From: Nocardioides sp. Root682
Lineage (GTDB): Bacteria > Actinomycetota > Actinomycetes > Propionibacteriales > Nocardioidaceae
DNA length: 64,000 nucleotides
NCBI RefSeq assembly: GCF_001427795.1
Contig: NZ_LMHJ01000003.1
Span: 612,204 to 676,203, forward strand
Direction: 5' to 3'
Part shown: one piece after another, positions 1 to 64,000 of the stretch
Layout of the letters: each line of letters begins with the position of its first letter
How positions within the stretch are numbered: position 1 is the first letter of the stretch
Notes under the pieces: model-generated
Seen by the model: the letters and a program-made list of their open reading frames with translations, nothing else
Told to the model about the DNA's origin: nothing
The model's database searches: none
Position numbers and translations under genes: made by a program

Positions 1-99
1 GAGCACCTCACATCCGCAGGCCCTGTCTCGTCAAGTGATCGAGGGCCGCAGACGGCAGTCCTCGACCACTGAACCAGAGAACGGAAGGCAGGAAGCACC

Positions 100-552
100 A
101 TGCTCCCGCACGCCAACATCACCAAGCTCGTCCCCGGCCTGTACGAGGCCCAGCTCGCGGCCGACAAGGCAGCGGACGACGCCGCGGTCGCGGCCGGTCT
201 GGACCCGCTGCTCGTCGAGCTGGTCAAGATGCGCGCCTCGCAGCTGAACGGTTGCGCGTTCTGCCTCCGCATGCACGCCCGCGACGCGATCGTGAGGGGC
301 GAGACACCCGACCGTCTCGCCGTCGTCGCCGCGTGGTGGGAGTCGCAGTACTTCACTCCCCAGGAGCAGGCCGCGCTCGCGCTCACCGAACAGATCACCC
401 GGATCGGCGACCTCCACACCGCCGCCGCGCCCGCCGTCGACGTCGAGGCGGCGCTCGACGAGAAGCAGGTGGCGGCAGTCATCGCCATCGCCATCGCGAT
501 CAACACCTGGAACCGGATCGCCATCGCCAGCCACTATCCGGTCGCTGCCTGA
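100..552 (+). CDS. AhpD-like carboxymuconolactone decarboxylase family protein
   Basis: A 150-residue protein of the AhpD/CMD fold. Residues 52-59 read CAFCLRMH, the CxxCxxxH redox motif of alkylhydroperoxidase AhpD-like proteins, so a cytoplasmic peroxidase-type thiol chemistry is likely rather than lactone decarboxylation. The ATG follows a purine-rich AGGAAG ribosome binding site at about 8 nt. The next gene, a GAF-domain regulator, begins 65 nt downstream on the same strand with its own promoter, and may control this gene. Family members of this size often have no known substrate; the real reductant and peroxide are unknown. Confidence 0.85.
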   Translation: MLPHANITKLVPGLYEAQLAADKAADDAAVAAGLDPLLVELVKMRASQLNGCAFCLRMHARDAIVRGETPDRLAVVAAWWESQYFTPQEQAALALTEQITRIGDLHTAAAPAVDVEAALDEKQVAAVIAIAIAINTWNRIAIASHYPVAA

Positions 553-587
553 GCCGCTCCCTGAGTCGATCCCTCGGGGGAGTGATC

Positions 588-617
588 GCCGTCACAGTCC
601 GGGAGTACTGTGACGGC
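588..617 (+). promoter_or_regulatory. Inverted-repeat operator over the -10 of the GAF regulator
   Basis: Two perfect 11-base arms, GCCGTCACAGT (588-598) and ACTGTGACGGC (607-617), flank an 8-base spacer. The right arm contains TACTGT (606-611), a good -10 box exactly six bases before the ATG at 618. A bound protein would therefore cover both the -10 and the predicted transcription start, which suggests autorepression. Confidence 0.6.
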
Positions 618-1856
618 ATGGACGAGCTCCTGGAGCGCCGCCGCGAGGCCCTCTCGGCCTGGACCACCTTCGTCGAGGAGGGGGATCGGGCGACGCCCCT
701 CGTGCGCCCCGAGATCCTCGACAGCTGGGCCCGTTCGGCCTCGGTCGACCGGGGCGTTGTCCGTGCGCCGCTCGCCGACGAGTCCGAGACCAACGCGTTC
801 TGGCAGGGCTCGCCGCTCCAGATCGCCGTCGAGCGCGTCGAGGAGGAGCTCCGTCGTACGGCGGAGGACGGCGACCTGGTCCTGGCCGTCACCGACGCCG
901 ACACCCGGGTGCTGTGGACGTACGGCGGCCGGGTGATGCGCCGCAAGGCGGAGACCGTCAACTTCGTCCCCGGCGGGCGCTGGGACGACCGCTCGGTCGG
1001 CACCAATGCCCTGGACCTCGCCAACCGGCTCGACCGCCCGGCGATGGTCTTCAGTGCCGAGCACTACGCGCCGATCGTCCACAACTGGGTGTGCTGGGCG
1101 GCCCCGGTGCACGACCCGGTCAGCGGCACCAAGCTCGGCGTGCTCGACATCTCGACGACCTGGGAGCGCACCCACCCCATCGGGCTCGCGACCGCGCGGG
1201 TGCTCGCCCGGCTCGTCGAGCAGGCGCTGCCGCGCACCCAGATGTACGCCACGCAGCAGGCCGCGCTCGACGAGACCTTCGAGCCCGGCCTGGTGCTCAG
1301 TGTGCTCGGCACCGCCGAGGCGCACGTCGACGGACAGCGGCTGCTGCTCAACCGTCGGCAGAGCGAGATCCTCGCCCTGCTGGCGCTGCACCCCGACGGC
1401 TTGTCCCTGGAGCAGCTCCACGCGCTCCTGTACGGCGACCACGCGGTCACCTTCTCCACGCTCAAGGCCGAGGTCTCGCACCTGCGCCACGCCCTCGCCG
1501 GCCAGCTCGCCTCGCGTCCCTACCGCCTGCTGATGCCCGTCGCCACCGACGTGGACCACGTGCTCGCCCTCCTGCGCCGCGGCAACGTCGCCGCTGCCGT
1601 CGAGGCCTATGGCGGCGACCTGTTGCCCGGCACCGAGAGCCCCGGCCTGGTCCAGATGGGGGAGTACGTCGCTGTCGCGGTCCGCGAGGCGCTGCTCGCC
1701 GACCCGCAGCCCGATGCCGTGCTGCGCTACATCGAGCTGGCGCCGTACGACACGGCGGTGCTGGAAGCCTGTCTCGCCCAGCTCGGTCGTGACGGCCGGC
1801 TGCGCCACCCGGCCATCCCGTTGCTCAAGGCCCGCCTCTCCATCGCCGACGTGTAG
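618..1856 (+). CDS. GAF-domain transcriptional regulator with SARP-like winged helix
   Basis: A 412-residue cytoplasmic regulator. The N-terminal half (about residues 60-210) looks like the GAF-type sensory region of AcoR-like activators (DSWARS near the start, then VGTNALDLA). About residues 230-320 resemble a winged-helix DNA-binding domain of the OmpR/SARP type, with RRQSEILALLALHP followed by a LYGD segment, and the tail (AYGGDLLPGTESP) resembles the start of a bacterial transcriptional activation domain. The open frame extends upstream, but ATG 618 is chosen because TACTGT lies six bases before it. The effector is unknown. It lacks the AAA+ domain of true AcoR, so it should act on ordinary sigma-70 promoters. 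Confidence 0.75.
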   Translation: MDELLERRREALSAWTTFVEEGDRATPLVRPEILDSWARSASVDRGVVRAPLADESETNAFWQGSPLQIAVERVEEELRRTAEDGDLVLAVTDADTRVLWTYGGRVMRRKAETVNFVPGGRWDDRSVGTNALDLANRLDRPAMVFSAEHYAPIVHNWVCWAAPVHDPVSGTKLGVLDISTTWERTHPIGLATARVLARLVEQALPRTQMYATQQAALDETFEPGLVLSVLGTAEAHVDGQRLLLNRRQSEILALLALHPDGLSLEQLHALLYGDHAVTFSTLKAEVSHLRHALAGQLASRPYRLLMPVATDVDHVLALLRRGNVAAAVEAYGGDLLPGTESPGLVQMGEYVAVAVREALLADPQPDAVLRYIELAPYDTAVLEACLAQLGRDGRLRHPAIPLLKARLSIADV

Positions 1857-1916
1857 CCCTCGACCGAACGCGCCGCCTGTGCCGCCGTTGGCTACCCTCG
1901 CCTTCGTGAGGTCGTC

Positions 1917-2897
1917 ATGACGGGTGGTGAAGCCGAAGCGGACGTGATCCAGCCTGTCCTGCGGCCGGTCGACCTGCTCCGCCTGGCGGGCATCACGGTC
2001 TTCGTCCTCGGGCTCGTCGCGTACATGCAGGCCAACGGGCTGCCCCGGCAGGGCTACCAGGTGGTGATCATCCTCTGGCTGGCCACGGTCGCCTGGGACG
2101 TACGCCGTCCTGCGCGGGAGCACCTGGCGTTCCTGCGGGACTGGTGGCCGCCGTTCGCCGTGCTCCTGCTCTACCTCTACAGCCGCGGCGTCTCGGACAA
2201 CCTCGGGATCCTGGGCGTGAGCTACACGTGGCCGGTCGACGCCGATCGCTGGCTGTTCGGCGGCACGCTGCCGACCGAGTACCTCCAGGCACACCTGTGC
2301 GGCGTGCCCTGCACGCAGTCCCTGCAGCCACGCTGGTACGACGTCGTCCTCACCACGGTGTACTACTCCCACTTCTTCGCCGCCCTCGCGATCGGCGCCG
2401 TGCTGTGGAAGCGCAACAGGGCCGCGTGGGTCGGCTACATGCGGCGCTACCTGTCCATCATGTTGCTCTCGGTCGCCGGTTACATCCTGTACCCGATGGC
2501 ACCGCCGTGGATGGCCGCGCGCGACGGCTACCTGACCGACGACGTCGCCCGGATCACCGGACGGGGCTGGTTCGATCTCACCGCCTCGAGCCGGTCGGTC
2601 CACAGCAGCCCCGGGACCACGGCCCAACAGGACTTCTCCTCCATCGGCAACCAGGTCGCGGCGATGCCGTCACTGCACTCGGCGCTGGCGATCTTCATCG
2701 CCTGGTGGGTCGTGGCGCACTTCCGTACGCCGTGGCGCTGGACCGTGCTGCTCTATCCGGCCAGCATGCTCTTCTCGCTCGTCTACTACGCCGAGCACTA
2801 CGTCGTCGACGAGATCGCGGGCGGCCTGCTCGTCGTGGTCGTGATGGCGGGCTGGGCGTGGTGGGACCGTCGGCGTCAGACCACGCCGGCGACGTAG
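1917..2897 (+). CDS. PAP2-superfamily integral membrane phosphatase
   Basis: A 326-residue polytopic membrane protein of the PAP2 family, inositolphosphotransferase/AUR1-like branch. Catalytic signature pieces PSLHSA and HYVVDEIAGG sit in the C-terminal third between hydrophobic helices; about six membrane segments are visible. A role in dephosphorylating or transferring a lipid phosphate headgroup on the outer membrane face is the family expectation. The ATG is preceded by TACCCT (1893-1898) and a possible four-codon leaderless mini-ORF whose stop overlaps this ATG. It converges on the truncated ALDH gene with only four bases between stops. Confidence 0.85.
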   Translation: MTGGEAEADVIQPVLRPVDLLRLAGITVFVLGLVAYMQANGLPRQGYQVVIILWLATVAWDVRRPAREHLAFLRDWWPPFAVLLLYLYSRGVSDNLGILGVSYTWPVDADRWLFGGTLPTEYLQAHLCGVPCTQSLQPRWYDVVLTTVYYSHFFAALAIGAVLWKRNRAAWVGYMRRYLSIMLLSVAGYILYPMAPPWMAARDGYLTDDVARITGRGWFDLTASSRSVHSSPGTTAQQDFSSIGNQVAAMPSLHSALAIFIAWWVVAHFRTPWRWTVLLYPASMLFSLVYYAEHYVVDEIAGGLLVVVVMAGWAWWDRRRQTTPAT

Positions 2898-2901
2898 GAG
2901 C

Positions 2902-3771
2902 TCAGATCCCGATCGGGTGCCAGACCGTCTTCGCCTCGACGAAGGCGGTCATGCCGGACAGTCCCGGGTCGGCGGTCCAGTCCGGCTCGGCGCCGGGCGC
3001 GCGGCGTACCCGCTTGAGGTTGTCGGCGGCGGCGACCTCGAGGGACGTCGCGAGCTCGGCGGAACCGGCCACGCCCACCAGGTCGATGGCGTTGACGTCC
3101 ATGTGGGCGGCCAGCCACGGACCGAGCGTCGCGGCGTCACCGGTGAGGATGTTGATGACACCACCGGGGACGTCGGAGGTGGCCAGCACCTCGGCGAAGG
3201 TGACCGCCGGCAGCGGTCGGGCGTACGACGACACGACCACCGAGGTGTTGCCGGTGACGATGACCGGGGCGACCACGGAGACCAGGCCGAGCAGCGACGA
3301 GGCCTGCGGGGCCAGCACGGCCACCACGCCCGTCGGCTCGGGTGCGGTGTGGTTGAAGAACGGGCCGGCGACCGGGTTGGCGTTGCCGATCACCTGGGCG
3401 AGCTTGTCGGCCCAGCCGGCGTACCAGACCAGACGATCGACGGCCTGGTCCACCTGGTTGCGCGCGGCGGCAGCGGTCGCGCCCTCGGACTGGCGGATCG
3501 CTTCCTCGAACTGCGGGCGACGGTCCTCCATCACCTCGGCGATCCGGTAGACGACCTGGCCACGGTTGTACGCCGTGCGTGAGGACCAGCCACGGAAAGC
3601 ACCCCTGGCAGCGACCACGGCGTCCCGGACGTCCTTGCGCGACGCCAGAGCCGCGTTGGCCACGAACTTCCCCTTGCTGTCGTTCACCTCGTAGGAGTAG
3701 CCCGACTCGGAGCGCGGGAACGCGCCGCCGATGTAGAGCTTGTACGTCTTGCGTACGTCGATGCGTGCCAT
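2902..3771 (-). CDS. Truncated ALDH-like protein, C-terminal half of a split ALDH16
   Basis: A 289-residue protein of the aldehyde dehydrogenase fold holding only the N-terminal NAD-binding portion (YKLYIGGAF, then GWSSRTAYNRGQVVYRIAE). It ends before the region that would carry the catalytic Cys, and no ELGGK glutamate motif is present, so it should be inactive alone. Its ATG overlaps the stop of the complete ALDH upstream (ATGA) and has an AAGGGAG site about 10 nt before it, so it is a genuine coupled gene and not a frameshift remnant. Known ALDH16 proteins are a complete ALDH followed by a shortened, non-catalytic ALDH domain; 483 plus 289 residues matches that size. It is probably a structural or oligomerisation partner of the upstream enzyme. 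Confidence 0.8.
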   Translation of the reverse strand: MARIDVRKTYKLYIGGAFPRSESGYSYEVNDSKGKFVANAALASRKDVRDAVVAARGAFRGWSSRTAYNRGQVVYRIAEVMEDRRPQFEEAIRQSEGATAAAARNQVDQAVDRLVWYAGWADKLAQVIGNANPVAGPFFNHTAPEPTGVVAVLAPQASSLLGLVSVVAPVIVTGNTSVVVSSYARPLPAVTFAEVLATSDVPGGVINILTGDAATLGPWLAAHMDVNAIDLVGVAGSAELATSLEVAAADNLKRVRRAPGAEPDWTADPGLSGMTAFVEAKTVWHPIGI

Positions 3772-5222
3772 CAGAGAGACGCTCCCTTGAGGTAGGCAGC
3801 CAGGCCCTGCCGGCCGCCCTCGCGGCCGTAGCCGGATTCCTTGTAGCCGCCGAACGGGCTGGCGGGATCGAACTTGTTGAAGGTGTTGGCCCACACCACG
3901 CCGGCGCGGAGCTCGGACGCCATGTGCAGGATTCGGGAGCCCTTCTCGGTCCACACACCGGCAGACAGGCCGTACGGCGTGTTGTTGGCCTTCTCGACGG
4001 CCTCGGCCGGCGTGCGGAAGGTCAGCACGGACAGCACCGGGCCGAAGATCTCCTCGCGCGCGATCCGGTGGGCCTGGGTGACGCCGGTGAAGATCGTCGG
4101 GGCGAACCAGAAGCCGGCCGACGGCAGGTCACAGGCGGGCGACCAGCGGTCGGCACCCTCGGCGTCACCGATGCCGGTGAGCTCACGGATCCGGGCGAGC
4201 TGCTCGGCGGAGTTGATCGCGCCGATGTCGGTGTTCTTGTCGAGCGGGTCGCCCACGCGCAGCGTGCCCATCCGGCGCTTGAGCTTGGTGAGCAGCTCGT
4301 CGGCGATCGACTCCTGCACCAGCAGCCGCGAACCCGCGCAGCAGACGTGGCCCTGGTTGAAGAAGATGCCGTTGACGATGCCCTCGACCGCCTGGTCGAT
4401 GGCCGCGTCGTCGAACACGATGTTGGCGGCCTTGCCGCCGAGCTCGAGGGTGACCTTCTTGTCGGTCCCGGCGACGGCGCGGGCGATCGCCTTGCCCACG
4501 TCGGTCGATCCGGTGAACGCGACCTTGTCGACGTCCGGGTGGCTGACGATCGCCTGTCCGGTCGAGCCGGCCCCGGTGACGATGTTGACGACGCCGGGCG
4601 GCAGGTCGGCCTGCTGGCAGATCTCGGCGAACAGCAGCGCCGTCAGCGGCGTGGTCTCGGCCGGCTTGAGGACGACGGTGTTGCCGCATGCGAGCGCCGG
4701 CGCGATCTTCCACGCCAGCATCAGCAGCGGGAAGTTCCACGGGATGACCTGACCGGCGACGCCGAGCGGCTGCGGGTTCGCGCCGAGCCCGGCGTGCTCG
4801 AGCTTGTCGGCCCAGCCGGCGTAGTAGAAGAAGTGAGCGGCAACGATCGGTACGTCGACGTCGCGGCTCTCCTTGATCGGCTTGCCGTTGTCGATCGACT
4901 CCAGCACCGCCAGCTCACGGCCGCGCTCCTGGATGATCCGGGCGATCCGGAAGAGGTACTTGGCCCGCTCCTTGCCCGACATCCGCGACCAGCCGCGGAA
5001 CGCCCGGCGTGCGGCCTTCACCGCGAGGTCGACGTCGGCGTCGCTGGCCTCGGCGATCTCGGCGAGGGTCTCCTCGGTGGCGGGGTTGATCGTCTTGAAC
5101 GACGAGCCGCGTCCGTCGACGAACTCGCCGTCGATGAACAGGCCGTACGACGCCTTGATGTCGACGATGCTGCGCGACTCGGGGGCGGGTGCGTATTCGA
5201 ACGTGTTCGACTTCTTGGGCAT
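3771..5222 (-). CDS. Aldehyde dehydrogenase (catalytic half of a split ALDH16)
   Basis: A 483-residue NAD(P)-dependent aldehyde dehydrogenase. It has the IPWNFPLLM cofactor loop, the glutamate motif LELGGKAANIV (about residue 260) and the catalytic cysteine in GHVCCAGSR (Cys294, with Cys295 next to it). It lies four bases downstream of deoC, whose reaction releases acetaldehyde, so acetaldehyde oxidation to acetate is the likely role. The coupled downstream gene encodes a second, dead ALDH domain. It could accept other aldehydes; substrate choice cannot be read from the sequence. Confidence 0.9.
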   Translation of the reverse strand: MPKKSNTFEYAPAPESRSIVDIKASYGLFIDGEFVDGRGSSFKTINPATEETLAEIAEASDADVDLAVKAARRAFRGWSRMSGKERAKYLFRIARIIQERGRELAVLESIDNGKPIKESRDVDVPIVAAHFFYYAGWADKLEHAGLGANPQPLGVAGQVIPWNFPLLMLAWKIAPALACGNTVVLKPAETTPLTALLFAEICQQADLPPGVVNIVTGAGSTGQAIVSHPDVDKVAFTGSTDVGKAIARAVAGTDKKVTLELGGKAANIVFDDAAIDQAVEGIVNGIFFNQGHVCCAGSRLLVQESIADELLTKLKRRMGTLRVGDPLDKNTDIGAINSAEQLARIRELTGIGDAEGADRWSPACDLPSAGFWFAPTIFTGVTQAHRIAREEIFGPVLSVLTFRTPAEAVEKANNTPYGLSAGVWTEKGSRILHMASELRAGVVWANTFNKFDPASPFGGYKESGYGREGGRQGLAAYLKGASL

Positions 5223-5226
5223 GGGA

Positions 5227-6210
5227 TCAGTCCAGGGTGAAGTAGTCGGGACCGCTGTAGCGGCCGGTCGTCAGCTTGGTCCGCTGCATCAGCAGGTCGT
5301 TGAGGAGCGTCGAGGCGCCGAACCGGAACCAGTCCGGGTCGAGCCAGTCCTCGCCGGCGATCTCGTTGACCATGACGAGGTACTTGATCGCGTCCTTGGT
5401 CGTCTTGATGCCGCCGGCGGGCTTCACGCCGATCTGGACGCCCGTCGCCTCGCGGAAGTCGCGGACCGCTTCGAGCATCACCAGGGTGACCGGCAGGGTC
5501 GCTGCCGGCTGCACCTTGCCGGTGGAGGTCTTGATGAAGTCGGTGCCGGCGAGCATCGCCAGCCAGGACGCACGGCGGACGTTGTCGTAGGTCTGCAGCT
5601 CGCCGGTCTCGAAGATCACCTTGAGGTGCGCGTGGGTGCCGTCCGGTCGGGCACAGGCCTCGCGCACGGCGACGATCTCCTCGAACACCTGGAGGTAGTG
5701 GCCCGCGAGGAACGCGCCACGGTCGATGACCATGTCGATCTCGTCGGCGCCGGCCGCAACCGCGTCGCGGGTGTCGGCGAGCTTGATCGCCATGGACGCG
5801 CGGCCGCTGGGGAACGCGGTGGCGACGGCCGCGACGTTCACCCGGTCACCGACGATCGCCTTCACCTCGCCGACCAGGTCGCCGTACACGCAGACGGCGG
5901 CGGTCGAGGGGCACGACGGGTCGGCCGGGTCCGGGTGCAGGGCCTTGGCGCCCAGTGCCCGCACCTTCCCGGGGGTGTCCTGGCCCTCGAGCGTGGTCAG
6001 GTCGACCATCCGGATGGCGAGGTCGATCGCCCACGCCTTCGCGGTGGTCTTGATCGAGCGCGTCCCGAGTCCGGCGGCGCGCGCCTCGGCGCCGACCTGG
6101 TCGACCCCCGGCAAGCCGTGGAGGAACCGGCGCAGCGACGCTTCGCTGGCCGTCACTTCGGAGTACGCCGCGAGTCCCGGATGGGGATCGGTGGGGGCGG
6201 TGGTCGGCAT
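5227..6210 (-). CDS. deoC: Deoxyribose-phosphate aldolase
   Basis: A 327-residue class I aldolase that cleaves 2-deoxyribose-5-phosphate to glyceraldehyde-3-phosphate and acetaldehyde. The Schiff-base lysine is Lys227 in FIKTSTGK, with the second conserved lysine at 263 in GVKPAGG and the acidic proton relay in DEIDMVID (about 156-163). It is longer than the E. coli enzyme (about 260 residues) and nearer the size of eukaryotic DERA. It is first in the operon with the two ALDH genes. The -10 TATGCT lies six bases before the ATG, so the transcript is probably leaderless, and it overlaps the -10 of the divergent PH-domain gene. Confidence 0.95.
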   Translation of the reverse strand: MPTTAPTDPHPGLAAYSEVTASEASLRRFLHGLPGVDQVGAEARAAGLGTRSIKTTAKAWAIDLAIRMVDLTTLEGQDTPGKVRALGAKALHPDPADPSCPSTAAVCVYGDLVGEVKAIVGDRVNVAAVATAFPSGRASMAIKLADTRDAVAAGADEIDMVIDRGAFLAGHYLQVFEEIVAVREACARPDGTHAHLKVIFETGELQTYDNVRRASWLAMLAGTDFIKTSTGKVQPAATLPVTLVMLEAVRDFREATGVQIGVKPAGGIKTTKDAIKYLVMVNEIAGEDWLDPDWFRFGASTLLNDLLMQRTKLTTGRYSGPDYFTLD

Positions 6211-6216
6211 CTGCCC

Positions 6217-6226
6217 AGCATAGGGT
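6217..6226. promoter_or_regulatory. Overlapping divergent -10 boxes, deoC and PH-domain gene
   Basis: On the minus strand TATGCT (6217-6222) sits six bases before the deoC ATG. On the plus strand TAGGGT (6221-6226) sits seven bases before GTG 6234. The two boxes share the TA at 6221-6222, so the two promoters cannot easily be occupied together. Both transcripts would start at or beside the start codon. Confidence 0.5.
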
Positions 6227-6233
6227 TGTGGGC

Positions 6234-6797
6234 GTGCAGAGCGAAGGCGTGAAGAAGGCGGAGCGTTTCAGTACGGGCGGCAAGGCCGGCGGGGTGTGCG
6301 GGATCATCAGCGTGGTGGTCGTGATGGTGCTCAGCGCCCTTGACCCGACGGGTGACCTGCCGCTGTGGTCCTACCCGTGCGCCGCCTTCGCGATGGTCGC
6401 CATGTGGGCCGTCCTGCTGCGTCCGGGCATCGTGCTGGGGCCGGACGAGGTGGAGCTGCGCAACATCCTGCACAGCCGGTGGATCCCGTACGCCCGCATC
6501 ACCGAGGTGAAGGTCGACATCGTGACGACGTTCCAGACCGACGAGGGCCCGTACGTCGCCAGCGGGTTCGGTCGCAGTCGTCGCAAGATCCGCCGCGACG
6601 GTCGTGGCCTGGTCGAGGAACAGCCGACGAACCCGTCGCTCGGCTGGCTCGTCGAGCAGAAGCTGCTGCGCCGGATCGACGACGCGAAGTACGCAACCGG
6701 TGAGGTCGGCCCGATCCGCCGTGCCTGGGCCTGGCCGGTGATCGTCGCGTTGTCGGCGACGGCCCTCGTCACCCTGGTGGCCGTCGTCCTCCGCTGA
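6234..6797 (+). CDS. PH-domain membrane protein
   Basis: A 187-residue protein with two N-terminal hydrophobic segments (about residues 20-60), a soluble bacterial PH-like domain (LGPDEVELRNILHSRWIPYARITEV) and a C-terminal membrane segment. This is a common actinobacterial architecture of unknown function. GTG 6234 is preferred over GTG 6228 because TAGGGT ends seven bases before it. It is divergent from deoC with overlapping promoters and is followed by an FKBP lipoprotein gene with its own promoter. Confidence 0.7.
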   Translation: MQSEGVKKAERFSTGGKAGGVCGIISVVVVMVLSALDPTGDLPLWSYPCAAFAMVAMWAVLLRPGIVLGPDEVELRNILHSRWIPYARITEVKVDIVTTFQTDEGPYVASGFGRSRRKIRRDGRGLVEEQPTNPSLGWLVEQKLLRRIDDAKYATGEVGPIRRAWAWPVIVALSATALVTLVAVVLR

Positions 6798-6808
6798 CAC
6801 CCGGCTCG

Positions 6809-6821
6809 TAGGCTGCTCCGC
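6809..6821 (+). promoter_or_regulatory. Leaderless promoter of the FKBP lipoprotein gene
   Basis: TAGGCT at 6809-6814 is followed by seven bases and then the ATG. No ribosome binding site is visible. This is the clearest example of the arrangement seen at many genes in this window. Confidence 0.5.
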
Positions 6822-7379
6822 ATGCAGACACCCGCCCGGCTCGTTGCCGCCGCCGTCCTGTCCTTCGCCGTCCTCGCCACGAGCGCCTGCGGCGACTCAG
6901 GGGACAAGGAGGCCAAGGACAACGAGACGACCTCGGAGGCGCCGACTGATGCGCCCGCCGCGACCGGCGCCGAGTGCACGGCCGAGGACGTCAAGGTCGA
7001 GGGTGGTTTCGGCGACGAGCCCACGATCACGATCCCGGACGACTGCAGCCCGCCGACGACCCTGATCTCCAAGGACCTCGTCGCCGGCGGCGGCGCGGGC
7101 GCGGAGAACGGTGGCACCGTCCTGGCGAACTATCACCTCGTCACCTGGTCGGACAAGCAGGTGCTCGACAGCTCGTTCCAGCGAGGCGCGCCCTACCCGG
7201 TCGAGAACATCGGCCAGGCGCAGGTCATCGAAGGCTGGAACCAGGGCCTGATCGGCATGAAGAAGGGCACTCGCCGCCTGCTCATCGTGCCCCCGGCACT
7301 CGGCTACGGCGCGGGTGGCAACGGTGTGCAGCCCGACGAGACCCTGGTCTTCGTGATCGACGCGGTGGACGTCAGCTAG
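6822..7379 (+). CDS. Exported FKBP-type peptidyl-prolyl isomerase lipoprotein
   Basis: A 185-residue lipoprotein. Residues 1-23 form a lipoprotein signal peptide ending in the lipobox ATSAC, followed by an acidic, Thr/Glu/Asp-rich linker. The C-terminal part (about 75-185) is one FKBP domain with GGTVLANYHLVTW, VIEGWNQGLIGMKKG and PPALGYG, the usual hydrophobic pocket residues. It should catalyse proline isomerisation of exported proteins on the outer membrane face. It converges on the phosphomutase gene with 10 bases between stops. Confidence 0.9.
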   Translation: MQTPARLVAAAVLSFAVLATSACGDSGDKEAKDNETTSEAPTDAPAATGAECTAEDVKVEGGFGDEPTITIPDDCSPPTTLISKDLVAGGGAGAENGGTVLANYHLVTWSDKQVLDSSFQRGAPYPVENIGQAQVIEGWNQGLIGMKKGTRRLLIVPPALGYGAGGNGVQPDETLVFVIDAVDVS

Positions 7380-7389
7380 GCACCGGCGG

Positions 7390-9063
7390 TCAGATCCCGG
7401 CCGCTGCGGCGATGTCCGTCCGCAGCGCCACCAGGCCGGTGGCTGCCTCGGTCCGCGCCGTCGCCACGTCGCCGTCGCGCACGGGTACGACGACCTCGAG
7501 GTAGCACTTGAGCTTGGGCTCCGTCCCGCTCGGTCGTACGACGACACGACCGCCGTCCGCGGTGCGGTAGCGCAGCCCGTCGGTCGGCGGGAGCTCCTTC
7601 GACCCGGCGGTCAGGTCCTCCGCGGACACCACGGCCGACCCGCCGAGCGTGGTGGGCGGGGTGGCCCGCAGCTGCGCCATGGCGGCGGCGATCTCGGACA
7701 GGTCGGTCACCCGCACCGAGAGCTGGTCGGTCGCGTGCAGGCCGTAGGTCACGGCGATGTCGTCCAGCAGGTCGAGCAGGCCCCGGCCCTCGGCCTTCGC
7801 GGCAGCCGCGATCTCGCAGAGCATCAGGGCGGCGGAGACGCCGTCCTTGTCGGCGACGTGGGTCGGGTCGACGCAGTAGCCGAGCGCCTCCTCGTAGCCG
7901 AAGACGAGGTCCGGCAGCCGGCCGATCCACTTGAAGCCGGTGAGCGTCTCGACGTAGGGCTGGCCGTGCGCTGCCGCCATCGTGCCGAGCAGTGAGGAGG
8001 ACACGATCGAGGTGGCGTAGACGCCTTCCTTGCCCGAGCGCAGCAGGTGGTCGGCGAGCAGCGCGCCCACCTCGTCGCCGCGCAGCATCCGCCAGCCGTC
8101 CGGCCCCGGGACGGCCGCGGCCGCCCGGTCCGCATCGGGGTCGTTGGCGATCACGATGTCGGCGCCGTTGGCGGTCGCCAGGGCGATGGCGAGGTCGATC
8201 GCGCCGGGCTCCTCGGGGTTCGGGAAGGCGACGGTCGGGAAGTCGGCGTCCGGGTGCTCCTGCGCCGGCACGATCTCGGGTGCGTCGAAGCCTGCAGTCT
8301 CGAGCACTGCGGGCAGCGCGCTGGCGCCGACGCCGTGCAGCGGGGTGTAGACGATGGCGAGGTCGCGCGGCCCGTCACCGGCGATGCCGGCTGCCCGGTC
8401 GAGGTAGGCGTCGATGATGCCCTCGTCCAGTACGCGCCCCTTTGCGGACTTCAGCGACTTGCGGGGCACCGAGTCGAGCGAACCGACGGCGTCGATCCGG
8501 GCGGCGATGCCGGTGTCGGCGGGCGGCACGATCTGGCTGCCGTCGCCGAGGTACACCTTGTAGCCGTTGTCCTGCGGCGGGTTGTGGCTCGCCGTCACCA
8601 TCACGCCGGCGACGCAGCCGAGCTCGCGGATCGCGAAGGCGAGCAGCGGTGTCGGCAGCGGGCGGGGGAGCAGCAGCGGACGCAGGCCGGCCCCGCTCAT
8701 CACCTCGGCCGTGTCCTGGGCGAACACGTCGGAGTTGTGGCGGGCGTCGTACCCGATGACGACGGAGGCGCCGGGTTCGGCACCCTCGCTGAGGAGGTAC
8801 GACGCCAGGCCGGCCGCTGCGCGGATCACGACGATCCGGTTCATCCGGTTCGGCCCCGCACCGAGCGCGCCGCGCAGGCCGGCGGTTCCGAACTCCAGCG
8901 TCCCGCGGAAGCGGTCGGCAAGGTCGGCCAGCGCTTCCTGGTCGAGTCCGTCCTCGACCGCCGAGATGATGCCCGACAGCTCGATGCGGGTGGCTTCGTC
9001 AGGATCCTCGGCTCGCCAGGCCAGAGCGCGGGCCAGCAGGATGTCGGTGTCGGGGGTGGTCAC
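7390..9063 (-). CDS. Phospho-sugar mutase (phosphoglucomutase/phosphomannomutase family)
   Basis: A 557-residue alpha-D-phosphohexomutase. The active serine is Ser159 in TASHNPPQDNGYK, the metal loop is DPDADR, the sugar loop is in GYEEALGY, and the phosphate-binding RPSGTEPK is near the C-terminus. It resembles PmmB (Rv3308 of M. tuberculosis), which lies beside purine nucleoside phosphorylase. Here the gene sits near deoC, and members of this group can act as phosphopentomutase, so interconversion of (deoxy)ribose-1- and 5-phosphate is possible. GTG 9063 is preceded by TAACGT at six bases (leaderless). Confidence 0.9.
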   Translation of the reverse strand: MTTPDTDILLARALAWRAEDPDEATRIELSGIISAVEDGLDQEALADLADRFRGTLEFGTAGLRGALGAGPNRMNRIVVIRAAAGLASYLLSEGAEPGASVVIGYDARHNSDVFAQDTAEVMSGAGLRPLLLPRPLPTPLLAFAIRELGCVAGVMVTASHNPPQDNGYKVYLGDGSQIVPPADTGIAARIDAVGSLDSVPRKSLKSAKGRVLDEGIIDAYLDRAAGIAGDGPRDLAIVYTPLHGVGASALPAVLETAGFDAPEIVPAQEHPDADFPTVAFPNPEEPGAIDLAIALATANGADIVIANDPDADRAAAAVPGPDGWRMLRGDEVGALLADHLLRSGKEGVYATSIVSSSLLGTMAAAHGQPYVETLTGFKWIGRLPDLVFGYEEALGYCVDPTHVADKDGVSAALMLCEIAAAAKAEGRGLLDLLDDIAVTYGLHATDQLSVRVTDLSEIAAAMAQLRATPPTTLGGSAVVSAEDLTAGSKELPPTDGLRYRTADGGRVVVRPSGTEPKLKCYLEVVVPVRDGDVATARTEAATGLVALRTDIAAAAGI

Positions 9064-9084
9064 CGGGCCACGTTAGCGCCCGGG

Positions 9085-10074
<990 letters not shown>

Positions 10075-10090
10075 GCGCTCCAGCAAACCC

Positions 10091-10112
10091 CCTGGAGTGC
10101 GCTCCAGGTCAA
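10091..10112 (-). promoter_or_regulatory. MerR-type promoter/operator for the aldo/keto reductase
   Basis: Read on the minus strand: a -35 TTGACC, then the operator with arms CCTGGAG and CTCCAGG separated by CGCA. The -35 to -10 spacing is 19 bases (-10 TTTGCT), the elongated spacer typical of MerR-activated promoters. The -35 overlaps the stop codon of the merR gene. Confidence 0.65.
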
Positions 10113-10498
10113 GCAGAGATCTCCAGACGACGCAGTCGGTCCTCGTAGATGCCGATCTTGTGGTCGATGGCACCCAGGTGTGAGGTGACCTCGGCGAGCT
10201 GCTGGAGGACCTGTTCGCGATGCGCCTGCAGGAGCTCGAGGCGCTGCAGCTCGTTGCCGTCACCAGCCCGGACCAGGTCCGCATAGCGTCGTACGTCGCG
10301 GATGGGCATGCCGGTGGCGCGCAGGCGCGTGACGAGAACGATCCAGCGGACGTCGTCCTCGTCGTACCGGCGATGGCCCGAGGACGTGCGCGACACGGGT
10401 CGAAGCAGGAGGCCGTCCTTCTCGTAGTAGCGCAGCGTGTCGGAGGTGAGGCCGAGCGTCTCGGCGGCCTCCGCGATCGTGAGTCCGACGACGGGCAT
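10109..10498 (-). CDS. MerR-family transcriptional regulator
   Basis: A 129-residue MerR protein. The N-terminal winged helix ([19 protein letters not shown]) is followed by the second helix-turn-helix and a C-terminal coiled-coil dimerisation helix (about residues 80-125). No cysteine metal-binding loop is present, so the inducer is probably not a metal. It is upstream of and co-oriented with the aldo/keto reductase, and near-identical operators precede both genes, which points to autoregulation plus activation of the reductase. Confidence 0.9.
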
Positions 10499-10512
10499 GC
10501 TTCAGTGTCACC

Positions 10513-10534
10513 CCTGAAGTGCGCTCCAGGTCAA
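10513..10534 (-). promoter_or_regulatory. MerR-type promoter/operator upstream of merR
   Basis: On the minus strand TTGACC is followed by CTGGAGCGCACTTCAG, differing by one arm base from the copy upstream of the aldo/keto reductase. The 19-base spacing leads to GACACT and the ATG five bases later. The divergent SRPBCC gene at 10560 may also be affected. Confidence 0.6.
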
Positions 10535-10559
10535 CCCGGCAGTCCGCCATGATGTCGTC

Positions 10560-10994
10560 ATGCGCCGCTCGTTTGCGTTCGAGAGCTCGTGGGAGGTCGC
10601 TGCCCCGGTGGAGCGGGTCGCGGAGACGGTCGTCGACCTCGAGCACTACCCCGAGTGGTGGCCGCAGGTGCGTGCCGTCGCGAAGCTCGGCCCGGACACC
10701 GCCTGGGTCCGCTGCCGCTCGACGCTGCCCTACACGCTCGACCTGGTGCTCGACGCCGTGAGCCGTACGCCGCCTGTCGTCGAGGTGAGGATCAGCGGCG
10801 ACCTCGAGGGGTACGCCCGCTTCACCCTGTCCTCGACCGAGATGGGCACGCGGCTCGACTTCGCGCAGGAGGTTGAGGTGTCCGGAATGTTGGGGATCCT
10901 GTCGGGGATCGCCCGGCCGGTGATGACGTGGAACCACGACCGGATGATGGCGGGTTGTCGCGAGGGGTTGGTGCGGCACGTGCTCGCTCGTTGA
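10560..10994 (+). CDS. SRPBCC (START-like) family protein
   Basis: A 144-residue single-domain SRPBCC protein. It begins with the typical beta strand and a helix (VERVAETVVDLEHYPEWWPQV) and ends in a long amphipathic helix with MTWNHDRMM. The fold binds a hydrophobic ligand in a cavity; ligand and role are unknown. CATGAT lies six bases before the ATG. It diverges from merR and converges on the SDR pair with a small hairpin between. Confidence 0.75.
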   Translation: MRRSFAFESSWEVAAPVERVAETVVDLEHYPEWWPQVRAVAKLGPDTAWVRCRSTLPYTLDLVLDAVSRTPPVVEVRISGDLEGYARFTLSSTEMGTRLDFAQEVEVSGMLGILSGIARPVMTWNHDRMMAGCREGLVRHVLAR

Positions 10995-11044
10995 GGAGCG
11001 CCACGCGCTGCCGCCCGCATTCGGCCGGTCTAACCGGAGTTTCC

Positions 11045-11061
11045 CCGGCGTCACACGCCGG
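11045..11061. terminator. Hairpin between convergent genes
   Basis: CCGGCGT (11045-11051), loop CAC, ACGCCGG (11055-11061): a 7-bp GC-rich stem between the ends of the SRPBCC gene and the SDR gene. No U-run follows on either strand, so termination strength is uncertain. Confidence 0.35.
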
Positions 11062-11072
11062 CCATCCTCCGC

Positions 11073-11912
11073 CTAACGCCCTAAACCGGCCGAGCTGAGC
11101 GCGCGCTGCTTCGCGATGAACTTCGTCGCCGCCTTGTTGACGAACACGGGGGCGAGCCGGCCGACGCGCCAGGCCATCCGTGCCTGTCGCGGCTCGATCA
11201 CCAGCGCCCGGTTGCCGGCCACGGCCTCCAGGACGCGCAGGGCGAGCAGGTCGGGGTCGACGGGGTTCTTGATGCCCTGGCCCTCGAGGTAGAAGTCGCG
11301 GCCGCGGAAAGCGCCGAACTCACCCTTGTCGAGGATCGGGGTGTCGACGGCTGCCGGACAGACCGCGGTGACGCCGACGCCGTACGCCGCCGCCTCGGTG
11401 CGCAGCGCCAGGGACAGACCGACCACCGCGTGCTTGGTGGTGACGTACGACGTCATCAGGCCGGCCGCCATCAGGCCGCCCATCGAGGCGGTGTTCACGA
11501 TGTGTCCCGAGCCCTGCTTGATCATCTGCGGGTACGCCGCGTGCACACCGTGCACGACGCCGCGGATGTTGACGTCGATGATCGCGTTCCACTGGGCCAG
11601 CGTGAGGTCCTCGGTGTTGCCGAGGAAGGTGATGCCCGCGTTGTTGAACATCAGGTCGAGACGCCCGTGCTGGGCAACGACTGCGTCGACGGCCCCCTGC
11701 ACGTCGTCGACCGACGTGACGTCGACGCGGCGAGCGGTTGCGGACCCGAGACCGACCGCCGTGGCTGCCACGGACTCGGCGCCGGCGAGGTCGACGTCCG
11801 CGCAGACCACGTGCGCTCCGGCGGCGACGAGGGCGCGGGTGAGCGCGGCGCCGATCCCGGATCCGCCGCCGGTGACGATCGCGGTCTGTCCGGTGAGGTC
11901 GGGGGCGCTCAT
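11073..11912 (-). CDS. Short-chain dehydrogenase/reductase (classical SDR)
   Basis: A 279-residue SDR with the TGGGSGIG cofactor turn, the NNAG motif and catalytic Ser and YxxxK (SYVTTK). The Asp after beta-2 (VVCADVD) suggests NAD(H) preference. The C-terminal extension (about 40 residues after the Rossmann core) is like that of mycobacterial SDRs acting on hydrophobic alcohols or ketones. Its ATG overlaps the stop of the upstream SDR gene (ATGA), so the two are translated together; both diverge from the FMO operon. Confidence 0.9.
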   Translation of the reverse strand: MSAPDLTGQTAIVTGGGSGIGAALTRALVAAGAHVVCADVDLAGAESVAATAVGLGSATARRVDVTSVDDVQGAVDAVVAQHGRLDLMFNNAGITFLGNTEDLTLAQWNAIIDVNIRGVVHGVHAAYPQMIKQGSGHIVNTASMGGLMAAGLMTSYVTTKHAVVGLSLALRTEAAAYGVGVTAVCPAAVDTPILDKGEFGAFRGRDFYLEGQGIKNPVDPDLLALRVLEAVAGNRALVIEPRQARMAWRVGRLAPVFVNKAATKFIAKQRALSSAGLGR

Positions 11913-12637
11913 GCGAAGGCCTTCTCGATCAGCCCGACCAGGTCGGGGTAGCGCTTGAGGTGGGCGCCGCCGTTGACGGCCATGGTCTCGCCGGTGATCC
12001 ACGCGGCGTCGTCGGAGAGCAGGAAGCGGACCGCTGCGCCGATCTCGGAAGGCTCTCCCGAGCGGCCGAGCGGGGTGTTCTCGAGGTAGTCCTCGCGGAT
12101 GCCGGCGATGTCCATGGCGGGGGCGGTCAGGGGAGTGACGACCAGGCCGGGCGCGACCGCGTTGACCCTGACCTGGCGGTGCGCCAGCTCCAGGGCGGTG
12201 ACCTCGGTGAGGGCGACCAGGCCCGCCTTCGAGGCGCAGTACGCCGCCAGGCCGGTGCCGGGCTGGGTGGCGTTGAGCGACGACAGGGACACCAGCGAGC
12301 CACCGTCGGCGACCCGCCTCCCGGCGTGCTTGAGCACGAGGAAGGCACCGGTCAGGCAGACGTCCACGACGCGCCGCCACTCGGCTGCGTCGTGGTCGAC
12401 GACCCGCGACAGGGTGCTCACCCCGGCGCAGTTGACGACGCCGGTGAAGCTGCCGTGGTCCGTGACCACCCGCTCGAAGAGTGCCTCCACCGACGCCTCG
12501 TCGGTGACGTCGACATCCAGGTCGGCACCCGTCCCGGGAAGGTCGCCGATCACGACGCGATGGCCAGCGGCGACCAGGGACCGGGCGGTGGCCGCCCCGA
12601 TCCCCGAGGCGCCTCCGATGACGACCGTTACCCGCAT
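11909..12637 (-). CDS. Short-chain dehydrogenase/reductase
   Basis: A 242-residue classical SDR with GGASGIG, the NCAG motif and catalytic YCASK. The start at ATG 12637 (MRVTVVIGG) is chosen because the Rossmann strand begins there and an AGGAG site lies about 8 nt upstream. It is first of a two-gene unit divergent from the FMO operon, sharing the 22-bp palindrome at 12665-12686. The two SDRs probably act on successive or related alcohol/ketone intermediates of the same pathway. Confidence 0.88.
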   Translation of the reverse strand: MRVTVVIGGASGIGAATARSLVAAGHRVVIGDLPGTGADLDVDVTDEASVEALFERVVTDHGSFTGVVNCAGVSTLSRVVDHDAAEWRRVVDVCLTGAFLVLKHAGRRVADGGSLVSLSSLNATQPGTGLAAYCASKAGLVALTEVTALELAHRQVRVNAVAPGLVVTPLTAPAMDIAGIREDYLENTPLGRSGEPSEIGAAVRFLLSDDAAWITGETMAVNGGAHLKRYPDLVGLIEKAFA

Positions 12638-12664
12638 GTACCTGTCTCCTGACATTCGTCTGTT

Positions 12665-12686
12665 GCAGTTGACACGTGTCAACTGC
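12665..12686. promoter_or_regulatory. Perfect 22-bp palindromic operator between divergent operons
   Basis: The sequence is a perfect palindrome with half-site GCAGTTGACAC. The embedded TTGACA serves as a -35 on the plus strand, with an 18-base spacer to TAACGT at 12693-12698, and also lies at a plausible -35 position on the minus strand. One repressor dimer here would shut both the SDR pair and the FMO operon. The TetR gene inside the operon (14080) is the obvious candidate. Confidence 0.75.
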
Positions 12687-12751
12687 TGGTCCTAACGTGA
12701 CGCCCGTCACCCGAAGTTGTCAAGCAGAGACTGACCGTTCAGGAGAAACGC

Positions 12752-14083
12752 ATGCGTGGTTCGACCGTCGCCGTGATCGGGGCCGGCATCAGCGGCCTGA
12801 CGATGAGCAAGATGCTCGCCGACTACGGGATCGAGTTCGCGACCTTCGAGTCCTCGGACCGGGTCGGTGGCAACTGGGCCTTCGGCAACCCGAACGGCCA
12901 CAGCAGCGCCTACAAGTCGCTGCACATCGACACCTCGAAGCACCAGCTGTCCTTCAAGGACTTCCCGATGCCCGACGAGTACCCCGACTTCCCGCACCAC
13001 ACGCAGGTCAAGGACTACCTCGACAGCTACACCGACGCGTTCGACCTGCGCCGCCACATTGAGTTCCAGAACGGCGTGCTGTCTGCGCGTCGCCTGCCCG
13101 CCGAGGACGGCGGCGGCTGGGAGCTCGACACCGAGCGCACCGGCACCCGCCACTTCGACGTCCTGCTCGTGGCCAACGGGCACCACTGGGACCCTCGTTT
13201 CGCCGAGAAGCCCGGCGAGTTCACCGGTACGACGATGCACTCCCACGCGTACATCGACCCGAGCACGCCGTACGACCTCAAGGGGAAGCGGATCCTGATC
13301 ATCGGGCTGGGCAACAGCGCAGCCGACATCGCTGTGGAGCTGTCGAGCAAGACGCTGGACAACGAGGTGATGATCTCGACGCGGTCGAGTGCGTGGATCG
13401 TGCCGAAGTACTTCGCGGGCAAGCCGGCGGACAAGTACTACAGGACCTCGCCCCACATCCCGTACGCCTGGCAGCGCAAGTTCGTCCAGATCATGCAGCC
13501 GATGACCGCCGGCCGGCCCGAGGACTACGGCCTGCCGACCCCCAACCACAAGTTCTTCGAGGCGCACCCGACCCAGTCGGTGGAGCTGCCGCTGCGGCTC
13601 GGCTCGGGAGACCTGAGTGCCAAGGGCGACATCGAGCGCTTCGACGGGCAGACCGTGCATTTCGCCGACGGCACCTCGGCCGACTTCGACGTCGTCATCC
13701 ACGCGACCGGCTACAACATCACCTTCCCGTTCTTCGACCCCGAGTTCCTCAGCGCGCCGGAGAACCACATCCGGCTCTACAAGCGGATCTTCAAGCCGGG
13801 CATCGAGGACCTCGCCTTCATCGGCTTCGCGCAGTCCACGCCGACCCTGTTCCCGTTCGTCGAGTGCCAGACCCGCCTGGTGGCGGCCTGGCTGGCGGGT
13901 CGCTACGAGCCGCCGTCGGAGGCCGAGATGGAGCGGGTCATCGACGAGGACACGCAGAAGTACACCGCGCACATGGTGCAGCGGCCACGGCACACGCAGC
14001 AGCTCGACTTCTTCCTCTACGAGCACGACATCCGGGTCAAGGAGATCCCCGCCGGTGGCGTGCGTGCAGGAGTGGCGCGATGA
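12752..14083 (+). CDS. Flavin-containing monooxygenase
   Basis: A 443-residue class B flavoprotein monooxygenase. It has an N-terminal FAD site (VIGAGISG), the FMO signature FTGTTMHSHAY (FxGxxxHxxxY; the Y instead of W-P argues for an FMO and not a Baeyer-Villiger enzyme), and a second dinucleotide site GLGNSAAD for NADPH. It is first in a five-gene operon with an AGGAGA site before ATG. It probably performs the oxygenation that starts breakdown of an unknown substrate. A grouping of FMO, hydrolase, SDR and acyl-CoA ligase recalls the mycobacterial mymA operon. Confidence 0.9.
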   Translation: MRGSTVAVIGAGISGLTMSKMLADYGIEFATFESSDRVGGNWAFGNPNGHSSAYKSLHIDTSKHQLSFKDFPMPDEYPDFPHHTQVKDYLDSYTDAFDLRRHIEFQNGVLSARRLPAEDGGGWELDTERTGTRHFDVLLVANGHHWDPRFAEKPGEFTGTTMHSHAYIDPSTPYDLKGKRILIIGLGNSAADIAVELSSKTLDNEVMISTRSSAWIVPKYFAGKPADKYYRTSPHIPYAWQRKFVQIMQPMTAGRPEDYGLPTPNHKFFEAHPTQSVELPLRLGSGDLSAKGDIERFDGQTVHFADGTSADFDVVIHATGYNITFPFFDPEFLSAPENHIRLYKRIFKPGIEDLAFIGFAQSTPTLFPFVECQTRLVAAWLAGRYEPPSEAEMERVIDEDTQKYTAHMVQRPRHTQQLDFFLYEHDIRVKEIPAGGVRAGVAR

Positions 14084-14739
14084 CCGACCCCACGGATTCC
14101 GCCGGACCCGGCAGCGAGGAGCGCAGCTGGGCGCGGATGGTCGACCGGCGCAGCGTCAACCGCGGTGACCTGCGCCGCGCGGCCCTGCTCGAGGCCTTCG
14201 ACGAGCTGCTGCGCGAGCAGAGCCTCGAACAGGTCAACGTCGCCGAGATCTCGCGCCGCGCCGGCGTGACCCGTTCGGCGTTCTACTTCTACTTCGAGAG
14301 CAAGGCCGTCGCGGTGCTCGCCCTGATGGCAGAGCTGTACGACGACGCGTCGGAAGCCACTGACCTCCTGGTCAAGGCGGAGGGCGAGCCACGGGAACGA
14401 GTCCGCAACGTCCTGGCCTCGCTGTTCGACTCGGTGGACCGGACCCCGCACACCTACCGGGCACTGCTCGAGGCCCGGGCCAGCAGCCCGTCCGTGCAGG
14501 AGCTCTGGGACGCGGGGCGGGCCGAGTTCGCCGGCATGGTCGCGGAGATGATCCGCCGCGAGCGGGCCAGCGGGCACGCCGTCGACGGCCCCGACGCCGC
14601 GACCCTGGCCGCCGTGCTCCTCGACCTGAACGACCACTCGATCGAGCGCCATGCCCGCGGCACCGGCCCCGGCCGGGAGCAGCACATCGACGCCATCACC
14701 CACCTCTGGATCCAAGGCATCTACGGGAGCACCTCGTGA
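14080..14739 (+). CDS. TetR-family regulator of the FMO operon
   Basis: A 219-residue TetR protein. The N-terminal helix-turn-helix is at about residues 45-65 (VNVAEISRRAGVTRSAFYFYF), and the C-terminal part is the ligand/dimer domain. Its ATG overlaps the FMO stop (ATGA), and the next gene starts inside its stop, so it is made as part of the operon. Binding to the 22-bp palindrome upstream is inferred. This arrangement gives self-limiting expression that rises when a pathway compound or acyl-CoA releases the repressor. Confidence 0.88.
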   Translation: MTDPTDSAGPGSEERSWARMVDRRSVNRGDLRRAALLEAFDELLREQSLEQVNVAEISRRAGVTRSAFYFYFESKAVAVLALMAELYDDASEATDLLVKAEGEPRERVRNVLASLFDSVDRTPHTYRALLEARASSPSVQELWDAGRAEFAGMVAEMIRRERASGHAVDGPDAATLAAVLLDLNDHSIERHARGTGPGREQHIDAITHLWIQGIYGSTS

Positions 14740-15686
14740 CGAACTTCAGCTTCACCTCCTCCGGCGTGCGTTGCGCCGCCACCCACTTCCCGGCGCTGGT
14801 TGAGGTGCGAGCGCCAGCGAGCCTCGAAACCAAGGCTCCGGTCGTCGTCCTCGCCCACGGCCTCGCGGGCACGCAGGACTCCGGCCTGGCGCCGTTCGCC
14901 GAGGCCTTCGCGGCAGCCGGCGTCCACGCAGTCACGTTCGACTACCGCGGCTTCGGGGCCAGCGACGGCGACCCGCGCCAGGTCGTGTCGCTGGAGGGTC
15001 AGGTGGCCGACCTGCATGCCGCCATCGACGCGGCCAAGCGGCTCGAGGGCGTCGACCCGACGCGAGTCGTGCTGTGGGGCATCTCGCTCGGCGGTGGACA
15101 CGTCGTGTCGGTCGCTGCGCAGCGGGCCGACGTCGTTGCCGTGATCTCGGCGGTCCCGATGGTCGACGGTGTGGCCGCGGGGCGGCTCGCACTGCAGCAC
15201 CACAGCCCCGGTCAGTTGCTGGCCTCGACGGGTCGTGGGGCGGTCAGCGCCCTGCGTCGCAAGGCAGGTCGGGGGCCGTCGATGATCCCGGTGGTGGCGA
15301 TGCCCGGCGAGGTCGGCGCGCTGACCCTCTCCGGCGCCTACGAGGACTACCACTCGATCGCCGGCCCGACCTGGCGCAACGAGGTCGCAGCGGACGTCGT
15401 GATGGAGCTCGGCGGCCGCGCCCCGGCGAAGGCGGCCGCGGAGCTGTCGGTCCCGTGGCTGGTCCAGGTGGCCGACTTCGACCGGAGCGCCCCGCTCCAC
15501 GCCGCGATGAAGGCCGCCTTCAGTGGCCGGGCCGAGGTCCGTCACTACCCGGGCGACCACTTCGACCTGTTCCCGGGCAAGGCCTTCCACGAGCCGGCCG
15601 TGCGGCACGCCCTCCACTTCCTGAAGCGCCACCTGGGCCTGGCCGACGTCGCCGAGGTCCACGAGGCGGAGGCTGTCCGTGTCTGA
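14736..15686 (+). CDS. Alpha/beta hydrolase
   Basis: A 316-residue alpha/beta hydrolase. The nucleophile is the Ser in WGISLGGGH, the catalytic His is probably in GDHFD near residue 288, and an Asp is in VADFDRS. The oxyanion region is HGLAGTQDS. GTG 14736 overlaps the TetR stop. It may open an ester or lactone formed by the monooxygenase step, although dienelactone-like or acyl-peptidase members have similar motifs. Confidence 0.85.
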   Translation: MTNFSFTSSGVRCAATHFPALVEVRAPASLETKAPVVVLAHGLAGTQDSGLAPFAEAFAAAGVHAVTFDYRGFGASDGDPRQVVSLEGQVADLHAAIDAAKRLEGVDPTRVVLWGISLGGGHVVSVAAQRADVVAVISAVPMVDGVAAGRLALQHHSPGQLLASTGRGAVSALRRKAGRGPSMIPVVAMPGEVGALTLSGAYEDYHSIAGPTWRNEVAADVVMELGGRAPAKAAAELSVPWLVQVADFDRSAPLHAAMKAAFSGRAEVRHYPGDHFDLFPGKAFHEPAVRHALHFLKRHLGLADVAEVHEAEAVRV

Positions 15687-17247
15687 CACCGTTCGCGCAC
15701 TCCTGCTCCAGCACGCCGATCGCGACTCCGTCGCCCTGCGGTACGACGACCGCACCTGGACCTGGCGCGCCTACCTCGCCGAAGCCGCCGCCCGCGCCCA
15801 TGTGCTGCGCAACATGGCTGATCCCGTGCGGCCGTTCCACGTCGGCGTACTCCTGCCGAACGCGCCGGAGATGGGACTGGCCATTGCCGCGGGCGCGATC
15901 GGCGGCCACGTCACCGTCGGCCTCAACGTCACCCGTCGTGGCGCGGCGTTGGCCGCGGACGTCCGTCGCGCGGACTGCCAGGTGGTGCTCACCGACAAGG
16001 AGCACCTGCCCCTCCTCGACGGCCTCGACCTCGGGGGCGCGACCGTCGTCGACACCGATGCGCCGGACTGGGCCGCCCGCGTGGCCGCCGCTCCGACCTC
16101 GACCGACGGCTTCCCGCCGGTGGAGACCATGGACACGTTCATGCTGATCTTCACCTCGGGCACCAGCGGTGATCCCAAGGCCGTGCGCGTCGCCCACTTC
16201 ATGGTGGTGATGGCGGGATCTGTCCTCGCCGAGAAGTACGAGCTCGGGACCGACGACGTCGTCTACTGCTCGATGCCGCTGTTCCACAGCAATGCGGTGA
16301 TGTCGGGGTTCGCGGTGAGTGCCGCCTCCGGTGCCGCGCTGGCCCTGGCGACCTTCTCTGCGAGCAGCTTCCTCGACGACATCCGGCGCCACGGGGCGAC
16401 GTACCTCAACTACGTCGGGAAGCCGCTCGCCTACGTCCTCGCGACGCCGGCGCGGCCCGACGATGCCGACAACCCGCTCCGGTTCGCCTTCGGCAACGAG
16501 GCGTCCGACCGCGACATCGTCGAGTTCGCCGAGCGGTTCGGCTGCTCGGTCTGGGACGGGTTCGGGTCGACCGAGACGGCGATCATCATCACCCGGACCG
16601 AGGACACGCCGCCGGGATCGATCGGCGTCCCGTTCGAGGGCGTCGCGGTCTACGACCGCGCGACCGGGACGGAATGTCCTCGCGCGGTCAGGGACGCGAG
16701 TGGCCGGGTCGTCAACCTCGACGAGGCGGTCGGCGAGCTGGTGAACACGCAGGGCGCCGGCTTCTTCGCGGGCTACTACAACGACGAGCGGGCGACGGCG
16801 GAGCGGCTCGACGGCGGCATGTACTGGTCCGGTGACCTGGGCTACCGCGACGCCGACGGATTCGTCTTCCTCGCCGGCCGGACCGACGACTGGCTGCGGG
16901 TCGACGGCGAGAACCTCGCAGCCGCGCCCCTGGAGCAGCTGCTGCTGCGCAATGAGGCGATCTCGCAGGCAGCGGTGTACGCGGTCGCCGACGACCGGGT
17001 GGGCGACCAGGTGATGAGCGCGCTGGTGCTGCGGCAGGGCGCCGTACTCACGCCGGAAGACTTCGGGGAGTTCCTGCACGCACAGCCGGACCTGTCACCG
17101 AAGGCGTGGCCGCGGTACGTACGGATCGCGGAGGCGCTGCCCAGCACCGCCACCAACAAGGTCCTCAAGCGGGAGCTCCGGGTCGAGGGTGTGGCCACGG
17201 AGGACCCGGTGTGGGCACGCGGCGAGAGAGACAGGACCTACCGATGA
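15679..17247 (+). CDS. Acyl-CoA synthetase (FadD17-like AMP-binding ligase)
   Basis: A 522-residue adenylate-forming ligase. Visible motifs are the phosphate loop FTSGTSGDPK, GFGSTETAI (A5), SGDLGYRD (A7), GRTDDWLRVDGEN (A8 hinge) and the C-terminal lysine in TNKVLKREL (A10). It activates a carboxylic acid with ATP to its CoA thioester. The C-terminal tail resembles mycobacterial FadD17/FadD1 enzymes. GTG 15679 overlaps the hydrolase end by 8 bases. In the operon it would activate the acid released by the hydrolase. Confidence 0.9.
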   Translation: MSDTVRALLLQHADRDSVALRYDDRTWTWRAYLAEAAARAHVLRNMADPVRPFHVGVLLPNAPEMGLAIAAGAIGGHVTVGLNVTRRGAALAADVRRADCQVVLTDKEHLPLLDGLDLGGATVVDTDAPDWAARVAAAPTSTDGFPPVETMDTFMLIFTSGTSGDPKAVRVAHFMVVMAGSVLAEKYELGTDDVVYCSMPLFHSNAVMSGFAVSAASGAALALATFSASSFLDDIRRHGATYLNYVGKPLAYVLATPARPDDADNPLRFAFGNEASDRDIVEFAERFGCSVWDGFGSTETAIIITRTEDTPPGSIGVPFEGVAVYDRATGTECPRAVRDASGRVVNLDEAVGELVNTQGAGFFAGYYNDERATAERLDGGMYWSGDLGYRDADGFVFLAGRTDDWLRVDGENLAAAPLEQLLLRNEAISQAAVYAVADDRVGDQVMSALVLRQGAVLTPEDFGEFLHAQPDLSPKAWPRYVRIAEALPSTATNKVLKRELRVEGVATEDPVWARGERDRTYR

Positions 17248-19028
17248 GCTTCGACGTGATCGTGAAGAACGGCCGCTGGTTCGACGGGACGGGCGCTGCC
17301 TCGGCCGTCCGCAACCTCGGCATCCGGGACGGCCGGGTGGCGTCGGTCAGCGAGACTTCTCTCGACGAGACGGGCTGTCCGCGCGTCATCGACGCCGCTG
17401 GCCACTGGGTGATCCCGGGCATGGTCGACATCCACACGCACTACGACGTCGAGGTGCTCGTGCAGCCGGCGCTCGTCGAGTCGCTGCGCCACGGCGTCAC
17501 GACGATCCTGCTGGGCTCGTGCTCGTTGTCGACGATCCACGCGAACCCGTCCGACGCCGGCGACCTGTTCGGTCGCGTCGAGGCGATCCCGCGTCCCTAC
17601 GTCGTCGGGGCGCTGGACGAGGTCAAGACGTGGACGACGGCAGGCGAGTACGTCGCTGCGCTGGAGACCCTGCCCCTCGGGCCGAACATCGCCGCCTTCA
17701 TCGGGCACTCCGACATCCGGGCGGCCCGGATGGGCCTCGAGCGGTCGACCGACGCCGCGGTGAAGCCGACCGCGACAGAGCTGGCGCAGATGGAGGCCGA
17801 CCTCGTCGACGCGCTCGATGCCGGCTTCGTCGGGATGTCCTCGCAGCAGCTCATGTTCGACAAGCTGGACGGCGAGGTGTGTCGCTCGCGCACCCTCCCG
17901 TCGACGTACGCACGACGCAAGGAGCGGCGCCGCCTCAACAAGGTGCTGCGTGCCAGGGGCCGCGCGCTGCAGGGCGGACCGGACGTGGCGAAGCCGCAGA
18001 GCCTCGTGACGATGGCGTTCAGCAGCTGCGGCTGGGGTCGCAAGCCGGCACTCAAGGTCAGCCTGCTGTCGGCAGCCGACATCAAGGCCATCCCGCTGGT
18101 CGCGCACCTGTTCCCGTTGATCGCCCGGTGGGTGAACCGGTTCGGCGGCAACTTCCGGTTCCAGCACCTGCCTGTGCCGTTCGAGGTCTACGCCGACGGC
18201 ATCGCGTTGGTGGTGTTCGAGGAGTTCGGCTCGGGCGCGGCGGCGCTGCACCTCTCGGACCAGGTCGACGCGCAGCGTGCGTTGCTGGTCGACGAGGACT
18301 ACCGCCGTGCCTTCCGCAAGGAGTACGGCATGAAGTACGGGCCGCGGGTGTGGCACCGCGACTTCTTCGACGCCGACATCACCGAGTGCCCGGATGCGTC
18401 GGTGATCGGCAAGACCTTCGGCCAGGTCGGTGTCGATCGCGGGGGAGTCCACCCGGTCGACGCGTTCCTGGACCTGGTCGTCGAGCACGGCGACAAGGTC
18501 CGCTGGCGTACGACGATCTCCAACCACCGCCCCGCGGTGCTCGACGTGCTCGCGGCGGACCCGGGCATCCAGCTCGGCTTCTCCGACGCCGGCGCTCACC
18601 TCCGCAACATGGCGTTCTACAACTTCGGGCTCCGCCTGTTGCGGCGCGTGCGTGACGCCGAGCAGGCAGGCCGCCCGTTCATGACCGTCGAGCACGCCGT
18701 CCACCGCCTCACCGGCGAGCTCGCCGAGTGGTACGACGTCGACGCCGGCCACCTGCGTGTAGGGGACCGGGCCGACCTGGTGGTCATCGATCCCTCGCGC
18801 CTCGACGACTCGCTGGATGCGTACGCCGAGGACCCGATCCCCGCATTCGGTGGGCTGTCACGGATGGTCAACCGCAACGACGACACGGTCGTCTCCGTGC
18901 TCGTGGGTGGCACGGAGGTGTTCGCGGCGGGTGCTCTCGGCGAGACGGTCGGGGTGCGTCGAACGGGCGAGTTCCTGCGTGCGGGTGCGGGGCCTGTCAG
19001 GGCGGGGGAGTTTCGAAGGCCTGCTTGA
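17244..19028 (+). CDS. Amidohydrolase (N-acyl-D-amino-acid deacylase-like)
   Basis: A 594-residue metal-dependent hydrolase of the D-aminoacylase branch. The metal-binding HTHYD is at about residue 64, NHRPA and FSDAGAH supply later metal/catalytic positions, and the ADLVVIDP strand closes the beta-sandwich. ATG 17244 overlaps the ligase stop. It is last in the operon and its 3' end overlaps the convergent TetR gene by 32 bases. Its presence suggests that an amide or cyclic amide appears in the pathway, which is unusual next to a FadD-type ligase. Confidence 0.85.
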   Translation: MSFDVIVKNGRWFDGTGAASAVRNLGIRDGRVASVSETSLDETGCPRVIDAAGHWVIPGMVDIHTHYDVEVLVQPALVESLRHGVTTILLGSCSLSTIHANPSDAGDLFGRVEAIPRPYVVGALDEVKTWTTAGEYVAALETLPLGPNIAAFIGHSDIRAARMGLERSTDAAVKPTATELAQMEADLVDALDAGFVGMSSQQLMFDKLDGEVCRSRTLPSTYARRKERRRLNKVLRARGRALQGGPDVAKPQSLVTMAFSSCGWGRKPALKVSLLSAADIKAIPLVAHLFPLIARWVNRFGGNFRFQHLPVPFEVYADGIALVVFEEFGSGAAALHLSDQVDAQRALLVDEDYRRAFRKEYGMKYGPRVWHRDFFDADITECPDASVIGKTFGQVGVDRGGVHPVDAFLDLVVEHGDKVRWRTTISNHRPAVLDVLAADPGIQLGFSDAGAHLRNMAFYNFGLRLLRRVRDAEQAGRPFMTVEHAVHRLTGELAEWYDVDAGHLRVGDRADLVVIDPSRLDDSLDAYAEDPIPAFGGLSRMVNRNDDTVVSVLVGGTEVFAAGALGETVGVRRTGEFLRAGAGPVRAGEFRRPA

Positions 19029-19602
19029 CGAGGGCATCCACCATCCACTGCTGGAGGGCGCTGACGTCCGCGGGGGCGAGCCCGGCCACATCGCTGAGCC
19101 AGACCCGGGTCTCGATGCCGCATGCGGCGCGGAGTGCGAGCGCGAGCCGGTGCACGCTCTCCTCGCCGATCGATTCCTCCAGGGGCTCGAGCGCTTCGAC
19201 GAACCACGGGATGACGCGGCCTTGGCGCAGCGGCAGCTCGTGCGGCACCTCTCCCAGCGAGAGGCGAAGCATCGCGCGCTGCTGTGGTTCGGTGTCCTGG
19301 ACGCGACCGATGACGAACGCAGCAACGGCGGCCACGCGATCGTCGACGGCTTCCGGAGGCGGGTCGGGAAGGGCGGAGGTGGTCGCCGTCTCCGGGAACG
19401 CAGCAGCGAGAAGCTCGGCCTGGGACGCGAAGTAGCGGTAGGCGGTGGGGCGGGAGATCCCGGCGGCCTTGGCGACCTCCTCGACACGGGGCGTTTCGCC
19501 CGAGCTGATCAGCTCGCGCGCTGCGGCGATCAGCTGGTCGCGGGTGCGTTGCTTCTGCTGGGCGCGACCCGAATCGAGGTAGTCCGTTGACATGGGCTTC
19601 AT
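18997..19602 (-). CDS. TetR-family transcriptional regulator
   Basis: A 201-residue TetR protein with the helix-turn-helix PRVEEVAKAAGISRPTAYRYF (about residues 38-58). It diverges from a cupin gene across 54 bases that hold an inverted repeat, so the cupin is the likely target. Its 3' end overlaps the end of the amidohydrolase gene by 32 bases, an antisense overlap that could weakly link the two units. A second ATG lies three codons downstream. Confidence 0.85.
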   Translation of the reverse strand: MKPMSTDYLDSGRAQQKQRTRDQLIAAARELISSGETPRVEEVAKAAGISRPTAYRYFASQAELLAAAFPETATTSALPDPPPEAVDDRVAAVAAFVIGRVQDTEPQQRAMLRLSLGEVPHELPLRQGRVIPWFVEALEPLEESIGEESVHRLALALRAACGIETRVWLSDVAGLAPADVSALQQWMVDALVKQAFETPPP

Positions 19603-19621
19603 GATATGTCAATCTCATTAC

Positions 19622-19635
19622 GAGACGCTAGTCTC
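19622..19635. promoter_or_regulatory. Inverted repeat between TetR and cupin genes
   Basis: GAGAC (19622-19626), spacer GCTA, GTCTC (19631-19635), overlapped on its left by TCTC-ATTAC-GAGA (19614-19626). It lies between the two divergent start codons and is a candidate operator for the TetR protein. Confidence 0.45.
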
Positions 19636-19656
19636 ACGAACGATTCGGAGTGTCAG

Positions 19657-20127
19657 ATGACTGAGAAGACGACGCTCGCGCCGGTGATCCGACGGGCAGG
19701 CGAGGGCGAGAAGCGATGGTTCTTCGGCGGTGGGGTCTTCACCTGGAAGCTCGGCAGTGCCGACGAGGAGATCAGCCTGATCGAGATCGACATGGTCGAG
19801 GGCAAGTGGACGCCGGTCCACACCCACCCGGTCTCGGAATCGATGTGGGTGCTCGACGGACAGATTCGGTACCGCATCAACGACGACGAGCACGAGCTCG
19901 GCGCTGGTGACTTCGTGATGGTGCCCCCGGGGGTGCCGCACGCATTCCTCGTCACGAGCGGGACGGCCAAGGTGCTCGGCATCCAGCCCACGTGCGAGTG
20001 CGAGCCCTTCTACCTGGGCGCCAGCGAACCCTTCGAGGGATCGGCGTGCATCGTGGACTTCACCCGGATCGCGAGGAGCGCCGAGGAGAACGGCGGCATC
20101 GAGATCGTTGGACCTCCGCCCTTCTAA
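19657..20127 (+). CDS. Cupin-domain protein
   Basis: A 156-residue single cupin. Motif 1 is HTHPVSESMWVLDG (His-His-Glu metal ligands) and motif 2 is PPGVPHAFLV. It is a small beta-barrel metal site of the kind used in dioxygenases, isomerases or ligand binding; the reaction is unknown. The start at ATG 19657 has a GGAG site 7 nt upstream. It is divergent from a TetR gene, and its end overlaps the convergent WYL regulator gene by four bases. Confidence 0.85.
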   Translation: MTEKTTLAPVIRRAGEGEKRWFFGGGVFTWKLGSADEEISLIEIDMVEGKWTPVHTHPVSESMWVLDGQIRYRINDDEHELGAGDFVMVPPGVPHAFLVTSGTAKVLGIQPTCECEPFYLGASEPFEGSACIVDFTRIARSAEENGGIEIVGPPPF

Positions 20128-21083
20128 CGACGTGCTGACTGGTCGCCGGTGAACCGGCGACCCACCCGCGCGATCACCTCGATGAGCTCTACGGGCTCCT
20201 CCACGGTGAAGTCGCAGTCGAAGCTCGCGAGGATCATCACCGGCCAGTCGAGGCTGTCGGTGTTGAGCGTCATCACGCAGGAGTCCCCGGTCGCCTCGAC
20301 CGTTCCCCACCTGCCCATGTAGGCCTCGACGTCGGCGGCCGGCGCGACCATCCGGACCCGCACCTGGTGGCGTTGGGGCCGGCTGCGCAGGCCGTTGCTG
20401 ACGAACGCGGCCGCGTCGCCACCCGGCACCTCGCGGGGTGCGAAGCGTTGCCCGGTCGTGGTCGGCGTACCCGCGATCCGGTCGATGCGGAAGGACCGCC
20501 AGTCGTGGCGGTCCCGGTCGTACGCGACGAGGTACCACCGGCGCCCGATGTTGACCATCCGGTGCGGCTCGACCCGACGCGTGGTCGCGGCTCCGTCGGC
20601 CGCGACGTAGTCGAAGGACACCGCCTCGTCGTCGCGGCAGGCCTGGGCGAGCGTGGTCAACACCTCGGCGTCGAGCGTCGGCCCGCCCGACCAGGGCAGG
20701 GCATCGGTCTGCGTCTTGAGGGCGTCCATGCGGCGCCGCAGTCGGGGCGGCATCAGCCCGATCACCTTGGTCAGCGCCTGGACGGCGGTGTCCTCGAAGC
20801 CGGGTACGCCGCCGCCGGCCGCGGCGCGCAGGCCGACCGCGATGGCGACTGCTTCGTCGTCCTCGAGCAGCAGCGGCGCCATGCTGCCGCCGGCCCGCAG
20901 CTGGTAGCCGCCGGCCACGCCACGCACCGCGTCGACGTCGTACCCGAGGTCGCGCAGGCGCTCGACATCGCGCCGCACGGTCCGCTCGCTGACCTCCAGC
21001 CGGTCGGCGAGGTCGCCCCCGGCCCAGAACCGGTGGGTCTGGAGCAGGGACAGCAGGCGGAGCATCCGGGCGCTCGTACTCAT
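20124..21083 (-). CDS. WYL-domain (YafY-type) transcriptional regulator
   Basis: A 319-residue regulator. The N-terminal DeoR/YafY winged helix (residues about 1-60, VSERTVRRDVERLRDLGY) is followed by the WYL domain (about 140-220, with RRWYLVAYDRD and SFRIDRI) and a WCX C-terminal extension. ATG 21083 is preferred because GGAGAAC directly precedes it. It is divergent from a DrrAB-type ABC exporter with only 63 bases between starts, so it most likely controls the exporter in response to a bound ligand. Confidence 0.9.
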   Translation of the reverse strand: MSTSARMLRLLSLLQTHRFWAGGDLADRLEVSERTVRRDVERLRDLGYDVDAVRGVAGGYQLRAGGSMAPLLLEDDEAVAIAVGLRAAAGGGVPGFEDTAVQALTKVIGLMPPRLRRRMDALKTQTDALPWSGGPTLDAEVLTTLAQACRDDEAVSFDYVAADGAATTRRVEPHRMVNIGRRWYLVAYDRDRHDWRSFRIDRIAGTPTTTGQRFAPREVPGGDAAAFVSNGLRSRPQRHQVRVRMVAPAADVEAYMGRWGTVEATGDSCVMTLNTDSLDWPVMILASFDCDFTVEEPVELIEVIARVGRRFTGDQSARR

Positions 21084-21146
21084 GTTCTCCAGACTAGTTC
21101 GCATTCAGGACAGAAACTGACCTAAAGGCTTCCTAGCGTTGTCCTC

Positions 21147-22163
21147 ATGGAGATCAACCAGAACACGAAGAGCAGTGGCCCGGTGATCCGCACCGTCGGA
21201 CTCACCCGCCACTTCACCCGAGGCAAGGAGACGATCGAGGCCGTGCGCGGCCTCGACCTGGAGGTCGCGGCCGGCGAGCTGGTCGCGTTCCTCGGTCCCA
21301 ACGGCGCCGGCAAGTCCACGACGCTGCGCATGCTGACGACCCTGATCGCACCGACGGAGGGCACGGCCGAGGTGGCCGGCTTCGACGTCGTCCGTGACCG
21401 CGCCGCCGTACGTCGTTCGATCGGGTACGTCGGCCAGGGCAATGCCGCGGGCCACCAGTTCCGCGGCCGTGACGAGGTGATGTGCCAGGCGCGCGCCCAC
21501 GGTCTCTCGCGGCGCGACGCCCGGGTCCGTACCGAGGAGCTGCTCGAGGCGTTCGACCTGACCGAGCATGCCGACCGCCCGGTCGCCCAGCTCTCCGGGG
21601 GCCAGCGGCGCCGGCTCGACGTGGCCATCGGCCTCGTCCAGGAGCCGCCGATCCTGTTCCTCGACGAGCCCTCCACGGGTCTGGACCCGCAGAACCGGGC
21701 CAACCTCCAGGAGCAGGTACGACGCCTCAACGCCGACCTCGGCACCACGATCGTGCTGACGACGCACTACCTCGAGGAGGCCGACGCGCTCGCCGGCCGG
21801 GTCGTCGTCATCGACCACGGCGAGGTGATCGCCGACGACACCGCGGCGCGCCTCAAGTCCGCGCTCGGCGACCTCGTGTCGATGGAGTTCGCCGACGCAC
21901 ACGCCGCGCGAGCAGCGGCCGAGCGCGCCGATCGCATCGCTGGAGCCCAGATCACGGTCAACGGCACCCACGTCGCCGTGCGTGCCGCCTACGGCCGTGA
22001 CGCGGCGCCCGGCCTGGTGGCCGACCTCGCCGCAGCCGGCACGCCCGTCAGCCGCCTCGAGGTCGCGGGCCCGACTCTCGACGACGTCTTCCTCAACCTC
22101 ACCGGCCGCAGCCTGCGTGAGTCCCAGAACGAGACCGCCACCACCGAAGGAGCGGCAGCATGA
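21147..22163 (+). CDS. ABC exporter ATP-binding protein (DrrA-type)
   Basis: A 338-residue ATPase. Walker A GPNGAGKST (about residues 50-58), signature LSGGQRRR, Walker B ILFLDEPSTGLD and the H-loop in LTTHYLEEAD are all intact, with the C-terminal domain ending PTLDDVFLNLTGR that is typical of DrrA/CcmA-like exporters. It powers the permease encoded next, with which it overlaps by four bases. The -10 TAGCGT lies seven bases before ATG. Such pairs export antibiotics or other amphiphiles; the substrate is unknown. Confidence 0.93.
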   Translation: MEINQNTKSSGPVIRTVGLTRHFTRGKETIEAVRGLDLEVAAGELVAFLGPNGAGKSTTLRMLTTLIAPTEGTAEVAGFDVVRDRAAVRRSIGYVGQGNAAGHQFRGRDEVMCQARAHGLSRRDARVRTEELLEAFDLTEHADRPVAQLSGGQRRRLDVAIGLVQEPPILFLDEPSTGLDPQNRANLQEQVRRLNADLGTTIVLTTHYLEEADALAGRVVVIDHGEVIADDTAARLKSALGDLVSMEFADAHAARAAAERADRIAGAQITVNGTHVAVRAAYGRDAAPGLVADLAAAGTPVSRLEVAGPTLDDVFLNLTGRSLRESQNETATTEGAAA

Positions 22164-22975
22164 CCATCGACATCGAGACCCCCACGGCCACGGCGCCCGC
22201 CGTTCGTCGTACTCCCGTCAAGGCGGAGCCGGTCGGCCTGGTCGCCGACATCGTCAACGTGCTCGTCCGCGAGCTGCAGCCCGTGTTGCGCCAGCCGGCC
22301 TCGGTCCTGTTCGCCATGGTGCAGCCGCTGGTGTTCCTGGGCCTGTTCGCGCCCCTGCTCCCCGACACCGGCGACGGGTCCGCGTTGCAGTGGTTCGTCC
22401 CCGGCATCGTCGCGATGACCGCGCTGATGAGTGCGTCGTTCACCGGCGCCAACCTGAGCGAGGAGATCATCAGCGGCTCGTTCGAGCGCCTCCTCGTCTC
22501 GCCGGTACGACGATCGGCACTCATGGTCGGCAAGGCACTGCGCGAGATGGTGCCGCTGGTCCTGCAGACGGTGATCATCGTGGCGGTGGTGACGCCGTTC
22601 AGCTTCGACCTGCACCTGCTGGGAGTCCTCACGGGCGTCGCGGTGCTCGTGCCGTTCAGCGTCGGTCTCGGCGCGCTGAGCCTGGCCCTGGCCATCGCGG
22701 CCAAGGAGCAGGCGTGGGTGTTCTGGACCGTGCAGCAGACGGCGATCTTCCCGTTGCTCCTGCTCAGCGGCGTCCTGCTGCCGATCGACGGAGCGCCCGG
22801 CTGGCTGAAGACGGCCTCCGACCTCAACCCGATGAAGTACGTCGTCGACGCCGAACGGCACCTGTTCGCCGGCTCGTTCCCCGTCGACACCCTGGCCGCT
22901 GGCTTCGGCGCCTCGGTCCTGGTCGCCGCGTTCGGCCTGTGGGTCGGCGTACGGACGATGAACCGGGCGAGCTAG
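22160..22975 (+). CDS. ABC exporter permease (DrrB-type, ABC-2)
   Basis: A 271-residue ABC-2 permease with six hydrophobic segments (first near residue 45, last at about 245-265) and the conserved SFERLLVSPVRRSALMVGKAL cytoplasmic coupling region between segments two and three. It is translationally coupled to the ATPase. Its 3' end converges on the purine nucleoside phosphorylase gene with 10 bases between stops. Confidence 0.92.
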   Translation: MTIDIETPTATAPAVRRTPVKAEPVGLVADIVNVLVRELQPVLRQPASVLFAMVQPLVFLGLFAPLLPDTGDGSALQWFVPGIVAMTALMSASFTGANLSEEIISGSFERLLVSPVRRSALMVGKALREMVPLVLQTVIIVAVVTPFSFDLHLLGVLTGVAVLVPFSVGLGALSLALAIAAKEQAWVFWTVQQTAIFPLLLLSGVLLPIDGAPGWLKTASDLNPMKYVVDAERHLFAGSFPVDTLAAGFGASVLVAAFGLWVGVRTMNRAS

Positions 22976-22985
22976 AGCCCGAGCG

Positions 22986-23819
22986 TCAGATGCGCGGCAC
23001 CACCCGGGTGAGCAGGTCGCCCATCCGGGTGGCTGCTGCGCGTCCGGCTTCGAGCACCTCGGCGTGGTTGAGCGGCTCGCCGCTCATGCCGGCGGCGAGG
23101 TTGGTGACCAGGCTGATGCCGAGGATCTCCATGCCGGCCTCGCGGGCGGCGATGGCCTCGAGCGTCGTGCTCATGCCGACGAGGTGGCCGCCGATGACGC
23201 CGGCCATCCGGACCTCCGCCGGGGTCTCGTAGTGCGGGCCGGGGAACTGGACGTAGACGCCCTCGTCGAGTGACGGCTCGATCTCGCGGCACATCTCGCG
23301 CAGCCGGCTGGAGTAGAGGTCGGTGAGGTCGACGAAGTTGGCCCCGACGATGGGGGACTGGCCGGTCAGGTTGATGTGGTCACTGATCAGCACGGGTGTG
23401 CCGGGCGTCCAGGTCGGCTTGAGCCCGCCGCAGCCGTTGGTGAGCACGATCGCGCGGCATCCGGCCGCGGCCGCCGTACGCACGCCGTGCACGACCGCCG
23501 CGACACCACGGCCCTCGTAGTAGTGGGTGCGGCTGAGGAAGACGAGGAGGTGCTGGTCGACACCGCCGTCGACGCCGGGCACCCGGATCGAGCGGATCTT
23601 GCCGGAGTGACCCACGACAGCCGAGGCCGCGAAGCCGGGCAGGTCGGTCACGTCGATCTCGGTGGTGTTCGCGCCGCCGGACCCGTCGAGGGCATCGGCG
23701 GCAGGCAACCAGCCCGAGCCGAGCACGAGGGCGACGTCGTGACGGCCCACGCCCGTCAGCTCGGAGAGGCGGGCGGCGGCCGCATCGGCCAGGACGTACG
23801 GCGAGGTCGACTCGGTCAC
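22986..23819 (-). CDS. punA: Purine nucleoside phosphorylase (trimeric type)
   Basis: A 277-residue trimeric-type purine nucleoside phosphorylase that splits (deoxy)inosine and (deoxy)guanosine with phosphate. Visible signatures are GHSGK, the SRTHYYEG phosphate loop, NGCGGL, FPGPHYETPAE and MSTTLEAIAA with SLVTNLAAG (base-binding Asn). Its product deoxyribose-1-phosphate would feed the mutase and DeoC encoded earlier in the window. GTG 23819 has TAGAGT six bases upstream (leaderless). In M. tuberculosis the orthologue (Rv3307) adjoins pmmB; here 14 kb separates them. Confidence 0.93.
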   Translation of the reverse strand: MTESTSPYVLADAAAARLSELTGVGRHDVALVLGSGWLPAADALDGSGGANTTEIDVTDLPGFAASAVVGHSGKIRSIRVPGVDGGVDQHLLVFLSRTHYYEGRGVAAVVHGVRTAAAAGCRAIVLTNGCGGLKPTWTPGTPVLISDHINLTGQSPIVGANFVDLTDLYSSRLREMCREIEPSLDEGVYVQFPGPHYETPAEVRMAGVIGGHLVGMSTTLEAIAAREAGMEILGISLVTNLAAGMSGEPLNHAEVLEAGRAAATRMGDLLTRVVPRI

Positions 23820-23836
23820 GACGCGACTCTAGTCCG

Positions 23837-25195
23837 TCACCAAGTGGCGGCGAGGAGCTCGGGGACGTAGCCGTGACGGACCCGCTGCGGGTGGTCGCCG
23901 ACGGCGAGGTAGGCCAGCTCCTCACCGGTGCTGGGGTCGAGCACGGCGACCGCGTCGCTGCCCGACAGGGAGATCCAGCAGGTGTCGCTGAGGCCCTCGG
24001 TCGTCCAGTAGGGCTTGAGGTACGCGTGACCGGTCGTCTTCTCGTTGAAGAGCTGGTAGTGCCCGGTGCTCCGGTCGACCAGCGCCGCGTAGTCGTCCAT
24101 CGTGCCGGCGACGCACAGCTTCGTGCCGGCGTCGTTCATGGACAGGCCGTGGTGGGCGGAGTCGTTGACGTACTGCTCCCGCAGCATGTTCGGCACCAGG
24201 TTCGGCAACGGCACCACGCGCGTGATGGCGCCGGTGCGCGGCTCGGGAATCCCGCCGAGGGTGTAGTCGACCTTGCCGTTGAGGTCGGGAGCCTGGGTGT
24301 CGAACTCCACGAACCCGTGGAAGAAGGACACCTGGAAGTAGACGAACCGCTCGTCGGGGGACAGGGCCATCGGCCGGACGGCGCTGCTCATCCGCGGGTA
24401 GCCGGCCTCGGCGAGCTCGCGCCCGATGCCCCAGCGCTGCTCGATGGCGAAGTCGGAATTGCGCACGACCTGGAACCAGCGGTCGCCCTTGAGCCCGTCC
24501 AGCAGCGGAATGTCGCCGGGGGTGTAGACCAGACCGATCGAGGCGTGGAAGATCCGCTCGCCGTCCTCGGTGTAGTTGCTCTCGTGCGGCGTCTCGCCGG
24601 AGGCGAAGGTGCGGGTCCGGTCACCCATCGAGACCTGGGCGCCGCCGGGAAGCGTCTCGTTCACCATCGAGTACTCGATGACCTGACGCGAGGTCGAGTC
24701 GGACACCAGGAGTCGGCGACCGTCGGGAGACAGGCCCATGTGGTCGCTGCGGTGGCCGTCCATGGCCTGTTCGCGGACGATCGAGTTCGGGTCGCCGGCG
24801 GTGGCCTTGGCGATGTCGATCCACACGACGTCGGCGAAGCTCGGCCGGGACACCGCCAGGTAGCGGCCGTCGAGGGTGGTGAACATGTCGTCGACGTACT
24901 GGTCGTGCCCTTCGCCGGGGCCGACGCGGATCACCAGGAAGTAGGCCAGCGCGGCCGGGTCCTTGTAGATGTCCGCGAGCTCTTGCTTCTTGTCCGGGAC
25001 CAGGTCGACCCCGCGCTTGAGCACGTCGAAGGAGTGGGCGTCGACGATGCTGGCCGTGCCGGCCCAGTTGTTGCCGACCCACATCACGTCACGCAGCTCG
25101 GGCGCGGGATCCGCGGAGGTGGCCGGTGCCGACGGCTGGAGGGTCAGGACGAGGCCGGTGACGGCGGCCGCGGCCGCGGCGATTCGCAAGCGCAT
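23837..25195 (-). CDS. Secreted YncE-like beta-propeller protein
   Basis: A 452-residue exported protein. Residues 1-28 are a Sec signal peptide (alanine-rich core, ATSA end) with no lipobox. The mature part has repeated propeller-like strands (GRYLAVSRP, DGRRLLVSDSTSRQVIEY, DERFVYFQVS, GSDAVAVLDPSTGEELAYL), similar to YncE-family proteins. No catalytic motif was recognised; ligand binding or protein interaction outside the cell is a guess. It lies between the nucleoside phosphorylase and the GGCT-like gene in the same direction. Confidence 0.7.
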   Translation of the reverse strand: MRLRIAAAAAAVTGLVLTLQPSAPATSADPAPELRDVMWVGNNWAGTASIVDAHSFDVLKRGVDLVPDKKQELADIYKDPAALAYFLVIRVGPGEGHDQYVDDMFTTLDGRYLAVSRPSFADVVWIDIAKATAGDPNSIVREQAMDGHRSDHMGLSPDGRRLLVSDSTSRQVIEYSMVNETLPGGAQVSMGDRTRTFASGETPHESNYTEDGERIFHASIGLVYTPGDIPLLDGLKGDRWFQVVRNSDFAIEQRWGIGRELAEAGYPRMSSAVRPMALSPDERFVYFQVSFFHGFVEFDTQAPDLNGKVDYTLGGIPEPRTGAITRVVPLPNLVPNMLREQYVNDSAHHGLSMNDAGTKLCVAGTMDDYAALVDRSTGHYQLFNEKTTGHAYLKPYWTTEGLSDTCWISLSGSDAVAVLDPSTGEELAYLAVGDHPQRVRHGYVPELLAATW

Positions 25196-25234
25196 GAACG
25201 TGACAACGATTCACGTTCTGCGGGGTCACGTCCC

Positions 25235-25687
25235 TCAGAGGCCGGTGGACCTGCAGGCGCGACGGCGCAGCGCGTTCACGTAGTCGGCGGGAGCATCGGC
25301 CGCCTCGGCGGCGTTCGAGAGCACGCCGAGGTACGACGCCGAGGGCAGCCCGCCCTCATAGGCGTCCAGGACGTAGGTCCACGCCACGACCTCGCCGCCC
25401 ATGGTCGCGATCCGGACCTTCGTGCGGCGGTAGAGACCGGAGTCGGCGGACTCCCAGCGGTCGAGGTTCGGCTCGTCGAGCGGGCTGACGTCGTACACAG
25501 CGACGAAGACCTGCTCGAGCGGGTCCTGCACGATCGTGGCCAGCGAGCCGTCCCAGCCGTGTTCCTCGCCGCCGAACGTCAGCCGCCACCCGGTGAGCCA
25601 CCCGGTCGTCTGCAGGGGCGAGTGGGGGCACCGCTCGCCCATCCGGGCCGGGTCGAGGTTGGTGCCGTAGGCGGCGTACGACGTCAC
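25235..25687 (-). CDS. Gamma-glutamylcyclotransferase-like (AIG2/GGCT fold) protein
   Basis: A 150-residue protein starting SYAAYGTNLD, the YGSNL-type loop of the GGCT fold that binds the gamma-glutamyl group, with the candidate catalytic Glu in LDRWES. Members release 5-oxoproline from gamma-glutamyl amines or are uncharacterised. GTG 25687 lies seven bases after TAGCCT, so it is probably leaderless. Substrate is unknown. Confidence 0.8.
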   Translation of the reverse strand: MTSYAAYGTNLDPARMGERCPHSPLQTTGWLTGWRLTFGGEEHGWDGSLATIVQDPLEQVFVAVYDVSPLDEPNLDRWESADSGLYRRTKVRIATMGGEVVAWTYVLDAYEGGLPSASYLGVLSNAAEAADAPADYVNALRRRACRSTGL

Positions 25688-25739
25688 GGGCGACAGGCTA
25701 GTGCCTGGCGTGCGTGTGACGTCGTACGCCGCGAGGGCG

Positions 25740-26945
25740 TCAGCTGCCCGTGTAGAGCAGGTGGTTGGCCGGGGTGGCCGCCGAGCAGATGATCAGCAGG
25801 ACGCAGGTGCGCGCGGTGCCGGTGATCTTGCCCTTCGTGGTGGCGGCCACGATCGCCGAGTTCACCGTGGCGGGGGAGGCGCCCGGGTGGGTGGACAGGT
25901 AGAGCGCGGCGGCTGCAGCGACGTGCGGGGAGGCCATCGACGTACCGCTGATCGTGTTGGTGCCGTTGTCCAGCCAGGCCGAGGTGATGTTGACGCCGGG
26001 AGCGAACAGGTCGACGCACGTGCCCCGGTTCGAGAAGCTCGCCCGGGCGTCGTTGATGTCGCTGGCAGCGGCGGTGAGCGCCTCGGGAACCCGGGCGGGC
26101 GACTTCGAGCAGGCGTCGCTGTTCTCGTTGCCGGCAGCGACAGCCATGGTCACTCCATCGGCGATCACGCGGCGCACCGCGTCGTCGAGGGCGGTGGAGG
26201 CGCCGCCGCCGAGGCTCATGTTGGCGACGGCCGACTTGCCGGCCTGGTGGTTGGCGACGACCCAGTCGAGGCCGCCGATGACTGCGGAGTTGGAGCCGGA
26301 ACCGTTGCAGTCGAGCACGCGGACGCCGATCAGCCTCGCCTGCTTCGCGAGACCGTAGGAGTTGCCGCCGATGGTGCCGGAGACGTGGGTGCCGTGGCCG
26401 TTGCAGTCGGTCGCGTTGCTGTCACCGTCGATGGTGTCGGTGCCGTGGACCGCGCGGCCGCCGAAGTCGGGGTGCGTGGTGAGGATGCCGGTGTCGACGA
26501 CGTAGACGTCCACGCCCGAGGCCGTGCTGGCATAGGTGTAGGCGTTGTTGAGCGGCAGGTTGCGCTGGTCGACCCGGTCCAGGCCCCAGCTCGGGGTGGG
26601 CGTCTGGGTGTCGTTGATCCGCATGGTGCGGTCCAGTTCGATCGCCTGGATCCGGGCGTCACCGCGGAGCACGGTGAGCAGGGTGTCGGTCAGCGTGGCG
26701 GCGAAGCCGTTCAGCACGTGCTGGTAGACGTGGGTGACCTGGCCACCCTTGTTCGTGACGAGTGCGTTGGCCGTGGCCTGCGCGTCAGCGGTGGGCTTCA
26801 GGGTGACGATGACGTCGAGCAGGCCGGCCGACTGGGCCGCCGATCGGGCGTTGACCGGAGCGGCCTGTGCTGCGGGGAGCGAGACCTGCGTGAGGCTCGC
26901 GAATGCGAGCGCGCAGGCTGCGATGATTCCGAGAATCCGAGACAT
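25740..26945 (-). CDS. Secreted subtilisin-like serine protease (S8)
   Basis: A 401-residue subtilase. A signal peptide covers residues 1-29, an I9-type propeptide follows to about 110, then the catalytic domain with Asp151 (VVDTG), His184 (HGTHVSG) and Ser336 (SGTSMASPH), plus oxyanion Asn in AAGNE. It is close to S8 proteases of the proteinase K/aqualysin group in domain order. Cysteines near the C-terminus ([10 protein letters not shown]) may form a disulfide. The start at 26945 gives the signal peptide and has AAGGAG 10 nt upstream. It is extracellular and probably scavenges protein. Confidence 0.93.
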
Positions 26946-27062
26946 GGTGGAGCGGCTCCTTGCGTGACGGTGAGCGACCCCATGCCGCCCTACCGGAGAG
27001 TAGGTGGAACTCTGCCCTGAACGTGATGACGGACACAAGCGGCTGCCTACTAGGCTGGTCGC

Positions 27063-28463
27063 GTGACCCACTTCGATGTCCTCGTCCTTGGTGCCGGCCC
27101 CGGGGGCTACGTCGCCGCTATTCGCGCATCTCAGCTCGGCAAGTCCGTTGCTGTCATCGAGAAGAAGTACTGGGGCGGTGTCTGCCTCAATGTCGGCTGC
27201 ATCCCGTCCAAGGCGCTGCTCAAGAACGCCGGACTCGCGCACACGTTGACCCACGAGAAGGCCAAGTACGGCATCGAGGGTGACGCGACGATGTCCTACG
27301 GCCCGACCCACGCGCGCTCCCGCCAGGTGAGCGCCGGGATCGTCAAGGGCGTCCACTTCCTGATGAAGAAGAACAAGATCACCGAGATCGACGGCTGGGG
27401 CACGCTCACCGGCCCGAAGGCCATCGACGTGAAGGCCGAGGACGGCACCACGACGTCGTACACCGCCGACAGCATCATCATCGCCACCGGTGCGACCGTC
27501 CGCTCGGTCCCCGGTGTCGAGGTCAACGGTCAGAACATCGTGACCTACGAGGAGCAGATCCTCGACGAGAACCTGCCGGAGTCGATCGTCATCGGCGGCT
27601 CGGGTGCCATCGGGGTCGAGTTCGCCTACATCCTGAAGAACTTCGGTGTCGACGTCACCATCGTCGAGTTCCTCGACCGGATGGTGCCGACCGAGGACGC
27701 CGACGTGTCCAAGGAGCTCGCCCGCCACTACAAGAAGCTCGGCGTGAAGGTGCTGACCTCGACCGCCGTCAAGGGCGTCGAGGACACCGGTTCGGGCGTC
27801 AAGGTCCGCATCGCGCCGGCCGCCGGTGGGGACGAGCAGGTCATCGAGGCCAGCAAGTTCCTCGCCGCCTTCGGCTTCGCGCCCCGCATCGACGGTTACG
27901 GCCTCGACGCTGCCGGCGTCGCGCTCACCGAGCGTGGTGCGATCGCGATCGACGACTTCGGCCGTACCAACGTCGACGGCGTCTACGCCATCGGCGACGT
28001 GACCGGCAAGTTCATGCTCGCCCACGTCGCCGAGGCCATGGGCATCGTTGCCGCCGAGACGATCGCCGGCGCCGAGACGATGCCGATCGAGTTCGACTTC
28101 ACGCCGCGCGCGACGTACTGCCAGCCCCAGATCGGTTCGTTCGGCTACAGCGAGCAGCAGGCGAAGGACAAGGGGTACGACGTCAAGACGGCCACCTTCC
28201 CCTTCTCCGCCAACGGCAAGGCCCAGGGCCTCGGCGAGGCTGTCGGCTTCGTCAAGATCGTCGCCGACGCCGAGCACAACGAGATCCTCGGCGCCCACAT
28301 GATCGGCCCCGAGGTCACCGAGCTGCTGCCGGTCCTCACGCTCGCGCAGAAGTGGGACCTCACGGCTGACGAGGTCGGCCGCAACGTCTTTGCCCACCCG
28401 ACGCTCACCGAGGCGGTCAAGGAGGCGATCCACGGGATCGCCGGCCACATGATCAACCTCTGA
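27063..28463 (+). CDS. lpdA: Dihydrolipoyl dehydrogenase (E3)
   Basis: A 466-residue flavoprotein disulfide reductase. FAD site [10 protein letters not shown], redox pair Cys41/Cys46 in [13 protein letters not shown] site [12 protein letters not shown] and the C-terminal catalytic [10 protein letters not shown] are all present. It reoxidises dihydrolipoamide in pyruvate and 2-oxoglutarate dehydrogenase complexes and the glycine cleavage system. GTG 27063 follows TAGGCT by six bases. The gene is followed 13 bases later by a paralogue lacking one redox cysteine. Confidence 0.95.
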
Positions 28464-28476
28464 GCCGGACCAGACC

Positions 28477-29844
28477 ATGACGCGTGTCGTGATCGTCGGT
28501 GGAGGCCCTGGCGGCTACGAGTCCGCCCTGGTTGCGGCCCAGCTCGGGACCGAGGTCGTCGTCATCGACTCCGACGGCATCGGCGGATCGGCGGTGCTCA
28601 CCGACTGCGTGCCCAGCAAGACGCTGATCGCGACCGCCGAGGTGATGACCGACTTCATCGAGGCCGGCGAGCTCGGCATCGAGGCCCACCACCCGACGGT
28701 GGACCTGCGTCGGGTCAACGAGCGGGTCAAGGCCCTGGCGCAGGCGCAGTCCTCCGACATCGAGGGTCGCCTGGCCCGCGAGGGCGTGACTGTGGTGCAC
28801 GGTCGCGGTCGGCTCGACGGCCCCACCCGCGTGATCGCGACCCTCGAGGACGGATCTGAGCAGTCGTACGACGCGGGCGCGATCCTGGTGGCAACGGGGG
28901 CCGCGCCGCGGGTGCTCCCCACGGCCCAACCCGACGGTGAACGCATCCTGACGTGGGAACAGGTCTACGACCTCGACGCCGTGCCCGAACACATGATCGT
29001 CGTGGGTTCCGGCGTGACCGGTGCCGAGTTCGCCAGCGCGTACCAGGCGCTCGGGATCCCGGTCACCCTGGTCTCCTCGCGTGAACGCATCCTTCCGGGG
29101 GAGGACCCCGACGCAGCCCAGGTGCTCGAGGACGTCTCGACACGGCGCGGAATGACGGTGCTCGGGCAGTCCCGGATGCAGTCGGTGACCCGCTCGGGCG
29201 ATGTCGTCACGGTCACGCTCGCGGACGGGCGAGAGGTCACCGGGTCGCACTGCATCCTCGCGCTCGGCTCGGTCCCGAACACGGCCGGTCTCGGTCTGGA
29301 GGAGGCCGGGGTCATCCTCGACGACGGGGGCTTCATCAAGGTCGACCGGGTCTCGCGGACCGCCGCCCGCGGTGTCTACGCCGCGGGTGACTGCACCGGG
29401 GTCTTCATGCTCGCGTCGGTTGCCGCCATGCAGGGGCGGATCGCGATGGCCCACTTCCTCGGCGACGCGGTCCAGCCGCTCGACCTCTCCGTGGTGTCCT
29501 CGAACGTCTTCACCGCGCCCGAGATCGCGACGGTCGGTGTCACGCAGAAGCAGGTCGACGCCGGCGAGGTCCTCGCGGAGGTCGTGATGCAACCGCTGGC
29601 CACCAACGCCCGCGCGAAGATGCAGGGCATCACCGACGGCTTCGTCAAGCTGTTCGTCGCGCCGGGCTCGCGCAACCTGCTCGGTGGTGTGGTGGTCGGC
29701 CCCCGGGCGTCCGAGCTGATCCACCCGGTTGCACTGGCCGTCACCGAGCGACTCACCGCCGATCAGCTGGCCCACACCTTCACGGTCTATCCGTCGATCA
29801 GCGGCTCCGTGGCCGAGGCTGCCCGCCGATTGCACCGGGCGTGA
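28477..29844 (+). CDS. NAD(P)H-quinone dehydrogenase (Rv3303c-type, Lpd paralogue)
   Basis: A 455-residue flavoprotein of the disulfide reductase family, GGGPGGYES at the start. In the redox loop GGSAVLTDCVPSK the first cysteine of the usual pair is replaced by Ala39 and only Cys44 remains, so it cannot act as a dihydrolipoamide dehydrogenase. This is the pattern of M. tuberculosis LpdA/Rv3303c, an NAD(P)H:quinone oxidoreductase. It sits in the same direction right after true lpdA, which suggests an old tandem arrangement. It probably reduces quinones for redox defence. Confidence 0.88.
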   Translation: MTRVVIVGGGPGGYESALVAAQLGTEVVVIDSDGIGGSAVLTDCVPSKTLIATAEVMTDFIEAGELGIEAHHPTVDLRRVNERVKALAQAQSSDIEGRLAREGVTVVHGRGRLDGPTRVIATLEDGSEQSYDAGAILVATGAAPRVLPTAQPDGERILTWEQVYDLDAVPEHMIVVGSGVTGAEFASAYQALGIPVTLVSSRERILPGEDPDAAQVLEDVSTRRGMTVLGQSRMQSVTRSGDVVTVTLADGREVTGSHCILALGSVPNTAGLGLEEAGVILDDGGFIKVDRVSRTAARGVYAAGDCTGVFMLASVAAMQGRIAMAHFLGDAVQPLDLSVVSSNVFTAPEIATVGVTQKQVDAGEVLAEVVMQPLATNARAKMQGITDGFVKLFVAPGSRNLLGGVVVGPRASELIHPVALAVTERLTADQLAHTFTVYPSISGSVAEAARRLHRA

Positions 29845-29863
29845 CGCCTGCGAGAATGCGGGC

Positions 29864-30385
29864 ATGCGCGTGCACCTCGGCTGCGACCATGCCGGCCTCG
29901 AGCTCAAGTCCCACCTGACCGGCTGGCTCACCGAGCACGGCTACGAGCCGGTCGATCACGGCCCGTTCGTCTACGACGCCGTGGACGACTACCCCGTCTT
30001 CTGCCTCCGGGCCGCTGAAGGCGTCGTCGCCGACCGCGACGCCGGCCTCGACAGCCTCGGCGTCGTGATCGGCGGCTCGGGCAACGGCGAGCAGATCGCC
30101 GCCAACAAGGTCAAGGGCGTTCGCGCGGCCCTCGCCTGGTCCGAGGAGACCGCGAGCCTGGCCCGTGAGCACAACGACGCGTGGGTGGTCGCCGTCGGCG
30201 GCCGGATGCACACGCTCGAGGAGATGACCCGCCTCGTCGAGGTGTTCCTCTCCACCCCGTTCCCCGGCGACGAGCGGCACGTACGTCGCATCGGCCAGAT
30301 GGCGTCGTACGAGACGACCGGCGAGCTGCCGCCGCTGCCCGAGTCCGCCCAGGGGCTGGGCGCGCCCGGGCTCGGCGATGCCTGA
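29864..30385 (+). CDS. rpiB: Ribose-5-phosphate isomerase B
   Basis: A 173-residue RpiB/LacAB protein interconverting ribose-5- and ribulose-5-phosphate in the pentose phosphate pathway. It begins MRVHLGCDHAG and has GGSGNGEQIAANKVKG. The position of the E. coli catalytic Cys is not a Cys; the Glu in GNGEQ is the expected base, as in mycobacterial RpiB. ATG 29864 is preceded by GAGAAT at six bases. It overlaps nei by 8 bases, as in the M. tuberculosis Rv2465c-Rv2464c pair. Confidence 0.94.
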   Translation: MRVHLGCDHAGLELKSHLTGWLTEHGYEPVDHGPFVYDAVDDYPVFCLRAAEGVVADRDAGLDSLGVVIGGSGNGEQIAANKVKGVRAALAWSEETASLAREHNDAWVVAVGGRMHTLEEMTRLVEVFLSTPFPGDERHVRRIGQMASYETTGELPPLPESAQGLGAPGLGDA

Positions 30386-31232
30386 GGGACACACCCTCCA
30401 CCGCCTGGCCGACCGCATCACCGAGGTCTTCGGCGGACACGTCGTGCGGGTGGGCAGCCCGCAGGGTCGCTTCGCTGACGGCGCCGAACGGATCGACGGC
30501 AGCCGGCTGCTCGATGCCGACGCCTGGGGCAAGCAGCTGTTCATCCGCTTCGAGGCGGACCGGCTGGTCCGGGTGCATCTGGGCCTCTACGGCACCTTCG
30601 AGGTGGACGACACCGCAGCAGAGGTGCCGCTCCCGATCGGTCAGGTGCGGATGAGACTGATCCGCCCAGCCTTGGAGGCCAGGCCGCCGGCGTACGCCGA
30701 CCTCCGCGGCGCGACCACCTGCGCCCTGGTCACGCCTGAGGAGCGTGACGCCGTGCTGGCGCGGATCGGCCCCGACCCCCTGCGCGCGGATGCCGACCCG
30801 GACCGCGCGTGGGCTCGGATCGGTCGCAGCTCGGCGCCGATCGGCACCCTGCTGATGGACCAGGCCGTCCTCGCCGGTGTCGGCAACGTCTACCGCGCCG
30901 AGGTGTTGTTCCGTCACCGGATCCATCCGCTGCGCCCCGGTCGCACGCTTCGGGTCTCGCAGTGGCGAGCGATCTGGGAGGATCTGGTCGTGCTCATGCA
31001 GGAGGGTGTGGTCACCGGACGGATCGACACCGTCCGGGGAGAGCACCTGCCCGAAGCCATGGGCCGTCCGCCACGGGTCGATGACCACGGTGGCGAGGTC
31101 TACGTCTACCGCCGGACCGGCCAGGCCTGCCACGTCTGCGGCAGCGCGGTGCGGACCGACGTCCTCGCCGGCCGCAACGTGTTCTGGTGCGCCCACTGCC
31201 AGCCGTCCTTCCGTTCCCGGGCGGCTCGATGA
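30378..31232 (+). CDS. nei: Fpg/Nei-family DNA glycosylase
   Basis: A 284-residue base-excision repair enzyme. The N-terminus MPEGHT supplies the catalytic Pro2 and Glu3. The helix-two-turn-helix includes GVGNVYRAEVLF, and the C-terminal zinc finger has CHVCGS and CAHC, so DNA binding is intact. By gene order (rpiB-nei-...-tig-clpP) it matches Nei1/Rv2464c of M. tuberculosis, an oxidised-pyrimidine glycosylase/AP lyase. It overlaps rpiB upstream and the SpoIIE-phosphatase gene downstream. Confidence 0.93.
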   Translation: MPEGHTLHRLADRITEVFGGHVVRVGSPQGRFADGAERIDGSRLLDADAWGKQLFIRFEADRLVRVHLGLYGTFEVDDTAAEVPLPIGQVRMRLIRPALEARPPAYADLRGATTCALVTPEERDAVLARIGPDPLRADADPDRAWARIGRSSAPIGTLLMDQAVLAGVGNVYRAEVLFRHRIHPLRPGRTLRVSQWRAIWEDLVVLMQEGVVTGRIDTVRGEHLPEAMGRPPRVDDHGGEVYVYRRTGQACHVCGSAVRTDVLAGRNVFWCAHCQPSFRSRAAR

Positions 31233-32278
31233 TCGGCGCGGGGCGTCGGTGGGCAACGTCCGACGGCGGCATCGGGTTCGCGCTCGCGGCGGTGTCCGTG
31301 CTCGCTCTCGCGGGTGTTGCCTGGCGCCCGATGGACGTCCCCATCAACGCCGTCTTCCTGCCGCTGGTGCTGGGTGTCCTGCTGCTGAGCAGTCGGGTGC
31401 TGCCGTTGTTCGCAGGCTTCATCCTGCTGACCCTCGCGACCGCCACCTCCCTCCAGGAGGTGTGGACAGGGCGCATGGTGATCGCCCTCGTCGTCATGTT
31501 CGGCATCACTCTGGTGGTCATCTTCGTCTCGGCCCGCCGCAGCCAGCTCGGGGTCGGGCCGACGCGCGGGGAGACGATGCTGGTCGACCTGCGTGACCGG
31601 ATCCTCGCCCAGGGCGAGATCCCGACCCTGCCGTCGCGGTGGCTGGTCCAGTCCGCGTTGTCGTCGGCGGGCGGCTCGCCCTTCGCGGGTGACTTCGTCG
31701 TGGCCACCACCCGTGCGCACGGTGGACAGATCGAGCTGGTCGTCGTCGACGTCTCCGGCAAGGGCGAGGCGGCCGGCACCCGCGCGCTCCAGCTGTCGGG
31801 CGCGATGGGTGGCCTGGTCGGCGCGCTGCCCCCGGGCCGGTTCCTCCCGGCCGCCAACGACTACCTCCTCCAGCGTCACTGGGAGGAGGGCTTCGCCACC
31901 GCGATCCACGTGTCCATCGACCTGGAGTCCGGTGTGTTCGAGCTGCGCTGCGCCGGCCACCCGCCGGCCGTCCAGCGCCACGCCGGCTCGGGGCGCTGGC
32001 AGGTGCTGCGCGCCGAGGGCCCGGTCCTCGGCATCGTCGAGGACGTCGACTACGACTGCTACGCCGGTCGCCTCGATCCCGGCGACAGCCTGCTCCTCTA
32101 CACCGATGGCATGGTCGAGGAGCCGCGCAAGGACATCGAGCTCGGAATCGACCGGATGATGGGCACGGCCGAGGGCCTGCTCCGCCACACCTGGGACGGC
32201 CTGGCCGACCGTCTGGTCGACGCCGTGGGATCCCCCGACGACGATCGCGCGCTGCTCGTGGTCCACCGTCGGCCCTGA
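31229..32278 (+). CDS. Membrane SpoIIE-type PP2C phosphatase
   Basis: A 349-residue protein. Three to four membrane helices fill about residues 15-105, then a SpoIIE/PP2C serine phosphatase domain follows with metal-binding aspartates in FAGDF, VVDVSGKGEAAG and LYTDGM. Such enzymes reverse phosphorylation of anti-anti-sigma factors. No kinase or STAS gene lies nearby, so the partner is elsewhere. ATG overlaps the nei stop (ATGA), so it is made from the rpiB-nei transcript. Confidence 0.88.
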   Translation: MIGAGRRWATSDGGIGFALAAVSVLALAGVAWRPMDVPINAVFLPLVLGVLLLSSRVLPLFAGFILLTLATATSLQEVWTGRMVIALVVMFGITLVVIFVSARRSQLGVGPTRGETMLVDLRDRILAQGEIPTLPSRWLVQSALSSAGGSPFAGDFVVATTRAHGGQIELVVVDVSGKGEAAGTRALQLSGAMGGLVGALPPGRFLPAANDYLLQRHWEEGFATAIHVSIDLESGVFELRCAGHPPAVQRHAGSGRWQVLRAEGPVLGIVEDVDYDCYAGRLDPGDSLLLYTDGMVEEPRKDIELGIDRMMGTAEGLLRHTWDGLADRLVDAVGSPDDDRALLVVHRRP

Positions 32279-32376
32279 GTCCGGTCGTCGAGCACGTCCA
32301 CGAGGGCGCCTCGGTTGGGGTCAGCACCCGGCAATGTGGCACCATGACTACCGCTTGCGGGAGCTCTCCTGCACGC

Positions 32377-32447
32377 GGGGATGTAGCACAATGGTAGTGC
32401 CTCAGTCTTCCAAACTGATTACGCGGGTTCGATTCCCGTCATCCCCT
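32377..32447 (+). tRNA. tRNA-Gly (anticodon TCC)
   Basis: A 71-nt cloverleaf. Acceptor GGGGATG pairs with CATCCCC, the D-arm is GCAC/GTGC, the anticodon stem TCAGT/ACTGA encloses loop CTTCCAA (anticodon TCC), and the T-arm is GCGGG/CCCGT with loop TTCGATT. CCA is not encoded. Confidence 0.95.
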
Positions 32448-32474
32448 CGAAGTGCGGCCGAGAAGGGCCACCGA

Positions 32475-32547
32475 CGGGGCGTAGCGTAGTGGCTAGCGCG
32501 CCTGCTTTGGGAGCAGGAGACCGCAGGTTCGAGTCCTGTCGCCCCGA
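32475..32547 (+). tRNA. tRNA-Pro (anticodon TGG)
   Basis: A 73-nt cloverleaf. Acceptor CGGGGCG pairs with CGCCCCG, the anticodon stem CCTGC/GCAGG encloses loop TTTGGGA (anticodon TGG), and the T-loop is TTCGAGT. It starts 27 bases after tRNA-Gly, probably one transcript, with tig following 94 bases later. CCA is not encoded. Confidence 0.95.
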
Positions 32548-32641
32548 CTGATTAGCCCGACTGATTGGCTCGACTGATCATCCCGATCGCACCAGCGGGC
32601 ACCTGCCCGTGCACCACCCACTGACACGTAGGAGAACACCT

Positions 32642-34084
32642 GTGAAGAGCGCCGTCGAGACCTTGAGCCCGACTCGGGCCAAGCTGACCGTCGAGGTGCC
32701 CTTCGAGGAGCTCAAGCCGAGCCTCGACGCGGCGTACCAGAAGATCGCGAAGCAGATCAACGTCCCCGGTTTCCGCCGTGGCAAGGTCCCGCCGCAGGTC
32801 ATCGACCGCCAGGTCGGCCGTGCCGTCGTCCTCGACGAGGCCGTCAACGACGTGCTCCCGAAGGCCTACATGGAGGCGCTCACCGAGAACTCCCTGACCC
32901 CGCTGGCGCAGCCGGACATCGAGGTCACGAAGTTCGAGGACAACGAGGGCCTCGAGTTCACCGCCGAGGTCGACGTCAAGCCCGAGATCACCCTTCCGGC
33001 GTACGACGGCCTGTCGGCCAAGGTCGAGGACCTGGCCGTCTCCGACGACGACGTCACCGAGCAGGTCGACGCGCTGCGTGAGCGCTTCGCGACCCTGATC
33101 GACGTCGAGCGCCCCGCGAAGTCGGGCGACTTCGTGGTCATCGACCTCGTGGCCACGCAGGACGGCGAGGTCGTCGACGGCGCCGAGATCGCTGGCTTCT
33201 CCTACAAGGTCGGCAACGGCGGCATGATCGACGGTCTCGACGAGGCCCTCGAGGGTGCGGCCATCGACGAGGAGAAGACGTTCGTCACCCAGCTCGTCAG
33301 CGGCGACCTGGTCGGCCAGGACGTCGAGGTCAAGGTCAAGGTCACCGGCGTGCAGGAGCAGGAGCTCCCCGAGCTCGATGACGACTTCGCGCAGGAGGCC
33401 TCGGAGTTCGACACGCTCGCCGAGCTCCGCGAGGACGTGCGGGAGCGGCTGACCCGCGGCAAGCGCCTCGAGCAGGCTGCCGCCGCTCGCGACGCCGTGC
33501 TGGAGTCGCTGCTCGAGCAGGTCGAGGTGCCGCTGCCCGAGACGATGGTCACCGAGGAGCTCAACGCTCGCCGCGAGAACCTCGAGCAGCAGCTCGTCAT
33601 GTCGGGCCTCACCCTCGAGAAGTACCTCGAGGAGGAGGGCCAGACCCAGGAGGAGTTCGAGGCGGACCTCGACCGACGCGTGCGTGACGCCGTGGCGGCC
33701 CAGTTCCTGCTCGACGAGATCGCCGACAAGGAAGAGCTGGGCGTCGACCAGGCCGAGCTCACCCAGCACATGATCCGTCGTGCGCAGCAGTCCGGCCAGG
33801 ACCCGCAGGAGTTCGTGAACCACATGTTCGAGCACAACCACGTGCCGGACCTGGTCCAGGAGATCCGCCGCGGCAAGGCGCTGCAGCTGCTCGTCGAGGG
33901 CGCGACCGTCGTCGACGGCTCGGGCAACCCGGTCGAGCTGAAGAACCTGCGCGGCGACGGCACCATCGGTGAGGACGAGCCCGCCGATGACATGGTCGCC
34001 GACCACGTGGTCGTCGACGCCGAGGACGCTGAGCCCGCCCTGGACCCCGCGGTCGAGCCCGCCGTGGACCCGACGCAGGCCTGA
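32642..34084 (+). CDS. tig: Trigger factor
   Basis: A 480-residue ribosome-associated chaperone and prolyl isomerase. The N-terminal ribosome-binding loop is VPGFRRGKVPP (about residues 40-50). The FKBP-like PPIase domain is at about 155-240, and the helical C-terminal chaperone arms follow. The last 40 residues are strongly acidic and low in complexity (Asp/Glu/Pro/Ala-rich), as in other actinobacterial Tig. GTG 32642 is set by an AGGAG site 8 nt upstream. It heads the tig-clpP1P2-clpX locus. Confidence 0.96.
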   Translation: MKSAVETLSPTRAKLTVEVPFEELKPSLDAAYQKIAKQINVPGFRRGKVPPQVIDRQVGRAVVLDEAVNDVLPKAYMEALTENSLTPLAQPDIEVTKFEDNEGLEFTAEVDVKPEITLPAYDGLSAKVEDLAVSDDDVTEQVDALRERFATLIDVERPAKSGDFVVIDLVATQDGEVVDGAEIAGFSYKVGNGGMIDGLDEALEGAAIDEEKTFVTQLVSGDLVGQDVEVKVKVTGVQEQELPELDDDFAQEASEFDTLAELREDVRERLTRGKRLEQAAAARDAVLESLLEQVEVPLPETMVTEELNARRENLEQQLVMSGLTLEKYLEEEGQTQEEFEADLDRRVRDAVAAQFLLDEIADKEELGVDQAELTQHMIRRAQQSGQDPQEFVNHMFEHNHVPDLVQEIRRGKALQLLVEGATVVDGSGNPVELKNLRGDGTIGEDEPADDMVADHVVVDAEDAEPALDPAVEPAVDPTQA

Positions 34085-34109
34085 GCCGCCGGCGGCAGGA
34101 CGAACGTCA

Positions 34110-34156
34110 CTACCGCCTTCAGTGCACAACTGTGCACTGAAGGCGGTAGTCTTTTT
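34110..34156 (+). terminator. Strong intrinsic terminator after tig
   Basis: Two perfectly complementary 19-base arms, starting CTACCGCCTTCAG and ending CTGAAGGCGGTAG, are separated by only AC, so the top pairs must open to form a loop. The hairpin is followed by TCTTTTT. It ends four bases before the next ATG (34160), and the sequence TAGTCT in its right foot may double as that gene's -10. Confidence 0.85.
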
Positions 34157-34159
34157 CAC

Positions 34160-35347
34160 ATGTTGCAGGAACCGAGCGTCGTCGACGCCCTCGCGTTGGC
34201 GGCGTTGACCGTCGACGATCTCCTGGTCGCGACGGCCCGGGACACCCACACCGCCATTGCTCGTCGTGCCCACGGTCTGGTTCGCGTCGGTGTCGGATCT
34301 GCCGCGGCGCCGGTGGAGACACTGCACACCGGCATTGCGGCGCTGGTCTACGGCTCTCTGGGTCTCTCGCTCAAGGGGGCGGCGAAGGGGCTCGGCAAGC
34401 TGGGGGACGCCGGTGTCGGACCCGCTCTGGACGCCACCCCTCGCGGCCGCTTCGTGCGCGCCGCCATCAACGGGCTGATCGGCGAGGAGCTGACCCGCGA
34501 CCACCCGCACCTGGCGATCGAGATGGGGGTGCGCCACGAGGGTCGCGACGTCGTGCTCACGCCCGAGGGCGTGGCTTCGGCGTTCCCCGATGCCACCGGA
34601 CAGCTCGTGATCTTCCTGCACGGCCTCTGCGAGAACGAGGCGTACTGGAACCACCACCGCGACCGCACCGGGACGACGTACGGCGAGACCGTGGCCCGAC
34701 AGGGATGGACCCCTGTCTACCTGCGCGCCAACACCGGCCTGGCCCTGAGGGAGAACGGCGTCGCGCTCGCCGCGGTCGTCCAGCGCCTCGTCGACGCGTG
34801 GCCGACCGAGGTCACCCGGATCGCGCTGGTCGGGCACTCGCTCGGTGGCCTGATCATGCGGGCGTCCTCCGTTGTGGTCGCCGACGGTGCCGCTCCGGCT
34901 GCCTGGACCGACCTGGTCAGTGACGTGGTCACCCTGGGGACGCCGCACCTCGGGTCCTGGTTCGCCGTGAGCGCCGACCGCGCCAGTCGAACCCTCGCGC
35001 GGGCTCCCGAGGTGGCCGCCTTCGGGCGGATCATCGACCGTCAGGCGCCCGGGATCCACGACCTCATCGAGGGCCTCGCCGAGGACGTCCCGCCGCTGCC
35101 CCATGCCCGTTACCGCCTGGTGTCGGCGACCCTGGCGAGGACGCCGCAACACCCCGTCTCGCGGGCGATCGGCGACCTGCTGGTGACCCCGAGCTCGGCC
35201 ACCGGACGCGACAAGCGCAGGGGAACCAACCTGTTCCCCGGCGCCGAGGTGCTGCGCCTGCCGAACACCGACCACTTCGGCCTGCTCAACCACCCCCAGG
35301 TGCACACCGCCCTCGAGCGTTGGCTCTGCATGCCGGTCCTCGCCTGA
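34160..35347 (+). CDS. Alpha/beta hydrolase (lipase/esterase)
   Basis: A 395-residue alpha/beta hydrolase. The first about 140 residues form an extra alpha-helical region; the hydrolase core starts near FLHGLCENEAYWN (oxyanion loop) and has the nucleophile elbow GHSLGG, with a C-terminal His in NTDHFGLLNHP. No signal peptide is seen. It lies at the position of lipP in the M. tuberculosis tig-clpP locus but is a different family. The ATG comes right after the tig terminator; TAGTCT sits seven bases before it, so expression is probably leaderless. Confidence 0.85.
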   Translation: MLQEPSVVDALALAALTVDDLLVATARDTHTAIARRAHGLVRVGVGSAAAPVETLHTGIAALVYGSLGLSLKGAAKGLGKLGDAGVGPALDATPRGRFVRAAINGLIGEELTRDHPHLAIEMGVRHEGRDVVLTPEGVASAFPDATGQLVIFLHGLCENEAYWNHHRDRTGTTYGETVARQGWTPVYLRANTGLALRENGVALAAVVQRLVDAWPTEVTRIALVGHSLGGLIMRASSVVVADGAAPAAWTDLVSDVVTLGTPHLGSWFAVSADRASRTLARAPEVAAFGRIIDRQAPGIHDLIEGLAEDVPPLPHARYRLVSATLARTPQHPVSRAIGDLLVTPSSATGRDKRRGTNLFPGAEVLRLPNTDHFGLLNHPQVHTALERWLCMPVLA

Positions 35348-35361
35348 GGCAAGATGACCGC

Positions 35362-35832
35362 ATGACGACCGGAGATGCCGCGCGCGAGCTTCGCGCCGAA
35401 GCCTTGATCGATGCCCCGACCGAGCAGGTGTGGGCCCTGCTCACCGACTTCGCGCAGCTCTCGCAGTGGAGTCCGGAGACCGTGCGGATGATTCCGCTCA
35501 AGCGGGGCGGGCTGCGCGCGGGCCAGTGGTACCTCGGCATCAACCGGCGCAAGGGTGTCGTGTGGCCGACCCGGTCGGTCGTGGCCGACGTGGTTCCCGG
35601 CCGACGGCTGGTGTGGGACACCAGGTCCAGCGGCGCGCAGTGGGTCTGGGAGCTGGAGCCGGCGGACGGTGGGACCCAGGTGGTCCACCGGCGCCCCGTC
35701 CCCGAGGGCAACACGCTGATGAGCAAGGTGTTCGCGGCGGCCTTCCTCGGCGGCGGCGTCGAACACGCCGACGAGCTCGAGGGCGGCATGGCCACCACCG
35801 TCGCCGGCCTCAAGGCTGCCGTCGAAGGCTGA
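35362..35832 (+). CDS. SRPBCC family protein
   Basis: A 156-residue SRPBCC/polyketide cyclase-like protein (DAPTEQVWALLTDFAQLSQWSPE at the start, C-terminal amphipathic helix). It binds a hydrophobic ligand in the family fold, with no function assigned. CAAGAT lies six bases before ATG 35362. It sits between the lipase and clpP1 with separate promoters on either side. Confidence 0.75.
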   Translation: MTTGDAARELRAEALIDAPTEQVWALLTDFAQLSQWSPETVRMIPLKRGGLRAGQWYLGINRRKGVVWPTRSVVADVVPGRRLVWDTRSSGAQWVWELEPADGGTQVVHRRPVPEGNTLMSKVFAAAFLGGGVEHADELEGGMATTVAGLKAAVEG

Positions 35833-35888
35833 AATCCGCTGTCGGCGAACAGGGGCGGTTATCGCGTGGTTCTGACCTCCGGGACGGC

Positions 35889-35901
35889 TAGTGTCACCGT
35901 C
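35889..35901 (+). promoter_or_regulatory. Leaderless promoter of clpP1
   Basis: TAGTGT (35889-35894) lies seven bases before GTG 35902, supporting that GTG as the start and a leaderless clpP1P2 transcript. An activator site of the ClgR type was looked for just upstream and not recognised with confidence. Confidence 0.45.
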
Positions 35902-36561
35902 GTGACCCAGTTTCCCGGTGGCCCCCAGCGTGGCCCTCAGATGAACGGCCCAGAGATGAATGGAGCCGCGGGGATCAGCTTCCTCGACGACAACATCTAC
36001 AGCCGGTTGCTCCGCGAGCGGATCGTGTTCCTCGGTTCCGAGGTGCGCGACCAGAACGCCAACGCGATCTGCGCCCAGCTGCTGCTGCTGTCTGCGGAGG
36101 ATCCCGAAGCGGACATCTTCCTCCACATCAACAGCCCCGGCGGCTCCGTGGACGCCGGCATGGCGATCTACGACACGATGAACTACATCCCCAACGACGT
36201 CGCGACCGTCGGCATGGGGCTGGCGGCCTCGATGGGGCAGTTCCTGCTCTGCGCCGGCGCGAAGGGCAAGCGCTACGCCCTCCCGCACGCGCGGATCATG
36301 ATGCACCAGCCGTCCTCCGGCATGGGCGGCTCGGCCTCGGACATCAAGATCCAGGCGCAGCAGTCGCTGCACATCAAGAAGGTGCTCCTCGACCTCATCG
36401 CCGAGCACACCGGCCAGACGGTCGAGCAGGTCACCAACGACGCCGACCGCGACCGCTGGTTCACCGCGGCCGAGGCGCAGGAGTACGGCCTGGTCGACAA
36501 GGTGGTCAAGAGCGCCCGGGAAGCCGTCGACGAGGGCCGTCCGGCCCACAAGAAGGACTGA
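35902..36561 (+). CDS. clpP1: ATP-dependent Clp protease proteolytic subunit 1
   Basis: A 219-residue serine protease subunit. The nucleophile is Ser110 in GLAASMGQF and the His is His135 in [16 protein letters not shown] forms the substrate-binding strand. The N-terminal 20 residues rich in Gly, Pro and Asn are probably a propeptide cleaved on assembly. Together with ClpP2 it forms the mixed 14-mer required in actinobacteria, fed by ClpX or ClpC1. It is separated from clpP2 by four bases. Confidence 0.96.
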
Positions 36562-36565
36562 GCTG

Positions 36566-37171
36566 ATGAACTACTACATCCCCCAGTGGGAAGAGCGCAC
36601 CTCCTACGGGTTCCGTCGCATCGACCCCTACGGCAAGTTGTTCGAGGACCGGATCATCTACCTCGGCTCGCCGATCTCCGATGACGTCGCGAACGCCGTC
36701 ATCGCCCAGCTGCTGTGCCTGCAGTCGATGAACCCCGACCAGGACATCAGCATCTACATCAACAGCCCCGGTGGATCGTTCACGGCGCTGACGGCGATCT
36801 ACGACACGATCCAGTTCATCAAGCCCGACGTGCAGACCGTGTGCATCGGCCAGGCAGCCTCGGCGGCGGCGATCCTGCTCGCCTCGGGCGCCAAGGGCAA
36901 GCGCCTGGCGCTGCCCAACAGCCGGATCCTGATCCACCAGCCCTACACCGAGGGCACCTTCGGTCAGACCTCGGACATCGAGATCCAGGCCAACGAGATC
37001 CTGCGGATGCGCGAACTTCTCGAGAAAATGATCAGCGACCACTCGAACCGGTCGATGGAAGAGGTGAGTCGCGACATCGAGCGCGACAAGATCCTCACCG
37101 CTCAGGGTGCGATCGAGTACGGCTTGATCGACTCCATTCTTGAGTCGCTCAAGACCCCCGTTCTCGTCTGA
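36566..37171 (+). CDS. clpP2: ATP-dependent Clp protease proteolytic subunit 2
   Basis: A 201-residue ClpP. The active site Ser99 lies in GQAASAAAIL and His124 in ILIHQPYTEG. The GQAAS and LPNSRILIHQP wording is that of actinobacterial ClpP2. It is in one operon with clpP1. A GC-rich hairpin lies between it and clpX. Confidence 0.96.
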   Translation: MNYYIPQWEERTSYGFRRIDPYGKLFEDRIIYLGSPISDDVANAVIAQLLCLQSMNPDQDISIYINSPGGSFTALTAIYDTIQFIKPDVQTVCIGQAASAAAILLASGAKGKRLALPNSRILIHQPYTEGTFGQTSDIEIQANEILRMRELLEKMISDHSNRSMEEVSRDIERDKILTAQGAIEYGLIDSILESLKTPVLV

Positions 37172-37223
37172 TCCACCTGACTACTTGTAGGACCCGATGA
37201 CCTGTTCGACGTACAGCCCGTGT

Positions 37224-37243
37224 CACGCCCCCGTGGGGGCGTG
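37224..37243 (+). promoter_or_regulatory. GC-rich hairpin between clpP2 and clpX
   Basis: CACGCCCCC (37224-37232), GT, GGGGGCGTG (37235-37243): a 9-bp stem without a U-run. It may tune read-through into clpX or mark a processing site. Confidence 0.4.
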
Positions 37244-37284
37244 GCAGGGAGTACCGTCGGGGAGTTCACATCTGAGGAGGACCC

Positions 37285-38574
<1,290 letters not shown>

Positions 38575-38595
38575 TCCACCGTTGACCCCGGTGGG

Positions 38596-38877
38596 TCAGC
38601 AGTGGTCCGCGACGTACTTCTCGAGGGCCTGCTCGCCGACCGGATCGGTCTGCCTGCCCTCGTCGAGGTCGATCAGGTAGCGGCGCGCCTCGAAGGGCAG
38701 GTCCTCGGGCGTGCCGTGCTCGATGATCAGCTGGTCGATCCCGCTCTCCCAGAACTGCGTCCCGGTCATGTCCTCGCAGAACTGCGCGGGATCCGCGTCC
38801 GAGGGCCACTGGGTGGCGCGGCAGCCGGTGGCGGCGACCAGCACCACCGCCACCGCGGCCACCCACCGGACCGGCAT
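38596..38877 (-). CDS. Small lipoprotein
   Basis: A 93-residue predicted lipoprotein. The signal peptide ends in the lipobox ATGC at about residue 18. The mature part is acidic with two further cysteines (FCEDMTG and the last residue). ATG overlaps the valS stop (ATGA), so it is coupled to valS. It converges on clpX. No family was recognised. Confidence 0.65.
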
Positions 38878-41492
38878 CACTCAGCCGGCGCCGCAGGTGC
38901 TTCGTCGACCTCGGCGATCTCGGCGGTGATCGTGAGGCCGCCTGCGGACTCGTCGACGGTGAAGACCAGGTCGCCGACGATCTTGCCGGCCGCGATCAGG
39001 TCGCGACGGGCGAGCTCGGCGGCGCGGACCGCCTTCTCGGGGCCGGAGACCTCGACGCGGGACAGCGGCGTCTTCATGGTGACCTTGGCCTGCGACTTGG
39101 CGCCACGAATGCCGCCCAGCGCGGCGGCGACCGAGTCGATGACCGACCCGTCGGACGCGGCGGGCGAACCGAGCTCGTTGACCGTCGGCCACGGCGCGCG
39201 GTGCACCGAGCCCTCCTGCCACCACGACCACACCTCTTCGGTGACGTAGGGCAGGAACGGGGCGAGCAGCCGGAGCTGGACCTGGAGCGCGAAGGCGAGC
39301 GTCGCGCGGGCCGAGTCGGAGGCGTCGCCTGCTTCGGCGTAGGCGCGCTCCTTGACGAGCTCGAGGTAGTCGTCGCAGAACTCCCAGAAGAACTTCTCGC
39401 TGACCTCGAGGGCCGTCGTGTAGTCGTAGGCCTCGAACGCTTCGGTGGCCTTGCGGACCACGCCGCCGAGGCGTCCCAGGAGGGCGGTGTCGACCGGCTC
39501 GCTCACCCGCGCGGCGCTGAACTCGGTCGCGCCGACGCTGCCGAGGACGAACTTGGACGCGTTGAGGACCTTCATCGCCAGGCGGCGACCGACCTTCATC
39601 TGGGTCTCGTCGAAGGGGGAGTCCAGGCCCGGGCGGGCGATGGCCGCACGCCAGCGGACCGCGTCGGCGCCGTACTTCTGGAGGATCTCGTCGGGGACGA
39701 CGACGTTGCCCTTGGACTTCGACATCTTCTTGCGGTCGGGGTCGACGATGAAGCCGGAGATCATGGCGTGGGTCCACGGCGCCGCGCCGTTCTCGAGCTG
39801 CGCGCGGACCACGCGGGAGAAGAGCCAGGTGCGGATGATGTCGTGCGCGTGCGTGCACAGGTCCATCGGGAACACCCGCGACCACAGGTCGGGGTCGGTC
39901 TCCCAGCCGCCGGCGATGTGCGGGGTGAGCGACGAGGTCGCCCACGTGTCCATCACGTCCGGGTCGCCGATGAAGCCGCCCGGCTTGCCGCGCTGCTCCT
40001 CGGTGTAGCCGGCCGGCGCCTGCGTCGACGGGTCGATCGGCAGCTCGGCCTCGGTCGGCAGGAGCAGACGGGCGTAGTCGGGCTCGCCCTCGCCGTCGAG
40101 CGGGTACCAGACCGGGAACGGGATGCCGAAGAAGCGCTGGCGCGAGATCAGCCAGTCACCGTTGAGGCCGCCGACCCAGTTGTCGTAGCGGTGCTTCATG
40201 TGCGGCGGCAGCCACTGGATCTCGGCCCCGCGGGCCAGCATCTGGTCGCGGACGGAGGTGTCGCGGCCACCGTTGCGGAGGTACCACTGGCGGGTGGAGA
40301 CGATCTCGAGGGGCTTGTCGCCCTTCTCGTAGAAGTTCGCCATCCGCTGCGTGGGCTTCGGGTCACCCTCGAGGTCGCCGGTCTCGCGGAGCTTCGCGAC
40401 CACGGCCTCGCGGGCCGAGTGGACGGTCTTGCCGGCCAGGTCGGCGTACGCCGTCGAGGCCTGCTCGTTCGCCAGCCACTCGGGCGTCTCCCGGGTGAAG
40501 CGGCCGTCGCGGCCGATCACGGTGCGCACGGGCAGCTGGAGCTCGCGCCACCAGGTCACGTCGGTCAGGTCACCGAACGTGCAGCACATCGCGATGCCGG
40601 CGCCCTTGTCCTTCTCGGCGCCCGCGTGGGCCAGGACCGGGATCTCGACACCGAAGACCGGCGAGGTCACCGTCGTACCGAAGAGGTCCTGGTAGCGCTC
40701 GTCGTCGGGGTGGGCGATCAGGGCGACCACCGAGGGGATCAGCTCGGGGCGCGTCGTCTCGATGTGCACCGGAGTGCCGTCGGGGCGGTGGAACGCGACG
40801 CGGTGGTAGGCGCCGGCGTAGTCACGGGCCTCCAGCTCGGCCTGCGCGACCGCGGTCTGGAAGGTGACGTCCCAGAGGGTCGGCGCCTCCTGGAGGTAGG
40901 CCTCGCCGCGGCCCAGGTTGCGCAGGAACGCGCGCTGGCTCACGGTCTGCGCCTTCGCGCCGATCGTGGTGTAGGTGATGTTCCAGTCGACGCTCAGGCC
41001 GAGCGTGCGCCACAGCGTCTCGAAGACCTTCTCGTCCTGCTCGACGAGCTGCTCGCACAGCGCGACGAAGTTCGGGCGGCTGATCGGGACCTGGCGCTTC
41101 GGGTCCGGCTTCTCCGGCGGGGTGAAGTCCGCGTCGTAGGGGAGCGAGGGGTCGCAGCGGACGCCGTAGTAGTTCTGCACCCGGCGTTCGGTCGGCAGTC
41201 CGTTGTCGTCCCAACCCATCGGGTAGAAGACGGACTTGCCCTGCATCCGCTGGAAGCGGGCGATCAGGTCGGTGTGCGTGTAGGAGAAGACGTGGCCCAC
41301 GTGCAGGCTGCCACTGACGGTCGGCGGCGGCGTGTCGATGGCGTAGACGTTCTCCCGCGGCTGGGTCCGATCGAAGGCGAAGGTGTCGTCGGCCTTCCAC
41401 TGGTCGGACCACTTCTGCTCGAGTCCTTCCAGCGCCGGGCGGTCCGGTACGACGATGGGGTCCGGCGCCTGAGTGCTGTCGAGCTCGGTCAT
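38877..41492 (-). CDS. valS: Valyl-tRNA synthetase, archaeal/Rickettsia-like type
   Basis: An 871-residue class I synthetase. The HIGH-type motif is LHVGH in [15 protein letters not shown], and KMSKS is in [14 protein letters not shown]. Instead of the usual bacterial GTDHAGIATQ stretch it has [21 protein letters not shown], which is the form found in archaeal and Rickettsia ValS. The editing domain has ETTRPEL, and [10 protein letters not shown] is near the C-terminus. It lacks the long C-terminal arm of E. coli ValS. M. tuberculosis at this position carries the common bacterial type, so the gene was probably replaced by transfer. ATG 41492 is preceded by TAGGAT at eight bases. Confidence 0.93.
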
Positions 41493-41552
41493 GGTCCACA
41501 ATCCTAGTTCGGACCGGCCCCGGGGCTGGAACCGGCGGGTTACCCTCGACCG

Positions 41553-42761
41553 ATGCGCCTGATCCCGGGAACTGTCCTGAACGCCCTGATGGCCCTCGTT
41601 GCGGGGCTGGTGGCGGTGGTGGTGACGGCGGTCGTCGTACCCCCTGCGCAGGCGGAGGGACCGACCTCGCTGACCCTGATCGGTCGCGGCTGGGGCCACG
41701 GGCACGGCATGTCCCAGTACGGCGCCCAGAACGCCGCGAAGAACCACGCGCGCACGACCAGCCAGATCCTCGACTTCTACTACCCCGGCACACGTCCGGC
41801 CGCGGCGAGCGGTGCGCTGGTCGTCCTGCTCACCGCGGACACCACCAGCAACCTCGTGGTCGGTCACCGTTCGGGGCTGTCGGTGCGGAGCCTGACCTCG
41901 GGTGCGAGCTGGGCGCTCACCTCCAGCAGCGCCCGGCAGTGGCAGCTGGTCCCCTCGGCCGACAACAGGTCGACCCGGCTCTCGGTCCTCACCGACAAGT
42001 GGCGCACGGTGCGCGACATCCCGGGTGAGGCGGAGTTCCGTGCGTCGGGTGCGGCCCCTATCCGGGTCTACTACCCGGGCGGATCGGCGACCTATCGCGG
42101 CCGGGTGCGTTCGGCGATCCCGGACTCCGGCCTCGGTCGGGACACCGTCAACGTCGTCGGGCTCGAGGACTACCTCAAGGGCGTCGTGCCGGTGGAGATG
42201 CCCGCGGCCTGGCACCCGCAGGCGGTGCGCACCCAGGCCGTCGCCGCGCGCACCTATGCTGCGTTCGCCCGCAGCAACCGGCACCCGCGGCACTACCACC
42301 TGTGCGACACCACGGCGTGCCAGGTCTACCGCGGCGTGTCCGCCGAGAACCCGGCGAGCGACGCCGCGATCGCGGCGACCGCCACCAGGATCCGGACCTA
42401 CGACGGCAAGCCGGCCTTCACCCAGTTCTCCTCCAGCAACGGCGGATGGTCCTCGGCCGGGTCGCAGCCCTATCTCGCCGCCAAGCAGGACCCGTACGAC
42501 GTGTGGGAGGGCAACCCCAACGCGAGCTGGGACGTGGTGGTCCCGGCGACCACGATCGAGGCCGCGTGGCCGGCGATCGGGGACTTCGAACGGATCGGTG
42601 TCACCGTCCGCGACGGCAACGGCAGCTGGGGCGGCCGGGTCACCGAGGTGCGGGTCCGCGGGGCTGCCGGGGTGGTCGTGGTGAGTGGTGACACGTTCCG
42701 GTCCCGGCTGGGGCTCAAGTCGACGATGTTCGCGTGTCCGGGTGGCGTTGCGGCCTGCTGA
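41553..42761 (+). CDS. Secreted SpoIID/LytB-domain protein
   Basis: A 402-residue exported protein. A signal peptide covers residues 1-34 (ending AQAEG). The N-terminal [15 protein letters not shown] motif and the SpoIID core with catalytic-type Glu215 in [11 protein letters not shown] and QAVAARTYA are present. SpoIID in Bacillus is a lytic transglycosylase cutting stem-peptide-free glycan; in non-sporing actinobacteria such proteins probably remodel the wall. TACCCT lies six bases before the ATG. Its last 47 bases overlap the end of the convergent benE gene. Confidence 0.88.
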
Positions 42762-43911
42762 TCCCGGGCCGGTGCAGGAACGCGCGGAGCAACAGCCCCA
42801 CCACGAGTGCCCAGAACGCGGCGCCGATGCCGAAGACGGTGACGCCGGAGGCGGCGACCACCAGGGTGGCTGCGGCGGCCTCCCTCTCTGCCGGGTCGGC
42901 CAGGGCCTCGGCGAGTGCTGCGCCGAGGGTGCCGAGCAGGGCCAGGCCGGCTGCGGCCTGCATCAGGCCGTCCTGGGCGGCCACGACCATGGCGGCCAGC
43001 GCGCTGCTCGCGACCGCCAGCACCAGGTAGGTCACCGAGGCGCTGACGGCGGCGATCCAGCGCCGACTGCGATCGGGACCGGCGTCCGGTCCGGCGGCGA
43101 GGGCGGCGCTGATCGCCGCGAGATTGATGGCGTGTCCGCCGGTGGGTGCGCCGACGACGGTGCCGATGCCGGTCACGGTCAGGGTCTCGCGCCAGGGCAC
43201 CGTGTAGCCGAAGCCACTCATCACCGCGACGCCCGGGACGTTCTGCGAGGCCATCGTGACGACGTACAGGGGCAGGGCGACGCCGATCAGGGCCGACCAC
43301 GACCAGGACGGCGTGGTCCACGCGAGGCTGGGCGCCAGGGCATCGGCGCCGATGTGGGCGGTGGCCAGGACCGTGCCGAGGGCGACGGCGAGCGCGCCGG
43401 GCACGGCCCACCGCGGGGAGAGGCGCAGCAGCACCAGCCAGGTCAGGATCACCGGGGCGATCACCCGGGGCGCGTCCACCAGCGCGGTCACCGGAGCCAG
43501 GCACAGCGGCAGCAGGACGCCGGCAAGCATCGCGCGGGCCAGGCTGTGGGGGATCGCGGCGACCAGGTCGCCGATGCGCGGCACCAGTGCGGTGAGCAGG
43601 ATCAGGACACCGGCGGCGACGAAGGCTCCGACGACGGCCGACCAGCCGCCCATCACCCCCGTCGTCGAGGCGAGCAGTGCGGCACCGGGCGTCGACCAGG
43701 CCAGCGTCACCGGGATCCGGTGCCGAAGGGACAGCCACAGCATGCCGAGCGCCTGGGTCACGCAGAGCGCCAGCAGGCCGGAGGCGGCCTGGTCGGGGGT
43801 CGCACCGACGGCGGTGAGGCCGGCGAGCACGACCACGAAGGAGCTGCTGAACCCGACCACCGCCGTCACGACGCCGGCCATCACCGGTCCGTGGGTCGTC
43901 GGCTCGCTCAC
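42715..43911 (-). CDS. benE: Benzoate/H+ symporter family transporter (BenE)
   Basis: A 398-residue membrane protein with about 12 hydrophobic segments. BenE-like pieces include [19 protein letters not shown] at the start, [22 protein letters not shown] and [14 protein letters not shown]. The family imports benzoate with protons, although many members have no proven substrate and no benzoate catabolic genes lie nearby. GTG 43911 has TAGTCT six bases upstream. Its 3' end overlaps the SpoIID gene by 47 bases. Confidence 0.88.
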
Positions 43912-43938
43912 GCCCCGAGACTAGTGACCAGCCAGTGA

Positions 43939-44223
43939 TCAGAAGGGCGGTACGCCGGTACCGGCGATGCGCAGCCGTCCCCAGGGGTCGCGGTCCGACA
44001 CCCGGCCCTCGGACTCGCCGTGCTCGGTGCGCAGGCGGACGTCCGTGCCGCTGCGGAGCGTGGCCAGCTCGGGCGTCGCCACGATCCGGCCGTACCAGTG
44101 GAAGTGCCCGTCGAGCGGCTGGAAGGCTCCGCGCAGGGTCACGGTGACGGCCTGCTCGGTGTCGTCGACCACGACAGTGGCCGGGCCGTCGTACGACGCC
44201 TGCGGCTCGTGGGCGACGGTCAC
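43939..44223 (-). CDS. DUF4873-type small protein
   Basis: A 94-residue soluble protein with YDGPATVVVD, GHFHWYGRI and SEGRVSDRDPWGRLRI, the pattern of DUF4873, a domain seen alone or at the C-terminus of actinobacterial monooxygenases. GTG 44223 overlaps the stop of the TetR gene upstream, so the two are coupled. With the divergent AurF-like diiron gene this suggests an accessory role in an oxygenase system. Confidence 0.7.
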   Translation of the reverse strand: MTVAHEPQASYDGPATVVVDDTEQAVTVTLRGAFQPLDGHFHWYGRIVATPELATLRSGTDVRLRTEHGESEGRVSDRDPWGRLRIAGTGVPPF

Positions 44224-44912
44224 GGGCTCTCCTTGCGGATCGCCCGGACAGTGGGCCGCACGTTGGGCGCCGCGTCGAGCGCGGTGAACTCGACGCCCTG
44301 CTCTGCTGCGGCACCGGACAACGCGTGCCAGATGAAGTCGCTGAGGTACGTCGTGGCGGCGGCGCGGGACATCGTGCGGCGCTCGAGCCACCACTGGCCG
44401 ACGGAGTTGCCGACGCCGACGATGGCCTGCGCCCAGGGTTCGGCAGCCGCCGCGTCGCCACCGAGGTGTCGCAGCGCGTCGCCGAGCAGGCGGGAGAGCT
44501 TGGCGGCGATGACCGTCTTCCCGTCGGCGACCGGGTCGGCGCCGGCTGCGTGGTGGCGGATGAGCAGGAGGAAGGCGGCGGGGTGCTCGGCCAGGGTGTC
44601 GAGGTACGCCGTAGCGCCGGCGGTGACCCGGTCCCGGGCGGACGCTGGCGTGAAGACGGCCGTGATCACCCGGTCGAGCACCAGGTCGGCGCCCCAGGTG
44701 CCGACGGCGGCGTACAGCTCGTCCTTGTCGGCGAAGTAGCGGTAGAGGACCGGCTTGCTGACGCCTGCCTCGGCGGCGATGTCGGCGACCGACGCATCCG
44801 GCCCCAGGGCGTCGATCGCCCGGATCGCGGCCTGCACGAACTCGGCTCGGCGGTCAGCCCGGTGCTTGTCCCAGCGGGTCGCGCGCCCGTCACTCTTGAC
44901 GTCAGAGGCCAT
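44220..44912 (-). CDS. TetR-family transcriptional regulator
   Basis: A 230-residue TetR protein, helix-turn-helix at about residues 40-60 (ASVADIAAEAGVSKPVLYRYF). It is divergent from the AurF-like gene with an inverted repeat between the starts, and coupled to the DUF4873 gene downstream. TACTGT lies seven bases before its ATG, and the operator lies just behind that, so autorepression and control of the oxygenase are likely. Confidence 0.88.
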   Translation of the reverse strand: MASDVKSDGRATRWDKHRADRRAEFVQAAIRAIDALGPDASVADIAAEAGVSKPVLYRYFADKDELYAAVGTWGADLVLDRVITAVFTPASARDRVTAGATAYLDTLAEHPAAFLLLIRHHAAGADPVADGKTVIAAKLSRLLGDALRHLGGDAAAAEPWAQAIVGVGNSVGQWWLERRTMSRAAATTYLSDFIWHALSGAAAEQGVEFTALDAAPNVRPTVRAIRKESP

Positions 44913-44935
44913 GAGGAGAACAGTACAGGTAGACG

Positions 44936-44948
44936 TTACCGACGGTAA
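44936..44948. promoter_or_regulatory. Operator between TetR and AurF-like genes
   Basis: TTACC-GAC-GGTAA (44936-44948), enclosed by an outer pair AGGTA (44928-44932) and TACCT (44949-44953). It lies between the divergent start codons and is a candidate TetR operator. Confidence 0.6.
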
Positions 44949-44974
44949 TACCTAATCTTCGAAGGACCTGAGCA

Positions 44975-45868
44975 ATGACCATCGTGGATCCCCTTGCCGA
45001 TCGTTTGGCCGACCGGTTGCTGCGCTCGACCGCCCGGCAATCCTATGACCCCGAGGTCGACCTCGACTGGGATGCACCGCCGGTGCCCGGCCTGTGGTGG
45101 ATGCAGCCGGAGCGGATCTCGCTCTACGGCACGAAGCTGTGGGACGGGTTGAGCGAGGAGCAGCAGATCACGCTCTCGCGCCACGAGGTCGCGAGCATCG
45201 CCAGCGTCGGCATCTGGTTCGAGGTGGTCCTCATGCAGCTGCTGCTGCGCGACGTCTACTCGGCCGACCCGAGGGACCCGCGGACGCAGTTCGCCCTCAC
45301 CGAGGTGGGGGACGAGACGCGGCACACCGTGATGTTCGGGCGCGCGATCGGGTCGATGGGCATGCCTGCCTACGGCCCGCGCCCGAAGGTGAAGCAATTC
45401 GCTCGGCTCGGCCCGCTCGCCCTGCGCGGTCCGAGCGCCTACGCCTCGATCCTGATCGGGGAGGAACCGGTCGACCGGTGGCAGCGTGACTCGATGCGCG
45501 ACGAGCGGATCCAGCCGCTGACCCGGATGGTGTCGCGCATCCACGTGACCGAGGAGGCGCGGCACGTCACCTTCGCGCGCGACGAGCTGGCGAAGTCGGT
45601 GCGCGGGATCGGTCGCACCGAGCGTCTCTGGCACCAGGCGTTGACCGCCCAGGTCGCCTACATCACGATGCGGTCCCTGGTGCATCCCGACGTGTACGCC
45701 GCCGTCGGCATCGACCCGCGTGAGGGGCGCAAGGCCGCCCTGGGCAACGAGAACTACCGCGACACCATTGCCTGGATGGGCGAGAAGGTGATGCCGTTCC
45801 TGGAGGAGCAGGGGATGGTCGGTGCCGCTCACCGCAAGACGTGGCGTGCCTCGTTCCTCATGCGCTGA
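44975..45868 (+). CDS. AurF-like diiron oxygenase
   Basis: A 297-residue protein of the AurF/CmlI-like diiron family. Candidate iron ligands are in LSRHEVASIASVGIWFE, EVGDETRHTVMF (ExxxE-x-x-H type), LIGEEPVD and VTEEARHVTFAR. The family oxidises aromatic amines to nitro groups or carries out other O2-dependent steps; the substrate is not evident. It has an AAGGA site eight bases before ATG. It is divergent from TetR-DUF4873. Confidence 0.85.
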   Translation: MTIVDPLADRLADRLLRSTARQSYDPEVDLDWDAPPVPGLWWMQPERISLYGTKLWDGLSEEQQITLSRHEVASIASVGIWFEVVLMQLLLRDVYSADPRDPRTQFALTEVGDETRHTVMFGRAIGSMGMPAYGPRPKVKQFARLGPLALRGPSAYASILIGEEPVDRWQRDSMRDERIQPLTRMVSRIHVTEEARHVTFARDELAKSVRGIGRTERLWHQALTAQVAYITMRSLVHPDVYAAVGIDPREGRKAALGNENYRDTIAWMGEKVMPFLEEQGMVGAAHRKTWRASFLMR

Positions 45869-45875
45869 GCCGGAT

Positions 45876-46268
45876 TCAGGAGAGGGCAGCGCGCGCTGCC
45901 AGGACGGCGTCGTAGATCGTCTGGTCGATCGCTGAACCCTCGCGGCGGACGTCGGCGGCGTCCAGGACCACGAGACGGTTGAGCCGGACCTCGCTCGGCC
46001 GACCTTCGCGGTCCCAGCCGCCCGAGCCGACATCCATCCACTGACGCCCCGCGGCGGCTTCCTGGGCCTGGTCGCGATCGTGGTCCTTGCTGGTCATGAC
46101 CAGGCAGTCCACCGTCGTGTGGCCGTCGGGGCCGATCGTCGTACCGATCACCAGCACGGGGCGGTCCTTGCCCTGCAGTGGATCGTCCTCGTACGGAACC
46201 CACGCCCACACCACCTCGCCCGGATCCGGGTCCCCGTCGCGGCGGGGTGCGTAGGTGCCGTCGGTCAT
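45876..46268 (-). CDS. PemK/MazF-like protein, no antitoxin partner
   Basis: A 130-residue protein with the PemK/MazF barrel features (PGEVVWAWVPYEDDPLQGKDRPVLVIG). Toxin members of this fold are mRNA endonucleases. No antitoxin gene is adjacent: its ATG overlaps the stop of the PH-domain gene upstream and it converges on the AurF-like gene. It may thus be a non-toxic housekeeping member of the fold. Start at 46268 fits the ATGA overlap. Confidence 0.75.
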   Translation of the reverse strand: MTDGTYAPRRDGDPDPGEVVWAWVPYEDDPLQGKDRPVLVIGTTIGPDGHTTVDCLVMTSKDHDRDQAQEAAAGRQWMDVGSGGWDREGRPSEVRLNRLVVLDAADVRREGSAIDQTIYDAVLAARAALS

Positions 46269-47743
46269 CGGGTCTCCTTGAGGAACTGGCTGACCAATCC
46301 TGGGGTGGCCGCTTCGGCGAGGGCAAGGGCGGCAGGGACGGGGACGTCGTCCACCTCGATGCGCCCGCCGCCACCGGCGGTCGTCGCGACGACATGGACC
46401 AGGCCGGCGCGGCGCTGGAACCAGGTGGCACGGAGGTTCCAGCCGATCACGTGCGCCGAACCGAGGGCGGAGCGGGAACGGGTCAGGGAGCCCGAACGCA
46501 TCACGACATGACCCGCGAGGTGGGCGTGACCGAGGGACCTGGCCCGGTCCGCGGCCAGCGCGAGGGCGATGGTGACCGGGACGACTGCGGCGAGCAGGAG
46601 CCACGGTGAGGCTCCAGCGGCGACCACCAGCACCGGCAGTACGACGAAGGGTGTCGCACCCAGCAGTGCGCGGGTGAAGCGACGGGTGGTCGCAGCGCGA
46701 CCGTGGGTGATCAGGAGTCCGTCCACCGGGGCCGCGGTGCCGAGCACGGTGCGCGCGACGTCGTACGCCGTGGCCGCGGGAGCGGGCGGCAGCAGCGCGG
46801 AGGAGCCGGCCTGGCTGCGGTCCAGGCCGGTCACGATGGCACCCACGGATCGCCCGTTCGCCAACCGCAGCAGCGCCGGCTCGCCGAGGTTCACGCCGGC
46901 CAGACGGGCCACGTCGATGCTCGTCTCACGGCGGGTGAGCAGCCCTCGGTGGACGTGCCATGCGGCGCCGTGCCGCGAGAGGACGAAGCCGCCGTTGGCC
47001 AGCAGGTAGCCGCCGACAGCGAGGACGACGGCCAGCACGGCGAGGACCGCGATGACCGTGAGGACGAACCGGCCGTCGACAGCCGCGATGTCCTCCTCGC
47101 TGACCCGGACGTCCAGGACCTCGGAGAACTGCAGGACGACACCGGTGAGGGCGCCGAACGCGACCAGCGCGGTGCCACTGAACGGGGCGTACCAGAGCCA
47201 GCGGAGTGAGAACCGCGCGACGACCTGCTCGGCCTCGTCGACGGCCTCTGCTGCCGGGTCCTCCGTGGGGCGGGCCCGTCGAGACTCCAGCAGGTGGACA
47301 CGCAGCGCGGTGGCCTGGTCGCGGGGGAGCGCGTCGAGCGCGAGGCGCTCGTCGGCGTCACTGACCACGCTGCCGGTGCCGATGACGACGGTCGTCAGGC
47401 CCAGCATCCGGTGCAGGAGCGACGCGGTGAGGTCGACGGTACGAACCCGGTCGACCGGGGTGGAGAGCGTGTGCCGCTGGAGGAGCCCGCGGCGCACCTC
47501 GACGCGTCCGTCGGTGACCCGGTAGGTGGTGGTCAGGTAGCGCACGACACCGAGCGCCAGGGGCGCGAAGATCCCGAGCAGGGCCCACGGACCGGACCCG
47601 GACACGCCGCCCGCGACCGCCAGGCCCAGCAGCACGGGGAGGAACCTGGCCGCCTCCTTGAGCGGGTGGATCAGCAGCATCCGCGGGTCGAGGCGCTCCC
47701 AGGCTGCTGCTCCTGTGGGGACCTCTGGCGGGGCCTCGGTCAT
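46265..47743 (-). CDS. PH-domain membrane protein, YdbT-like
   Basis: A 492-residue protein with three bacterial PH (bPH2) domains between membrane helix pairs. The first begins LTTTYRVTDGRVEVRRGLLQRH, the second FVLSRHGAAWHVHRGLLTRRETSI, and the third is near VMRSGSLTRSRSALG. This is the Bacillus YdbT architecture. YdbS/YdbT pairs give resistance to certain bacteriocins in Bacillus; here the role is unknown. Start and stop both overlap the neighbouring genes (ATGA), making one three-gene unit. Confidence 0.85.
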   Translation of the reverse strand: MTEAPPEVPTGAAAWERLDPRMLLIHPLKEAARFLPVLLGLAVAGGVSGSGPWALLGIFAPLALGVVRYLTTTYRVTDGRVEVRRGLLQRHTLSTPVDRVRTVDLTASLLHRMLGLTTVVIGTGSVVSDADERLALDALPRDQATALRVHLLESRRARPTEDPAAEAVDEAEQVVARFSLRWLWYAPFSGTALVAFGALTGVVLQFSEVLDVRVSEEDIAAVDGRFVLTVIAVLAVLAVVLAVGGYLLANGGFVLSRHGAAWHVHRGLLTRRETSIDVARLAGVNLGEPALLRLANGRSVGAIVTGLDRSQAGSSALLPPAPAATAYDVARTVLGTAAPVDGLLITHGRAATTRRFTRALLGATPFVVLPVLVVAAGASPWLLLAAVVPVTIALALAADRARSLGHAHLAGHVVMRSGSLTRSRSALGSAHVIGWNLRATWFQRRAGLVHVVATTAGGGGRIEVDDVPVPAALALAEAATPGLVSQFLKETR

Positions 47744-48222
47744 GTGGCGTCGCCCGCCACCAGGTCGGCCTTCCGGGTCAGCTCCTCGATGAGGGCCACG
47801 GCGACGTCGCGGTCCAGGCCCTCGATCTGCAGCGGACCAGCAGCCGACGCGGTGGTCACCGTGACCGTGGCCAGGTTGAACAGCCGGGCCAGCGGTCCTT
47901 GCGCGAAGTCGACGGTCTGCACCCGCGACATCGGCGCGATCCGGCGCTCCCGGGCCCACCAGCCGCGCTGCGTGTAGACGGCCGTGGGGGAGATCTCCCA
48001 GCGGTGCACCCGATAGCGCCACTGGGGTACGACGACCGCACCGGTCACGCACGTGACCAGGGTCAGTGCCGCCAGCCACCAGCGCAGCCCGTCGGGCGCC
48101 CAGAGCGCAATGCCGATGCCCGCCCCGATCCCCAGGACGACGGCCTTGACGGCCTCCGTGACGTGCCACATGACGAGCGCTCGTGGGCTGACCCGCTCGG
48201 CCGGATCGCGCAGTTCACTCAC
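47740..48222 (-). CDS. PH-domain membrane protein, YdbS-like
   Basis: A 160-residue protein with two membrane helices (about residues 20-60) followed by one bPH2 domain (VHRWEISPTAVYTQRGWWARERR, then VQTVDFAQGPLARLF). It is the small partner of the YdbT-like protein encoded next. GTG 48222 is preceded by TAGGGT at six bases (leaderless). It is divergent from an ECF sigma factor gene. Confidence 0.85.
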   Translation of the reverse strand: MSELRDPAERVSPRALVMWHVTEAVKAVVLGIGAGIGIALWAPDGLRWWLAALTLVTCVTGAVVVPQWRYRVHRWEISPTAVYTQRGWWARERRIAPMSRVQTVDFAQGPLARLFNLATVTVTTASAAGPLQIEGLDRDVAVALIEELTRKADLVAGDAT

Positions 48223-48259
48223 GCACCGACCCTAGCCAGTGCCGGGTCAGGCTGCGGAT

Positions 48260-48283
48260 GTCGAAGTCGAAGTCGAAGTCGGA
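48260..48283 (+). repeat. Short tandem repeat between ydbS-like and sigma factor genes
   Basis: The hexamer GTCGAA occurs three times in direct tandem followed by one imperfect copy GTCGGA. It lies in the 96-base divergent region, upstream of the sigma factor start. Confidence 0.6.
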
Positions 48284-48318
48284 TGACACACTCGTCCCAT
48301 CCCGGACAGGAACAGGGC

Positions 48319-48891
48319 ATGGAATCCATCACGTCGTCGCCGCGGGAGCGTGAGCAACGCTTTCGGGAGATCTACGACGCGGCGTACGGCGATCTGCTGC
48401 GCTTCGTGCGCAGGCGCGTGCATCCAAGTCACGCCGAGGACGTCGTCGGTGAGGTCATGCTCGTTGCCTGGCGCCGCCTCGACGATGTCCCGGAGGTGTT
48501 GTCGGACGCGCGTGCCTGGTTGTTCGGCGTGGCCCGCAAGGTCCTCCAGAACAACCGCCGCCGCGAGGACAGGCGTGACGCCGTGGCGGTCCGTCTCGCC
48601 GAAGTCCGGCACGATCCTGCGGATGCCGGCCAACACCCCGATCTGGTGGCCTGCACGGTCGACCTCGCCGCAGCGTGGCCCCGGCTGAGCGCGACTGACC
48701 AGGAGGCGATCGCGCTCTCCGTCCTGGACGGCCTCACCGGGCCCGAGGCGGCGGCGGTGCTGGGCATCTCGCCCACCGCCTATCGCCTGCGGTTGTCCCG
48801 TGCCCGACGCACCCTGCGACGCCACATCGACTCCACCACCGCCGGCGAACCCGTCCCCGGCCACCCTGCTTCCGAGAGGAGTGCCCGATGA
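48319..48891 (+). CDS. ECF-type sigma-70 family RNA polymerase sigma factor
   Basis: A 190-residue sigma factor with region 2 (LLRFVRRRVHPSHAEDVVGEVMLVAWRR, residues about 20-50) and region 4 (DQEAIALSVLDGLTGPEAAAVLGISPTAYRLRLSRAR, about 115-160), no region 3. ATG 48319 is chosen as the family start; an in-frame ATG lies at 48283. The downstream gene overlaps by four bases and is the likely anti-sigma partner. Confidence 0.88.
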   Translation: MESITSSPREREQRFREIYDAAYGDLLRFVRRRVHPSHAEDVVGEVMLVAWRRLDDVPEVLSDARAWLFGVARKVLQNNRRREDRRDAVAVRLAEVRHDPADAGQHPDLVACTVDLAAAWPRLSATDQEAIALSVLDGLTGPEAAAVLGISPTAYRLRLSRARRTLRRHIDSTTAGEPVPGHPASERSAR

Positions 48892-49685
48892 GAAGGCACA
48901 CCGCCGAGTCCGTGATCATGACTGCCCTCGGTCAGCTGGATCCTGCGCCGAAGACCCAGTTGACGGAGGAGGAGCGAGGACGTGCCGACGCGGCATTCGC
49001 CCGCATCGTGGCGACGGCAGGCGACCAATCCGTTCCGGTGGAGCCGACCCGACCGCACCGGCGTCGGAACCGGCTGCTGGTGACGGCGGGTCTGGCTGCC
49101 GCCGCCGGCGTGGCCGTCCCTGTCCTGCTGCTCGGTGGAGGCACCGCGTACGGGTCGTGGACGCCCACGCCCACGCCCCTCACCGGCGCGGCCGCGGACG
49201 CAGCTGCCACCGCCTGCCGCGCAGCCCTGGCCGCACCTGGCCGCGGCGAGCGGGTGGCGCTGGCGGAGCGACGTGGCGAGTGGACCTACGTCCTGCTGGC
49301 CGGCCCGCGCGGGGAAGCCGCCTGCGTGATGCCCGACGAGCTCGTCGCCCACCCGACCGAGCGCGAGAAGCGCAAGGGCTTCCTCGGGAGCTACACGCCG
49401 GACCCGTCCACGCCGCCGAGCCTCGACCCCAGCGGCTTCGAGGAGACCGCGAGCATGGGCGGCAGCACCGAGGAGGGATGGGTCAACTGGACCGCGGGCT
49501 ACGTGGGCAGCGAGGTCAGCGGCGTCACCGTGCACACCTCCGACGGCCTCGACATCGAGGCTTCGGTGGCCGGCAACCGGTTCGCCGTGTGGTGGCCGTC
49601 GGTTCCGCAGAGCTCCGAACACCCCGAGGAGACGTGGTCGTACACCGTCCACCTCGCCGACGGGAGCACTCGACCCGCCAGCTGA
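48888..49685 (+). CDS. Putative anti-sigma or effector membrane protein
   Basis: A 265-residue protein coupled to the sigma factor gene (four-base overlap). An N-terminal cytoplasmic part of about 60 residues contains LGQLDPAP, a short motif recurring in actinobacterial genes next to ECF factors. One membrane helix follows (about 64-85), then an external domain with two cysteines (ATACRAAL, EAACVMP). There is no zinc-binding HxxxCxxC anti-sigma motif. Function as an anti-sigma factor is inferred from position. Confidence 0.6.
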   Translation: MRRHTAESVIMTALGQLDPAPKTQLTEEERGRADAAFARIVATAGDQSVPVEPTRPHRRRNRLLVTAGLAAAAGVAVPVLLLGGGTAYGSWTPTPTPLTGAAADAAATACRAALAAPGRGERVALAERRGEWTYVLLAGPRGEAACVMPDELVAHPTEREKRKGFLGSYTPDPSTPPSLDPSGFEETASMGGSTEEGWVNWTAGYVGSEVSGVTVHTSDGLDIEASVAGNRFAVWWPSVPQSSEHPEETWSYTVHLADGSTRPAS

Positions 49686-49817
49686 CGGGACTTGGTCCCG
49701 GTCCTGGACAGTCCTCACCGGCCCGGAATGACCATGGCGCTGTGGTCTTCGACCATGATTTGCTGGCAGGTCCCGATTTGGTTCTCGGGCCGGTCGGGAC
49801 GGACCTAACGTGGCCGG

Positions 49818-50975
49818 GTGGACACCATCACCCTGCGCGTGGCCTTCGGCCTCGTGGCGGTGTGCGTCCTGACGCTCTTCTACGGCGTGACGTACCGGTC
49901 CACGCGGTCGTCGTACAGCGCCTGGTGGTGTCTCTCGCTGGCGTGCTTCATCCTCAGCGCGTTGCTGTTCGTCTTCAACGGCACCCCGGCCCAGGTCGTC
50001 GCCAATCCGTTGGGCAACGCCACCGGCACCCTCGGTGCCGGTTGTGTCTGGGCCGGTGCCCGGTCGCTCCGCGGTCGGGACGTCTCATGGCGGCCGCTGG
50101 TGCTGGTTCCTGCCTTGGTCCTGCTGGTTGCACTGCTGGACGACCCGGTCCACGACAGGTGGTCCGGCGGCATCGCGTACCTCCTCGCCATGGCAGGCCT
50201 GATCGGGCGGTCGGCCTTCGAGCTCCGCCAGCTGCTCCGCGAACGTGACCCCCGGGACGGCAATGGCGACCAGATCCGGTTCGCGGTGTCCTCGATGGCG
50301 ATCACCTCGGGAGCCATTGCCGGCTACTACGTCGTGCGAACGGTCGTGTTCGCCGTCCTCGGCCCGGAGCATCGGGTCTTCGACGTCGGGTTCGGCGGCC
50401 AGACGACCACCTTGCTCACCATGGTCCTGCTGGTCGTGGTCACGTTCAGCATGTCGGCGCTCAGCCACGAGCAGCAGACCTCCGACCTGCGGGTGCAGGC
50501 GACCCGGGACGCGCTCACCGGTCTGCTCAACCGAGCCGAGTTCTTCCGCGTCGCCGAGCGCGACCTCCGCCGTCGCGGCCGACCGGCCGCGCTGGTCATC
50601 GCCGACCTGGACCGGTTCAAGGACCTCAACGACAGGTTGGGCCATGCGGCCGGTGACGCGGCGTTGATCGCGTTCGCAGAGAGCTGTGAAGCCGTTGTCG
50701 GCGCCCCCGGCCTCGTCGGTCGGCTGGGCGGGGACGAATTCGTGCTCCTGGTTCCCGACCTGGAGGCCGAGCTCCTCACCGAGGCGATTGCGGCCCGCTA
50801 CCGACGGGGGACCGACCGACGCTCTGCCACCTTCGGGATCGCCGCCATGTCGGTCGGCAACGACCTCGCAGCCACGATGGCGGCTGCAGATGCCGCGTTG
50901 TACCGCGCCAAGGCCCAGGGACGTGGTCGTTCAGCACGCGGCCTGCCGGAGCAGAGCGGCCGGCGTACGGTCTGA
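49818..50975 (+). CDS. Membrane diguanylate cyclase (GGDEF)
   Basis: A 385-residue protein. Six or so membrane helices fill residues 1-210, followed by a GGDEF domain (DALTGLLNRAEFF, ADLDRFKDLNDRLGH, RLGGDEFVLLVP), complete for making cyclic di-GMP from GTP. The inhibitory RxxD I-site just before GGDEF is replaced by residues GAPG, so product inhibition is not expected. GTG 49818 lies six bases after TAACGT. It stands alone between unrelated genes. Confidence 0.9.
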   Translation: MDTITLRVAFGLVAVCVLTLFYGVTYRSTRSSYSAWWCLSLACFILSALLFVFNGTPAQVVANPLGNATGTLGAGCVWAGARSLRGRDVSWRPLVLVPALVLLVALLDDPVHDRWSGGIAYLLAMAGLIGRSAFELRQLLRERDPRDGNGDQIRFAVSSMAITSGAIAGYYVVRTVVFAVLGPEHRVFDVGFGGQTTTLLTMVLLVVVTFSMSALSHEQQTSDLRVQATRDALTGLLNRAEFFRVAERDLRRRGRPAALVIADLDRFKDLNDRLGHAAGDAALIAFAESCEAVVGAPGLVGRLGGDEFVLLVPDLEAELLTEAIAARYRRGTDRRSATFGIAAMSVGNDLAATMAAADAALYRAKAQGRGRSARGLPEQSGRRTV

Positions 50976-51141
50976 GCGTCGATGACCCGAGGTGCCGCAG
51001 GCGTCGCCGGCGACCTCGTCAAGTCCTCACAAAGTAGGGGCGCAAGTGCCGCACGGGCCTGGTCGGCGGCGGTTACGTTGACGGAACTATCTCCACAGCC
51101 AGGTAGTCCGGGTGTTCTGGCCGTTGCCCTCTGGAGCAGAC
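50976..51141 (+). other. Intergenic region upstream of the giant secreted protein
   Basis: This 166-base gap is the longest in the window. It holds TTGACG near 51077 as a possible -35 but no convincing -10. GGAG lies shortly before ATG 51142. No RNA gene or repeat was seen. Confidence 0.3.
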
Positions 51142-54100
51142 ATGCCGTTCACCTCGCCCGCCGTACCCCCACGCTCCCGCCTCGGTCACTGGACTGCGCG
51201 AGCATCATTGATCGGCATGCTGGGGCTGGCTGTCGTGGCCCTCGCCCCGGCGCCTGCATCGGTCGCAGCACTGCCGCCGCAGTGCTCGGCGCCGGACGCG
51301 AACAACATGGTCACCTGCAGCTACACCGACCAGGGGTCCACCGAGTACACGCTGCCGATTCCGAGCGGCACCACCAGTGCCCAGGTGCGCGCCGTGGGCC
51401 AACGCGGCGCGCCAGCCTCCGGGGACTTCGGCACCGTCCCTGGCGGAAGCGGCGCGCTGGTGACCGCGAACATCACCTCGATCCCGGCCGGTTCCACGTT
51501 CAAGATCAGGGCACGTGCCGACGGTGGTTCCTCGAGCAACGGAGGGGGCGCCGGTGGGGGAAGTGCTGCGGTCCGCTTCGGACCGTCGGGCTCCGAGACC
51601 GACCTGGTGATCGCTGCCGGTGGTGGCGGCGCGGGTGAGGGGGCCGGCGGCCCCGCAGGCGCCCCCGGGGAGGCTGGTAGCGGAGATTTCTCACTCATCG
51701 GCGGCGGGGGTGGGCAACCAGCGACGGCGAGCACCAACGGCTCCGGAGGTCTCGGCGCGGATTGCGGCGCCTTCGGCGGCACCGGCGGCACCGGCGGCGC
51801 CGGCACGACGACGGGCGGCGGTGCCGGCGGTGCTGGCGCCGGCGGCGAATCGTCGGGCGGCGGCGGCGGGGGCGGCCGGCGTGGTGGCGGTGGTGGCGGC
51901 GGCGGCTGTTCCGCGAGCACCACCGGTGGCAGCTTCTACGCATACCCGGGAGGCGGCGCCGGCGGACTGAGCCTGGTCCCGGCCGGCGGAACCTCGGACG
52001 TGGCGCCGGCACTCGAAGTACGCAACGTCCGCATCACCTTCCAGGTGAGCCCCGTCATGGCCATCTCTCCGACCACGATGAGCTTCGGCAACGTCCGGGT
52101 CGGCACGACCAGCGCTGCGCAGACCGTCGTCGTGAGCAACCCCGGCGGCGCTCCCTTCACCGTCTCCACGGCCACCTTCAGCGGCAATCCCGGCTTCCAG
52201 GCCAGCACCGGGTGCACCGGGGTCGTGGTCCAGCCCGGGGCCTCCTGCTCCCTGACGGTCACGTTCGCCCCGACGACTTCGGGGACGTCGAGCGGAACCC
52301 TGTTCGTCAACTCCAACGCCCCCAACTCTCCGCGGACCGTCCTGCTCACCGGCACCGGGGTCACCCCGATCGCCAACCTGTCCCCGACGGCGTTGGCGTT
52401 CCCCGCCACCCTGGTCGGTCAGCAGAGCTCGGCCCAGGGCGTCACCCTGCAGAACACCGGGCCGGTCTCGATGACGGTCAGCGGCGTGACGTTCACAGGA
52501 ACCAACGCGGCCGACTTCGTGAAGACGTCGGACAACTGCACCAATGCCGTGCTCAGCACCGGCCAGTCCTGCACCGTCCAGGTCGCCTTCAAGCCACAGG
52601 CCCCCGGTTCCCGAGCGGCTCTCCTGTCGTTTGCCGACAATGCGCCGGGCACGCCCCACCAGGTGAGCCTGTCGGGAGCCGCGACCCAACCCGCCGCCAG
52701 CCTCACGCCGAGCTCGCTGACGTTCGCGGACATGCCCGTGGGGCAGACCAGCCCGCAACAGCCGGTGACCATGCGCAACGTGGGTTCGTCGACCCTGACC
52801 ATCTCCGGCGTGACGTTCGGCAGTGGCGCCGCCGACTTCCAGAAGGTGAGTGACGGCTGCACCGGAGCGGCCCTCGCCCCGAACGCTTCGTGCGTCGTGC
52901 AGGTCGCGTTCCGCCCGACCGTCGCGGGGACTCGCACCGGGGTCCTCTTCTTCGCCGACAACGCCCCCGGCAACCCGCACTCGGTGTCCCTCACCGGGAG
53001 CGGCCTGACCCCCCTGGCCACCCTGACGCCGACGTCGGTGGACTTCGGGACCCAGGGCACCGGGACGACATCGGCGTCGCGGACGGTCACCCTGCGCAAC
53101 TCCGGTAACGCGCCGCTGACCGTCAGTGCGGTCACGATGGCAGGAACACACCCCGTCGACTTCCCGATCCTCGGCGGGACCTGCGTCGGGGCTCCGATCG
53201 CGGTCGGCGCGACCTGCACCGTCCAGGTCGCCTTCGCCCCCACGGCGCCCGACACGCGTAGCGCGTCCCTGCAGTTCACCGACAACGCACCCGGTTCCCC
53301 GCACGTGGTTTCCCTGATCGGGTCCGGCTCGCCGCCGGTCGTCTCGGTCCCCGCCAACCAGTCCTTCGGCGACGTACCGGTGGGCAGCACCGGAGCCCCC
53401 CGGGAAGTCCTGATCACCAACACCGGTCTCGGTGTCCTGGAGGTACCCGGCATCACGGTCGTGGGAGCCAACCCGGGTGACTTCATCCTCGGCTTTCACC
53501 TCTGCGAGGGATCGATCGACCCCGGGGACAGCTGCGCCGTCCCGGTCTCGTTCCGTCCCGGAGCAACGGGCGCCCGCACGGCGACGTTGCGGATCGCCGA
53601 CAACGCGGCAGGGAGCCCCCACCAGGTGAGCCTCACCGGCAGCGGCGTGGGCGCGGGCCGGATGGACCTGCGTGGACCGGGGACCGTCTACACCACCGGC
53701 AACGGAACGAAGGTCACCCTGGGAGTGACCGGTCCGAACGTGGCCGCGACCTATCGGGTCAAGGTCACCAACACCGGCTCGACCGCCTCGACGTACGAGT
53801 TCAACCTCGTCAAGTCCGGGGCTCCGGCGAACGCGGGAGTCTTCACCACCGGGAACGTCGCCCTGCCGACCAACGGGACGGGCAACCAGTTCACCGCCAG
53901 CATCGCCCCCGGAGCGTTCATCGAGTACCTGGTCAAGGTCACTCCGACGACTCCCGGCCAGAACATCAGCACGGTTGCGGTCCGCCTGCTGGCGCCCAAC
54001 GGTGCTGTCCAGGACACCGGCATCACCGAGACCAACGTCAAGGCTCCGGCCACGGGCACCGACGGGTACGGCCTGTTCGCCACGGCCAACGCCCAGCCCT

Positions 54101-55293
54101 ACATCGGCGGCTCGGTCAACGGCCAGTCGATCACGGCGAACACCGTGGCCCTCAACGGGTCGGCCGCGTTCACCGTGCGGTTGCGCAACGACGGCACCAC
54201 CGCGCACCCGATCACGCTCAAGCTCACCGGGACGGCCGAGAACTGCTGGACCAGCAAGGTCACCGTCGCGGGCGTCGACGTCACAGCCGCGGCGTACGGC
54301 TCGGGCTATGTCACGCCGTCTATGGCGATCAAGACCCAGAAGGACGTCGTCGTCACCGTGAAGCGGGTGCTCAACGGCTGCGGGCCGGTCACCTACACGG
54401 CCACGTCGTTCAACGGCACGACCGCGATGCACTTCTCCCGGCTGATCTCCAACCCGACCGTCCCGCCGCCGCCGAACACCACGCCCTCGCTGCAGGTCTA
54501 CGGTCCCGGTTCGGTCTACACGGCGTTCGGCAACACCGTCACCAAGCCGGTCACCGCGGCTGGGGTCGATGCCACCTACACCCTCCGCGTCACCAACACG
54601 ACCATCAACCCGAGCTCGTTCAAGATCGCCCTCACCAAGGTCGGAGCTCCTTCCAACGCCAGGGTGTACCTCGGGACCACGTTGCTGCCCAAGGACGCGA
54701 ACGGGAACTACATCACCCCGACCATCGCCACCAACGGCGTCGGGCAGTACGTGCTCAAGGTCGCCACGACGGATCCCGGACGGACGACCGGGGTGGTGAT
54801 GGCCACCCTGCTCGGGGCCAGTGGTCCGATGGCGACCCTCACCACCGAGACCAACGTTCAGGCTCCAGCCACCGGAAGTGACGCCTACGGCTTGTACGCC
54901 AAGGAAGGCACCCAGGCCTTCATCGGGATGCTGCCCGCGGTCCAGGCCGTGACCGCGCCTTCACTCGCCCTCAACGGGATCGCGAAGTTCACCGTGCGGC
55001 TGCGCAACGACTCCGCGGGGGCGAGCCCGACCCGCCTGCGGCTCTCGGGACCCGGCAGCGCCTGCTTCACCGCAACGGCTGCCCTGGGAACGGTCAACGT
55101 CACGTCCCAGGCGTTCTCATCGAGCGGCTACCCGGTGGGCACCGTCGCGAAGGCCGGCTACAAGGACGTGGTCATCTCGGTCAAGCGGATCAGCAAGGAC
55201 TGCGCCTCCCTGACCCTCCTGGCCGAGTCGCTCAACGAAGCAGGGGTGCCGCAGCACGCTGCACGGCTCATCACGAACCGCGGTGTCGTCTGA
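51142..55293 (+). CDS. Giant secreted protein: Gly-rich domain, five ASH repeats, duplicated C-terminal module
   Basis: A 1383-residue exported protein. Residues 1-43 are a signal peptide (hydrophobic core LIGMLGLAVVALAPA). About 45-290 is a glycine-rich domain of the PF12810 kind (SYTDQGSTEYTLPIPSG, then runs of Gly at 127-273). About 299-838 are five repeats of 105-110 residues of the choice-of-anchor D/ASH type, each with SFGNVRVGT-like starts and a Cys pair. Residues 838-1108 and 1114-1383 are two copies of a 270-residue module, sharing TETNVxAPATGxDxYGL, FTVRLRND and KDVVxxVKR, which I do not recognise. No LPXTG or membrane anchor is visible. ATG 51142 is preferred to GTG 51112 for its GGAG site. 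It could be an adhesin or cell-surface layer component. Confidence 0.8.
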   Translation: MPFTSPAVPPRSRLGHWTARASLIGMLGLAVVALAPAPASVAALPPQCSAPDANNMVTCSYTDQGSTEYTLPIPSGTTSAQVRAVGQRGAPASGDFGTVPGGSGALVTANITSIPAGSTFKIRARADGGSSSNGGGAGGGSAAVRFGPSGSETDLVIAAGGGGAGEGAGGPAGAPGEAGSGDFSLIGGGGGQPATASTNGSGGLGADCGAFGGTGGTGGAGTTTGGGAGGAGAGGESSGGGGGGGRRGGGGGGGGCSASTTGGSFYAYPGGGAGGLSLVPAGGTSDVAPALEVRNVRITFQVSPVMAISPTTMSFGNVRVGTTSAAQTVVVSNPGGAPFTVSTATFSGNPGFQASTGCTGVVVQPGASCSLTVTFAPTTSGTSSGTLFVNSNAPNSPRTVLLTGTGVTPIANLSPTALAFPATLVGQQSSAQGVTLQNTGPVSMTVSGVTFTGTNAADFVKTSDNCTNAVLSTGQSCTVQVAFKPQAPGSRAALLSFADNAPGTPHQVSLSGAATQPAASLTPSSLTFADMPVGQTSPQQPVTMRNVGSSTLTISGVTFGSGAADFQKVSDGCTGAALAPNASCVVQVAFRPTVAGTRTGVLFFADNAPGNPHSVSLTGSGLTPLATLTPTSVDFGTQGTGTTSASRTVTLRNSGNAPLTVSAVTMAGTHPVDFPILGGTCVGAPIAVGATCTVQVAFAPTAPDTRSASLQFTDNAPGSPHVVSLIGSGSPPVVSVPANQSFGDVPVGSTGAPREVLITNTGLGVLEVPGITVVGANPGDFILGFHLCEGSIDPGDSCAVPVSFRPGATGARTATLRIADNAAGSPHQVSLTGSGVGAGRMDLRGPGTVYTTGNGTKVTLGVTGPNVAATYRVKVTNTGSTASTYEFNLVKSGAPANAGVFTTGNVALPTNGTGNQFTASIAPGAFIEYLVKVTPTTPGQNISTVAVRLLAPNGAVQDTGITETNVKAPATGTDGYGLFATANAQPYIGGSVNGQSITANTVALNGSAAFTVRLRNDGTTAHPITLKLTGTAENCWTSKVTVAGVDVTAAAYGSGYVTPSMAIKTQKDVVVTVKRVLNGCGPVTYTATSFNGTTAMHFSRLISNPTVPPPPNTTPSLQVYGPGSVYTAFGNTVTKPVTAAGVDATYTLRVTNTTINPSSFKIALTKVGAPSNARVYLGTTLLPKDANGNYITPTIATNGVGQYVLKVATTDPGRTTGVVMATLLGASGPMATLTTETNVQAPATGSDAYGLYAKEGTQAFIGMLPAVQAVTAPSLALNGIAKFTVRLRNDSAGASPTRLRLSGPGSACFTATAALGTVNVTSQAFSSSGYPVGTVAKAGYKDVVISVKRISKDCASLTLLAESLNEAGVPQHAARLITNRGVV

Positions 55294-55351
55294 CCTGCTG
55301 GGCGGCGGTACCTGGCGATGAATCGTTGAGGGGCGCCGGGTCGATACGGGC

Positions 55352-55651
55352 ATGAGCAACGAAGCGCATGGCCCGGGTCCTCTCGACATCACCTTCACCG
55401 AACCGCTCTGCAGGAGCACCGACAGCCCGAACGCCTGGACGTGCGTCAAGTGGGCGGAGTCCGTCGACTACTTCGGCACCAAGGGCCTGGTGAAGGTCCG
55501 CGGCACGGTTGACGGGGTGCCGTTCACCACGTCGTTCATGGCCCTCGGCGACGGCACGCACATGCTGCCCGTGGCCGCGGGCGTGCGGAAGCAGATCGGA
55601 AAGGGTCAGGGCGACACCGTCGAGGTGGCGCTCGAGGAGCGCCTCTCCTGA
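55352..55651 (+). CDS. DUF1905-domain protein
   Basis: A 99-residue protein matching the DUF1905 pattern, with W near the start, [29 protein letters not shown] and [14 protein letters not shown]. It is a small beta-barrel of unknown function. It lies alone after the giant secreted protein and converges on the carboxylase gene with 64 bases between. Confidence 0.8.
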
Positions 55652-55715
55652 CGGTGGGCGTCTCGATACGCCCTCGCCTGGCGGCTCGGGCTACTCGACG
55701 AGCTTGCCGCTGGAA

Positions 55716-57506
55716 TCAGTCCTTGATCTCGCAGACCACTTCGCCGTTGCCGATCGTGACGCCCACCTCGGCGGTCAGGCCGGTGATGGTGCCGGCCTTG
55801 TGGGCCTTGAGGGGCTGCTCCATCTTCATCGCCTCGAGCACGACCACGACATCGCCCTCGGCGACCTCCTGGCCCTCCTCGACGGCGACCTTGACGATGG
55901 TGCCCTGCATCGGGCTGGTGACCGAGTCACCCGACGCGGCTGCGCCGGCCTTCTTGCCAGCGGCACGCTTCGGTTTCTTCGCAGCAGCGCCGCCACCGGT
56001 GGAGATGCCACCCAGGCCCGCGGGCAGGACGACCTCGACGCGCTTGCCGCCGACCTCGACCACGACGGTCTGCTTCTCGCCGACCTCCTCGGCTTCGCCG
56101 GCCGCGCCGCCGTACGGCGTGATCTGGTTGTCGAAGTCGGTCTCGATCCACGTGGTGTAGACGTCGAAGGAGCCTTCACCGGTGGGGTTCGAGGAGCCGA
56201 CCCAGGCCGGGTCGCGGGTGATGACCTCGTGGAAGGTGATGGCGGTCGGCATGCCGTCGACCTCGAACTCCGACAGTGCGCGGCGCGAGCGCTCGATCGC
56301 CTGGGTCCGGGTCTGGCCGGTGACGATCAGCTTCGCGACGAGGGAGTCGAACGAGCCGGGGACCGTCTCGCCCTTCTCGTAGCCGCCGTCGACGCGCACG
56401 CCCGGGCCCTGCGGCGGGTTCCATGCGGTGAGCGTGCCGGGGGCGGGCATGAAGTTGTTGCCGCCGTCCTCGGCGTTGATGCGGTACTCGATGGAGTGGC
56501 CGCGGATCTCGGGGTCGTCGTAGCCGAGCTCCTCGCCTGCGGCGATGCGGAACATCTCGCGGACCAGGTCGATGCCGGTGACCTCTTCGGAGACACAGTG
56601 CTCGACCTGGAGGCGGGTGTTGACCTCGAGGAAGGAGATGGTGCCGTCGGCCGCGACGAGGAACTCGCACGTGCCGGCGCCGACGTACTTGGCTTCCTTG
56701 AGGATCGCCTTCGAGGAGTCGTACAGGCGCTGGTTCTGCTCGTCGGTCAGGAACGGCGCGGGCGCCTCCTCGACCAACTTCTGGTGGCGACGCTGCAGCG
56801 AGCAGTCGCGGGTGGAGACGACGACCACGTTGCCGTACTGGTCGGCCAGGCACTGCGTCTCGACGTGGCGCGGCTTGTCGAGGAACTTCTCGACCAAGCA
56901 CTCACCGCGACCGAAGGCGGAGATCGCCTCGCGCACGGCCGATTCGTAGAGCTCGGGGATCTCCTCGAGGGTGCGCGCGACCTTGAGGCCACGGCCGCCG
57001 CCGCCGAAGACCGCCTTGATGGCGACCGGGAGACCGTGCTCCTTGGCGAAGCCGACGATCTCGTCAGCGTCCTTGACCGCGTCCTTGAGGCCGGGGGCGA
57101 GCGGTGCGCCGGCGGCGAGGGCGATCTGCTTGGCCTTGGCCTTGTCGCCGAGGCCCTCGATCGCGTCGGGGGAGGGGCCGATCCAGATCAGGCCGGCGTC
57201 GATGACGGCCTGGGCGAACTGTGCGTTCTCGGCGAGGAAGCCGTAGCCGGGGTGCACCGAGTCGGCGCCGGACTTCGCAGCGACGTCGAGGATCTTCTCG
57301 ATCGAGAGGTACGACTCGGCCGGAGTCGCACCGCCGAGGGCGTAGGCCTCGTCGGCCAGGCGCACGAACAGCGCGTTGGCGTCGGGCTCGGCGTAGATCG
57401 CGACACTGCCGATACCGGCATCCTTGGCGGCGCGGATCACGCGGACCGCGATCTCGCCACGGTTGGCGATGAGGACCTTGCGCAGCGGCTGCACGGACTG
57501 AGACAC
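55716..57506 (-). CDS. Acetyl-/propionyl-CoA carboxylase alpha chain (biotin carboxylase + BCCP)
   Basis: A 596-residue biotin-dependent carboxylase subunit. Biotin carboxylase domain residues about 10-455 include [18 protein letters not shown], the ATP loop [12 protein letters not shown] and [13 protein letters not shown] low-complexity Ala/Lys linker precedes the BCCP domain with EAMKM (biotinylated Lys561). It carboxylates biotin for an AccD-type beta subunit, which is not in this window. Corresponds to AccA3 (Rv3285) by neighbourhood. GTG 57506 has AGGAG five bases upstream. It is divergent from an acyl-CoA dehydrogenase gene. Confidence 0.94.
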
Positions 57507-57597
57507 GGGAACTCCTGTCGAGCGGTCGGTGGCGCTGCTTTCGCGCGCCAACGTCGGATTCTAGGGCGTCCTACCTTCGGGCTCGCGCCGGGACCAG

Positions 57598-57648
57598 TGA
57601 CCGGTCAGTAATCAATTGCCCGCCGCCGGTGGTTAACAAACGTTAACC
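57598..57648. promoter_or_regulatory. Two palindromes between carboxylase and acyl-CoA dehydrogenase genes
   Basis: TGACCGGTCA (57598-57607) is a perfect 10-base palindrome. GGTTAAC-AAAC-GTTAACC (57631-57648) is an inverted repeat with 7-base arms. The latter covers TTAACA (57633-57638), an apparent -35, 18 bases before TAGGAT (57657-57662). Both look like TetR-type operators controlling fatty-acid or branched-chain genes. Confidence 0.6.
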
Positions 57649-57669
57649 TCGTGGCCTAGGATGTCGCCC

Positions 57670-58875
57670 ATGACCCAGTTCGAGCTGTCCCGCGAGCACG
57701 AGGAGTTCCGCCGTACCGTGCGGGACTTCGCCGACGCCACCATCCGTCCCCACGTGGCGGAGTGGGACAAGGCACACCATTTCCCGACCGACGTGGTCCA
57801 GAAGATGGGGGACCTGGGCCTGTTCGGGCTCACCTCTCCCGAGGAGTACGGCGGCGCGGGGCTCGACGCCGAGGACGGCCCGTTCACGTCGCTCTGCCTG
57901 GCCATCGAGGAGCTTGGTCGCGTCGACCAGTCCATCGGCATCACCCTCGAGGCAGGTGTCGGGCTGGGCATCAACCCGATCCTGACCTACGGCACCGAGG
58001 AGCAGAAGCAGGCCTGGCTGCCCGACCTGGTCGCCGGCCAGCGGCTCGCCGGCTTCGGCCTCACCGAGCCCGGTGCGGGCTCCGATGCCGGAGCGACGAA
58101 GACGAAGGCCGAGACCGACGCGGCGTCGGGCGAGTGGGTGATCAACGGCAGCAAGCAGTTCATCACCAACTCCGGCTCGGCCATCACCTCGCTGGTCACG
58201 GTGACCGCCCGCACAGGGGTCTCCGACTCCGGCAAGCCCGAGATCTCCACGATCGTCGTACCGTCCGGCACGCCCGGCTTCACCGCCGAGGCCGCCTACG
58301 ACAAGCTCGGCTGGCACATCTCCGACACCCACCCGCTGACCTTCGTCGACTGCCGGGTGCCCGAGGGCAACCTGCTCGGCGAGCGCGGTCGCGGCTACGC
58401 CCAGTTCCTCGCCACGCTCGACGACGGCCGGGTCGCCATCGCGGCGCTCGCCGTCGGCCTGCTGCAGGCCTGCGTCGACGTGTGCGTGGAGTACTCCCTG
58501 GACCGTCAGACCATGGGCGGTCCCATCGGCCGCAAGCAGGGCGTCGCGTTCCAGATCGCCGACCTCGAGGTCATGCTGCACGCCTCGCGCCTGCTGACCT
58601 ACCGCGCTGCCGCCATGAAGGACGCCATGCTCGGTGGCGGCGGTCCTTCGGTGAAGGAGTTCAAGCAGGCCGCCTCGGTCGCCAAGCTCTACTCCTCGGA
58701 GTCCGCGGTCACCGCGACCCGGATCGCGACCCAGGTCTTCGGTGGCTACGGCTTCATGGAGGAGTACCCGGTCGCCCGGTTCTACCGCGACGCCAAGATC
58801 CTGGAGATCGGTGAGGGCACCTCGGAGGTGCAGCGGATGCTGATCGCCCGCGGGCTCGGCCTCCCGGTCGAGTAG
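57670..58875 (+). CDS. Acyl-CoA dehydrogenase (FadE25-like)
   Basis: A 401-residue flavoenzyme. Signatures include GFGLTEPGAGSDAGATKT, NGSKQFITNSG, and the C-terminal catalytic Glu in KILEIGEGTSEVQR. It introduces the first double bond of beta-oxidation with electron transfer to ETF. ATG 57670 is chosen over 57661 because the -10 TAGGAT ends seven bases before it. It is divergent from the biotin carboxylase gene, as FadE25 and AccA3 are also in one region in M. tuberculosis. Converges with the next gene at two bases. Confidence 0.93.
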   Translation: MTQFELSREHEEFRRTVRDFADATIRPHVAEWDKAHHFPTDVVQKMGDLGLFGLTSPEEYGGAGLDAEDGPFTSLCLAIEELGRVDQSIGITLEAGVGLGINPILTYGTEEQKQAWLPDLVAGQRLAGFGLTEPGAGSDAGATKTKAETDAASGEWVINGSKQFITNSGSAITSLVTVTARTGVSDSGKPEISTIVVPSGTPGFTAEAAYDKLGWHISDTHPLTFVDCRVPEGNLLGERGRGYAQFLATLDDGRVAIAALAVGLLQACVDVCVEYSLDRQTMGGPIGRKQGVAFQIADLEVMLHASRLLTYRAAAMKDAMLGGGGPSVKEFKQAASVAKLYSSESAVTATRIATQVFGGYGFMEEYPVARFYRDAKILEIGEGTSEVQRMLIARGLGLPVE

Positions 58876-58877
58876 CC

Positions 58878-60209
58878 CTACCGGCGGTGCCGGCCACGCT
58901 TTACGTGGTGGTGGACCCTCCTGAGCAGGAGGAGCAGCGCCGCGACCACGGCCAGGCCGCCGGCCACCACCAGCTCGATCGCGGGTCCGTCGTCGTCGGC
59001 GACGCGGGGCGCGGGGGCGGGGGCCGCATCCGGCGCCTGGAGCGTGCCGTCGACCAGGCGCGAGCGGGCCTGCGGGCCGATCAGTCCGTCGAGCTCGGTG
59101 TACGCCGGTACGCCGTCCAGCGCCTCGCCGCTCCTCGCCAGCGTGAGGGTCGCGGGCACGCTCACCGAGGCTGCTGCCGGTCCTGCTTCCGCGGTCCCGG
59201 TCCAGTGGACCAGCACGTAGTGGATCCCGGCGAGGGACTCGGTGTTGATGCCGGCGTCGTACGAATCGCGGTTCGGGTAGGCGACCACGTGTGACTGCGC
59301 GCCCGTGCGGAAGCGCCCGCTGCCCCGGCCGGCGGTCCAGTCCTTCGGTCGGCCCTCGGTGAACGACACCTGGCTGGTGCCGAGCATCGGACCGACGATC
59401 TGCACGCTGATGCCGTCGATGGTCGGAGCGTCCTTCGGGAGCACGGCGTCGAGCTGCGCCTGGAGCGACTGGTCCCAGTCGAGCGGGATGGCCAGCGCCA
59501 GGGTTCGCCCCGGTCGCAGGTCGAGGCGGAACGTTCCGTCGCGCACCACCGGAGCATTCGTCGGGGTCGTCCCGAGAGGGAGGTCGTGCGCCGGGTCCGC
59601 CGGGACCAGCGGGGTCCACGCTGGCTGCGCTGGCAGCGGCAGCACGCCGAAGGCGTACGACGACAGGGGCGGCTCCTCGAACACGAGGATCTCGAACGCC
59701 AGGTCCGCGTCGGCGGCATCGTTCGGCGCCGCCACCGAGAGGTGGAGCACGTCAGCGACCGCGCACTCGTGGTCGGGCACGTCGGTCCACGTCGACACGG
59801 TGGTGAACAGCACCGGGGCCGGCTCGCCGAGGGTCGGCCGGAACACACCGCCGCTTCCGCAACCCTGGTCACCGGGCGTCGTACCGACCTTGAGGCGGAC
59901 GCCCTCGCCGATCGAGTTGCCGGAGCCGACGTACAGCGCCCCGACGTGGAAGGTGCTGCCGGGCTCGCTGCGCTCGAGCCGGTAGTGGAGCTCGCCCGTC
60001 GCCGGGAGCCGGTCGAGGTAGCGGCCGGTCGTGACGACCGGTGCCTGTGCCGGATCGGCGGAGCCGGCGACGGGCGTGCCGGCGAGGGCGGGTCCGGTGT
60101 CGTCATCGGCGCTGGACGGTGCCGCGAGGATCGACAGTGCAGACAGTGTCGACAGCAGGAAGGTCGCGAGGACAGCCGCCCGGATCAGCGCGCCCACAGA
60201 TCGGTCCAT
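58878..60209 (-). CDS. Secreted membrane-anchored protein of unknown function
   Basis: A 443-residue protein with an N-terminal signal peptide (residues 1-34), a large external domain rich in beta strands with two to three Cys (GDQGCGSGG, DHECAV), and one C-terminal membrane helix (about 412-430) followed by basic residues and a His/Arg-rich tail. The extracellular part has no recognised catalytic motif. The 3' end of maf overlaps its start by 25 bases, so it follows maf in one unit. Confidence 0.65.
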   Translation of the reverse strand: MDRSVGALIRAAVLATFLLSTLSALSILAAPSSADDDTGPALAGTPVAGSADPAQAPVVTTGRYLDRLPATGELHYRLERSEPGSTFHVGALYVGSGNSIGEGVRLKVGTTPGDQGCGSGGVFRPTLGEPAPVLFTTVSTWTDVPDHECAVADVLHLSVAAPNDAADADLAFEILVFEEPPLSSYAFGVLPLPAQPAWTPLVPADPAHDLPLGTTPTNAPVVRDGTFRLDLRPGRTLALAIPLDWDQSLQAQLDAVLPKDAPTIDGISVQIVGPMLGTSQVSFTEGRPKDWTAGRGSGRFRTGAQSHVVAYPNRDSYDAGINTESLAGIHYVLVHWTGTAEAGPAAASVSVPATLTLARSGEALDGVPAYTELDGLIGPQARSRLVDGTLQAPDAAPAPAPRVADDDGPAIELVVAGGLAVVAALLLLLRRVHHHVKRGRHRR

Positions 60210-60784
60210 CGGTGCCCGAGCTCCCGGACCAGGTCGCGCACCAGGGGGAGGCTGACGCCCACGACGTTGTGGTGGTCGCCCTCGATGCGCGTCACGAACC
60301 CACCGCCCCGTCCATCGACCGTGAAGGCGCCGGCGACGTGGAGGGGCTCGCCGGTGGCGACGTACGCCGCGATCTCCTCGTCCGTGACGTTCGCGAAGTG
60401 CACGGTGGTGGACGCCGTGGCGGCGGCCTGTTGTCCCGAGGCGACGTCGCGCAGGCAGTGGCCGGTGTGCAGCACTCCTGAACGTCCGCGCATCGCCTCC
60501 CAGCGTCGGACGGCGTCGGCGGCATCGTCCGGCTTGCCGAGTGCCTCACCGTCCAGTTCGAGCACGGAGTCGCACCCCAGCACGAGCGAATCGGGGGACA
60601 GGTCGGTGAGTCCGGCAACGGCGCCGCACTTCAGCTCGGCCAGGCGCAGCGCGAGCTCGGCCGGCGGAACGCCCACGACCTGCGACTCGTCGACACCCGA
60701 GACGATCACCCGCGGGTCGAAACCCGCACTCCGCAGGGTCGCCAGGCGTGCGGGGGATGCGGAGGCGAGCACGAGCACAGGCAC
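60185..60784 (-). CDS. maf: Maf-family nucleotide pyrophosphatase
   Basis: A 199-residue Maf protein. It starts VPVLVLASASPARLATLRSAG, with SGVDES, then CDSVLELDGEALGKP (catalytic Asp) and GGGFVTRIEGDHHNVVGVSLP. It hydrolyses noncanonical or pyrimidine NTPs to prevent misincorporation. GTG 60784 is taken because TAGGGT lies six bases before it; an earlier GTG is at 60790. Maf also lies near accD5/accA3 genes in M. tuberculosis. It is followed by the membrane-anchored protein gene. Confidence 0.92.
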   Translation of the reverse strand: MPVLVLASASPARLATLRSAGFDPRVIVSGVDESQVVGVPPAELALRLAELKCGAVAGLTDLSPDSLVLGCDSVLELDGEALGKPDDAADAVRRWEAMRGRSGVLHTGHCLRDVASGQQAAATASTTVHFANVTDEEIAAYVATGEPLHVAGAFTVDGRGGGFVTRIEGDHHNVVGVSLPLVRDLVRELGHRWTDLWAR

Positions 60785-60839
60785 GGGCACACCCTACGAG
60801 GTGCAACCTTTCGCGCTCCTCGCGAGGCGGACGGGACCG

Positions 60840-61292
60840 TCAGGCCTCGGCGGCAGCCTTGATCCGCTCGAGCGTCTGCCGCATACCGGCGTCAAGGGTC
60901 TCCAGGAACGGCTCCTGGCCACCGAAGAACCCGTCGGTGAGCTCCTTCGACAGGTCGGAGATGCCGTCGGGGGTGTCCCTGGTCTGGGTGAGCACCGTGC
61001 CGTCACCGTCGGGCTGGAGCCGGAACGACCAGACGGCCCAGTTCTCGACGACCTTGAAGGCCAGCTCCTGCTCAGCGTCGAAGCGCACGATCTCTGCGTG
61101 CGTCGTCCACTCGAGCTCGCCCTCGCGGTTGCGGTTGGTGAACTCGGCGCCGAGGCCGAGGTCGAAGCCGGACCGCAACCGGGTCGATGTCACCTGCGGA
61201 CTCCACTCGGGCATCCGGCAGACGTCGCTGACGAGCTCCCACACGCGCGCCGGGTTGGCGTTGATCCGGACGGACTGTTCGAGATCAGGCAT
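60840..61292 (-). CDS. SRPBCC family protein
   Basis: A 150-residue SRPBCC protein (LEQSVRINANPARVWELVSDVCRMPEWSPQV at the start; last helix LETLDAGMRQTLERIKAA). It is a hydrophobic-ligand fold with no known function. TAGGCT lies six bases before ATG 61292, so it is probably leaderless. It stands alone between maf and the DUF6907 gene. Confidence 0.75.
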   Translation of the reverse strand: MPDLEQSVRINANPARVWELVSDVCRMPEWSPQVTSTRLRSGFDLGLGAEFTNRNREGELEWTTHAEIVRFDAEQELAFKVVENWAVWSFRLQPDGDGTVLTQTRDTPDGISDLSKELTDGFFGGQEPFLETLDAGMRQTLERIKAAAEA

Positions 61293-61322
61293 GGCCGCAG
61301 CCTAGGCGGAGCACCGGCTCGC

Positions 61323-61643
61323 TCAGGCCGAGCGCGTCGCCTGGTTGTGCGCCCGTCGTACGAGGTCGACGACGGAGACGTCCTGGTCGAGGGTGCCGGA
61401 GCTCGCCTGGCGGTCCATCCACATCGCGGCGTCGAGGGTGTCGGTGGCCAGCTGCCGGAGGTCGTCGGAGGTGAGCTCGCCGTACGGCGACTCGGTGACC
61501 GTCGCGGAGAAGGAGCCCGTCGGGCCCTCGAGCCACCAGGTCCGGATCAGGCCGAAGGTCGGGCCCTCGTGCAGGCGGGAGCCCGGTTCCTCGTTCGCGT
61601 GCTCCTCGGCGCTGGTGACGCACCACGGCGGGCAGGTCTGCAT
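61323..61643 (-). CDS. DUF6907-type small protein
   Basis: A 106-residue protein starting MQTCPPWCVTSAEEHANEE, the Cys-Pro-Pro-Trp-Cys signature of DUF6907, followed by beta-rich sequence with no membrane segment. Such proteins are common in actinobacteria; function unknown. The start at 61643 is set by the motif position; the frame stays open upstream and a ribosome binding site is not clear. It diverges from lysE. Confidence 0.6.
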   Translation of the reverse strand: MQTCPPWCVTSAEEHANEEPGSRLHEGPTFGLIRTWWLEGPTGSFSATVTESPYGELTSDDLRQLATDTLDAAMWMDRQASSGTLDQDVSVVDLVRRAHNQATRSA

Positions 61644-61746
61644 GGGGGACCCATCGACCGGGACCGGGCGGGCTTGAGCGGAACCTGAGCGGAAGTCGAG
61701 CGGAAACGAGGTCGCGTGGCGGCGGGGTCCTGACGGATACTTGCCC

Positions 61747-62391
61747 ATGCCCTCGTCCAGCCAGCTCGCCGCCTTCGCGATCGCCTCGATCCTGTTCATC
61801 CAGGTGCCGGGACCGAGCCTCCTGTTCACGATCGGCCGCGCGCTGACCGTCGGGCGGCGCGACGCGCTGCTCTCGGTGGTCGGCAACGCGCTCGGGCTGG
61901 TGGCGCAGGTCGTCCTCGTCGCGGTCGGGCTGGGCGCGGTCGTGGCTGCCTCGGCCACCGCCTTCACGGTCATCAAGCTGGTGGGTGCGGCGTACGTGGT
62001 CTACCTCGGTGTCCAGGCGTTCCGGCACCGCGCCGATGCGCGGGCCGCGCTCGAGGCAGCGGGCGTCGTCGGGGGCGCGCCGGCCGGTGACCTCAAGTCG
62101 GTGCGCACCGGGTTCGTGGTGGGCGCGACGAACCCGAAGACCATCGTGTTCTTCGTGGCCTTCCTCCCGCAGTTCATCGACTCCTCGGCCCCGGCCGCGC
62201 CCCAGCTGGTGCTGCTCGGTGTGCTGTTCGGCGCGATGGCCGTCGCCTCCGACACCTGCTGGGCGCTGGCAGCGAGCCGCGCCCGCGACTGGTTCGCGCG
62301 CAAGCCGGAGCGCCTCGACACCCTCGGCGCCGCGGGCGGCGTGATGATGGTCGGCCTCGGCGCCGCGCTGGTCACGACGAACAACCACTGA
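61747..62391 (+). CDS. LysE/RhtB-family amino acid exporter
   Basis: A 214-residue membrane protein with about six hydrophobic segments. The family motif GPSLLFTIGRAL lies in the first loop, ATNPKTIVFFVAFLPQFI is the conserved central region, and the C-terminal helix is GGVMMVGLGAAL. It exports amino acids or related metabolites with proton exchange; the substrate is not predictable. GATACT lies five bases before ATG. Confidence 0.88.
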   Translation: MPSSSQLAAFAIASILFIQVPGPSLLFTIGRALTVGRRDALLSVVGNALGLVAQVVLVAVGLGAVVAASATAFTVIKLVGAAYVVYLGVQAFRHRADARAALEAAGVVGGAPAGDLKSVRTGFVVGATNPKTIVFFVAFLPQFIDSSAPAAPQLVLLGVLFGAMAVASDTCWALAASRARDWFARKPERLDTLGAAGGVMMVGLGAALVTTNNH

Positions 62392-62458
62392 CCTGCACCG
62401 CCCGACACCGCCGACGCCGATGACGTAACGGCGGTCACAGGTAACTCGTTCTACCTCC

Positions 62459-64000
62459 GTGAAGCGCACTGTCGGAAGCCTGGCCACTCTCCTCCTGATC
62501 GCGGTGCTCGCACCGCTCGCCACGGGAGCCGCGGGCAACCCAGCGGGAGCCGCGACGCCGTACGCCCTGAGCACCCTGCACTTCAAGGTGGTCGTCGGGC
62601 CTGCGAACAACCAGGCGTGCGACATCGTCGGCGACGTCTACGTGCCCACCGGCGCGAGCAGCACGAACCGGATGCCCGCGGTGCTCACGACCAACGGCTT
62701 CGGCGGCTCCAAGAACGACCAGGCGACGGCGGCCGCGTCCCTCGCCGCGCGTGGGTACGTCGTGCTGTCGTACTCCGGCCTCGGGTTCGGTGGGTCGAGC
62801 TGCAAGATCACGCTCGACGACCCGGACTACGACGGCAAGGCCGCGAGCCAGCTGGTCAGCTACCTCGGAGGCACCGGCGGCATCGCCTACCTCGACGCCG
62901 CGCACACCCAGGCCGCTCCGGTGCTGAACGTCGTGACCAAGGACGCCCGTGACCACGCCGGTGTCGCCCGCAGCAACGACCCCCGCGTCGGCACCTTCGG
63001 CGGGTCGTACGGCGGCGGGTTCCAGTTCGCGGTGGCCTCGATCGACGCGCGGGTCGACGCCATCGTCCCGTTCATCACGTGGAACGACCTGAGCTACAGC
63101 CTCGACCCGAACAACACCGCCCAGACCAGTGGTGTCTCGACGTCGGTGCCCGGTGCAGCCAAGCTGATGTGGGCGCTCGGGTTCTCCGTCACCGGGGTGG
63201 CCGGTGACCTCCAGAACCAGCAGGTCCCGCCGGACCTGCTGCCGTGCCCCAACTTCGCCGACTTCGTCTGCCCGGCACTGGTGCTGGCCGGCACCACGGG
63301 CTACCTGCAGCCCGGCGACATCGCCTCGTTGCGGCACGCGTCGGTGGCGTCGTACGTCGCGAAGGTGAAGGTCCCGACCCTGCTCGTGCAGGGGGAGCGG
63401 GACACCCTCTTCAACCTCAACGAGGCCGTGGCCACCTATCGCGCGCTGCAGGCGCAGGGGACCGAGGCCAAGATGATCTGGCAGCAGGGCGGGCACTCGG
63501 GTGACAGCGCCCCGGGCGAGGTCAACTGGACGGACCCGGCCCAGGGCTACACGTCCGGCCGCGTGCTCGGCTGGTTCGAGCGGTACCTCAAGGGTCGTTC
63601 GGTGAGCACCGGTCCGGAGTTCGCGTACTTCCGCAACTGGATCCCCTACACGGGCAACGCGGCGCCCGCCTACGGCACGTCGTCGGCCTTCCCCGTCGGG
63701 ACCGCCCGCACCTGGCGCCTGTCGGGCGCCAACGCCCTGGTGTCGGGGACGACGCCGTCGGTCGCCGGCAGCCAGTCGTTCCTGACCACGGCGGCCGGAC
63801 TGCCGACGCGCCTGGACGAGATGGACGTCTTCGGCAGCGTGCTCGGCCCGATCAGCTCGGCCGTGACCGATCTCCCCGGGACGTACGCCGCCTGGTCCTC
63901 GCCCACGCTGACGGCGCCGCTGCGCGTCGCGGGCTCGCCGAAGGCCACCCTCAAGGTCGGCGCGCCGACGGCCGCGCTGACCCAGGTCCTGGGTGCGGCG
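62459..64000 (+). CDS. Secreted CocE/NonD-type alpha/beta hydrolase, 3' end outside window
   Basis: The frame is open for 514 codons to the end of the window, so the gene is incomplete only because it is cut off. GTG 62459 begins a signal peptide (VKRTVGSLATLLLIAVLAP, then Ala-rich cleavage region at about 25-33). An X-Pro dipeptidyl-peptidase/CocE-like hydrolase domain follows (TTNGFGG, nucleophile in GGSYGGGFQF, DTLFNLNEA, GGHSGD with catalytic His). From about residue 435 the sequence resembles the C-terminal beta-sandwich of the family (SPTLTAPLRVAGSPKATLKV). Extracellular acyl esterase or peptidase activity is expected. Confidence 0.85.
   Translation, partial: MKRTVGSLATLLLIAVLAPLATGAAGNPAGAATPYALSTLHFKVVVGPANNQACDIVGDVYVPTGASSTNRMPAVLTTNGFGGSKNDQATAAASLAARGYVVLSYSGLGFGGSSCKITLDDPDYDGKAASQLVSYLGGTGGIAYLDAAHTQAAPVLNVVTKDARDHAGVARSNDPRVGTFGGSYGGGFQFAVASIDARVDAIVPFITWNDLSYSLDPNNTAQTSGVSTSVPGAAKLMWALGFSVTGVAGDLQNQQVPPDLLPCPNFADFVCPALVLAGTTGYLQPGDIASLRHASVASYVAKVKVPTLLVQGERDTLFNLNEAVATYRALQAQGTEAKMIWQQGGHSGDSAPGEVNWTDPAQGYTSGRVLGWFERYLKGRSVSTGPEFAYFRNWIPYTGNAAPAYGTSSAFPVGTARTWRLSGANALVSGTTPSVAGSQSFLTTAAGLPTRLDEMDVFGSVLGPISSAVTDLPGTYAAWSSPTLTAPLRVAGSPKATLKVGAPTAALTQVLGAA

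Follow-up and report, generated by a model that had tools for sequence, protein, structure and literature searches.

What is the pair of repeats that closes a large secreted protein of Nocardioides sp. Root682, and what might it do there? In the 64,000-nucleotide stretch of DNA analysed here (the window), a first-pass annotation had proposed at 53656–55293 a tandem pair of an unrecognised 270-residue module, in an architecture that would fit a long surface fibre or adhesin. Both copies lie at the C-terminus of an open frame of 1393 codons (51112–55293, + strand) that begins with a GTG at 51112. The ATG at 51142 is preceded by GGAG and is the likelier start of the gene, and a relative in another genome of the genus (G006; L100:6381-8414, 677 aa) begins at a comparable position and has a similar Gly-rich N-terminus. 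The five ASH repeats and the Gly-rich part that had been read ahead of the copies are indeed present, as the NCBIfam model NF012200 matches the protein with an E-value of 2e-89 in five stretches corresponding to the five ASH repeats; the Gly-rich region itself gave neither a Pfam or NCBIfam match nor a usable relative by search. The coordinates of all parts are compiled in Table 1, and those proposed for the tandem pair are right within the uncertainty of the domain bounds. Scans for promoters and terminators around the gene found none. An operon with the upstream GGDEF-type gene was considered and rejected, and as the neighbours in G006 differ (judged by eye) this adjacency was given no weight. 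A mobile origin was likewise dismissed, as tblastn with the tandem as query found no match in plasmids or phages.

Table 1: Features of the gene and of the encoded protein (window coordinates).
Feature	Coordinates	Strand	Basis or remark
Whole gene, secreted multi-domain protein, 1383 residues	51142–55293	+	open frame starts at GTG 51112
Signal peptide (approximate) with a basic n-region, then a hydrophobic core and the end ...SVAA	51142–51270	+	by eye
Gly-rich N-terminal region	51271–52047	+	also in the G006 relative
Five ASH / choice-of-anchor D repeats (approximate bounds)	52048–53652	+	Pfam and NCBIfam matches
Single ASH repeats (approximate bounds)	52048–52374, 52372–52695, 52696–53019, 53020–53343, 53344–53652	+	
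Copy 1, domain A (Ig-like)	53650–54042	+	alignment, profiles, model, fold matches
Copy 1, domain B (Ig-like, two cysteines)	54043–54450	+	profiles, model
Copy 2, domain A	54478–54861	+	alignment, profile (weakest of the four), model, fold matches
Copy 2, domain B (two cysteines), up to the stop codon	54862–55290	+	alignment, profile, model

The tandem itself is real. Local alignment of the two copies (approximately 53650–54450 and 54478–55290; aligned from 53662 to 55278) gave 113 identities in 261 aligned pairs and a score of 482, whereas none of 1000 shuffles scored above 117. The motifs reported to be shared, TETNV(K/Q)APATG, FTVRLRND and KDVV..VKR, occur in both copies in the same order, and the few cysteines turned out to be exactly two per copy, both in the second half. 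When the copies are divided into halves A and B, A1 and A2 are identical in 46 of 112 positions and B1 and B2 in 66 of 143. Exactly two cysteines in the same alignment region of B were found in all 17 related A+B modules compared, which makes a disulfide bond within B likely. In a phylogenetic tree, rooted at its midpoint only, the two window copies are sisters (support 96/93) and stand apart from three ASH proteins with a single module (100/99), so that the A+B unit was probably duplicated once, in the lineage of the window.

The single unrecognised module did not survive the comparison of profiles, as each copy consists of two related domains. Compared as single sequences, A and B share 17–26 identities over 65–96 residues, and two of the four pairs fall within the range of shuffled sequences. 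Profiles of A and B with relatives added match each other with a hhalign probability of 96% (E 2e-9), and each also matches domains that close other proteins at the C-terminus (E 1e-10 for A, 1.2e-17 for B), the link of B being partly one of construction since the A+B profile had found those domains. A profile built from 20 of these C-terminal single domains matches all four halves of the window copies in order, with E-values over the whole protein of 4e-4 (A1), 3e-8 (B1), 0.11 (A2) and 0.006 (B2). The best of 200 shuffles reached 0.29 over the whole sequence, so that A2 taken by itself is marginal; it improved to 0.0097 when copy 2 was scanned alone. The ASH repeats of the window scored about 0 bits against the same profile.

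In order to relate A and B to known families we turned to Pfam and NCBIfam. Neither window copy reaches the cut-off of any family, and both lack a DUF11 (PF01345) row at E-values up to 1; 4HBT_3 and FixG_C, which appeared in the Pfam scan of copy 1, are weak, below cut-off and were discarded. The relatives are more telling, as two of the seven A+B modules scanned (L013 with 24.9 bits and L019 with 30.1 bits) pass the DUF11 cut-off of 24.6 bits, the match falling in the A half of one and in the B half of the other, and the remaining five scored 15.6–18.7 bits. DUF11 matches at E up to 0.1 were present in eight of 12 A+B members. The A profile also matches repeats of another protein from the same genome, identified by Pfam as DUF11, with 93% probability (E 4e-7) and most of the repeat aligned; the family of single C-terminal domains matches these repeats with 84%, B directly with only 0.8%. 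Among 12 rows of the single-domain alignment Pfam and NCBIfam gave nothing convincing. Since relatives pass the DUF11 cut-off and DUF11 repeats are matched by the profile of A, the best reading of A and B is that of divergent Ig domains of DUF11-like type, forming one family for which no curated model of its own exists. Thus the Ig-like or DUF11-type assignment, named by the first-pass annotation as the finding that would speak against a new module, came through two relatives, the window copies themselves staying below every cut-off; the pairing of A with B and the cysteine pair of B are features of this subfamily. The related repeat family B_ant_repeat (TIGR01451) matched four of the 12 A+B members weakly (best E 0.0004). 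The ASH / choice-of-anchor D domains (NF012200, PF15780) are Ig-like too and occur in the same protein, and NF012200 matched three of the 12 members weakly (best E 6.3e-5, over the whole module). Nevertheless A and B fail to match the ASH repeats of the window at the profile level (hhalign probability 14% and 2%), and membership in the ASH family was rejected as neither copy scanned alone gave an ASH or NF012200 match.

The structure predictions point in the same direction. AlphaFold models of both copies are nearly all-beta and divided into two parts, with a best mean pLDDT of 76.5 and 78.3; the underlying alignments held four sequences each, and the five models per copy differed, with mean values from 54 to 78. 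In the predicted models each half forms a two-sheet Ig-like sandwich, and the fold matches are structures of Ig/FnIII type. Half A resembles the peptidoglycan-binding domain of WxLIP from Enterococcus faecium, one of its top matches with 6–12% identity (109 residues, with Z scores of 10.4 and 11.0 and rmsd values of 2.5 and 2.6), and Vpr was found as well. RbmA, a biofilm matrix protein of Vibrio cholerae that is secreted and carries two tandem Ig/FnIII sandwiches, matches across both halves (207 and 204 residues, with Z scores of 9.5 and 9.9 and rmsd values of 6.9 and 6.5); it differs in the relative placement of its domains, and no sequence similarity was found. By sequence, WxLIP_PGBD (PF06030) gave no row for the window copies, and one relative reached 16.0 bits in its B half, below the cut-off of 27.3. 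The similarity to WxLIP and RbmA barely exceeds the usual level for Ig-like sandwiches, and the Z values of the WxLIP, Vpr and RbmA matches to these models are evidence of the fold and none of function. Profile search and structure prediction, which had been suggested as checks, thus led to DUF11-like relatives and to two predicted all-beta parts per copy, and a single new 270-residue fold is ruled out by the match between A and B and by the models. The identity of A and B as judged from profiles and models is well supported at fold and family level, and the protein is very probably secreted and rod-like, with nine Ig-like beta-sandwiches in a row: five ASH followed by A-B-A-B, A and B being divergent copies of one DUF11-like domain.

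Using a single sequence as query, the whole A+B unit was found in 13 of 294 genomes of the family, and the A+B profile gave 17 nearly full-length rows in 11 of 215 genomes of the genus; any match at all was seen in 37 of the 215, those beyond the 11 covering part of the model only. It occurs in two settings, as a stand-alone secreted protein of about 310 residues (signal peptide, A and B) and at the end of ASH proteins. The genome of the window carries two stand-alone A+B genes side by side, and only three of its proteins show convincing matches. The numbers of ASH repeats and A+B units are 5 and 2 here, 1 and 1 in G006, and 9 (counted as matches) and 1 in N. silvaticus (G105). In the literature we saw on choice-of-anchor D, bacterial ASH, the WxL-interacting protein, and sortase or surface proteins in Nocardioides, nothing concerned the A+B module.

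The weaker matches of the A+B profile are single domains that close other secreted proteins. Their own profile gave at least 91 rows in at least 73 of the 215 genomes of the genus, lower bounds because only the best candidates per genome were scored, and in a sample of the class 18 of 394 genomes had a match, nine of which belong to other genera. From the 91 rows we examined 68, leaving out two at contig edges, seven weak matches and 14 that belong to A+B proteins. In 67 of these 68 the domain ends 0–21 residues from the stop codon, the exception (L138) continuing for 115 more residues. The N-terminal partners are of seven kinds, and eight of ten parts scanned had a family: Ice_binding with Big_13, arylsulfotransferase, SBBP (twice), Rax2, InlB-B-like, CotH with Calx-beta, and beta-helix. 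Among 16 frames with an uncut 5' end a crude rule detected a signal peptide in eight; five more look signal-like by eye and three do not. None of the 68 has an xPxTG motif or a hydrophobic tail, the highest 17-residue mean being 1.51 against a threshold of 1.6. No cysteine is present in the last 125 residues of 62 of the 68, and three have two.

How these proteins might be held at the cell is illustrated by the ice-binding proteins of the genus, for which Ice_binding gave 56 rows in 32 of 209 genomes. Among 37 regions fetched, six were set aside (three proteins with tandem ice domains that end at the ice domain and have neither tail, one frame whose stop lies within a Big-like repeat and two truncated at contig ends), leaving 31 intact short forms. 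All 31 end in a hydrophobic segment followed by basic residues, and 28 have an xPxTG motif, an arrangement which we take to be sortase-type. In long frames with one ice domain (536–942 aa) it is the single domain that closes 14 of 16 rows, the other two being one truncated at a contig end and one with neither tail; in one long form checked, Pfam saw Big repeats between the ice domain and the C-terminal domain. As the rows are related to one another, the Ice_binding and single-domain counts are not independent. For ASH proteins such a swap of anchors was rejected, as it is seen in none of 16 other ASH frames of the genus that were fetched. None of these 16 ends in A/B, the single domain or a membrane tail, and one (L186) has an xPxTG motif with no hydrophobic segment; 13 further ASH frames lacking A+B lie outside this set. 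Ending with no known anchor is therefore common among the ASH proteins of the genus, all 16 doing so. The window protein has no sortase motif and a tail score of 0.86 against the threshold of 1.6, in a genome with two sortase genes.

What could the tandem then be good for? In the mechanism we prefer, the ASH run would be the stalk, the C-terminal A+B pairs would be the attachment end with a non-covalent hold on the cell envelope or a matrix glycan, and the Gly-rich N-terminus would form the exposed head; the single-domain relative would serve other secreted Nocardioides proteins in the same way from their C-terminus. The C-terminal place of this relative behind such varied partners, in none of the 68 together with a sortase-type tail, and the alternation between domain and sortase-type tail in long and short ice-binding proteins argue for it. 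Against it, three matching proteins in the own genome are too few for a general sorting signal, and the stand-alone A+B proteins have nothing obvious to anchor. We regard this mechanism as tentative, with a chance somewhat below even. The A+B pairs might instead be extra stalk that only lengthens the rod, any binding residing in the Gly-rich N-terminus or nowhere. DUF11-like domains commonly have a stalk-like role, the numbers of both ASH and A+B repeats vary between relatives, and the 16 other ASH frames manage with no known anchor; yet a neutral spacer would not need the almost invariant C-terminal place of the single-domain relatives, and A+B also exists alone. We thus favour C-terminal attachment over a plain stalk, which stays a serious contender. 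A surface- or matrix-attachment role may be the function of the tandem, to which the other ASH proteins of the genus lend no support, and the nine-Ig rod together with C-terminal attachment, taken as a whole, is the best explanation, about as likely to be right as wrong.

The stand-alone proteins, similar to RbmA in size and layout, would also fit an outward glycan- or matrix-binding unit that, like RbmA as a biofilm scaffold, cross-links cells or matrix and does not anchor its carrier. RbmA has by far the lowest rmsd (6.5–7.3) among the both-half matches at Z above 9, the others lying at 13–20, and its FnIII-2 domain is the exopolysaccharide-binding part according to an excerpt of PMC5605196. 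However, an rmsd of 6.5–7 over both domains means a different domain arrangement, and RbmA is absent among the six chains matched by sequence at E up to 10, so that we consider this reading unlikely. Even less probable is a C-terminal domain that binds no ligand and acts as a cap, helping secreted beta-rich proteins to fold or shielding them from proteases: the strict C-terminal position and the constant cysteine pair of B would suit it, but most single-domain relatives are devoid of cysteines and copy 1 is internal in the window protein. As to the proposed surface fibre or adhesin, the secreted multi-Ig rod is well supported and the adhesin is not. Fibrillar adhesins, as described in part of PMC8286594, are also secreted and have many tandem Ig-like domains, and the protein has such tandem stalk domains if the five ASH and four A/B domains are counted as stalk; Pfam scans found no adhesive family, and there is no recognised anchor either.

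In summary, an orphan region gains an annotation as a pair of DUF11-like Ig domains, which also occurs as a stand-alone protein and has a C-terminal single-domain relative in at least 73 of 215 genomes of the genus. It is conceivable, if doubtful, that A/B and the single relative represent an undescribed non-covalent surface-attachment family of Nocardioides and other Actinomycetes that replaces the sortase tail, and its carriers would then, just as doubtfully, include ice-binding, arylsulfotransferase-like, CotH, beta-propeller, beta-helix and ASH proteins. According to the same excerpt of PMC8286594 nearly half of the fibrillar-adhesin-like proteins have no known anchor, a gap which such a family would fill in part. 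If the C-terminal domain does attach, soil actinobacteria would hold at their surface many secreted proteins that now look free.

The Gly-rich region of the main gene found no match in Pfam or NCBIfam, and it is also present in the 677-residue relative from genome G006. An antisense open frame of 913 codons runs across the same gene and is most likely a high-GC shadow frame. Directly 5' of the main gene, on the same strand, lies a diguanylate-cyclase-like gene with a GGDEF motif recognised by eye; at the G006 locus (L100) such a gene is not adjacent to the relative.

Coordinates of features in the window and at fetched loci
Feature	Sequence	Position	Strand
Diguanylate-cyclase-like gene	window	49818-50975	+
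Gly-rich region	window	51271-52047	+
Antisense open frame	window	51691-54432	-
Two stand-alone A+B genes, own genome	L006	3551-5566	
Relative, G222	L102	4314-5246	

The strain's second ASH-repeat protein (L180, G000:C1; frame of 948 residues) ends in ASH-like sequence without the A and B domains, and its large DUF11-repeat protein (L099, G000:C2) is matched weakly (E 0.046) by the single-domain profile. The two stand-alone A+B genes of this genome lie side by side downstream of a gene that is gatB-like by eye, and the relative in genome G222 likewise follows a gatB-like gene. Among the 68 single-domain relatives examined in Nocardioides, the one at L138 is the sole case with further residues (115) after the C-terminal domain.

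An unusual [HN]PxTG-type motif precedes the C-terminal hydrophobic segment in many of the short Nocardioides proteins with an Ice_binding domain (L143-L160, L163-L174, L177, L178), xPxTG being found in 28 of the 31 intact ones.
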